33,179 nt of DNA from positions 1 to 33,179 of the IMG/VR virus record IMGVR_UViG_3300049893_001356; one strand, written 5' to 3'. The notes below the pieces were generated by a model, which did not search any database, was not told the DNA's origin, and saw only the letters and a list, made by a program, of their open reading frames with translations. The position numbers were made by a program, and so were the translations under genes. Numbering within the stretch: the stretch's first letter is position 1; each line of letters opens with the position of its first letter. Source of the DNA: a virus. This document shows positions 1 to 33,179 of the stretch, piece by piece.

Positions 1-8
1 TCTCTGAA

Positions 9-197
9 ATGACCTACCTCGAAATGCTGAGAGATCGGATGAACAGCCTTCACCACATCCGGCACACGGCCACGGTGCGGGGCCAATGTCAGGCAGCGCT
101 GCAGGCAGATGAACGGCTCGCAGCCGTTTATCGGGAGTATCAGAAGGCACTGGCAGCGAGTGAGTCCGCCAAAGCGATCATGGGGGCAGACGCCTGA
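9..197 (+). CDS. small hypothetical protein (62 aa)
   Basis: This is a 62-residue soluble protein, mostly charged and helical, with no family I recognise. The ATG at 9 lies just after a TGA at 5-7 that may end an upstream gene. Its own TGA (195-197) overlaps the ATG of the next gene by one base, so the two are probably translationally coupled in a rightward operon entering from the left edge. No membrane segment or cysteine motif is visible. The tight coupling to a DNA-binding protein is the only functional hint. Confidence 0.6.
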   Translation: MTYLEMLRDRMNSLHHIRHTATVRGQCQAALQADERLAAVYREYQKALAASESAKAIMGADA

Positions 198-661
198 TGC
201 CCCGCACCGCAGGCAGCACCGCTAGCCAGACCGCTGCCCGTATTGAGGCAGCGCTGGTTTTACTGATCGACAGCGTGCCAAATGGCGACGCAAGGCGGGA
301 ACTTGAATCCCGCTTTGCCGTCGATTCCAGCACCGCCCGGCGCTATCTGAGAGAAGCAAAAACGCTGCTAGCTGAGGATTGCCAACTAGGTGATCTGAGA
401 ACAGAAGCCGGGATACAGGTTCAGAGACTGCGCCGGTTGGCCCACATCGCTGAACAGTCCGGGAACTTGACGGCCGCGGCCAGTGCTGAAAAGTCGATCG
501 CCCATATCATCACCAGCTTCGAGCGCAGTGAGATGACCGGAGCGGCTCGGTTGCACGGTCACACCGTGGCGGTGGCTGAGCCCAATCCCGCAACGGTGGA
601 ACGAAAGCGACGAAAGCACCGGCGAAGCATCTCCGAACTGCCTGATGACATTGGTTTTTGA
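197..661 (+). CDS. HTH protein, possibly terminase small subunit-like
   Basis: This 154-residue protein has an N-terminal homeodomain-like helix-turn-helix at about residues 14-58, with the recognition part around SSTARRYLREAK. A helical segment follows (about 70-112), and the C-terminal tail is basic (KRRKHRR near 137-143). An N-terminal HTH followed by a helical oligomerisation region is the usual plan of phage small terminase subunits, but other phage HTH regulators look similar. No large terminase follows: a strong terminator starts 8 bases after the stop. The small-terminase reading is therefore tentative, and 'DNA-binding HTH protein' is the safe call. It is the last gene of its operon. 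Confidence 0.6.
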   Translation: MPRTAGSTASQTAARIEAALVLLIDSVPNGDARRELESRFAVDSSTARRYLREAKTLLAEDCQLGDLRTEAGIQVQRLRRLAHIAEQSGNLTAAASAEKSIAHIITSFERSEMTGAARLHGHTVAVAEPNPATVERKRRKHRRSISELPDDIGF

Positions 662-668
662 ATCCCTG

Positions 669-691
669 GCCCGCCACCGGCGGGCTTTTTT
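669..691 (+). terminator. rho-independent terminator
   Basis: A perfect 7-bp stem GCCCGCC/GGCGGGC (669-675 and 679-685) with a 3-base loop is followed by six T (686-691). It lies directly after the HTH gene and ends the rightward operon. A weaker imitation follows at about 701-725 (CGCT/AGCG stem, then GGGCGTTTTT). Confidence 0.92.
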
Positions 692-1078
692 ATTGCCTGT
701 CGCTGGTGGTAGCGGGCGTTTTTATGCCTGCCCCTGTTTTTCGTGGCTGAGATCCCTTGCTACCACTGGGCTGTTTTTGGGTTTATGCCCGTTTTCAGGG
801 AGGGGTAAGCCCATCTGCCGTCTTGCTTTAAGTCTCTTGAGACGCGGCTACTGGCTCCAGTCCCCCGGGCTGCTGGTGGCTGGTGGCTTGCCCCTCTCAG
901 GATCGCCTGGCGGAGCGCAGCGACGCCAAAGGGCGCTTGATAAGCGCCCGGCTGTTGGCTGTTTAGGACCCCTAAGGGTTAGCCCGCCCTACTACCCGCA
1001 CCCCTAAGGGTCCCCTGCTAGCGGGGCTGCTAGGGGTCTCTCCTGCAATCCCCCAAACCCCTTGCGCTGCAACGGTTC
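692..1078. other. gene-less region between convergent operons
   Basis: I see no convincing gene here; the open frame on the plus strand runs through the terminator and has low-complexity content. The region holds inverted repeats: GTGGTAGC (706-713) with GCTACCAC (759-766), and an 8-bp hairpin GGGCGCTT/AAGCGCCC with a 3-base loop (931-949). It also holds the 16-mer CCCTTGCTACCACTGG at 754-769, which is repeated exactly at 4346-4361, and the CCCCTAAGGG elements listed separately. It separates rightward genes ending at 661 from leftward genes ending at 1079. Confidence 0.6.
968..1039. repeat. ACCCCTAAGGGT repeats and nested hairpin
   Basis: The near-palindrome ACCCCTAAGGGT occurs at 968-979 and again at 1000-1011, 32 bases apart. 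A related inverted element CTAGGGGT lies at 1031-1038, and a CCCC/GGGG hairpin around GCTAGC sits between. Read on the minus strand these form nested stems just downstream of the leftward operon, so they could act in termination or 3'-end protection, but no clear T-run follows. Confidence 0.5.
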
Positions 1079-1219
1079 TCAGCTAGCTGTGCAAGTGAGA
1101 CTCAACTGGTAGGCCAGGGCCATGGCGTCCGCCAGGCTGGTGGCCAGCAGCACTCCCACCGTCCCCTCGATCAGCACCCTGTAGGTGCCATCACGCTGTC
1201 GGGCGATGCTGGCTCTCAT
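1079..1219 (-). CDS. small hypothetical protein (46 aa)
   Basis: This 46-residue gene runs from ATG at 1219 to TGA at 1079. The protein starts MRASIARQRDGTYRVLIEG and has a beta-hairpin-like N-terminus, then an alanine/leucine-rich helix (LADAMALAYQL). Its ATG overlaps the TGA of the preceding small gene as ATGA, the same coupling used across the operon, which is the main support for it being real. It is the last gene of the leftward recombination operon. Function unknown. Confidence 0.6.
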   Translation of the reverse strand: MRASIARQRDGTYRVLIEGTVGVLLATSLADAMALAYQLSLTCTAS

Positions 1220-1362
1220 GGCCCCACGCCCACCCCATTCGAGGGCTTTTGCATTAAAGGGCGGCTGCTATTAAAGGCGCCGATGTCATTAAAGGCCGCC
1301 TTGCGGCCGTTATCCAGCCCGGCGAAATACACGCCCACCAGAATCACGCCCTCAATGGCCAC
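1216..1362 (-). CDS. small hypothetical protein (48 aa), possible membrane anchor
   Basis: The frame is open well upstream, but the upstream part shadows the 86-aa gene. The best start is GTG at 1362-1360, overlapping the end of that gene. It would give 48 residues with a hydrophobic N-terminus (AIEGVILVGVYFAG) followed by a polar tail. Its stop overlaps the ATG of the next gene. No strong Shine-Dalgarno sequence is visible, so the start is uncertain. The DNA carries a triple ATTAAAGG repeat that encodes the AFN-containing part. Function unknown. Confidence 0.45.
   Translation of the reverse strand: MAIEGVILVGVYFAGLDNGRKAAFNDIGAFNSSRPLMQKPSNGVGVGP
1253..1295. repeat. three direct ATTAAAGG repeats
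   Basis: ATTAAAGG occurs at 1253-1260, 1270-1277 and 1288-1295, spaced 17 and 18 bases, each followed by a GC-rich segment. On the minus strand the unit reads CCTTTAAT and lies inside the 48-aa gene. It may be a small tandem expansion or a helically phased binding array. Confidence 0.55.
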
Positions 1363-1612
1363 GCAGATTGAGGACCAGATCAATCTCTTCCCCCCAGCAT
1401 TGGTCACCGTCCTGCCAGAGGATCTCGCAGTGCGGCTCGAACGTCTGCGGGTGGTAGTACTCCTGCACAAGCGGTTCAAGCAACCCAAGCAAGGCTTCGT
1501 CTCGCCACAGACCCGGCACGTTGTGGATGAGAGGCTCGTCACGGTCATTGAGGTGAAAACAGATGGTGGTGGACTGATAACGAGGACGGCGCACCCTGCT
1601 AAGCCACGACAT
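1352..1612 (-). CDS. hypothetical protein (86 aa)
   Basis: This is an 86-residue protein starting MSWLSRVRRPRYQ. The ATG at 1612 lies inside the end of the nuclease gene (14-base overlap), preceded by GGAG seven bases upstream; a longer open frame exists but would run through the nuclease gene. The protein is mixed acidic/aromatic (LVQEYYHPQTFEPHCEILWQ) with no motif I can assign. Its place right after the nuclease suggests an accessory role in recombination or DNA processing, which is inference only. Confidence 0.6.
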   Translation of the reverse strand: MSWLSRVRRPRYQSTTICFHLNDRDEPLIHNVPGLWRDEALLGLLEPLVQEYYHPQTFEPHCEILWQDGDQCWGEEIDLVLNLRGH

Positions 1613-2381
1613 GGAGGTGCTCCATCTGATAACGCTGCAGGCGATCAAAGAACTCAGCCTCACAATCAGCCAGCAGACCCTTATCCATTTCGATAACTTG
1701 TGGTTCCTGGTTCGCATACGCAATCACCAAGTGAGCGTGGTCCACTGCGATGTCGTAGGTCCAGGCGATTCCCGCACGATAGGCAGCTAGTTGAACCTGA
1801 TACCCACGCACCTGTTCCCCTTCAGGATCTAGACGCCGGGTGTTACTTCCCCGCGTTTTCCAATCAAACAACGCCACCTCGGTGGAGTTGTAGGTCCAGC
1901 CCATGCAATCGAAGGTGCCGCTGAATCCAGCTGGATGCCAGATCGGCTTCTCGATGGCCAAGGCTGAGTGGAAATTCGCTTCTAGGTATCCCCTGAGCGA
2001 TTGCCAGTAGGCCCCCCACGCAACCCGCTGGGCCACCCCAGGTAGGTCGATGTCTAGGGACACCCCAGGTAGGTCAACGCCGAAGGCGTTGAGGCTGTTT
2101 GGCTGTTGGGCTGTTTCAGCTAGCTCTGGCTGACGCTGGAGGATCCAGTTCTCCGCTTGCGTGTGGGTGTAGGTGCCACGGTTGGCCGCGGCCATCTGCA
2201 GACCCTCAGGCAGCTGAGCGTTTCGCTCCTTCCATGCAGCCAGTGCTTGCTTGGCCTGATCGGATTTCGTCTCCCCCACGATGGTGGTGACGCTGGGCAA
2301 CTTGCCTGCTGGTGTCAGGTAGCCGGTGCGGTCGTGGCATCGCTTGGCGTAACCCTTGGCAGCAGGCAAGTGGCGCTTCAC
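1599..2381 (-). CDS. PD-(D/E)XK exonuclease (RecB/Cas4/MGME1-like)
   Basis: This is a 260-residue nuclease. The start chosen is GTG at 2381-2379: it overlaps the TGA of the upstream gene (GTGA) and has GGAG eight bases upstream. The longer frame to 2528 would overlap that gene by 150 bases. Motifs follow the RecB-family order: RGTYTH (H73), E144 in AIEKPIW, GTFDC (D158), FDWKT (D173, K175), then QLAAY (Q197, Y201). Such enzymes resect DNA ends for phage recombination, which fits the SSB-like gene two genes upstream. No cysteine cluster of Cas4 type is seen, so an MGME1-like or phage exonuclease is the better description. A 15-bp direct repeat duplicates DLPGV at about residues 104-115. Confidence 0.88.
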   Translation of the reverse strand: MKRHLPAAKGYAKRCHDRTGYLTPAGKLPSVTTIVGETKSDQAKQALAAWKERNAQLPEGLQMAAANRGTYTHTQAENWILQRQPELAETAQQPNSLNAFGVDLPGVSLDIDLPGVAQRVAWGAYWQSLRGYLEANFHSALAIEKPIWHPAGFSGTFDCMGWTYNSTEVALFDWKTRGSNTRRLDPEGEQVRGYQVQLAAYRAGIAWTYDIAVDHAHLVIAYANQEPQVIEMDKGLLADCEAEFFDRLQRYQMEHLHVVA

Positions 2382-2602
2382 ACCGAATACTCCAGGGACT
2401 GATGGGGACCGAGGGTGAGGGCAATCACCTTCACGTCCTCTCCTTTGAGCTGGTGCCAGATGTAGGCCGCTGCTCCAGCAGCCTCGATGTCCACCCACTG
2501 ATGGGCAGACTCCACCTCGGGACGCCACTCCCGGATGTCCGTATCGCTGGGCTGGTGGAAGAAGGCTCCATCCGCCCTCCTAAGCACGTAACGGGTCTTC
2601 AT
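2378..2602 (-). CDS. hypothetical protein (74 aa)
   Basis: This 74-residue protein starts MKTRYVLRRADGAFFHQP. Its stop TGA overlaps the GTG start of the nuclease. It lies between the SSB-like gene and the nuclease on the leftward strand. The Shine-Dalgarno sequence is weak. The fold looks like mixed alpha/beta (YVLRRADGAFF strand, a central helix, VIALTLG strand). No family recognised. Confidence 0.65.
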   Translation of the reverse strand: MKTRYVLRRADGAFFHQPSDTDIREWRPEVESAHQWVDIEAAGAAAYIWHQLKGEDVKVIALTLGPHQSLEYSV

Positions 2603-2646
2603 ACCGCAGGTTGGTGAGGGAGGCCCCGTAGAGCCCCCCAGATACC

Positions 2647-3249
2647 TCAGAAGGGCATCTTGAACGGATCACCACCGCTCAGCAGCGCTTCGAGGTTGTA
2701 ACCCTCCTGCTCTGCCTCGCTCCAGGCGGCGTCAACCTCAGCCTTGACGGTGCCCTTGCGTTTGCCGGGCTTCAACACCACCGAATAGCGGGTCTCCATC
2801 CCACTACCGCTGCGGGTGAGCTCGAAGTCCCACGCTCCGGGGTCAGCTGCCACGTCTTCATCGCTGAAGAGGCTGGCCAGGGTTTCGAGGATCGAAACTT
2901 GGCTGGCTTGGAACAGCTGCACACTGCTGGTGGCGTAGTTCCAGACGAAGCAGGCCAGCGCCATCTTCATCTTGGTGGGGTTGCCGCGTTGATCGACCAG
3001 CTCCACACCTTCGTCGGTGGCGCGGTCGTTCAATTCCTTGCTGGTGGGCTCATCAGCGAAGCGCAGGCACTTGGGCTTGCCATCGCTGGTGCGTCCCCAG
3101 ATCTCGAAGAAATCCAGGCTGCTTGTTCCCACAGGGGAGAAGCGAACCGACTCACCGTCTCCCAGAGAACCAGGATTCAGGTAGCTGGAACCGCCGGTGC
3201 TCTTGGGACGATCCTTCAGAGCAACCAGACGGGAAGAAGCAAAACTCAT
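2647..3249 (-). CDS. probable phage single-stranded DNA-binding protein
   Basis: This 200-residue protein has a beta-rich middle (SLDFFEIWGRT, KPKCLRFADEP, KMKMALACFVWNYA) and ends GGDPFKMPF. A short C-terminal tip with an acidic residue followed by PF-type hydrophobics resembles the protein-interaction tail of phage and bacterial SSBs. The N-terminal segment has the charged, flexible look of phage SSB-like proteins. It is the first gene of the leftward operon that includes the exonuclease, with a good promoter upstream at 3286-3314. I infer SSB from tail, size and context; a structural match would be needed to confirm an OB fold. Confidence 0.6.
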   Translation of the reverse strand: MSFASSRLVALKDRPKSTGGSSYLNPGSLGDGESVRFSPVGTSSLDFFEIWGRTSDGKPKCLRFADEPTSKELNDRATDEGVELVDQRGNPTKMKMALACFVWNYATSSVQLFQASQVSILETLASLFSDEDVAADPGAWDFELTRSGSGMETRYSVVLKPGKRKGTVKAEVDAAWSEAEQEGYNLEALLSGGDPFKMPF

Positions 3250-3285
3250 GTCGTTGGTGGGGCGAGGCCCCTGAGTGACCTGCGT

Positions 3286-3314
3286 AGCCTACTGCCCTTA
3301 AGTAATTAGGTCAA
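3286..3314 (-). promoter_or_regulatory. sigma70-type promoter with operator in the spacer
   Basis: On the minus strand, TTGACC (3314-3309) is followed after 17 bases by TAGGCT (3291-3286), upstream of the SSB-like gene. The spacer holds TTACTTAAGG (3305-3296), the motif repeated in front of other units. A protein bound there would block polymerase. Confidence 0.65.
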
Positions 3315-3550
3315 CCGTCTTGGAGGGACTTCAGGGCGCTGCTGCGCAGCTCTGTCAGATCCAGCTGGTGGGCAACCCTGGCGAGCACCTCGAACAGCTC
3401 AGACCGGTTGGCACCCAGGGATGCAGCAGCTTCGGTCCACAGCTCCCACGCATCGTTGGTGACGCTGAGGGTGCGCTGCACTTTGTTGGACTGCCAGCTG
3501 GTCTGGCTGGCTTTGCCGCCCATGGGGCGGCTCACTGGTGTCGCAGTCAT
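3311..3550 (-). CDS. ribbon-helix-helix (CopG/Arc-like) regulator
   Basis: This is a 79-residue protein. After a disordered N-terminus (1-22), residues 25-33 (QRTLSVTND) look like the DNA-contacting beta ribbon. They are followed by helix A (about 34-46, AWELWTEAAASLG) and helix B (about 48-63, NRSELFEVLARVAHQL), with the N-R-S turn common in RHH proteins. RHH dimers bind short palindromes as repressors. Its own promoter (3572-3599) carries the TTACTTAA motif in the spacer, so autoregulation and control of the motif set is a reasonable inference. It sits between the SSB operon and the 216-aa gene. Confidence 0.65.
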   Translation of the reverse strand: MTATPVSRPMGGKASQTSWQSNKVQRTLSVTNDAWELWTEAAASLGANRSELFEVLARVAHQLDLTELRSSALKSLQDG

Positions 3551-3571
3551 AGGTGGTGTGGTTCTGCAGTG

Positions 3572-3599
3572 ATTCTACCTTACTTAATTAAGCCACCAA
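3572..3599 (-). promoter_or_regulatory. promoter of the RHH gene with operator in the spacer
   Basis: On the minus strand, TTGGTG (3599-3594), a 16-base spacer and TAGAAT (3577-3572) precede the RHH start at 3550. The spacer is almost wholly filled by CCTTACTTAATTAAG (3578-3592 on the plus strand), which contains the palindrome CTTAATTAAG. The promoter overlaps the 3' end of the 216-aa gene. Confidence 0.65.
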
Positions 3600-4230
3600 G
3601 GAAATCCCACAGCTCCTCCACCGTCGTGTCCAGTTCCTTGGCCACCGCTGGTAGCGCCTCGATCAACTTCTCCCCTCGCAGGTCCTTGCCGGTGGTCAGT
3701 TCCCTGAACGCTGGACTGGCTTGCATCAACCGTTGTTGATCTGAGACCACGAAATCCACGCCACGCTTCGCCAGCTCCATCCGCACCCACTTCCCAAACT
3801 CCTGGGAGACCCGAGCTTCCTGATCCATGGGGATCTCACGCTCCTCGGGGAGCTGCAGGTCCAGCTCCCCCGTGAAGGCCAGGAACATCTCCGCTGGTCC
3901 CATCACCTCACCGCTGGGCAACCTCATGGGCTGAGCATCCTTCCAGTGCTGCTCCAGCGTCTTGGGGAGCTTGCCTTCCGCGAGCATCAAATTGAACTTG
4001 CCCAACGACAGCAGCACCTTCGGTGCCGGATCCAAGAGGGTGCCGGTGGCAAACCCTGTGATCTGGCTGGAGTGCACCACCCGATCACCTAACCCCTGCA
4101 GCGTGAGCTTCAGCAACGTGGGCTGGCTCCACTGACGGGCGAAGGGCTTAAACACCCTGCGGAACTGCTCCCTGCCGCTGGTGCACTGCAATGTCACCGG
4201 GCCTGGGGGGTACTTGCTTGGCTTGCCCAT
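3580..4230 (-). CDS. hypothetical protein (216 aa), possible replication/partition factor
   Basis: This 216-residue protein has a basic N-terminus (MGKPSKYPPGPV, then RRVFKPFARQW) and an acidic helical C-terminus (TTVEELWDFLGGL). I do not recognise the family. It starts ATG at 4230, after a possible promoter (4251-4279), and its gene lies immediately downstream of the 12-bp repeat array at 4327-4553, as an origin-binding or array-binding protein might. That role is inference from position alone. Its 3' end overlaps the promoter of the RHH gene. Confidence 0.65.
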   Translation of the reverse strand: MGKPSKYPPGPVTLQCTSGREQFRRVFKPFARQWSQPTLLKLTLQGLGDRVVHSSQITGFATGTLLDPAPKVLLSLGKFNLMLAEGKLPKTLEQHWKDAQPMRLPSGEVMGPAEMFLAFTGELDLQLPEEREIPMDQEARVSQEFGKWVRMELAKRGVDFVVSDQQRLMQASPAFRELTTGKDLRGEKLIEALPAVAKELDTTVEELWDFLGGLIK

Positions 4231-4250
4231 GGTCTTGGGGTCCTGGGGGC

Positions 4251-4279
4251 GTTATAGGGAGACCCTTATTTAACTACGG
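4251..4279 (-). promoter_or_regulatory. weak promoter with operator-like motif
   Basis: On the minus strand, TATAAC (4256-4251) is a good -10 element upstream of the 216-aa gene. The -35 position at 17-base spacing is poor (CCGTAG). The spacer again carries the shared motif as CCTTATTTAA (4264-4273, plus strand), one mismatch from CCTTACTTAA. Confidence 0.45.
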
Positions 4280-4303
4280 ATTAGGGGAGTGGTGTGAAAA
4301 GGA

Positions 4304-4553
4304 GGGTGAGGGGGTGGAGAGTGTTTTGTTTGTTTACTACTAGAACCCTTGCTACCACTGGAAAGTAAACCAACATCCTCCCCACACCCACCCGAGTAAA
4401 CCAACAACCCTCAAAAAGAAAACCAACATGTTGGTTTACTCCCTTTGTTGGTTTGCTTTGTTGGTTTACTCCCCTGTCTTTCCAAGGCTTCTCAGCGAAA
4501 AACCGACTAAACCAACAACTTCCCCCCTCACCCCCTCACCCAGTAAACAAACA
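4304..4553. repeat. iteron-like 12-bp repeat array, candidate origin
   Basis: Nine copies of AGTAAACCAACA or its complement TGTTGGTTTACT occur. Exact copies lie at 4364-4375, 4395-4406, 4429-4440 and 4459-4470; one-mismatch copies lie at 4327-4338, 4417-4428, 4446-4457, 4506-4517 and 4542-4553. The copies at 4417-4440 abut head to head as a 24-bp near-palindrome. A 13-bp inverted repeat GGGTGAGGGGGTG (4304-4316) and its complement (4529-4541) flanks most of the array. The array fills the gap between the primase-helicase stop and the 216-aa gene, as expected for replication iterons, though operators for one regulator would look similar. Confidence 0.8.
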
Positions 4554-6858
4554 CCGGCTTGCAGCTTCCAGGCCGCTTATCCGCATCACGCATCAAACCC
4601 GGGTACTGCGTGCTCACCAGTCCCTTCACCACCCGCTCCACGGAACCCCTGTGGGTGTTCACCAGCCCACTCAGCTCCATCAAGTCCAGTGCTGTGTCTC
4701 GGTTGCGACCCTTCAGTGCCTCAACCACCTTTGCCTTCAGGCCCCGCAACTTCTCAGTCCCGTCCTGCTCCCCGTTGTGCGAGGTGATCGTCAGCGACAG
4801 GTCCTCACGGCTACCCAGCATCTCGAAGCGATCGCCCGCATCCGTGATGCCGGTGCGAGGCTTCAGCACCGTCAACACGAACTTCGGCTCCTTCGACTCC
4901 ACATCCTTCACCACCGCCCATACGTCGCTAGCCCCGTTGACGATGTAGCTGCTGCCGAACAGGTCCCCCAGGTGCACCTCCTTCCGGCCACCTGACTTGC
5001 TCTTGTCCATCTTCCTCAGGTGGTGCGTCAGCAAAATCGCCACGCCCTCCTCACTGGCGATCTGGTTCAGCCGATACAGGTGCAACCCCACCTCGGCCTC
5101 ACCCATTCCCGCAGTACCGCCCCCGAACAGCGAGCCGAAGCTGTCCATCACCACCACCTTCGCCTGGTGATCACGAATCCACTTCCGCAGCTCTGGATAC
5201 ATCGCCGCGTTGAAGTTGAACTGGAAGCGGATCGAACCCTCAGGCACCTCCATCCCCATCAGCCGCAACTTCTGGGCAGCGTTGGCGGCGCTCTCATCCT
5301 TCTGCACCACCAGCACGTTCCCGCGGATCGCCTGGAGCTGGCCGCCAAACTTCGCGCCGTTCGCCACTGCCTCAGCCACGCGGTAAATCAGCACCGACTT
5401 ACCCACGCCGCCATCAGCCGCAACCATCGTCACCGCACCAAGCGCCAGCAGGTTCTCAATCGCTGGTGAGATCTCCGCCGCGTTGGCCAGCACCTCCTCC
5501 AGCGTCCCCGCATTGAATCCCGATGTCAGTTCCTCCTGCATGAGCTTCACCAGCTCTGACATCTCCGATTCCTTGCACCCGACAATTCTCGTCAACTCCT
5601 GATACGAGGCCAGGCGATCCACCGGTGAATCCATGTCGTCGATCACCGCCAGGGCCTCGCGCAGCTTCTGAACCTTCTTTGCCGCACCGGTGGTGAAGTC
5701 GTCGATATCAATGGCCTTCGGCGGTAGCGCCCACTTCGGGAACTCGAACCCGCCGTCCTTCGCCGCGGCCACGATCGAGCCCCATCCGCACTTGCTCTCC
5801 TCGTCGGTGGCGCTGCGGCCCAGTGAATCCATCAGCTGCTCAAAGCTGCCCAGGTTCCCGTCGGCCCAGTCGTTGCGGCGATCCCACATCTGCCCGCCCA
5901 GCCACGCCAGGGCGGTGTCCTTGCCCAGCACATTCAGTAGGCCCGCCACCAGCGAGCGCACTCGGTTGTAGTGGCCCGCCTGCGGCGAATCGGCCGGTGC
6001 GCCGCGATACGGCCAGTGCTTCTGCATCAGTAATAGAAGCCGGCGCTGGTCCTTCGCCAACAGCAGATCGCAGGGCTGCGGCTCGCCGGCCGCACGCCGC
6101 CCCGCAAAGCTGTCGTCCTCGCACACCTTCGGCGCCAGTTCCTTCTGCACCTGGCGGATGAAGCCGCCCAGCACCCACGGCGGCGCCACCTTCACGCCCA
6201 CCACCGCCGGGTGCAGCCCGTCGATCCACTCATAAGCCAGCGGGTGAGACTCAGTGGACTTGGGATGAGTGCCAGCGATCACGGCCTGGCGGGAGGTGCC
6301 CGTGCCGTTCACCCAGATCGCTTCAAAAGCGTGCTGCTTGCCGTCGGCATACGGCCCGCAGGCCAGTGACCAGTTGCCGAACTCCGGCCACCAGTCCTCG
6401 GGCACCTGCAGGAACACCTTGCGGCGGCCGCGGCGACCGCTGGTGTTGCTGGCCGTGATCGGCAGCTCGCTGCTCGGGCGGCCGAACACCTGCTGGAAGG
6501 TGATCTCGGCCAGGCCGTCGAGCGCCATGTCCTCTGGCTCATCGAAATCCAGCACCAGCAACCCGCCGCTCGCCGGGCCGGTGTGCACCCCCGCGCCGAT
6601 GCACTGCTTCACAAACGGGCCGTTCTGGGTCAGCAGCTGCAGCGCCGTGTAGCGCTTGGCCGGATCGCTGTTCCACCGGCTCTCAAAACAGTCCTTCACC
6701 GAGCCGCGGTTGCCGGTGCCGCAGAGGCGCCACTGCTCAGGCAATCCAGCTAGCTGGTGCAGGTGCTCAGGAGGGATGCGGCTGCCGATTTCCTTGTGCG
6801 CGTGCTTCAGCAGCTCCAGGTCGTCCTCGAACTGAGGACCCATCCCACTCGACGCCAT
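4528..6858 (-). CDS. PrimPol-RepA-like helicase fusion (primase-helicase)
   Basis: This is a 776-residue replication protein. Residues about 10-235 look like an archaeo-eukaryotic primase/PrimPol domain: GLLVLDFDEP gives the hhhDhD metal motif (D104, D106), a GRRGRRKVF segment follows, and IAGTHPKSTESHP (about 195-206) matches the third motif region. Residues about 465-650 form a RecA/RepA-type ATPase with Walker A ADGGVGKS (481-488, K487), Walker B KVVVMDS (D572) and a sensor-like LLTHHLRK (609-616). The C-terminus (about 705-776) looks like a winged helix. It would prime and unwind DNA at the fork beside the polymerase encoded on the other strand. The ATG at 6858 has GGAG four bases upstream. 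The last codons overlap the repeat array. Confidence 0.88.
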   Translation of the reverse strand: MASSGMGPQFEDDLELLKHAHKEIGSRIPPEHLHQLAGLPEQWRLCGTGNRGSVKDCFESRWNSDPAKRYTALQLLTQNGPFVKQCIGAGVHTGPASGGLLVLDFDEPEDMALDGLAEITFQQVFGRPSSELPITASNTSGRRGRRKVFLQVPEDWWPEFGNWSLACGPYADGKQHAFEAIWVNGTGTSRQAVIAGTHPKSTESHPLAYEWIDGLHPAVVGVKVAPPWVLGGFIRQVQKELAPKVCEDDSFAGRRAAGEPQPCDLLLAKDQRRLLLLMQKHWPYRGAPADSPQAGHYNRVRSLVAGLLNVLGKDTALAWLGGQMWDRRNDWADGNLGSFEQLMDSLGRSATDEESKCGWGSIVAAAKDGGFEFPKWALPPKAIDIDDFTTGAAKKVQKLREALAVIDDMDSPVDRLASYQELTRIVGCKESEMSELVKLMQEELTSGFNAGTLEEVLANAAEISPAIENLLALGAVTMVAADGGVGKSVLIYRVAEAVANGAKFGGQLQAIRGNVLVVQKDESAANAAQKLRLMGMEVPEGSIRFQFNFNAAMYPELRKWIRDHQAKVVVMDSFGSLFGGGTAGMGEAEVGLHLYRLNQIASEEGVAILLTHHLRKMDKSKSGGRKEVHLGDLFGSSYIVNGASDVWAVVKDVESKEPKFVLTVLKPRTGITDAGDRFEMLGSREDLSLTITSHNGEQDGTEKLRGLKAKVVEALKGRNRDTALDLMELSGLVNTHRGSVERVVKGLVSTQYPGLMRDADKRPGSCKPVFVYWVRG

Positions 6859-6981
6859 AAGGCTCCACCCACGAATCCAAACCTAGATAAGGTGCTGCAG
6901 CCTGCTGAACCCGTAAAGGTTTCCCGCCTGTCGCTTTGGGACTTAAGGCAAGACCCTTAAGTAAGGTGATATGGTCGGGCC
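6859..6981. promoter_or_regulatory. divergent control region with paired operators
   Basis: This 123-bp gap separates the leftward primase-helicase from the rightward early genes. It holds an inverted repeat ACTTAAGG (6941-6948), 6 bases, CCTTAAGT (6955-6962). The second arm extends to CCTTAAGTAAGG (6955-6966). Just after it, TGATATGGT (6967-6975) could be an extended -10 for the gene at 6982. A CCTAGATAAGG element (6882-6892) lies on the primase side. The -35 elements are unclear in both directions. Confidence 0.55.
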
Positions 6982-7302
6982 ATGACCGCCCACCGCGACG
7001 CTTTCCAGCGCTTCCACGCTGAGAATCCCCACGTCTATGAGCAGCTGGAGCGCCTCGCTTTCAAGCTGAAGGTGAAGGGCGTGGAGCGCTGGGGCATCAA
7101 GGCGCTGTGGGAGGTGCTCCGCTACGAGCTGGCCATCAACAGCAACGCGCCGGTGGGCACCTTCAAGCTCAACAACAACTACACCGCCCACTACGCCCGG
7201 CTCCTGATGGAGCGCAACCCGGAGGATCTCGCTGATTTCTTTGAGCTTCGGGAGCGCCAACCTCGGCAGACTGACGGGGGTGACTGTCTTAACGATGCCT
7301 GA
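6982..7302 (+). CDS. conserved phage protein of unknown function (106 aa)
   Basis: This 106-residue protein begins MTAHRDAFQRFHAENP. It contains a pattern I recall from many phage and prophage genomes: ENPHVYEQLERLAFKLK followed by WGIKALWEVLRYE and a HYARLLMERNPEDLADFF helix. The family has no function I can name. It is the first gene right of the divergent control region and overlaps the next gene by 8 bases. Confidence 0.75.
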   Translation: MTAHRDAFQRFHAENPHVYEQLERLAFKLKVKGVERWGIKALWEVLRYELAINSNAPVGTFKLNNNYTAHYARLLMERNPEDLADFFELRERQPRQTDGGDCLNDA

Positions 7303-7462
7303 GTTGCAGCACGAAATGATCGGCCCTGAGTTGATCCGGGTGTTCCTGCGCCGCGGCCCCCTGGAGGTGGCCACCTATGTGACCAGCCACCACCTGATTG
7401 AGGACAAGCGGAAGCAGCTGCACGCCGCCCTGCTGCGGGTGGAGGCAGAAGCCGAGGTCTAG
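7295..7462 (+). CDS. hypothetical protein (55 aa)
   Basis: The start chosen is ATG at 7295 (MPELQHEMIGPEL); the upstream TTG- or GTG-type extension would overlap the previous gene more deeply. The 55-residue product is helical and charged (LIEDKRKQLHAALLRVEAEAEV). No family recognised. It ends just before a strong promoter at 7466. Confidence 0.6.
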   Translation: MPELQHEMIGPELIRVFLRRGPLEVATYVTSHHLIEDKRKQLHAALLRVEAEAEV

Positions 7463-7465
7463 GGG

Positions 7466-7495
7466 TTGACACCTTACCCACCTCAGGGGGATACT
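7466..7495 (+). promoter_or_regulatory. sigma70-type promoter of the polymerase operon
   Basis: TTGACA (7466-7471), 18 bases, GATACT (7490-7495) lies 48 bases upstream of the ATG at 7543. It is the best promoter match in the window. The spacer starts with CCTTAC (7472-7477), a half of the shared motif, in the same place where the full motif sits in other promoters. Confidence 0.75.
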
Positions 7496-7542
7496 TATCT
7501 AAGTCACCCCCTGGGTGTTACCCCTTGTTCCCCCTACCCCTC

Positions 7543-7899
7543 ATGACCACCCCCAACACCGACATCCCCTTTGTTCAGTCGGTCTATCTCAAGCGTCGGG
7601 TCTGGCTCGATGAGCTGGCTGAACTCACCGACGCCGAGCTGCAGCTCCTCGATACCGAGGTGGCGGGTCTCAAGGAAGAGGCCAGCAACTCTGTGGTCCG
7701 CGCCCTCGAAGACGGTCGTGATTACGGCGTGATGGAGAAGCTGGTCCGCGTTAGCGGCCGGTTCTCCTACGCGATCGACCGCGAGCAGACCGCCCGCCAG
7801 CGCAAAGAGTCCTTCCTTGAGGTCACGCGGCAACTCAGCGCCGTTAAGGCCGAACGCGACGCCCTCCGCACCCAACTCGATCACCTCCTCACCAAATGA
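7543..7899 (+). CDS. hypothetical coiled-coil protein (118 aa)
   Basis: The ATG at 7543 (MTTPNTDIPFVQSVYLKRR) is preferred over a TTG at 7525, which would lie in a C-rich leader. The 118-residue product is almost wholly helical. The C-terminal third (about residues 80-118, RQRKESFLEVTRQL then KAERDALRTQLDHLL) looks like a coiled coil. It overlaps the next gene as ATGA. First gene of the DNA polymerase operon; function unknown. Confidence 0.75.
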   Translation: MTTPNTDIPFVQSVYLKRRVWLDELAELTDAELQLLDTEVAGLKEEASNSVVRALEDGRDYGVMEKLVRVSGRFSYAIDREQTARQRKESFLEVTRQLSAVKAERDALRTQLDHLLTK

Positions 7900-8126
7900 G
7901 CTCCGTCACTCACGCCCCCAACTACGAGGGCCGCATCTACAGCAGCGATGACGTGCACGCTGCCGGCATCGTCCTGATCGACCGCCGCGATTTCATCCGC
8001 CGGAAGGTGCTCGAAACCTATGGCGGCCTGGTGGACACCACCCTGCTGGTCTCCGTCTGCCGCGAGGTCGAGTTCCTGATGACCACCAACGAGCAGATGT
8101 TCTCCGACATGGAGGCCGGTCGCTGA
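7896..8126 (+). CDS. hypothetical protein (76 aa)
   Basis: This 76-residue protein starts MSSVTHAPNYEGRIYSSD. It is coupled by a 4-base overlap to the gene before and a 1-base overlap to the gene after. Two helices are likely (FIRRKVLETYGGL and LLVSVCREVEFLMTTNEQM). No known domain. Its position just upstream of a zinc-ribbon protein and the polymerase suggests an early or replication role, by context only. Confidence 0.65.
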   Translation: MSSVTHAPNYEGRIYSSDDVHAAGIVLIDRRDFIRRKVLETYGGLVDTTLLVSVCREVEFLMTTNEQMFSDMEAGR

Positions 8127-8368
8127 TGCCGTTCAACACCGTCGGGCAGCCGTGCCCTAACTGCGGCTCCCTCATCACCAAGGTGGTCAACACCACCCGC
8201 TCCACCGACGGGCAGATCGTGCGCCGGCGCTGGTGCGAGTTCTGCGATCACCGCTACTACACCGCCCAGTCCCTTGAGCGGGTGGTTGCTGATGGTGCGC
8301 TGTCCTGGCTGCCCGTTCCACGGTCGCAGCGCACCCGCCCCGTCCGCCTGCTGGAGGTGGTGTCGTGA
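8126..8368 (+). CDS. NrdR-like zinc-ribbon protein without ATP cone (80 aa)
   Basis: Residues 10-45 carry CPNCG (C10, C13), TKVVNTTRSTDG, VRRRWCEFC (C37, C40) and RYYT. This is the layout of the N-terminal zinc ribbon of the ribonucleotide-reductase repressor NrdR (CPxCG, TKV, S/TR, VRRRR.C..C..R..T). The roughly 100-residue ATP-cone domain that senses ATP/dATP in NrdR is absent; the tail here (50-80) is short and proline/arginine-rich. It may bind DNA at NrdR-like sites or act as a small adaptor. It ends overlapping the polymerase start as GTGA. Confidence 0.72.
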   Translation: MPFNTVGQPCPNCGSLITKVVNTTRSTDGQIVRRRWCEFCDHRYYTAQSLERVVADGALSWLPVPRSQRTRPVRLLEVVS

Positions 8369-10173
8369 ACCTCACCGCTGAAATCCAGGCGCTGGGCAGC
8401 ACCATCTGCCTGGACATGGAGACCGCCATGGCGCCCCTGTCTTTTCAGGGTCGCAAACATGTTCGATTACTCCAGTTGCTTTCTGATGAAGGAGAGGTTT
8501 GGTACGACCTGCAGACTTTTAGTGACGCCGACTGGGCTGAGCTGAAGGCGGCTCTGGAAGACCCCACCATCATGTGGGTCATCCAGAACGCGATTTTTGA
8601 TTACCGCGTTCTGCTGGGCTGCGGCATCCGCCTCAACGGCCGCCTGGAGGACACCCTCGTTCAGTCGGCGCTGCTCAACAACGGACTGCCCAACATCTCC
8701 AACTCCCTGGAGGCCATCGCCAAGCGGGTGCTCGGGGAGGTGGTGGATAAGTCCCTGCAGAAGCAGGACTGGATGAACGCCACCCTCGACGATGCAGATC
8801 TTGCATACGCCATGGGAGACGTTCGCCTGACCTGGCGGGCCTGGCAGGAGCAGCGCGCCCAGATCAAGACCGCCGGCCTGCAGAAGGTCTACGACCTGGA
8901 GTGCTCGCTCATCCCGGCGGTGGTGGAGATGGAGCACAGCGGAATGCTGGTGGATCAGCCCCAGGCCCTGGCCGCCATCGAGAAGCTGGAAGAGGAGATC
9001 GGCGTCAGCCGCGGTGAGTTCCTCGAAGTCCTTGATTCCCAACTGCGGGAACTTCACGGCGAGGGGCTACCGCGGGAGCCCGACGGTAGCTTCAACCTTC
9101 GTGCGAAGAAGGCCCTCAAGCGCGATGGCGGCGCACCCGCTGGCTTCAACATCAACAGCCCCGCGCAGGTGATCAAGAACCTGCAGCTGGTGGGCATCGA
9201 GCCCGTCGATCCCAAGACCAGCAAGCCCACCACCGACAAGAAGGTGCTGCGCCCGCTGGCCGACAACCCAGTCGTAGCAAGCCTTTTGGCCTACAAGCGG
9301 GCGGAGAAGCGCCGCTCGATGATCCAGAGCTGGCTGGACAAGAACATCGAGGCTGACGGGCGCATCCACGCCCGCTTCGCTCCGCTTTCCACCGGCACCG
9401 GGCGCTTCTCCTGCTCGGCTCCCAACATGCAGCAGATCCCGCGGGAGTCCTACATCCGCGATTGCTTCGTAGCCAAGGACGGCCACGAGCTGGTGGTGAT
9501 GGATGTCAAAAACATGGAGATGGGGGTGGCCTGCTCAGAGCCCATCGCCAATGAGCAGCTGATGCAAACCGCGCTGCGCGAATCGGTGGACCTGCACACC
9601 CTCACCGGCCATCTGATCTTTCACGTCCCCATCGAGGAGGTGGGCAAAGAGGAGCGCCAGCGGGCCAAGTCCTGCAACTTCGGCTTGCTCTTTGGAAGTG
9701 GTGCCCCTGGCCTGAAGGACTACTTCGCCTCCTTCGGCAACACCATCACCCTCGATGAGGCCACCGAGTTCCGCAAGTCCTGGCTGGCGGCCTATCCGGC
9801 GATGGCCGAGTGGCACCGCAAGGCCAAGTACGAATGCGAGCGCGGTGAGGTGCGGATGGTGGATGGCCGGCGCCGCTGGCTGGTGGGTGATCAGGCCCGC
9901 CCCACCGTCTGGCTCAACAATTTGGTGCAGGGCACCGCCGCTTCAATCGTCAAGCAGACGATGGTGGGAATCTGGCCGCGGCTGCCCAAGGGCGCACGCC
10001 TCATCGCTCAGATCCACGACGAACTGATCGTCGAGGCGCCCGAAGGCAGCGGTGAGGAGGTGCTGGATGTCATGAAAACGCAGCTCCTGCTCGCTGGTCG
10101 GCTGATCATTGGCGACTCGGTGGACATGCTCGGCGAGGGCTCCGTCGCCAAGTCGTGGGGCCAGGCCAAATGA
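8365..10173 (+). CDS. phage DNA polymerase, family A, with 3'-5' exonuclease
   Basis: This is a 602-residue polymerase starting GTG at 8365. The exonuclease domain shows CLDMET (D17, E19), NAIFDY (N75, D79) and YAMGD (Y148, D152). The polymerase domain shows the TGRFSCSAPNMQQIPR segment (about 345-360), motif B R431-K435-F439-F443-G444 and motif C QIHDE (H551, D552, E553). Motif A is odd: MDVKNMEMG in place of the usual DYSQIELR. The metal-binding D380 and the E385 equivalent are kept, but S, Q and the R are replaced. There is no 5' nuclease domain, as usual for phage enzymes. It lies in an overlapping early operon and presumably replicates the phage genome with the PrimPol-helicase. Confidence 0.95.
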   Translation: MNLTAEIQALGSTICLDMETAMAPLSFQGRKHVRLLQLLSDEGEVWYDLQTFSDADWAELKAALEDPTIMWVIQNAIFDYRVLLGCGIRLNGRLEDTLVQSALLNNGLPNISNSLEAIAKRVLGEVVDKSLQKQDWMNATLDDADLAYAMGDVRLTWRAWQEQRAQIKTAGLQKVYDLECSLIPAVVEMEHSGMLVDQPQALAAIEKLEEEIGVSRGEFLEVLDSQLRELHGEGLPREPDGSFNLRAKKALKRDGGAPAGFNINSPAQVIKNLQLVGIEPVDPKTSKPTTDKKVLRPLADNPVVASLLAYKRAEKRRSMIQSWLDKNIEADGRIHARFAPLSTGTGRFSCSAPNMQQIPRESYIRDCFVAKDGHELVVMDVKNMEMGVACSEPIANEQLMQTALRESVDLHTLTGHLIFHVPIEEVGKEERQRAKSCNFGLLFGSGAPGLKDYFASFGNTITLDEATEFRKSWLAAYPAMAEWHRKAKYECERGEVRMVDGRRRWLVGDQARPTVWLNNLVQGTAASIVKQTMVGIWPRLPKGARLIAQIHDELIVEAPEGSGEEVLDVMKTQLLLAGRLIIGDSVDMLGEGSVAKSWGQAK

Positions 10174-10631
10174 CCTACAGCCTCCACAAGGTCTGCGCGG
10201 CGCCTGGGTGCAAGACCCGCGTGTATGGCGTGGGGATCTTCTGCGCCAAGTGCTTCTCGCAGACCCCGGAGGGCAAGCGGCAAAAGCAACAGCAGGAGCA
10301 GCGCCGCCGCTACGAAATCAAGGAGAGCAACCGCATCGCCAGCGGGTTACCCGCCCCGGCGGTGCACTGCACCCGCTGCATCCACTGGCATCACGGCTGC
10401 TGCATGGGGTTCCCGGAAGGGATCGGTAGCTTTGCTGAGGAATGTGCCGTGTTCTCCGTGACCGCGATTGACCTCGACCTGGAAACCAACCACCCCGATG
10501 TTCAGGAGATGGTGCAGGGCCGTCTGGATCGCGCTTACGAACTGGCGGGTCGCTCTGACCCAGCCCATCCATTCTTTTCACGGTATACTGGTGTATTCGA
10601 TGAGCTACACGCGAAGGGGATTCCCATTTGA
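10170..10631 (+). CDS. two-cluster zinc-binding protein (153 aa)
   Basis: The ATG at 10170 overlaps the polymerase stop (ATGA). The N-terminus has C9, C14, C25 and C28, a likely zinc site, followed by a basic helix (KRQKQQQEQRRRYEIKE). A second cluster has C67, C70, C77, C78 and C92 (HCTRCIHW then CCMGFPEG and EECAVF). The pattern CxxC...C.GFPE...C..F recurs in small phage and bacterial proteins of unknown role. Nucleic-acid binding is plausible from the zinc sites and basic helix. It is followed by the HNH gene. Confidence 0.65.
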   Translation: MTYSLHKVCAAPGCKTRVYGVGIFCAKCFSQTPEGKRQKQQQEQRRRYEIKESNRIASGLPAPAVHCTRCIHWHHGCCMGFPEGIGSFAEECAVFSVTAIDLDLETNHPDVQEMVQGRLDRAYELAGRSDPAHPFFSRYTGVFDELHAKGIPI

Positions 10632-11116
10632 TCGCAAAAGACCTTCCCATGAGCGCGGGTGACCTGTGGGACACCTTCGACTTGGACCTCTGGACAGGGC
10701 GGTTAATCCACCGCCATGACGACAAGAAACGTCATCGGCGTAAGGGAGCCGTAGCCGGAACCAAGGATCCTGCTCCTAACGGCTACCACTACATCTCGTG
10801 GAACCAGCGCAGGATCCTTCTTCACCGCGCAGTGTTTCTGTGGGTCTACGGGGTACAGCCCACTAATGAAGTGGACCACATCGACCGACGCAGGGCAAAC
10901 AACTGTCCTTTCAACCTGCGCTTAGCCACACGCCGTGGTCAAGCTCTCAACAGCGTGATTCACTTTCAAGCTTTGGGAGTTCGCCAAGTAAGTCATCGTT
11001 GGTACGCCTACCACTCCGTGAACAAGCGCGTGCTTTCTGTCGGTGGCTTCGATACCGAAGCCGAAGCCTTGGCCGCTCGCAAGGCCCTCGTCATCGCTGC
11101 TCAAGCTTTCTCATGA
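10628..11116 (+). CDS. HNH endonuclease with AP2-like C-terminus
   Basis: This 162-residue protein carries an HNH core: LLHRAVFLWVYG (H66), EVDHIDRRRANN (D83, H84, N91, N92), then FNLRLAT (N96). The C-terminal part (about 117-158, RWYAYHSVNKRVLSVGGFDTEAEALAARKA) resembles the AP2-type DNA-binding domain found in mobile HNH endonucleases. The start is TTG at 10628, overlapping the previous stop and preceded by AAGGGG at 8 bases; ATG at 10649 is the alternative. It sits inside the early operon immediately after the polymerase cassette, typical of free-standing homing endonucleases. The stretch around 10570-10990 seems less GC-rich than its neighbours, in keeping with later insertion. Confidence 0.82.
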   Translation: MIAKDLPMSAGDLWDTFDLDLWTGRLIHRHDDKKRHRRKGAVAGTKDPAPNGYHYISWNQRRILLHRAVFLWVYGVQPTNEVDHIDRRRANNCPFNLRLATRRGQALNSVIHFQALGVRQVSHRWYAYHSVNKRVLSVGGFDTEAEALAARKALVIAAQAFS

Positions 11117-11376
11117 CTTCAGAACCAAAGGAATCAGCATCTGAAGTCGTGCCGGTGAGCGTTCACGATCCCGTCAACCATCCCTCCCACTACACCCGCG
11201 GGGCAGTGGAGTCGATCGACGCGATCAAGTCCGCCCTCGGTGACGAGGGCTTTATCGACTTCTGCATTGGCAACTGCATGAAGTACGCCTACCGCTGGCG
11301 GCACAAGAACGGCATCGAAGACCTGCGCAAAGCCGCCTGGTATCTCAACGAGGCGATCAAAACCCAAGGCGCGTAG
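11113..11376 (+). CDS. DUF3310 protein (T7 gp1.7-like)
   Basis: This 87-residue protein contains the DUF3310 pattern: PVNHPSHYTRGAVESIDAI (about 19-38), FIDFCIGNCMKYAYRW (47-62), then HKNGIEDLRKAAWYL (64-78). The family includes T7 gp1.7, a nucleotide kinase acting on dTMP/dGMP, so a role in nucleotide supply for replication is possible. The core here is complete but short. It starts ATGA-overlapped with the HNH stop at 11113; the longer frame from 10999 shadows the HNH gene. Confidence 0.85.
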   Translation: MTSEPKESASEVVPVSVHDPVNHPSHYTRGAVESIDAIKSALGDEGFIDFCIGNCMKYAYRWRHKNGIEDLRKAAWYLNEAIKTQGA

Positions 11377-11398
11377 ACTGCCTTTACTTAAGGCAGTC
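11376..11398. promoter_or_regulatory. perfect inverted repeat before the 69-aa gene
   Basis: GACTGCCTT (11376-11384), 5 bases, AAGGCAGTC (11390-11398) forms a perfect 9-bp stem. It contains TTACTTAAGG (11384-11393), the shared motif. It could act as an operator, as a weak terminator after the DUF3310 gene (no T-run follows), or as an RNA hairpin hiding the AAGG ahead of the GTG at 11401. Confidence 0.6.
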
Positions 11399-11400
11399 AA

Positions 11401-11610
11401 GTGGATGATGCGGCATTCCTAAGGCACCAAGCCCTCAACAAGCTTCGTGCCGCCGTGTCATTTGCCACCGCCGGTGAGCTGCATCGCGCCGCTGAATTTC
11501 TGGATTTCGCACGGGAGGTGCGCTCCGGGAAACGGCGGCTCCGCTCCTCGGGCAAGGCGCAGGCCCGCCAACGCTCCAGGGAGCGCTACGGCTATTACGC
11601 CGAAGAGTGA
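11401..11610 (+). CDS. hypothetical basic protein (69 aa)
   Basis: GTG at 11401 follows AAGG by 7 bases, and the AAGG lies in the 3' arm of the hairpin at 11376-11398. The 69-residue product has two helices (FLRHQALNKLRAAVSFA and ELHRAAEFLDFAREVRS), then a strongly basic tail (KRRLRSSGKAQARQRSRER). This suggests nucleic-acid binding. No family recognised. Confidence 0.6.
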   Translation: MDDAAFLRHQALNKLRAAVSFATAGELHRAAEFLDFAREVRSGKRRLRSSGKAQARQRSRERYGYYAEE

Positions 11611-11646
11611 GACGCAAGGGACGCAGCGGATTTGCGGGACTACTGC

Positions 11647-11677
11647 GGCACCTTTAAGTAATTGCCAGTAAGGTGCC
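11647..11677. promoter_or_regulatory. inverted repeat overlapping a start site
   Basis: GGCACCTT (11647-11654) and AAGGTGCC (11670-11677) form a perfect 8-bp stem around 15 bases. The element contains CTTTAAGTAA (11652-11661), a one-mismatch copy of the shared motif, and AAGG plus the candidate GTG start (11673). Operator and translational-control hairpin are both possible. Confidence 0.5.
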
Positions 11678-11903
11678 CTTGACTTTAGAAGCAGCGCCTA
11701 GGCCCGTGCTCAACGAACTCGCCCTTGATCGCCAAATCCTTTCTCTCGCAAACGATCTCAGCCGTTTGATCGAGTCCCTGCACCGATTGAGCGACGCCCC
11801 GCATTGTGAAGATGTGGACAGGGCTGAGTGCGTATCGGAATGCCAGGAGGTGCTGCAGCACGCACAGGCCCTTCTCTCTGAAATCGCCCATGACCATCGT
11901 TGA
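11673..11903 (+). CDS. hypothetical protein (about 76 aa)
   Basis: The frame opens with GTG at 11673; an in-frame TTG at 11679 with TAAGG five bases upstream is an equally good start. The product is helical and acidic (NELALDRQILSLANDLSRLI, then ECQEVLQHAQALLSEIAHD). It overlaps the integrase start by 14 bases, so it may be coupled to integrase translation, as excisionase or directionality factors sometimes are. There is no HTH signature to support an excisionase call. Confidence 0.55.
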   Translation: MPLTLEAAPRPVLNELALDRQILSLANDLSRLIESLHRLSDAPHCEDVDRAECVSECQEVLQHAQALLSEIAHDHR

Positions 11904-12756
11904 TCTCTGGCAGGCGTACTGGCAGGAGCGCTCGGTCGCTGTTGCTGAAACGTCGCAGGCCCACGGCTACCTGCAGGTGCAGAAGTGGCTGGAGCGTTGC
12001 CCCATCCAGGACCCCGAGCAGGGGCGCCTGATCCTCTTGTGGCTTCTCAAGCAGGAGCCCAAGAAGTCCGCGCTCCGCATCGCCCTCTACCTGAAGACCC
12101 TCTACAAGTGGGCCGCTCAGGACGACGTGGCTCTGGTGTCCCGCAACGTCATCGCCTCATTCAAGCTGCCCAAGGCGCCCCAGATGCCTGACCCCACCGT
12201 CATCCCGGAGGATCTGGTGGGTGAAGTGCTCTGGGCGCTGAAGCAATCGAGCGACCGCAGCCCGGTGGGTCACCGCTGGGATCTGCTGGCCAACTTCATG
12301 CTCCAGACCGGGATGCGCACCTGCGAAGCCTTCGGGCTCACCTGGGCTGACATCGACCTGGAAGCCCGCAAGGCGCTGGTGCACCAGAACATGACCATCA
12401 CCCACGGCCTCTCGCCCCGCACCAAGACCGGCAGGCCGCGGCAGGTCCCCCTTAACGCCACCGCACTTAGCATCCTTAAGGAGGTAAGGCGGCTCGGTCA
12501 CGAGGAGGAGTTCATCTTCCCCTGGTCACGCAAGACGTTCATGACGACCTTTCGTAACGCCATGGCCCGCCTTGTCCGTGACGGCGTGACCACCATCCGC
12601 TTCCGCCCTTACGACCTGCGCCACACCAACATCTCTGCGCTCCTTGAGCGTGGGATCCCCGTGACGCAGGTGGCTCAGTGGGCTGGCAACTCAGCCGAGA
12701 TGATCTGGTCCCACTACGCCGGCACCACCAAGACCTACGACATGCCGGATCTGTGA
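11890..12756 (+). CDS. int: tyrosine recombinase/integrase
   Basis: This 288-residue integrase starts at ATG 11890 (MTIVDLWQAYW); longer frames shadow the previous gene. Residues 1-90 form a SAM-like core-binding domain. The catalytic domain (about 100-280) has QTGMRTCEA (R143), K179 in the RTKTGRPRQVPL hairpin, YDLRHT (R244) and SHYAG (nucleophile Y276). Two of the classic positions differ: the first His of HxxR is Tyr (Y241) and the later His/Trp is Asn (N267 in WAGNS). I believe such substitutions occur in cyanobacterial integrases, so it is probably active. It implies a temperate or integrating element; the attachment site is not identified. Confidence 0.92.
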   Translation: MTIVDLWQAYWQERSVAVAETSQAHGYLQVQKWLERCPIQDPEQGRLILLWLLKQEPKKSALRIALYLKTLYKWAAQDDVALVSRNVIASFKLPKAPQMPDPTVIPEDLVGEVLWALKQSSDRSPVGHRWDLLANFMLQTGMRTCEAFGLTWADIDLEARKALVHQNMTITHGLSPRTKTGRPRQVPLNATALSILKEVRRLGHEEEFIFPWSRKTFMTTFRNAMARLVRDGVTTIRFRPYDLRHTNISALLERGIPVTQVAQWAGNSAEMIWSHYAGTTKTYDMPDL

Positions 12757-12965
12757 TCGACGATCACCGCATCAGCCCAGAAACTTGGCGTGCCGCTTGG
12801 CACTGGTATCGCGGCGCCCCGCATCAGGTCGATGCGGTGAACAAGCTCTATGTCGCGATCTGGGAGTCAGACCCCTGCCTCCTGTCTGAGCACAGCGAGT
12901 GGTTCCAGCGCTTCCGCGACCGGGACAAGTTGGTCAAGTCCGCCATGTTCACTGAAGGCCAATGA
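12753..12965 (+). CDS. hypothetical protein (70 aa)
   Basis: GTG at 12753 overlaps the integrase TGA (GTGA); the longer frame from 12678 shadows the integrase. The 70-residue product is aromatic-rich (ETWRAAWHWYRG, SEWFQRFRDRDK) and helical. It ends overlapping the next gene by 4 bases. Coupling to the integrase is clear but the role is unknown. Confidence 0.6.
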   Translation: MIDDHRISPETWRAAWHWYRGAPHQVDAVNKLYVAIWESDPCLLSEHSEWFQRFRDRDKLVKSAMFTEGQ

Positions 12966-13150
12966 TTCTGACGATCTGCATCCCACCCACGCCGCCGGCC
13001 GTGGAAGCCAAACCAGCTGCAGCTGATCACTGCCGCAGCTTCTCTGACCTGCAGCACGCTGCTGAGTGGCTCAAGGAACGTGGCATCGTCATGCCCTGCG
13101 AGCCGCACATCATCGAGTCCCGCTGCAAGCCTGACTGGAGCTGGCGGTGA
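12962..13150 (+). CDS. hypothetical protein (62 aa)
   Basis: This 62-residue protein starts MILTICIPPTPPAVEAK at ATG 12962 (ATGA overlap) and ends overlapping the next start as GTGA. A helix (FSDLQHAAEWLKERG) lies between cysteine/histidine residues (DHC, MPCEPH, SRC) that could bind a metal, but no standard motif fits. Unknown function. Confidence 0.55.
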   Translation: MILTICIPPTPPAVEAKPAAADHCRSFSDLQHAAEWLKERGIVMPCEPHIIESRCKPDWSWR

Positions 13151-13467
13151 AGAGAGAAACCCTGCACCTCAGCCAGCACCAGACCATCGAAACAGGGCTG
13201 GATTGGAATGGCCGGTACTTTGTCGCCTACAGCAGTGGCGCCTCCGTCTTCATCCGTGACAGGAAGGAACTGGTGCGGTGGCTGAAGGTGCCGAAGTCCA
13301 TCCCAATGCGGGCCAGCCTTGATAGCTGGCTAGACAGCTTGGCCGCGGCAGACGCTGAAAGGAAGGGCGCTACAGCTGAACCGGTCGGCGACGCAAACGT
13401 TCCCGGCAGCTTTGATCCCCTCGCCCATGAGGAGGATCCAGCGCTGAGCACGAAGATGATCGTGTGA
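13147..13467 (+). CDS. hypothetical protein (106 aa)
   Basis: GTG at 13147 overlaps the previous TGA. The 106-residue product starts MKRETLHLSQHQTIETG. It has a beta-rich N-terminal half (LDWNGRYFVAYSSGASVFIRD) that looks like a small sheet, a helical middle, and an acidic, probably disordered C-terminus. No family recognised. It is the last gene of the overlapping early chain. Confidence 0.6.
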   Translation: MKRETLHLSQHQTIETGLDWNGRYFVAYSSGASVFIRDRKELVRWLKVPKSIPMRASLDSWLDSLAAADAERKGATAEPVGDANVPGSFDPLAHEEDPALSTKMIV

Positions 13468-13552
13468 CCCAGTAGTCGCTGTCACTTCTGTTTTTGTGCA
13501 GCATTGGCCGGGTGAGCAAAATTTTTGTCGGCAGCACTTGTTTTTTAGCCAA

Positions 13553-13578
13553 CTCCTAATTTGGCGTCGATTAGGAGT
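13553..13578 (+). promoter_or_regulatory. hairpin covering a Shine-Dalgarno sequence
   Basis: ACTCCTAAT (13553-13561) pairs perfectly with ATTAGGAGT (13570-13578) around 8 bases. The 3' arm contains AGGAG, nine bases before the ATG at 13587. In the folded RNA the ribosome site would be shut, so translation of the small gene would depend on opening the hairpin. Confidence 0.65.
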
Positions 13579-13586
13579 GGACTACC

Positions 13587-13712
13587 ATGCTGGTGTTCCC
13601 GCTCTGCCTTGGCATCGGGCTGACCCACTACACTGCTCAAGTCCTTTCGCAAACAATGCGGCTGGGCGACCTGATACCCGTCAGGATCACATCTCAAAAC
13701 CACGTTGGATGA
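13587..13712 (+). CDS. 41-residue hydrophobic small protein
   Basis: This gene runs from ATG 13587 to TGA 13710-13712. The product starts MLVFPLCLGIGLTHYTAQVL, a hydrophobic N-terminus that could insert in or lie on the membrane, and ends in a polar tail (LGDLIPVRITSQNHVG). Support comes from a near-ideal ribosome site (AGGAG, 9-base spacing), the hairpin that covers it, and the strong terminator that starts at its stop codon. A small membrane-active peptide (lysis aid, superinfection factor or toxin) is possible but unproven. Nothing else is visible in the 119-base leader 13468-13586 apart from A/T-rich tracts. Confidence 0.6.
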   Translation: MLVFPLCLGIGLTHYTAQVLSQTMRLGDLIPVRITSQNHVG

Positions 13713-13744
13713 AAGGAGTCGTGTCCGCCCACGGCTCCTTTTTT
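13712..13744. terminator. bidirectional rho-independent terminator
   Basis: AAAGGAG-T-CGTG and CACG-G-CTCCTTT pair over 12 positions, including one U-G wobble, around a 6-base loop (13724-13729). Six T follow on the plus strand (13739-13744). On the minus strand the stem is followed by TTTC. It sits between the small rightward gene and the end of the leftward late operon. Confidence 0.88.
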
Positions 13745-14045
13745 ATGTGACTTCAAGCCACCCGCCAGGCACTGCATCAGGTTCGCTGTTGTCCCCATCG
13801 TCCAGCTTCAGGTAGCGGTTGCCCTGGTGGATCACAACAGTGCCTGGGTCGTAGTCAACACCTGCCTGCCACTCGGCGATGTAGGGCGGCACATAACCGC
13901 CTTGATCAATCACCGGGACGTAGCCAGGGTCCTTGGCTTTTTTTGCCAGCTCTGCCAGGTTCTTTTGATGCTTGTCTCGCCGCGACTCATAGCTGCTCAG
14001 TGCAGCATTGATCGCGTCAAACTCAGCCTTGTTGTTGGCCATCAT
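13743..14045 (-). CDS. small tail-fibre-associated protein with carbohydrate-binding-like C-terminus
   Basis: This 100-residue protein has a helical N-terminus (1-40, with NNKAEFDAINAALSSYESRR) and a C-terminal segment (about 57-100) with the spacing of carbohydrate-binding module 5/12: AEWQAGVDYDPGTVVIHQG, a YLKL strand, then GGWLEV. It would bind polysaccharide at the host surface or assist the adjacent fibre. It is the last gene of the late operon and overlaps the 597-aa fibre stop region by 4 bases (ATGA). Confidence 0.65.
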   Translation of the reverse strand: MMANNKAEFDAINAALSSYESRRDKHQKNLAELAKKAKDPGYVPVIDQGGYVPPYIAEWQAGVDYDPGTVVIHQGNRYLKLDDGDNSEPDAVPGGWLEVT

Positions 14046-15835
14046 CGTGCTGGAGTTACGGTGTTCGACGTTTTTGTCACCGTGCCTGCGGCGTTACTTG
14101 CTTGCACCACCGCAGTGATCGTTGTACCGCTTGGCAACTCCTTATCCGGTGCATTGCCTGATGGGAACGTCGCGGGGAATGTCAGCTCAGGTGCTACTGA
14201 ATTGGTCATCGTCACAAAGCCAGGATCAGCCGATTGCATGTCGGTGACGGCACCTGCAGCATTGAACTTCAAATAGAGACGAACACCGTCTGCCGCCTTT
14301 GTCGTCTTGATCTTCTGGCCAACAGCCCAAGCATTACTGGGCGGCGCAATAGTTACATGCGTATCGTCAACCTCGGCCAAGTCAGAAGGCCCCGCCCCAG
14401 CCGGCTCAGAAGTAACCCGATCGTTCACTCTGAACCCATCTGTAAACGCGCCCGCAAGCGTAATTCGCGTGGCCCCTAGCGGGTATGCACTAAGCAGGGT
14501 TTGAGCGTCGTTGCCAACTGCGATCCATTTGCCGCCACTGGTGTTCACCATCCACAACGACTGCCTTGGGGTGTAGGTATTTTTCCACGTTATTCCGTCT
14601 AGCGATGTCGCAATGATGAAGCCAGCAGCAACCCACATCCCGTCGATGTACGAAACGCCATTGAAGCCATAAGTGCTTGTAAGGGCTGGCCGAAGAGTCC
14701 AGTTAGCGCCATCGGGGGAGGTGTAGATGATGTCCCTAATTACGCCGCTAACGCTTGATTCGGCGCCGACCAGCACCAGCAGCGGCTGCCCCGAACCGTC
14801 AAGTCCCCAAGTTGCATACTGAATGTAATGCGTCGCCTTTGGGTCGAATGATGGGAGGGTTCCAGATGCCTGCCACGTAATTCCCTTGTCGATAGACCTA
14901 TAGGTAGTGGCGACAACCCCCTGCAGATAGAAGACTCTATTGCGATAGGAAAGCCCGCGAAAATTACTAACACCCGCCTGCACGTCGCTTTGCTGCCATG
15001 TTGCACCGTCGTCATGCGAAATGCACACATAGTCAAAGTCTCCAGAGGCCATCCACACCCCATCCCCAAAGATGATCCTGCGCACTGTTGTCCCAGGTCC
15101 CTTTGTGCAACGAGAACGAGTCGTCCACGTGGCCCCTCCGTCACTGGATGTCAGGGCCACACCGTCAGCGGCCGTCATCAACAAGCCGGTGTCAGGTCTT
15201 CTCGCAAGGGCGTAGCAATTTTGGGACGCTGCTTGGGTCGTTGTCCAGGTCGCTCCGTTATCTGTGCTGATTTGCATCCGCCCACCGCTCCCGCATTTGA
15301 TCCAGCGGTCGTTCCCTAAATACAGCACGGAGAAACTTGACAAGGGCTCCTTCGCGTCAGGGTGTTCGGCCCACGGGCTTGGAGCCAGCGTTGTTGCTGC
15401 CGTGATGGCGTTTGTAGAAATGATCGTCCCCGTAAGACGGCCCTGCACATAGGCTTTCAAGCCAATCGTTGCGGCAGGCTGCCCTGCATCGGTCAACGTG
15501 ATTGTCGTCTTGAACTTCTGGCTGGTGAAGGCCGGAGCTGCGGCATCTTCTTCAGACAGCACAACCGTGCCAATAACTGCAGCCCGCTGCAGGATGGCCC
15601 GCATCAACGCACCAGTGGCCTTGTAATCAACGCCACCGCGATTGACCAGGAACAGGTCAGTGTCTAGGAAGTTGCCTGCCAGGAACTTAGCGCCAGTAAT
15701 CTTGTAATCAACGCCAGCGCGGTTGATCAGCAACACATCGGTGGCTTGAACCTTGGTCATGGCCAGGTTGCTGGCCATCTTGTAGTCAGTGCCAGCACGG
15801 TTGACCAGCAGTAGATCGGCGGTTGCAATAGCCAT
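14042..15835 (-). CDS. tail fibre/receptor-binding protein with Asp-box repeats
   Basis: This is a 597-residue protein. The N-terminus has three copies of a short unit: DLLLVNRAGTDYK, DVLLINRAGVDYK and DLFLVNRGGVDYK. A central region (about residues 185-420) contains six Asp-box/BNR-type motifs: STDNGATW, SSDGGATW, SHDDGATW, SIDKGITW, TSPDGANW and TSLDGITW. These mark beta-propellers of the sialidase type and suggest glycan binding or hydrolysis. The C-terminus (about 500-597) is Ig-like with PELTFPATFPSG and TKTSNTVTPA. I see no sialidase catalytic RIP motif, so binding is likelier than cleavage. It lies at the distal end of the fibre cluster. Confidence 0.82.
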   Translation of the reverse strand: MAIATADLLLVNRAGTDYKMASNLAMTKVQATDVLLINRAGVDYKITGAKFLAGNFLDTDLFLVNRGGVDYKATGALMRAILQRAAVIGTVVLSEEDAAAPAFTSQKFKTTITLTDAGQPAATIGLKAYVQGRLTGTIISTNAITAATTLAPSPWAEHPDAKEPLSSFSVLYLGNDRWIKCGSGGRMQISTDNGATWTTTQAASQNCYALARRPDTGLLMTAADGVALTSSDGGATWTTRSRCTKGPGTTVRRIIFGDGVWMASGDFDYVCISHDDGATWQQSDVQAGVSNFRGLSYRNRVFYLQGVVATTYRSIDKGITWQASGTLPSFDPKATHYIQYATWGLDGSGQPLLVLVGAESSVSGVIRDIIYTSPDGANWTLRPALTSTYGFNGVSYIDGMWVAAGFIIATSLDGITWKNTYTPRQSLWMVNTSGGKWIAVGNDAQTLLSAYPLGATRITLAGAFTDGFRVNDRVTSEPAGAGPSDLAEVDDTHVTIAPPSNAWAVGQKIKTTKAADGVRLYLKFNAAGAVTDMQSADPGFVTMTNSVAPELTFPATFPSGNAPDKELPSGTTITAVVQASNAAGTVTKTSNTVTPAR

Positions 15836-15838
15836 CGG

Positions 15839-18310
15839 TCAGGGCAGCGCAGGCAGAGTGGAGATGTTCTTGGCCAAGTAGCCGTCATGCAGCGCCTTAG
15901 GCGTGACAGCCTTAGCGGTATCCGTGCCGGTGGTTGCCTCAGCGCTGGTGGCCAGCTGCACCACGCCCTTGGCTGCAGTGGTGGCATCTGCAGGTGTGTA
16001 GGTGTGCGCTTTCAACTGAGCGGCATCCACGACGCGGCCAGCCGTACCAGCGGTAATCGCTGCAGCATCTGCCAGCTGCACCACACCCTTGGCGCTGGTG
16101 GTGGCATCACCTGTCTTGCTCTGCAGCGCTGTGACGTTGGTTTGCAGCGTGGTGACGTTGGTGGTTGCCGTGGTGACGGCATCGTTGGTGGTCTTCAGTT
16201 GAGCGGCGTCCACCACACGGCCCGCTGTTCCGGCGGTGACCGCTGCAGCATCTGCCAAACGAACAACGCCGTTGGCGGTAGTCGTTGCTGCAGGTAAAGC
16301 ACCCACAGCCACCAAATCACCTGGAGTCTTGGGGCCCAGGGTGGTGCCAGTGCGGCTCCACATCACGGCGCCCTGCACAAACGCCGTTGTCGCCAGCTGT
16401 GTGGTGCTGGTGCCTGCCGCAGCCGTTGGCGCCGATGGTGTTCCGGTGAAGGTTGGGCCGTTCAGCTCCGCCAGGCTGTGCCAGTTAGTGCCGTCGTAGA
16501 TCTTCACCACGGGCACTGCGCCGTTGGTGTCGGTCCAGAGCGTTCCTTTGGTGGGGCTGGTTGGTGCGCTGGTGCCGGCCGATCCGGCCAGCGCCGTGAT
16601 GGCAGCTTTGACGCCAGCGGCCGTGACCGCTTTGGCGGTATCGGTGCCCGTCTGCGCTTCTGCTGCAGTGGCCAGTTGCACCACGCCCTTCGCCGTAGCG
16701 GTGGCATCGCTGCCACTCACCACAGGCGCTGTCGCCGTACCGCCGATCGTGATGCCGGTATTAGCGCCAGCGGTGACGCTGGTGACGCCGGTGGTGGAGC
16801 CCACGCCAGCGCCGGCCCATTCCGTGCCATCCCACACCAGCAGCTCATGCAGTGACACGGCGGTGCCAGCCAGTCCGGTCCAGCTCGCGGCGGCAACGCC
16901 TGCCTTGCTGGCGATGTAGACATCCCCTGTCGCAGGTGTGGCTGGCGCAGCGGTGGTGGGGTCGATCGGTCCCTTGAAGGTCAGCGCCGCTGGAAAGGTG
17001 ATGCTCAGCGTGCCATCGCTGCCGATCGTGTAGCCCGTGCCCTTCTTGATGCCGCCCAGCGTGGTGGCATCCGCAATCGGCAACGTGTAGGCCGCCGGAA
17101 TGGTCGGCTTGTTCTTGATGTAGGCGTCGCTGGTGGTTGTGGTCTCGTTCCAGTCCGCCTGAACGTTGACCTCAGCGCCAGCAGCAATGCCGTCGAGCTT
17201 GGTCTTGTCCGCTGCGCTCATCGCGCCAGACGCGGCGTTGGTGGCGTCGCTGATGCTGATCGCCCGCGTCGCACCAGTGCCGCTTGTGGTGATCGGAGCC
17301 GTGCCGGTGATGCCGGTGATGCCGCCGCCTGTTGCTGTGGCGATGGCGTCATTCACCACCTTCAACTGAGCGGGGGTGACCGCCAGATTCGTTGCAGTGC
17401 CGGTAGTCGCTTCCGTGTTGGTGGCGATCCGAATCACACCTTTGACGGTGCTGGTGGCATCAGGTGTGGTGGCCGCCGCCACCGCATTGATGTGATCCCA
17501 TTTGGCGCCATCCCACAGGATCCAGTCACCAGCAGCCACCGTGGCGCCAGCCGCGCCGGTGAAGCTGGCGTCAGCTGTGCCCGCCTTGCTCACTACATAC
17601 AACCCATCCACCTTCGGGGTTGCAGGGGCTGCGACCGTCACGTCCAACGCACCGGCGTAGGTGATGGCTCCTGTGACCGAGGCGTCCAAGGTGCCATCGG
17701 CGCTCACCGTCAAATTGGTGCCGACCTTGATGCCACCAAGGGTGGTTGTCGTTGCCGGAGGCAGTGTGTAGGCCGCTGCCGTAATGGCGGTGTTTGTTGC
17801 CTTCAGCAGGTCAGCAGTCACCACGCGGTCACTCGCACCAGCGGTGACATCTGCTGCTGTCGCTAACTGCGAAATGCCTGCAGCACTGGTGGTGGCTGTC
17901 GGCACCACAGAGTCCACAGTGGCCCAGCCGGTGCCTGAGTACACCTTCAGGACCGGGGAGCCGGTGCCAGAGGTATCCACCCACAGATCACCCTTGGCCG
18001 GTGCTGGCGGGTGCGTTGTGCTGGCGGGTGCGCCGCTACTACCAGCCACCAGCCAGTTGGTGCCGTCGTAGATCTTCAGCGTGGGCGACGCTGGCCGCGT
18101 GGTGTCGAGCCACAGCCACCCCGCTGATGGGGTCGTAGGTGCCGATGTGCTGCGACTGACGCCGGTGATGCGGCGCACAGCACCAGCTGAGTCCTTGATC
18201 GTGAGGAACGGGTCGGCTGCGTTGAAATTGACAGCAATCTGCCCTTCATCAAGCTGCGCAGGCGTTGGCAACTTGCCTGAGACAGAGCTGCGTAAGTGAC
18301 GGTGGTACAC
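15839..18310 (-). CDS. long tail fibre protein with phage fibre repeats
   Basis: This is an 823-residue low-complexity structural protein. The start is GTG at 18310 (first residues YHRHLRSSVSGKLPT), where the common fibre N-terminus VSGKLPTPAQLDEGQIAVNF begins. Six copies of the phage tail-fibre repeat are visible, typified by KGVVQLATAAEA and GTDTAKAVT. There are also three LWxDTx...KIYDGTNW modules and two TTLGGIK...SADGTL modules. Two longer related segments (near GDWILWDGAKW and ELLVWDGTEW) are internal duplications. Such repeats form trimeric shafts and shuffle readily by recombination. The region 18311-18366 just upstream carries two 12-bp palindromes. Confidence 0.85.
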   Translation of the reverse strand: MYHRHLRSSVSGKLPTPAQLDEGQIAVNFNAADPFLTIKDSAGAVRRITGVSRSTSAPTTPSAGWLWLDTTRPASPTLKIYDGTNWLVAGSSGAPASTTHPPAPAKGDLWVDTSGTGSPVLKVYSGTGWATVDSVVPTATTSAAGISQLATAADVTAGASDRVVTADLLKATNTAITAAAYTLPPATTTTLGGIKVGTNLTVSADGTLDASVTGAITYAGALDVTVAAPATPKVDGLYVVSKAGTADASFTGAAGATVAAGDWILWDGAKWDHINAVAAATTPDATSTVKGVIRIATNTEATTGTATNLAVTPAQLKVVNDAIATATGGGITGITGTAPITTSGTGATRAISISDATNAASGAMSAADKTKLDGIAAGAEVNVQADWNETTTTSDAYIKNKPTIPAAYTLPIADATTLGGIKKGTGYTIGSDGTLSITFPAALTFKGPIDPTTAAPATPATGDVYIASKAGVAAASWTGLAGTAVSLHELLVWDGTEWAGAGVGSTTGVTSVTAGANTGITIGGTATAPVVSGSDATATAKGVVQLATAAEAQTGTDTAKAVTAAGVKAAITALAGSAGTSAPTSPTKGTLWTDTNGAVPVVKIYDGTNWHSLAELNGPTFTGTPSAPTAAAGTSTTQLATTAFVQGAVMWSRTGTTLGPKTPGDLVAVGALPAATTTANGVVRLADAAAVTAGTAGRVVDAAQLKTTNDAVTTATTNVTTLQTNVTALQSKTGDATTSAKGVVQLADAAAITAGTAGRVVDAAQLKAHTYTPADATTAAKGVVQLATSAEATTGTDTAKAVTPKALHDGYLAKNISTLPALP

Positions 18311-18366
18311 GGCTATCTAGCCAAGGTCGCGCCTATCTAGGCGTGCCACCAATCTAGGTAGCGCCT
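18311..18366. repeat. phased CTATCTAG palindromes between fibre genes
   Basis: GGCTATCTAGCC (18311-18322) and GCCTATCTAGGC (18331-18342) are arm-perfect palindromes exactly 20 bases apart, with a related AATCTAGG at 18351-18358. On the minus strand TAGATA in each could serve as a -10 element. The 2-base centre makes RNA hairpins unlikely, so they look like protein-binding sites or recombination sites between the two fibre genes. Confidence 0.5.
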
Positions 18367-20148
18367 CTAATAAGTCCCTGCATCAAGGAAGGGAACATTG
18401 ATCCACTGACCCGAGCGGAACTGCAGGACATCGCCTTCAGCCGGTGTGGTCAGCGTGACATCAAGCAGGTCATCCAACCGGCTGACGGTGCTGCCACCGC
18501 CCCCTCCGCCACCGCTAAGGGTGTCAATTCTGGAATAGCCGGGGGCTGCGCCATTGCACAGGATCCAGTCACCAGGATCGAAGCTGGTGCCTGTCAGTAC
18601 AGGCGTGGCATTACCCGCGACATTGCAGACGAAGTAAATGCCCGTGCGAGCGTCAGTTGCGGCAGGGATGGCATCGCCAGTCTTGAGACCTTCTACCGTG
18701 CCGAATTGCGTGACGCCGGTGATCAGACCAGTGGCTGCATCAAAAGTGCCGCAATAGCGCAGGTTTTCAGCACTCAGTCGGCCGATGCCGATGCTGAACC
18801 ATGAATTGGAGTTCCACATGCGCAGGGCGCCGGTGGATTCCTGCAGCCAGATCGTCCCAGCGTGAATCCCGGTCGTAGGTGGAGTGGTCTCCTGGATGAA
18901 GGCGATGCTGTAATCCGCCAGCATCTGCCGCGTGATTGATCCAGCCTGCAGTCGCGCAGCGGGCAGGAAGCCGGTGGTGATCTTGCCAGCATCCACCGAA
19001 GCGATGTCTGCATCGGTGACCTGGACGGCACCAGCAACAACGTGGCCGGCAGCGTCGGTGGTCACCTTCGCGTAGCTGCCCGCAGGTGCGGCGCTGTTGG
19101 TGTGGCTCAACGCACCGTCAGCTGCAACGCTGAGCGATGGGCCTTTGACGATGACGCCACCCAGAGTGGTGGGGGTAGCAATGCTCAACTTGCCGTCGGC
19201 AGCGACGCTGGTTCCGGCTCCTGGCATCACGGCGCCGACTGTGCTGCTCAGTGCAATGGGCAGGTCACCACCCAGTAGCTTGCGGAAGAGCGGCTTGCCA
19301 TCAGCGCCGTTGGGAGCCGCCCAGACCGTGTTGGCGATCTGGTTGTCGAGGTCGATGGAGACGCTGGTGGCGGCTCCGCTGGTGACGGTGACCGCTAATG
19401 GCGTACCGCTATCGGTGACAGCCAGCGTCTGGATGCCGGCGTGCTGCACCCAACCCGTTGCTGTGTAGGTGTAGGCAGAGCCGGTGGTTGTGTTAAAGCC
19501 ACCCTGGCCGACGAACTTGCCAGGCGTCGTCGGCGCTCCGCTCAGCACGACCGATGCCGATTGATCCGCCAACTTGGCGGCAGTGACGCCGCCATCTGCC
19601 AGGGCGCGGGTGCTGACGGCTCCAGTGCCGAGCTTGGCCTCCACCACGGCACCGGCCGCAATGGTGGCGGGGAAGGTGCCTTTGCCAGAGCCGGTGACAT
19701 CACCCGTCAGGACGATGAGCTGGTCGCCGGTGTTGGTGCCGCTGCTGGTGCCGCTGAAATTGCTGCCATCCACCCAGCTGCCACTGCGCAGCGCCAAGGT
19801 GCCAAGGCCAAGCGTTGTGCGCTGCCCCGCTGCGTCGGCTGCGGCCAATAGCGCACGACCGACAGCAGTGCAGGCGAGTTCCTGCGCAAAGCCAGAGCCG
19901 CTGGCGCGGCCCAGCACCACATCACCTTGGCTGACTTGGATGTTGCTGGCGGATACGCCAGAGCTGAAATCAATCTTGGCTACGGGGATCGAGCCCGCAT
20001 CCATATTGATGACGACACCCTCCAACAAATCCTTGGCGGTGATCGCCTTCGTTTCTGACGCCGATAGGTCGGCAATCGGCAGCAAGTCAGTGGGGGAGAC
20101 ACCGGCCTCGGGCAGGCGTGTCAGCGCCGAGATCCTGGTGTCTGCCAC
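18367..20148 (-). CDS. tail fibre/structural protein (593 aa)
   Basis: This protein starts MADTRISALTRLPEAGV. Its N-terminal unit (ISALTRL...PTDLLPIADLSASETKAIT) is a module I associate with virion fibre proteins. It is rich in G, A, T and S, and contains an SGTNTGDQ segment (about 133-140) known from fibre proteins and a TTLGGVIV...AADGAL repeat shared with the 823-aa fibre. Near the C-terminus a GDWILCNGAAPG module matches the one in that fibre, and a glycine run (SGGGGGGG) precedes the end. It is probably a fibre that connects the tip to the distal fibres, which is an inference from order. Confidence 0.72.
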   Translation of the reverse strand: MADTRISALTRLPEAGVSPTDLLPIADLSASETKAITAKDLLEGVVINMDAGSIPVAKIDFSSGVSASNIQVSQGDVVLGRASGSGFAQELACTAVGRALLAAADAAGQRTTLGLGTLALRSGSWVDGSNFSGTSSGTNTGDQLIVLTGDVTGSGKGTFPATIAAGAVVEAKLGTGAVSTRALADGGVTAAKLADQSASVVLSGAPTTPGKFVGQGGFNTTTGSAYTYTATGWVQHAGIQTLAVTDSGTPLAVTVTSGAATSVSIDLDNQIANTVWAAPNGADGKPLFRKLLGGDLPIALSSTVGAVMPGAGTSVAADGKLSIATPTTLGGVIVKGPSLSVAADGALSHTNSAAPAGSYAKVTTDAAGHVVAGAVQVTDADIASVDAGKITTGFLPAARLQAGSITRQMLADYSIAFIQETTPPTTGIHAGTIWLQESTGALRMWNSNSWFSIGIGRLSAENLRYCGTFDAATGLITGVTQFGTVEGLKTGDAIPAATDARTGIYFVCNVAGNATPVLTGTSFDPGDWILCNGAAPGYSRIDTLSGGGGGGGSTVSRLDDLLDVTLTTPAEGDVLQFRSGQWINVPFLDAGTY

Positions 20149-20180
20149 AGCTTCCGGGGTGCTACAGGGCTCCCCTCAGG

Positions 20181-21053
20181 TTAGTCCGTAGGTTCAGTCA
20201 GCAAGAAGTCAATGTCCTGCTCACGCATGATCCGGTCGTAGTCCTCCTTGAGGATGTAGCCGGACGGTTCGCCAACACGTAGGTGGAACTCGCCGCTGGT
20301 TACAAAGTCGAGCGCCACGGTGATCACGCCGGTGGGATCGACCTCGATGCCGGTGCGGGTGGCGATTGCCGTGATCTCGTAGAACACAGGCTTGCCGTCG
20401 AGGCCGTCGGTGAGTTGCAGGATCGCGTCGAACTGCGCGCCCAGCTCGGTGCGCAAGATGATCTGCGGCAGCAGGATGCTCATCTCCTGGTCGTTTGGGG
20501 CCGCGTCACACAGAGCACGCTTGGCCTGGAACCAGCAGTCGATCGTGCCGCTGCCGGTGATGTTGCCTGCGCTGAACTGCTCGGTGAACAGATCACCCAG
20601 GCTCGTCGTATCAATCGCAGCGCGATCTGTATTGAACGTGAAGCGCCGCACACCTCCCAAGACGTGGTGGCCGGTGTCCCTCACATTCACCTGAATGGGG
20701 ATCGGCGCCCCGTTGAACTCAACCATCTCGCCGGCCTTGTCCTTGTCGTTGTTCAGAGCGCCTTCAAAGCTCTGGAACATCCGCACACCACCCATCGAGT
20801 TGATGTGGGCGTAAATCATGGCGTTGTGATGGACCCGCTTATCTGGCCACCAATCAGGCTCGATGAAGATCAGACCTCGCGGGTCGCTCGTTGAGATCTC
20901 CAGGCGGTCGCCCTGAATCAAGTTGGCGTCAGATCCCTCAAAGCCGAATCGCTTGATCAGCGTGTTGATGTCTTCCGGCCGCACCAAGCTCTGAAATGAG
21001 ATGCCAGTGCGGCGGCGCAGCTGCACACAGCCCTGATCGCCGGTGGTAAACAT
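20181..21053 (-). CDS. tail protein with a tail-tube-like domain (290 aa)
   Basis: This 290-residue protein starts MFTTGDQGCVQLRRRTG. Residues about 130-265 resemble a tail-tube fold: RRFTFNTDRAAIDTTSL, GSGTIDCWF, then VTVALDFVTSGEFHLR-type closing strands (here ITVALDFVTSG). The N-terminal 125 residues are distinct (DINTLIKRFGFEGSD, EPDWWPDKRVHH). It follows the smaller tube-like protein, with a 1-base overlap at 21053. Possibly part of a distal tail ring or fibre collar; the function is inferred from fold resemblance and place. Confidence 0.6.
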   Translation of the reverse strand: MFTTGDQGCVQLRRRTGISFQSLVRPEDINTLIKRFGFEGSDANLIQGDRLEISTSDPRGLIFIEPDWWPDKRVHHNAMIYAHINSMGGVRMFQSFEGALNNDKDKAGEMVEFNGAPIPIQVNVRDTGHHVLGGVRRFTFNTDRAAIDTTSLGDLFTEQFSAGNITGSGTIDCWFQAKRALCDAAPNDQEMSILLPQIILRTELGAQFDAILQLTDGLDGKPVFYEITAIATRTGIEVDPTGVITVALDFVTSGEFHLRVGEPSGYILKEDYDRIMREQDIDFLLTEPTD

Positions 21054-21484
21054 CAGCCCAGCCCTCGCTTGAGATCACCGTTCACGGTGAAATCCACGCT
21101 TACTTTGGAGACCTCGCCCGAGTCGCTGCCAAGGTCGGCGCGGGTGAGGTAGGCATCCACCAGCAGCCGATCCGCTGCCGTGGTGCCCACTGCCAGTTCC
21201 AACGACACCAGATCGCTTTCGTTCAGCTCACCTACGCGCACCAAGCGCTGCAGCAAGCTGTTGAACTCCGTGTTGATTTGACGGTCTCTGAACCCCAAGC
21301 GGTAATAGAACAGTTGCGCCGTTCCGGTCGCGCTCTTCATCCCCGGCCTGTAGGTCGGTGCGAACTGCTCGACCGTTGTGGTCTCCAGCAGATCGGTGGA
21401 CACGCTCAACGTCCAGCCGCGCACCTTGGCGACGGGTTTGCCCAGATACAGGAGGCTGCCGTGTCGTCCGCTGAAGAAACTCAT
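21053..21484 (-). CDS. small tail-tube-like protein (143 aa)
   Basis: This 143-residue protein starts MSFFSGRHGSLLYLGKPVAK. The pattern GWTLSVSTDLLETTTVEQF, then TGTAQLFYY, and finally VSVDFTVNGDL parallels the major tail protein encoded at 31910-32983 (EWSMDFSREEIDITT, GSGTMNVLF, ATINFNLSG). It looks like a paralogous single-domain tube protein placed after the tip protein J. It could form a distal ring joining tip and fibres. ATG at 21484 begins 11 bases after the J-like stop. Confidence 0.62.
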   Translation of the reverse strand: MSFFSGRHGSLLYLGKPVAKVRGWTLSVSTDLLETTTVEQFAPTYRPGMKSATGTAQLFYYRLGFRDRQINTEFNSLLQRLVRVGELNESDLVSLELAVGTTAADRLLVDAYLTRADLGSDSGEVSKVSVDFTVNGDLKRGLG

Positions 21485-21494
21485 GGCGCCGTCC

Positions 21495-24400
21495 TCAGCC
21501 GCAGTCTACGCCGATCTCTTTGAACAGCCCGGCGCTGAGATCGGCCACCAGGCTGGTGGCGCTACCGCCGTTGATCACGCACGGGTGCTCAACGCCGCGC
21601 ACCGTGATCTCAGCGTCCTCATTCAGCGCGACATCGGTGACGCGGAAGACGCGCCGCGCATCGCTGCTATTACCCAGGACAAACAGGCTGCCGGGCGTCG
21701 CATTCAAATTGGTGGCGACGCCGTTGGTGATCGCAACACCGCTATGCACCTGCGGGTCGCTCTCGCTGTTGTAGGTCATCACCGTGTAGACACCATCTTG
21801 AACCGCCACGTCCAGCGGCAAGTCCAATACGCCGCTCTCTTGCACCACGCCAGTCCGCACTGAATCCCAGCGCTTCAGGCCGATGTCCACAAAGATGTAG
21901 GCGCCAGGCTGCACGGGGCTGTCGGTGGGCACGGTCTTGAACTCGATCGTGCGCTGCACGTACCGACGCTGCTGGCACAGCATCCGCCCGTAGAGCACCG
22001 CCTGCTCCTTCTGGCTCACCCAGTCCGATAGATCGAAGGTCTGCCAGATCGCATCGTTGGTGTTGGTGTCGCTGCGGCACAGGGTGACGCTGGTGTTGCG
22101 AGCGAAGATCTCATCGGCCGTGATCTCGCGGTAGATCACCGTGGCCACCAGATCCTTGGTGTTGTCGCCGTAGTCGAGATACTCCTCGCGGTAGCTGTCC
22201 TCAAGGATGTTGCCCTCGTTGAATAGCGCCGAGATCGTCAAGCTGGTGGTGGCTCGCCCGTCAGCTGTGACCGGCAGCGCCGGCACCAGCGTCTCCTTGC
22301 CGTTCATGCGGGCAAACTCCAGCAGGCTGAAGGGTGCTGCCTCAACCCAGAACTCACGCCAGCCGCGCCGATCAGCAATCACGCCATCCATGAACAGCTG
22401 GCAGCCCAGGCCGTTGTTCTTGCAAAAGCGCTTCGCCAACGCCAGCCGGTCCCAATCCACCGCATTGGCGTTGGCAAAGTTCTTGATGCCGTTGGTGGCA
22501 TCCATCACGGTGTCCGCGAAGATGTCCGGCGCGTAGCAAGCACCGTTGCCGGACTGGTACGGACCGCTGCCGTCATCCGCCACCTTCCAGCTGGATTTGC
22601 CTTCCTGCACGTAGGCAGTGATTGAGCGGAGATCCTCCACCCCATTACTGGCGTAGGTGTGGAACGCAAGCAGGCTCATGTCCTGGTATTTCCCGAAGAT
22701 CGGGCAGCGGGTCTGCTCGGTGACGTTCACCAGCTTGGCTTCGGGGCCGTTGTCGTAGCTGGCCTGCACCTGCGTGTCGGAGTGCACCGAGAACATGTCC
22801 CACTCATTGGTGTAGTTGGGACCACGCTCCCGCATGTCAGGGAAGAGATTGCCTGCAAGTGACACGAAGCGTCCATAAAAGCTCACAACGCCATCAGCGA
22901 CGCCGATTGTCTTCACTGAGCCAGCGTTGTGTATATAGGCATAGCCGCTGTAGCCCGATTCTTTAATCTCAGCAGACGGGTCAACAACAGGGATAAAGCG
23001 AAACTCTCTTTTCGCCTTGTTGGCCGATTCAAACATCAGTGTGATGTAGTGGTCGGCATCGTTGCCGCGCTCGACAGCGAAGACCTGCGGAACACGCAGC
23101 CACGACCCCCCGTCGCTATTGCGCACCAACATGCTGAAAAACATCGTGCGTCGCTTGACACCGTTGTCGCTCAGCTTGTAACCATCCGGTGCGTCGTGCT
23201 CGCCGTAGGTTTTGGCGCGACCAGAGATCCGGCGGAACAGGCGCACGCGGAAATTGAAACGCACCTGATTGCAGCTGGTGACGGTCTGGTAAAGCGCTTT
23301 CGACATCTTCACCAGCGCTTTGCAGTAAAAGCTGTCATCAACATCAGCAACCAACCTGTTCCAGTTCTTGATGACATCGTTGGCCCACGCCAGTGCCTTG
23401 CGCTTTTCTGCGATCAGCTCGTTGATGCTTTGCTTAACCAGCCGCACGCCAACTAGGTCAGGCGTCCAGCGCTTCTCGTTGTTCAGCTCTTCCAGCTTGT
23501 CGTCGATGCAGTCAAGGCCGCAGGCAAAGCGCTCCTGGCTGATGCCGGGGAGATCAAACGGGACTGTCGATTCGCGAGTGATCGTCAGTAGGTTTTCTCT
23601 TGTGTCGTCCAGCAGGTCGTTGATTAGCTCGTTCAGCTCTTGCTGCTTATCGCTCTTTTCATCCCGCCATGCCTTGAGCTGTGCGCGGGTGCGCTTATTC
23701 TGTCTGCGCTTCTGCGCGATGTAGTCGTCAATAAAATCTTTGCGCTGTTCCCTGAGGGTTTCGATCTTCTTTTCAATTCGAGCCAGACGCTTGGCGCTGG
23801 CGTCTGCATCCGAAAGAACCTCGAAATTTTCGCGCTCTTTGGCAATCTGATTTGCTAGGTCAATGGCGGTTGGCTGCTGCTTGGCCTCCGCTTTCCACAC
23901 ATCATTCAGCTCTTCCAGGTCGTTGCTTAGCAGGTCGTTCAGCTCTTTTATTCGAGCCTTGATTGCGATTGCTGTTGGGTCAGTGGCAATAATGTACTTG
24001 CGCAGCTGTTTGCTCGCACCCCCAGACATAAGGCGGTCGCGTATTCTACGCAGCTTCTTTCGATCACTACGCAGCTCTTGCCGCAACTTCTTAGTGCTTA
24101 GCTTTGGCTTTTCCGACAAGAACTCTTTAAGGATTGCCTGCGTGAAGGCAACGGAGCCTCCCACGGGGAAAACGATTGAAGAGTTCTCGTCTAGATCGTT
24201 GGTCCAGGTAAGAGTTCTCTCGCCGGTGAACAGATAGTTCTTATTCTGCTCGCCCAGGTCTCCAAGCCCGCTGAGCTTGGGCATGGTTAAATCTTCGGCG
24301 TAAGCCGGCAGTTTCCCATCAGTTTCCTTGAGCTGCTCTGCGGTATAGCGAAATACATATGCGTGTGCAGAGGCAAGATTGGCCTCAACTACTTCATTGG

Positions 24401-25598
24401 CTACCAGTCCGTTGATTTTTAATTCAGGGATCTCCCCGTCGACGGCGAGCTTCAGTAACTTCCGAGCCTTTTCATACGGCTCCTTGTCGTCCTCCTCATA
24501 CTGGCGAGCTTTTACTCGGTCATAGTTAGTGGTCGGCCTGCGTCCAGGCTCTGTGCATTCAAATCCAGCACGAATTGAGCTTGAGTTCAACGACATATCA
24601 TCGTCAACCCAGCGCATTTTGAAATTGGCGCTGCCAAGTCGGTAAATAGCTCCACGGTCCAAATTATTGACAAGCTGCAGCCTTAGATCCTTGGCCGCTT
24701 CCTTGGCCGAAGCCGCATCGTCTTCGTCAATCTGTCGGTCAACTTGATTAAAGCGAAGCTGAAACTGATCACCAACGTTGTAAAAATCCTGGAACGCTCC
24801 CCCGTCTATAGCAATTCCTATCGGGGCGCTGCGGACCTTGCCCTCCTGGTCTCTCTCAAGCACGTCAACATGAATGGGGATCGGGGCGTAGACACCCAGC
24901 TCGGTGGCGGTGGTCGGCGTGTACGCCTGGGAGTAGCCCTCCCAGAGCTGGTTGCTCAGGTTGCGTGGCAGGTGGGTGATCGTGGCGCCGGGCACTGCCG
25001 CAGGATCTCGGTCGTCACCGTGGGTGCGCTTGCTGAACTCCACCGGCCCGCGGTCCGGCGAGTAATACATCCAGGTGTTCGACGCCGAGAACTGCCGCGC
25101 CGGCAGCTGGCCAAACGCTGTCTTGTTGAAGTCCAGCTTCTTGATGTTGGAAGCCCCCACCAGCAACAGCAGCTGCATGTACTGACCGGTGCCGGTGCTC
25201 TCCACCGACGACCACAGCAACGAGGTCGCCACACGCACCGCGCCCTTGGGGTTGATGCTGTCGTTGCAGTAGACGAGATTGATCGGGTCGCCGTAGCGGG
25301 CCAGTTCCTGCGTGCCGTTGAAGCCGGAGCGCGGGGCAAACGATTTGTCCCGCAGCTGGCGCTGATACTTCTGCTTCTGTACTTCCGGTTTGGGTGCCAG
25401 CAGGGCGGCACCGACCTGCATCAACACACCAACGACGAACAGCACAATCGCCGTGGGTTCGCCACGCAGCGTCTCTAGCCGCTCTGCACCAGACAGCGCA
25501 TAATCTCGCTGCGCTGCCAGGAACAGCAGGTAGTCGTCTTCGCTCAGGCCCAGCTGCTGGCACAGCCCGCGCTCATACGGCAGGAGCTTGCGGTTCAT
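21495..25598 (-). CDS. J-like host-specificity/tail tip protein
   Basis: This 1367-residue tip protein starts MNRKLLPYERGLCQQLG, with its ATG overlapping the K-like stop. Residues 49-67 (AIVLFVVGVLMQVGAALLA) are hydrophobic and are followed by PKPE, like the end of lambda I-type proteins. The hub-like region about 85-240 follows (GDPINLVYCNDS, GQYMQLLLLVGAS). Residues about 495-670 are a long charged coiled coil (LRSDRKKLRRIRDRL, RIEKKIETLREQRKDF), unusual for lambda J. The C-terminal part (about 1030-1367) has the beta-rich hub/FnIII look (LFMDGVIADRRGW). Gene order makes it the lambda J equivalent that contacts the receptor or holds the fibres. The centre (about 22860-24870) is visibly less GC-rich than both flanks. 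Confidence 0.85.
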   Translation of the reverse strand: MNRKLLPYERGLCQQLGLSEDDYLLFLAAQRDYALSGAERLETLRGEPTAIVLFVVGVLMQVGAALLAPKPEVQKQKYQRQLRDKSFAPRSGFNGTQELARYGDPINLVYCNDSINPKGAVRVATSLLWSSVESTGTGQYMQLLLLVGASNIKKLDFNKTAFGQLPARQFSASNTWMYYSPDRGPVEFSKRTHGDDRDPAAVPGATITHLPRNLSNQLWEGYSQAYTPTTATELGVYAPIPIHVDVLERDQEGKVRSAPIGIAIDGGAFQDFYNVGDQFQLRFNQVDRQIDEDDAASAKEAAKDLRLQLVNNLDRGAIYRLGSANFKMRWVDDDMSLNSSSIRAGFECTEPGRRPTTNYDRVKARQYEEDDKEPYEKARKLLKLAVDGEIPELKINGLVANEVVEANLASAHAYVFRYTAEQLKETDGKLPAYAEDLTMPKLSGLGDLGEQNKNYLFTGERTLTWTNDLDENSSIVFPVGGSVAFTQAILKEFLSEKPKLSTKKLRQELRSDRKKLRRIRDRLMSGGASKQLRKYIIATDPTAIAIKARIKELNDLLSNDLEELNDVWKAEAKQQPTAIDLANQIAKERENFEVLSDADASAKRLARIEKKIETLREQRKDFIDDYIAQKRRQNKRTRAQLKAWRDEKSDKQQELNELINDLLDDTRENLLTITRESTVPFDLPGISQERFACGLDCIDDKLEELNNEKRWTPDLVGVRLVKQSINELIAEKRKALAWANDVIKNWNRLVADVDDSFYCKALVKMSKALYQTVTSCNQVRFNFRVRLFRRISGRAKTYGEHDAPDGYKLSDNGVKRRTMFFSMLVRNSDGGSWLRVPQVFAVERGNDADHYITLMFESANKAKREFRFIPVVDPSAEIKESGYSGYAYIHNAGSVKTIGVADGVVSFYGRFVSLAGNLFPDMRERGPNYTNEWDMFSVHSDTQVQASYDNGPEAKLVNVTEQTRCPIFGKYQDMSLLAFHTYASNGVEDLRSITAYVQEGKSSWKVADDGSGPYQSGNGACYAPDIFADTVMDATNGIKNFANANAVDWDRLALAKRFCKNNGLGCQLFMDGVIADRRGWREFWVEAAPFSLLEFARMNGKETLVPALPVTADGRATTSLTISALFNEGNILEDSYREEYLDYGDNTKDLVATVIYREITADEIFARNTSVTLCRSDTNTNDAIWQTFDLSDWVSQKEQAVLYGRMLCQQRRYVQRTIEFKTVPTDSPVQPGAYIFVDIGLKRWDSVRTGVVQESGVLDLPLDVAVQDGVYTVMTYNSESDPQVHSGVAITNGVATNLNATPGSLFVLGNSSDARRVFRVTDVALNEDAEITVRGVEHPCVINGGSATSLVADLSAGLFKEIGVDCG

Positions 25599-25984
25599 GG
25601 CAGCGGGCGAAACAAAGGAATTGAGCCAGGCACGCGCAGTTGGTGGGCCACAGTCCCTGACTCACGCAGGTGCAACATGCCGCCTTCTTCTGTGACAACA
25701 GCGAAGGCACCTGCAGCGCTGCCTTGGAACAACAGCACATCGCCCGGCTGCGGTGTGGTGACGCGGCTGCAGTGATCAAGCAACCAGCGCATTAACCGCA
25801 TCCGAGGCAGCGTCGCTTCAGTGTAGGTGCCATAAACCCAGTCGAACTCAGGGGCGTAATCCCTTAGCCCTAACCTGCGCCGCACTTCACACACCAACTG
25901 GAAGCAATCGGTCAGGCCGCTGCCATCGCCAGGTGCATGGCCCCAGCCATACCGCAGCCACAGCAGATCATTGCAATGAGACAT
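25595..25984 (-). CDS. NlpC/P60-like tail tip protein (lambda K-like), catalytic His apparently lost
   Basis: This 129-residue protein has the NlpC/P60 start GSGLTDCFQLVCEVRRRLG (C27 as nucleophile) and GDVLLF (81-86). In related phage proteins the catalytic His follows as HVGI or HAAVY. Here the aligned position reads GAFAVVT (F94), while a later MLHL (H105) matches the second, non-catalytic LH. The enzyme may thus be inactive, or use H105. Lambda K-like proteins take part in tip assembly and may trim peptidoglycan on entry. It lies between the L-like and J-like genes as in lambda. Confidence 0.8.
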   Translation of the reverse strand: MSHCNDLLWLRYGWGHAPGDGSGLTDCFQLVCEVRRRLGLRDYAPEFDWVYGTYTEATLPRMRLMRWLLDHCSRVTTPQPGDVLLFQGSAAGAFAVVTEEGGMLHLRESGTVAHQLRVPGSIPLFRPLP

Positions 25985-26432
25985 CGCTGTTCAAAGGCAA
26001 GACGCCGCTGTTTTCAACTGTGATCACCCGCGCCGGAAACGTCCCGCCCACTGAATCCAGCGCACTGCGGAAGCGGCATTCAATCGTGATTTCGCTGAAG
26101 GTGCTGCCCTGCCCCACGTAGAACTCAGGGATTGGATCGGGGATCGGCTGCAGCGCACTGTTGAGCCACAGGTTGCGCAGCACCAGCTCGCTGTTGCGGT
26201 TGCCGTCCCCACCCTCCAGCAAGGTGATCGCCATCTCGATGTTGGGGAACAACACCGTCAGCGTCTCGTTGTCGCCGCCGATCGTCATCAGCGACCCTGA
26301 GATCTGGAACGGCACGAACTGGTAGGTCTGGCCCAGGAAGGTGTAGCTCTGCTTGACGAAGAAGTTCTGCGCTAGCAGCTGGGTGCCGTTGCGCATCTTC
26401 AGATCCAGCAGCTGGCAGATCTGAATGTTCAC
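25968..26432 (-). CDS. minor tail tip protein, lambda L-like position
   Basis: This 154-residue beta-rich protein starts MNIQICQLLDLKMRNGTQLL. The segment SELVLRNLWLNSALQPIPDPIPEF and the following TFSEITIECRFRSALDSVGG recall minor tail proteins that sit between M- and K-like proteins. Only one cysteine pair candidate is seen, so the iron-sulfur ligands of lambda L are not evident. It overlaps both neighbours (4 and 17 bases). The name rests mainly on order. Confidence 0.65.
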   Translation of the reverse strand: MNIQICQLLDLKMRNGTQLLAQNFFVKQSYTFLGQTYQFVPFQISGSLMTIGGDNETLTVLFPNIEMAITLLEGGDGNRNSELVLRNLWLNSALQPIPDPIPEFYVGQGSTFSEITIECRFRSALDSVGGTFPARVITVENSGVLPLNSDVSLQ

Positions 26433-26815
26433 GCTGCCGCAACCTCGCTGATCAGCTCAACGCTAACGGTGCAGTACCCGGGATACACCGACTGCACCTT
26501 GGGCTCTGATGAATACGCCCACTGCACATTGGCGGGTGCGCGCATCCTGCTGGTGAGGCTGCTGCTCATTCCAACGAACAGCTCTGCCGGCAGATTGAAC
26601 CGATAGAACGGCCCGCCCACGCTCTCGAAGTGGGCAATGATCTGATCGGCGGTGGCATCCGGGATGTTCTTGAACTCCAGGCTCATCGCATGACCGGAGC
26701 GGGTGTTGCTGAACGAGCGTTTCCAGATTGCACCGCTGAGGGTGCGGTAGCTGCGGATCGGCAGCTGCCCAGGGCTGAAGCTCCGGCTGGAAGGCTTAAT
26801 GGCGGGGAAGGTCAT
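26429..26815 (-). CDS. minor tail protein, lambda M-like position
   Basis: This 128-residue protein starts MTFPAIKPSSRSFSPGQLP. It has a beta-rich N-terminal half (IRSYRTLSGAIWKRSFS, AMSLEFKNI), a helix (DATADQIIAHFESVGG) and a YRFNLP strand. The pattern S-F-x-P-G ... R-S-F-S-N matches tail tip proteins seen just after tape measures in cyanobacterial siphoviruses and prophages, as I recall them. Four-base overlaps link it to the tape measure and the L-like gene. Confidence 0.65.
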   Translation of the reverse strand: MTFPAIKPSSRSFSPGQLPIRSYRTLSGAIWKRSFSNTRSGHAMSLEFKNIPDATADQIIAHFESVGGPFYRFNLPAELFVGMSSSLTSRMRAPANVQWAYSSEPKVQSVYPGYCTVSVELISEVAAA

Positions 26816-29800
26816 AGTCCGAGCGACCGGCGGGTGCGGGGTGATTGACGAAGGCGATCCATGGCGCGGCGTTCACCATCGGCGGCGCCCTTCTTGGCGG
26901 ATTGCGCCATCGCCGCCTCCAGCTGTTCCCGGTCCACCCAATCGCGGTCCATGAACTTGGTGGTCTCGAAGTTCATGTTCAGCACCGGCGCGTTGTCGCG
27001 GCCCCTGGCCTTGATGTCGTTCGACGCCATCATGCTGCGCAGGTTCTGATTGTTAGTGATGCCACCCGATTGACCGGGGACGAACAGCTCGGGACCGCGC
27101 TCGCCGACGATCGTGGGTTGGCCAGGAGTGGGCGAGCCACCGGAGGCAAGCATCGGGTAAGCCTTAAAGCCAGACAGATCAAGGTTCGGGGCACCTCCTC
27201 CTGGAGTACTACCGCCGCTCATGCCGGCGAACATCTTGGCGATGCCGATGGCGATGTAGGTGGCAATCATCTGCTGGGCGGCACTAATCAGCGCATCGCC
27301 GATCCCCTTCAGCATGTCGGCGAAGACCTGCTCAGCCGTTTTGGCACCGCTCACAAGATCGGCGACGCCTTGGGTCATCGCAGAACTGATCGCACCGCCG
27401 ACACCCATGTAGGCACTCTCCAGTGCCTGCGCTTTCATCGTGGCCAGGTCGGTGGCTTCTTGCAGCCTGGCCAGCTCGGCCGCCTTTTCAGGGCTTCCGT
27501 ATTTCTGAAGCGTGGACTCGTACTTGTCGCCGGCGCCGCCAATGAAGCCTGCATTGAGCCCTGCTCCCGCAGTGCTCAGTTGCCTTTCAGCGTTCGCTTT
27601 TTCAAGCAGGTACTGCTGCTCTTGCTGGACCTTCAGCAGTTCTTGCTCCAGCGCAATCTGCGCGCGGGTGGTGGCAACGCGAGTCTCCAGGCCCGTATTG
27701 ATCTCCTTGAGAACAACGTTGGCTTCGTCCTGCGTCAGCTTGCCCTGCTTGACCGCATCGTTGATCTGCTTAAGAACTTCGTCGCGGGCGGTGTAGATCG
27801 CGTTGATCTGAGACTCACCTTCGGCTTGCTTGAGCACCCGCTCCAGCTCGTTCTCGCTCATCGCGCCGGCGGTGGTCATCAGGCCGAGCTTTGCCTTCTC
27901 CAGATCGCGCTGTTGCGACAGTTCTTGGGTGCGGGACTTGCCCTGCGCCAACTCCTGCAGATCGAACAGTCCCTTCTCGATGTTGAGCTGCTGGAGCTTT
28001 TGCTCCAGGGCCAGCTCCTCCTGCTTGGCCTTGATCAGGCGGTCATTCGCCGCAACCATGCCTTGGGTGTCGGCGCCGGGTGCCCCGAAGGTGGGGCGTG
28101 GCACGCCGGCAGCTGCCGTCCTGAACTGGGCGGCAGCTCCGTTTCCGCCGATCCCCAGGATCTGACGCACGCGGCGCGATAACGCCTGCTCCTGCCCAAC
28201 CGGCACCTGCGCCGCCGGAACGTCAAAGGCCCTGCCGTCGTAGTGATAGCTGTTGGGCGAATGGCGCCCCACAGGATTAACGCCTTTCAGCTCGGTGGTC
28301 TTGATGCCCGCCTTGTTCAGCAGCTCCGCTGCCGCCCGAGCCTCTTTCGCTGTCGCGTAGGCGATGTGCTCGTGATAGTTGTTTCCGCCGTGATCCGCGC
28401 GATACCCGCTGCTGCTCCGATCGCCGGTGAGGTATTCGATCGGCTGACCGATACGCCCAGGTACGCCAGGCCCACCACCACCAGCAGGTGTGCCCAACGC
28501 GCCATTGATGACGTTCTGCTCTTGGACCTGGCGCGCCACCTTCAGCTGGTAGTCCGCCACCGCCATCTTGTAGTCCTCGATCTGCCGTTCCAGTTGCAGT
28601 CGGGACTTGGCCTGCTCGTAGATGTAATCGGCGGTGGCCTTGTTGATGTCCGCCAGGTTCACCTCTAACTGGCGGCGCTTCTGCGCGATGTCGGCTTCAC
28701 CAGCGCGGCGGGCGCTGATGAACGCCCGCACGCCATTCAGCAATTCCTCGGTCAGTCCCTGGCTGCCGCTGAACTGCTTGCGTAGGGCCAGGTCGCTGGC
28801 CTCGATCCGCAGCTGCGCGGCCTTGCGGGCGTTGTCGATCTCCTGGCGGGCGGCCTCTTGGTTCTTGGCGAAGATGTCGCTCTCCACCTTCCGGCGGAAG
28901 TCCGCCGCGGCCATGGTGATGTCGGCCGCCTGACGCTGCAGTTGGAACGCCTCGCGGTACGCCGACTTGATTGCATCAGCCTGCGCTTCGGCAGCCTTGC
29001 GGGCTTGCTCCTGCGCTTCGGGCGAGATTTTGGTGCCTCCAGTGGGGGCGGGTAGGAGCTTTCGGTACTCCTCGATGAGCTTGAGCCGGGCTTTCGTTCC
29101 TTCCTCGGGACCCAACGAACGGAAAGCCTGATCGCGTCTCTTGAACTCTTCAAACTTTCCACCAAGCCCAGTCGCCTTGAGATCTTTCTCAAGAGCCGCC
29201 ATTTGGTTGACGCCGTTTGTGGTGGTGATCGGCCCTGCAAGTAGGCGCAGCAGGTCTCCCAGCGGACCGGCAATAAGCGCCTGCATACTGAGATTTAGCT
29301 CAGCCCATGCCTTGCTTAGGTTGTCGGCTTCAACTCCTAATTGCTGCAGGTCGCTAACACCCTGATAGCCAATCTTCTTGGCAATTTCGCCCTGCACTAC
29401 CGCCGCGGCCTCGGTGACCCGGCCGACTTCAATCAGCTTCTGGACGTAATACTCCTGGCTCTTGCCGGCCAGCAGTCCGGCGTCCTTGATCTTCTGGAAG
29501 TTGGTGATGGGGTCACGCAGGGCCTTGCCCATGTCCATCGCCGCTGCGGCGAACTGGTCCATCACCTGGCCAATGGCACTGGTGAAGACGCCGATCATTG
29601 GGTTGGCGCTGCCCAGTGCGCCGCCGGCGAAACCACCAGCGGTGGCCAGAGGACCGGCCCCGAATAGCAGCGGGAATGCACCGGAGACCAGCGTGTTCTC
29701 GACCCGCTTCTGAAGTTCCTCGCCTTTCTTCTTCTTGTTCTTCAGATCCGCCAGTTGCACCTGACGACGGGCAACAGTCAGTGCTCGCGCGTCTAGCTGT

Positions 29801-31230
29801 TCAGCCTTAATGCGCTCCGCGTTTTGCTGGCGCAGGATCTCGACCGAGCGAGCGTCGATGGCGGCTTGTTCGCTGAGCGCCTTGGTGCGGGTGCGTAAGA
29901 CCTGCACCGACTTGCCTTCCAGCACCGTGCGGGCTTGTGTCTTCTGCAGGGCGTCCTCGGCGGCCTGTTTCGTCAACGCCTGCGCGTTGAGCATCTGCCG
30001 GTAGCCCTCTTGGGCGGTGCGGGTGTTGCCGCCGGGGAACAACTGGCCGCCGGCCGGCACTTGGCCCAGCCCGTAGTTCGCACCCTGCAGCCGGGACTGG
30101 CGAGCGGCCATAGCGGCCTCGCCTTCGCGCAGCACTTTCAGCCAGTTGTAGCGGACCTCCAGGTTTTGCTTCGCCAGCTCAGCTTCCTGCTTGGCCAGCT
30201 CCACCAGGGTGCGAGCAGCGGCAGCGCTCTTCAGCCGCTCACGGGCCGCTGCAGACTCGGCCGCTTCCTTGGCCCGCAGTGCGGCCAGCTCCGTCTGGGC
30301 ATTGGCGGCAGCTTCGGAATCACGCTTCTGAGCGTTGCGGCCGGAGGTGAGGGTGGAGCGGCGGCGGGCCACCTCCGCGTCGCGGACGTCTTGGGGCTGG
30401 AGGCCCTTGGCCTGGCGGACGAGTTCGTTGAGGGCGCGCTGCTCGGTGACTTGAGCTTTCTGGGCGCGGACTAGACCTTGTGCGGCTTCCCAAGCTCCTT
30501 GCGTGGAGGAGTGGAAGCTCTGCATCTCCTTGGTGAGAGATGAGACCTGGCTGTTGAGCTGGCGGAGGGACATGCCCTCGGCCAACTCGTTCATGGTCTT
30601 GACGGTCGTTTCGATCGTCGTGTTGAGGCCGAGGAAGGACTGCTTGGTCTCCTCGACCTTGCCCTTCATGCCGCCGATGGCGGCCTGGATCTTGCCGCCG
30701 AGGGCGAGGTTGTCGAGGCCGGTGACGACCTTGCGGACCGCCGGGCCAAACGCCATGAAGGCGGCGGTGGCCGCAGCAATGCCACCAGCAGTGGCCAGGC
30801 CCTGGGGGCCAAGGGCGGCTAGGGCAGCCGCAACCTTTGCGGCAGGTGCGCTGATGCCAGCTAGGACGCCGCCAAATGCCTGAAGGGCCTGCGTTCCACC
30901 GGTGGCAAACTTCGGCAGCGCCGATAGGGCGGTGCCCAGTGCATTGATGCCGGCGACACCGACCGCGGTTTTGCCCGCGAAGTCGAAGGCTTTGGCGATG
31001 TCGCCCAGCCGTTTTCCGAAGCCGCCGAGTTTGTTATCGAGGGCGCTGAGGGTGCGCCCGTAGTCCTGGAGATTGCGTTGGGCGAGCTTGACCCCCGCCT
31101 GGGCGGCGCCCTTACCCAGATCGAGGGTGTAGGAACTCAGCCCCTTGAGAAGCTTGTCGAGCTTGCTGAGTTCTCTCTCAGCGTCCTTCGTGCTCGCTGT
31201 GACCTTGATGTTCTGGTTGTAGTCAGCCAA
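26812..31230 (-). CDS. tail tape measure protein with embedded peptidase-like domain
   Basis: This is a 1472-residue tape measure. It is long and helical with many K/E/A/Q coiled-coil stretches and three hydrophobic zones (about 80-205, 510-565 and 1275-1340). Near the C-terminus is the usual ASGGSPTPGQPTIVGERGPE segment of phage tape measures. Residues about 935-1015 form a compact insert with HGGNNYHEHIAY (H953, H955), then SYHYDGRAFD (H996, D1003), which fits the SxHxxGxAxD zinc motif of M15-type peptidases. The HxH comes before that motif rather than after it. The domain could cut peptidoglycan during DNA entry. Length suggests a long flexible tail. A terminator lies just upstream (31274-31300), so expression may be kept below that of the tube protein. 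Confidence 0.92.
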   Translation of the reverse strand: MADYNQNIKVTASTKDAERELSKLDKLLKGLSSYTLDLGKGAAQAGVKLAQRNLQDYGRTLSALDNKLGGFGKRLGDIAKAFDFAGKTAVGVAGINALGTALSALPKFATGGTQALQAFGGVLAGISAPAAKVAAALAALGPQGLATAGGIAAATAAFMAFGPAVRKVVTGLDNLALGGKIQAAIGGMKGKVEETKQSFLGLNTTIETTVKTMNELAEGMSLRQLNSQVSSLTKEMQSFHSSTQGAWEAAQGLVRAQKAQVTEQRALNELVRQAKGLQPQDVRDAEVARRRSTLTSGRNAQKRDSEAAANAQTELAALRAKEAAESAAARERLKSAAAARTLVELAKQEAELAKQNLEVRYNWLKVLREGEAAMAARQSRLQGANYGLGQVPAGGQLFPGGNTRTAQEGYRQMLNAQALTKQAAEDALQKTQARTVLEGKSVQVLRTRTKALSEQAAIDARSVEILRQQNAERIKAEQLDARALTVARRQVQLADLKNKKKKGEELQKRVENTLVSGAFPLLFGAGPLATAGGFAGGALGSANPMIGVFTSAIGQVMDQFAAAAMDMGKALRDPITNFQKIKDAGLLAGKSQEYYVQKLIEVGRVTEAAAVVQGEIAKKIGYQGVSDLQQLGVEADNLSKAWAELNLSMQALIAGPLGDLLRLLAGPITTTNGVNQMAALEKDLKATGLGGKFEEFKRRDQAFRSLGPEEGTKARLKLIEEYRKLLPAPTGGTKISPEAQEQARKAAEAQADAIKSAYREAFQLQRQAADITMAAADFRRKVESDIFAKNQEAARQEIDNARKAAQLRIEASDLALRKQFSGSQGLTEELLNGVRAFISARRAGEADIAQKRRQLEVNLADINKATADYIYEQAKSRLQLERQIEDYKMAVADYQLKVARQVQEQNVINGALGTPAGGGGPGVPGRIGQPIEYLTGDRSSSGYRADHGGNNYHEHIAYATAKEARAAAELLNKAGIKTTELKGVNPVGRHSPNSYHYDGRAFDVPAAQVPVGQEQALSRRVRQILGIGGNGAAAQFRTAAAGVPRPTFGAPGADTQGMVAANDRLIKAKQEELALEQKLQQLNIEKGLFDLQELAQGKSRTQELSQQRDLEKAKLGLMTTAGAMSENELERVLKQAEGESQINAIYTARDEVLKQINDAVKQGKLTQDEANVVLKEINTGLETRVATTRAQIALEQELLKVQQEQQYLLEKANAERQLSTAGAGLNAGFIGGAGDKYESTLQKYGSPEKAAELARLQEATDLATMKAQALESAYMGVGGAISSAMTQGVADLVSGAKTAEQVFADMLKGIGDALISAAQQMIATYIAIGIAKMFAGMSGGSTPGGGAPNLDLSGFKAYPMLASGGSPTPGQPTIVGERGPELFVPGQSGGITNNQNLRSMMASNDIKARGRDNAPVLNMNFETTKFMDRDWVDREQLEAAMAQSAKKGAADGERRAMDRLRQSPRTRRSLGL

Positions 31231-31273
31231 AACGCCAGGCCCTAACTGCGTTAGCCCACTGTAGGTCGGCAGT

Positions 31274-31300
31274 AAAAAGCGGGCCTAACGGCGGGCCCGC
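31274..31300 (-). terminator. terminator between chaperone and tape measure
   Basis: On the minus strand GCGGGCC (31300-31294) and GGCCCGC (31285-31279) form a perfect 7-bp stem with an 8-base loop, followed by five T (31278-31274). The stem overlaps the stop codon of the T-like frame. It lies inside the late operon, 44 bases before the tape measure start, so it probably attenuates rather than fully stops transcription. Confidence 0.88.
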
Positions 31301-31470
31301 TTCATTGCTTTCTCCTGCTCGTCGTTCATGTAGCCGAAGTAGGCACTCCACCCGATCAACTCTTCTGGTGTGATCTCACCCCAGAGGCGGGTGACGGTCA
31401 TGCCCAACTCCTTCGCCACAGCGAACGACAGGAGCATCCAGTTGTCCTTACTTAGCTCCGCCTGCAGCGC
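31285..31470 (-). CDS. T-like part of the tail assembly chaperone (made by frameshift)
   Basis: This reading frame has no proper start. It is open across the end of the G-like gene and ends TAG at 31287-31285. After the slippery site it encodes 61 residues: ALQAELSKDNWMLLSFAVAK, then GMTVTRLWGEITPEEL, IGWSAYFGYMND and a basic end KAMKRARR. The -EELIGW.AYF- pattern followed by a charged tail is typical of lambda T-like domains. It lies one base forward of the G frame (+1, equivalent to -2), so a G-T fusion of 175 residues is predicted. The T domain recruits tube subunits onto the tape measure. Confidence 0.8.
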   Translation of the reverse strand, partial: ALQAELSKDNWMLLSFAVAKELGMTVTRLWGEITPEELIGWSAYFGYMNDEQEKAMKRARR

Positions 31471-31813
31471 TTTTGGGCTCGAGGGGGGCCTCGTCGTCGG
31501 GGGCGGTGAGGACCGCGAGCATCAGCGCTTGGAGATCGGCGTCGCGGACTTCGTTCTTCAGCTCGGCGATGTCGGCGGGCATGAACAGCTTCTGGCCGTT
31601 CTCATCGAGGGCCTTGTCCACCAGCAGTTGCAGCGCAAAGGCGTTGGCGTCCTCGCTCTTGGCGTTGCGTTGGGCGCGATCACGCTCCGCCATGGTCAGC
31701 GGCCGAGACCAGAAGGTGAAGGTGGTGCCGTTGGTGAGCTCCACGTCCTTGCGGCTCGGAACCAAGTTGGCGGCGTTCTTCAGGCGGTCGATGGCGCGGA
31801 TGGCTGAAGCCAT
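31448..31813 (-). CDS. tail assembly chaperone, lambda G-like
   Basis: This 121-residue protein starts MASAIRAIDRLKNAANLVPS. The pattern VELTNGTTFTFWSRPLTMAERDRA, then ALQLLVDKALDENGQ and LKNEVRDADLQALMLAVL is that of phage tail-assembly chaperones, encoded between the major tail protein and the tape measure. Near its end CCCAAAA (31477-31471) allows a shift into the T-like frame. The unshifted product ends SAAGGAK at 31448. It coats the tape measure with the longer form during tube assembly. Confidence 0.82.
   Translation of the reverse strand: MASAIRAIDRLKNAANLVPSRKDVELTNGTTFTFWSRPLTMAERDRAQRNAKSEDANAFALQLLVDKALDENGQKLFMPADIAELKNEVRDADLQALMLAVLTAPDDEAPLEPKSAAGGAK
31471..31477 (-). promoter_or_regulatory. 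candidate programmed frameshift site
   Basis: On the minus strand the zero frame reads GAG CCC AAA AGC. A +1 move lets the Lys tRNA on AAA re-pair with AAA and continue GCG CTG CAG, straight into the T-like frame. A -2 slip would reach the same frame. The zero frame stops 21-24 bases downstream. Lambda itself uses a -1 slip, so this would be a different mechanism. Confidence 0.65.
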
Positions 31814-31833
31814 GCAGTTGCAAGTAACTACTC

Positions 31834-31846
31834 AGTTAAGTATAGG
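31834..31846 (-). promoter_or_regulatory. possible -10 element with shared motif
   Basis: On the minus strand TATACT (31844-31839) precedes the G-like gene start at 31813 by 25 bases and runs into CTTAAC, so the shared TACTTAA core overlaps the -10. No convincing -35 is seen at normal spacing. A promoter here would allow expression after the terminator at 31865-31884. Confidence 0.4.
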
Positions 31847-31864
31847 TCTCAACGCCCATAGAAA

Positions 31865-31884
31865 AGCCCCACCGAAGTGGGGCT
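31865..31884 (-). terminator. terminator after the major tail protein gene
   Basis: On the minus strand AGCCCCAC, the tetraloop TTCG, and GTGGGGCT form a perfect 8-bp stem (31884-31877 and 31872-31865), followed by TTTC. A UUCG loop makes it very stable. It sits 26 bases past the major tail protein stop, so most transcripts may end here. Confidence 0.88.
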
Positions 31885-31909
31885 GGAGTCATCCTCTCGC
31901 TCAGTCTGA

Positions 31910-32983
31910 TCAGGTCAGGCTGAGGTTGAACAGGTGGGTCGGGGGGCCAGACAGGTTGAAGTTGATGGTGGCCACCAGAGCGTCGCTGGTGTTCACCGAG
32001 ATCGAGAAACCTGCCAGGGACACCGGCGCCTCGATGTAGGAGGAGAGGGTGTCATCGAGCACGTTGCCCGCGCCTTCAACGGCCTTGACGTACAGCTTCA
32101 CCGTGGCGCCAGCCTGGCTCTTGAGGAGCGAGTTGGCGATCAGGCGGCCGCTGGTGCTGGTCTGGTCACCGCTGAACAGGACGTTCATGGTGCCGGAACC
32201 GCTAGCAAATCCGGGAATTGTTGTACGGAAACTGGCGTACTTATCAGCAGCTCCGCCTATCTTACAAGGCAAAGTTGTGATGTCAATTTCCTCTCTGGAG
32301 AAGTCCATTGACCACTCCTGAACCATACAAACCAGATCAAATTCGCTGTAGGCGACGTTGATGTGGCCGGTGGTATTTTCCCGCGCAGTTGTTAGCGTCG
32401 CGGTGCCGGTGAAGGCTGTGGTGGGGGCGGTGGCGTCGATCGCTGCGCCAGCGGCGTTATGGCCGCCGGTCAGGGTGATGCCGCCGGCTGCAGTGGTGTA
32501 GCCGGTGCCGGGGGTGGTGATGGTGATGGCGCCAGCGTTGATGGCACCACCAGCGGGAACGACCACCGTGGCGCGAGCGCTGGTGGCTGTGCCCTGCACC
32601 AGGCGCACGTCGGTGTAGGTGCCAGGCACGTAGCCAGCACCAGCCGTTGCAGCAGCCAGGCTGCCCACACCGGAGCCGGCGAGACCGCCAAGTCCGTCGA
32701 GGGTGATAGCCACGCCGCCCTTGGTGGCGGACACCGAGATGGTGGTGGTGGTCTTGTCCACCACGTAGTACTTGGTGTTGACCGTCAGCTTGGGGTCCAG
32801 AACACCGGCGCCCTCGGTGGTGAACACCACGGGGTCGTTGATCTGGAAGTCGTGGTCACCGGGGACGGTGATCAGCTTTCCGGCGGGGAAGTCAGAAGCG
32901 TCCTTCAGGCAGTGCTTGACGCCTGCAGGCTTGAAAGTGACGAGGCCATCGGATCCAGTGAGGGCACTGGTATTACATGACAC
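31910..32983 (-). CDS. major tail (tube) protein with inserted domain
   Basis: This 357-residue protein starts MSCNTSALTGSDGLVTFKP. The tube core is residues 1-35 plus about 205-357, with VQEWSMDFSREEIDITTLP, GSGTMNVLFSGD, TVKLYVKAV and the closing ATINFNLSG. Between them, residues about 36-200 are a Gly/Ala/Thr-rich insert with repeated GAGYVPGTYTDVRL and GTGYTTAAGGITL units, probably a surface-exposed beta domain that decorates the tube. Its place before the G-like chaperone and the strong downstream terminator fit an abundant structural protein. Upstream (about 33062) a CTTAAG motif overlaps the previous stop codon. Confidence 0.85.
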   Translation of the reverse strand: MSCNTSALTGSDGLVTFKPAGVKHCLKDASDFPAGKLITVPGDHDFQINDPVVFTTEGAGVLDPKLTVNTKYYVVDKTTTTISVSATKGGVAITLDGLGGLAGSGVGSLAAATAGAGYVPGTYTDVRLVQGTATSARATVVVPAGGAINAGAITITTPGTGYTTAAGGITLTGGHNAAGAAIDATAPTTAFTGTATLTTARENTTGHINVAYSEFDLVCMVQEWSMDFSREEIDITTLPCKIGGAADKYASFRTTIPGFASGSGTMNVLFSGDQTSTSGRLIANSLLKSQAGATVKLYVKAVEGAGNVLDDTLSSYIEAPVSLAGFSISVNTSDALVATINFNLSGPPTHLFNLSLT

Positions 32984-33061
32984 CGGAATGGGACCAGCTC
33001 CGTATAACGGAAGGCGAAACGACAGGTTGAGGGCGTCCGCCAGCGGGGGCTCTGGCTTGGC

Positions 33062-33179
33062 TTAAGTGTAAGAAGCCAGCAGCGGGCCGCTTAACCGCGT
33101 CATGTAGTGGGGGCGGCCATCCAGCGCCGAGAAGCTGGGGCCGTTGATCTCCAGCATCCGTGCCTTGGCGCCGGTGGCT
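33062..33179 (-). CDS. 3' end of a head-tail joining or tail completion gene (partial)
   Basis: The last 39 residues of a leftward gene lie at the window edge, ending LSGPLLASYT with TAA at 33064-33062. The visible part includes ARMLEINGPSFSALDGRPHY. The gene starts beyond the window. Position just before the major tail protein suggests a tail completion, terminator or connector protein, but nothing in this fragment proves it. Confidence 0.6.
   Translation of the reverse strand, partial: ATGAKARMLEINGPSFSALDGRPHYMTRLSGPLLASYT

Follow-up and report, generated by a model that had tools for sequence, protein, structure and literature searches.

A dense cluster of short repeats in both orientations lies between a primase-helicase gene and a gene for a 216-aa protein in a viral DNA, raising the question of whether it marks a replication origin, an operator or another kind of site, and which protein would read it. 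The DNA analyzed (hereafter the window, 33,179 nucleotides of a virus record) encodes a family A DNA polymerase and an integrase (11806–12756). No close annotated isolate of this phage was found: the only annotated isolates matching the primase-helicase (PrimPol) were S-CBS4 and S-LBS1, both infecting Synechococcus and both matching weakly, and scans of cyanobacterial genome contigs with PrimPol and with the SSB-like protein returned no prophage relative. The hosts are probably picocyanobacteria. Searches with PrimPol and the 216-aa protein provided relatives with a complete 3′ end, namely L003 (= L005), L004, L006 and L007; L017 was found via the 216-aa alignment.

Architecture of the array

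When up to two mismatches were allowed, the 12-bp word AGTAAACCAACA matched the window 10 times, compared with 1.0 expected (sd 1.0; 100 shuffles, largest 4). Nine matches fall within 227 bp (4327–4553), four of them exact (4364–4375 and 4395–4406 on the plus strand, 4429–4440 and 4459–4470 on the minus strand) and five with one mismatch (4327–4338 and 4446–4457, minus; 4417–4428, 4506–4517 and 4542–4553, plus); the tenth carries two mismatches and lies outside the array in the 33-kb window. An unbiased scan for 8-mer repeats in 350-bp windows also ranked the array above every other cluster in the window. The nine copies within about 230 bases described in the earlier note were thereby borne out, as was its head-to-head pair at 4417–4440, in which the copies at 4417 (+) and 4429 (−) contribute the left and right halves of a central palindrome, AAACCAACATGTTGGTTT (4420–4437, no strand). 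A scan of viral contigs for this palindrome gave no match beyond the L006 contig. The 13-bp inverted repeat reported at the borders proved to be exact: a distal G-rich arm, GGGTGAGGGGGTG, occupies 4304–4316 (plus strand; C-rich in the PrimPol direction), and its exact complement, the proximal G-rich arm, occupies 4529–4541 (minus strand) and overlaps the PrimPol stop codon (4528–4530). The ninth copy (4542–4553) is part of the PrimPol coding sequence and encodes conserved residues of the wing strand (VFVYW) and may therefore be coincidental coding and not a true iteron.

The repeats and arms stood as described, while an inner inverted pair of a second element, el2, had been missed. One member is a degenerate copy, AGAACCCTTGCTACCACTGG (4342–4361, plus strand), the other is CGCTGAGAAGCCTTGGAAAGACAGGGG (4471–4497, minus strand). 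In the PrimPol direction, i.e., along the minus strand of the window, the eight intergenic iterons are oriented − + + + − − − +. The proximal half consists of the G-rich arm at the stop codon, an iteron (−), el2 (+) and three iterons (+ + +); beyond the center at 4428/4429, the distal half consists of three iterons (− − −), el2 (−), an iteron (+) and the C-rich arm. Arms, iterons and el2 are thus symmetric in order and form one nested dyad. The window, L004 and L006 share the spacings between iteron and el2 (29 bp) and between el2 and iteron (18 bp, here from 4471–4497 to the next iteron), and the variant form of the outer iteron beside the C-rich arm (AGTAAACAAACA; 4327–4338 in the window) is conserved in L004 and L006, too. 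Paired G/C arms with the same geometry were present in L003, L004 and L006; they were less clear in L007 and lacking in L017, S-LBS1 and S-H1, the modules with other initiator classes.

The proposed initiator and the repeat word in relatives

The proposed initiator, the PrimPol-helicase (776 aa; 4528–6858, minus strand), combines a Prim-Pol domain (PF09250, E 6e-5) and an AAA_25 ATPase domain (PF13481, E 3.5e-22) with a C-terminal winged-helix domain (4531–4752, minus strand), the proposed iteron reader. An AF2 model of the C-terminal part displayed a winged helix of the order H-H-H-strand-strand (helices 41–58, 69–76 and 80–92; strands 98–103 and 112–117) with a pLDDT of about 80–90 over that part, and a Foldseek search with this model matched winged-helix domains, the best at E 6e-3 and many at a probability of 1.0. 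The predicted recognition helix, RGSVERVVKGLVS, is encoded at 4612–4650 (minus strand). The array begins at the PrimPol stop codon, directly downstream of the gene, both in the window and in relatives with a complete region. Next come the genes for the 216-aa protein (3580–4230, minus strand), an RHH-type protein of 79 aa (3311–3550, minus strand) and an SSB-like protein (2647–3249, minus strand; phrog_1192, weak); an exonuclease gene also lies downstream. No family could be assigned to the 216-aa protein, whose all-helical model gave a weak XRE/C-protein-like HTH match (E at least 1, probability about 0.9).

The order initiator, array, 216-aa, RHH and SSB-like gene was kept in five IMG/VR relatives. 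The outcome that the earlier note named as refuting, loss of the array from relatives with both flanking genes, did not occur: each of the four PrimPol relatives whose intergenic region is complete has an array there, and so does L017. The repeat word itself changed: it is TAAACCAACA in the window, L004 and L006, TTTAATCAACC in L003, GTGATCC(WNAA) in L007 and TTCGACAGTTG in L017. Counting words by locus gave an almost diagonal picture of six words, each essentially confined to its own initiator group. L003, L006 and L017 have three different words, yet their 216-aa proteins are 86–91% and their RHH proteins 94–98% identical, with an identical putative RHH beta strand. The window, L004 and L006 share one word although their 216-aa proteins are only 58–60% and their RHH proteins 54–64% identical (58% and 56% for the window and L006). 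Since near-identical proteins accompany three words, the 216-aa and RHH proteins, which the earlier note had put forward as candidate binders, do not appear to be the repeat readers. The recognition helix, in contrast, contains HRGSVERVVK in the window, L004 and L006, and is diverged in L003 (HPTAVSRVVK) and L007 (VSRVTCKRAL).

The DNA alignment of L003 and L006 pointed to the borders of the exchange. Identity amounts to 82–88% in the N-terminal half of PrimPol, drops to 44–48% in the winged helix and array, and recovers to 81–88% from the 216-aa gene on. L017 goes further: its PrimPol-helicase is wholly replaced by an unrelated DUF3987 protein (4227–6599), followed at the same place by its own TTCGACAGTTG array, while the downstream genes are nearly unchanged. 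The unit of exchange is thus either helicase, winged helix and array, or the initiator together with the array. The N-terminal part of the DUF3987 protein resembles the PrimPol of S-2L. Judged from these alignments, the repeat word tracks the upstream initiator and not the downstream genes. The assignment of repeat specificity to the C-terminal domain is a matter of comparative covariation across five PrimPol-AAA_25 sequences, the only ones with a complete C-terminus plus array, and because the winged helix adjoins the array, linkage alone could make both travel together.

The second element and arrays in other phages

The element el2 is a 23-bp motif, TGAGAWCCCTTGSTATSACWGGG, located inside the arrays, in several of them as degenerate copies. 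An exact-pattern scan detected a slightly wider form in 85 viral contigs, compared with roughly 0.2 expected by a rough estimate. Its copies lie mostly in non-coding DNA. Most are located outside arrays, and el2 by itself therefore does not mark an origin. The annotated phages that match well comprise podo-, sipho- and myoviruses, most of which infect Synechococcus or Prochlorococcus; carriers include the viral contig loci L032–L111 as well as S-CBP4, S-CBP42, S-H1, S-B68, P-SSM4, S-RSM4, ACG-2014f and P-SSP7. Four exact variants of the el2 core occurred in none of the papers examined. A single el2-like copy also occurs in non-coding DNA near a terS-like gene, at the same place in three phages and 3.5–4.5 kb from the array (window 745–771; L003 9130–9156; L006 12189–12215). 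Two interpretations of el2 were rejected. A structured RNA was considered, and its outer stem lacked covariation and no Rfam match was obtained (five sources searched). A pairing with the 216-aa protein was considered because el2 and the protein segment HSSQI[TS]GFATG are conserved together; dozens of unrelated el2 contigs contained no 216-aa homologue in the DNA examined.

Arrays after initiator genes were also encountered among isolates. In S-LBS1, which encodes a Prim-Pol and VapE-like protein, about 17 copies of AGGTTRGGCAG directly follow the primase gene; the words "repeat" and "iteron" are both absent from the S-LBS1 paper. Part of this repeat region is present twice, as a direct repeat, near the end of the S-LBS1 record (L022 6152–6556). 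S-H1, with a TOPRIM primase-helicase, has copies of ACCGTTMGGA at the end of the gene and after it. Behind the related ATPase gene of S-CBS4 no array was seen, and any array in S-2L is weak, so an array after the initiator is not a universal rule.

Two further kinds of site were noted in this region of the genomes. In relatives, imperfect palindromes resembling ACTTACSTAAGT stand in front of many replication-operon genes; such sites are found in the window at 3296–3310, 3579–3591 and 6950–6962, and in L003 at 4983–5000 and 6145–6160. This motif, distinct from the array, probably serves as an early promoter or operator. A second repeat cluster, of GCCATTCA, lies between the exonuclease region and terS in L003 (about 8690–8780), L006 (11320–11690) and L017 (about 9951–10300). 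The same place in the window (1252–1297) holds another word, ATTAAAGG, in three copies; by comparison of these clusters, the word seems to have changed here likewise between the window and L003, L006 and L017.

Function of the array

Initiators of several mobile elements offer points of comparison. In SaPI Rep, the C-terminal domain recognizes iterons that immediately follow the gene; that of SCCmec Cch2, taken on its own, binds the putative Cch2 origin (PMC7581432). As in SaPI Rep/ori, short repeats are clustered directly 3′ of an initiator helicase gene whose product has a predicted C-terminal DNA-binding domain. SaPI Rep, however, contains a DUF927 or Primase_Cterm/D5-like helicase, whereas Prim-Pol and AAA_25 are fused here and the iterons belong to a long dyad that also includes G-rich arms and a second element. 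With its AAA_25 helicase, the phage protein thus works like the SaPI Rep families without being a member. ORF904 of plasmid pRN1 and the phage BIP-1 protein share the fusion of prim-pol, helicase and C-terminal winged helix in one polypeptide, and also an essential region immediately 3′ of the gene that folds strongly and is poorly conserved; in pRN1 this region is needed, and the binding motifs modelled there are "not yet identified" (PMC4234260). In contrast to the AAA_25 domain and clear iterons found here, pRN1 has an SF3 helicase and a 100-bp stem-loop without iterons. Alpha of phage P4 is described as a primase-helicase with a winged helix binding origin repeats (PMC4234260). Its primase is of the TOPRIM type, that of the window of the Prim-Pol type. 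A second repeat site, crr, is required in P4, while no second iteron cluster is present in the window, which is part of a genome. The system works like SaPI Rep, pRN1 and P4 but differs from what defines them in helicase or primase type. By description it also resembles the PrimQH primases, in which an AEP domain is combined with an exchangeable ATPase (RepA, DnaB, VirE, DUF927 or DUF3987) and a C-terminal WH domain (Kazlauskas et al. 2018, PMC5862659).

As far as comparative sequence data can tell, the array is likely to be the phage replication origin, that is, one half of a self-contained initiator–origin module read by the winged helix of PrimPol. The earlier suggestion of origin-type iterons beside a primase-helicase gains from the arrays in relatives and from the joint exchange of word and initiator; its other candidate binders, the 216-aa and RHH proteins, gain no such support. 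In the mechanism that we propose, the PrimPol-helicase, encoded just upstream, would recognize the 12-bp iterons via its C-terminal winged helix and assemble on the dyad in two opposed orientations. The AAA_25 ATPase would open the AT-richer DNA of the array (45% GC, compared with 61% overall) and the Prim-Pol domain would lay primers, presumably at this site; the phage DNA polymerase A would extend them outward, with replication starting here and running in both directions. No distinct AT-rich unwinding element was found in the array, which counts against an origin. More speculatively, the arms might be used for outward priming: in the PrimPol direction, the top strand carries the G-rich sequence in the proximal arm and the bottom strand carries it in the distal arm, so that primers made on both would point outward. 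The primase of pRN1 starts at GTG (PMC4234260), and the arms of the window contain GTG.

Other functions have to be weighed against an origin. RHH proteins bind tandem operators, and the array, located upstream of the start codon of the 216-aa gene, might be an operator through which the 216-aa protein, with the weak XRE-like HTH resemblance of its model, or the RHH protein controls the downstream replication operon. This is very unlikely given the near-identity of both proteins in L003, L006 and L017 in the presence of three unrelated words. Moreover, a separate ACTTACSTAAGT-like motif sits between the array and the 216-aa start in the same three phages, and neither a sigma-70 promoter nor an intrinsic terminator was found at 4150–4650. 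A role as a phage attachment or parS-like partition site would agree with the presence of integrase and RHH genes, and recombinases or RHH proteins can have inverted repeats as their sites. The integrase gene (11806–12756) is nevertheless 7 kb away and the window contains no tRNA gene; the genes examined included no recognizable partition ATPase and the word changes independently of the RHH protein, so that we regard such a role as highly improbable. Harder to dismiss is the idea that binding of the initiator's winged helix to the array chiefly serves autoregulation of transcription or copy number, with replication starting elsewhere. Covariation can at best tell that the array is read by the initiator; it does not make the array an origin, and known iterons often serve both replication and regulation. 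The cumulative GC skew, proposed earlier as a check, peaks at 967, is lowest at 30,292 and does not change direction at 4.4 kb; it lends an origin at the array no support, with the coding strand dominating the skew of this 33-kb fragment. Autoregulation is still unlikely, as the array follows the initiator gene instead of lying at its promoter, there is no other cluster of AGTAAACCAACA in the window, and replication requires the sequence immediately 3′ of the initiator gene in SaPIs and, according to deletion data, in pRN1.

Another possibility is a variant of the origin rather than its exclusion: the origin might work as an extruded stem-loop, as in pRN1, with the repeats serving only as pairing arms of one large imperfect palindrome. 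Both strands of the array fold far better than dinucleotide shuffles (z about −5.5), and strong folding was also obtained for L003, L006 and L007. The orientations in L007 are + − − − + + + −, and matching word variants pair across the center. Shuffling only the spacers lowered the stability in the window (z = −2.3), L003 (−4.8), L007 (−6.5) and L017 (−4.0), so that part of the symmetry exceeds the words. A single long hairpin is not conserved, however: the L006 array folds into several hairpins, L004 has no stability beyond its words (z = −0.4), and the orientations in L017 and S-LBS1 are imperfect dyads. The constancy of the word within each array also argues against mere pairing arms, and we consider a stem-loop rather unlikely as the working form.

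For a replication origin read by the initiator, we can only tentatively offer an extension to two layers, which we would sooner doubt than assume. Iterons would be exchanged together with the initiator, even across the non-homologous primases Prim-Pol/AAA_25 and DUF3987, and would be combined with a constant el2 that a conserved host factor would presumably recognize; among modules of the Prim-Pol/AAA_25 class, the opposed G-rich arms would serve as templates for outward priming. Origin recognition by the C-terminal WH domain had already been predicted for Prim-Pol proteins of phages and plasmids (PMC5862659, PMC4234260); what the cyanophages add is comparative evidence from their sequences. 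They amount to a natural swap experiment, in which near-identical downstream genes are combined with a different initiator and a different repeat word, and the window, L003, L006, L007 and L017 offer matched protein–word pairs for binding assays. The arrays of S-LBS1 and S-H1 are candidate origins for those isolates, and arrays of this kind may be possible replicon parts for picocyanobacteria.
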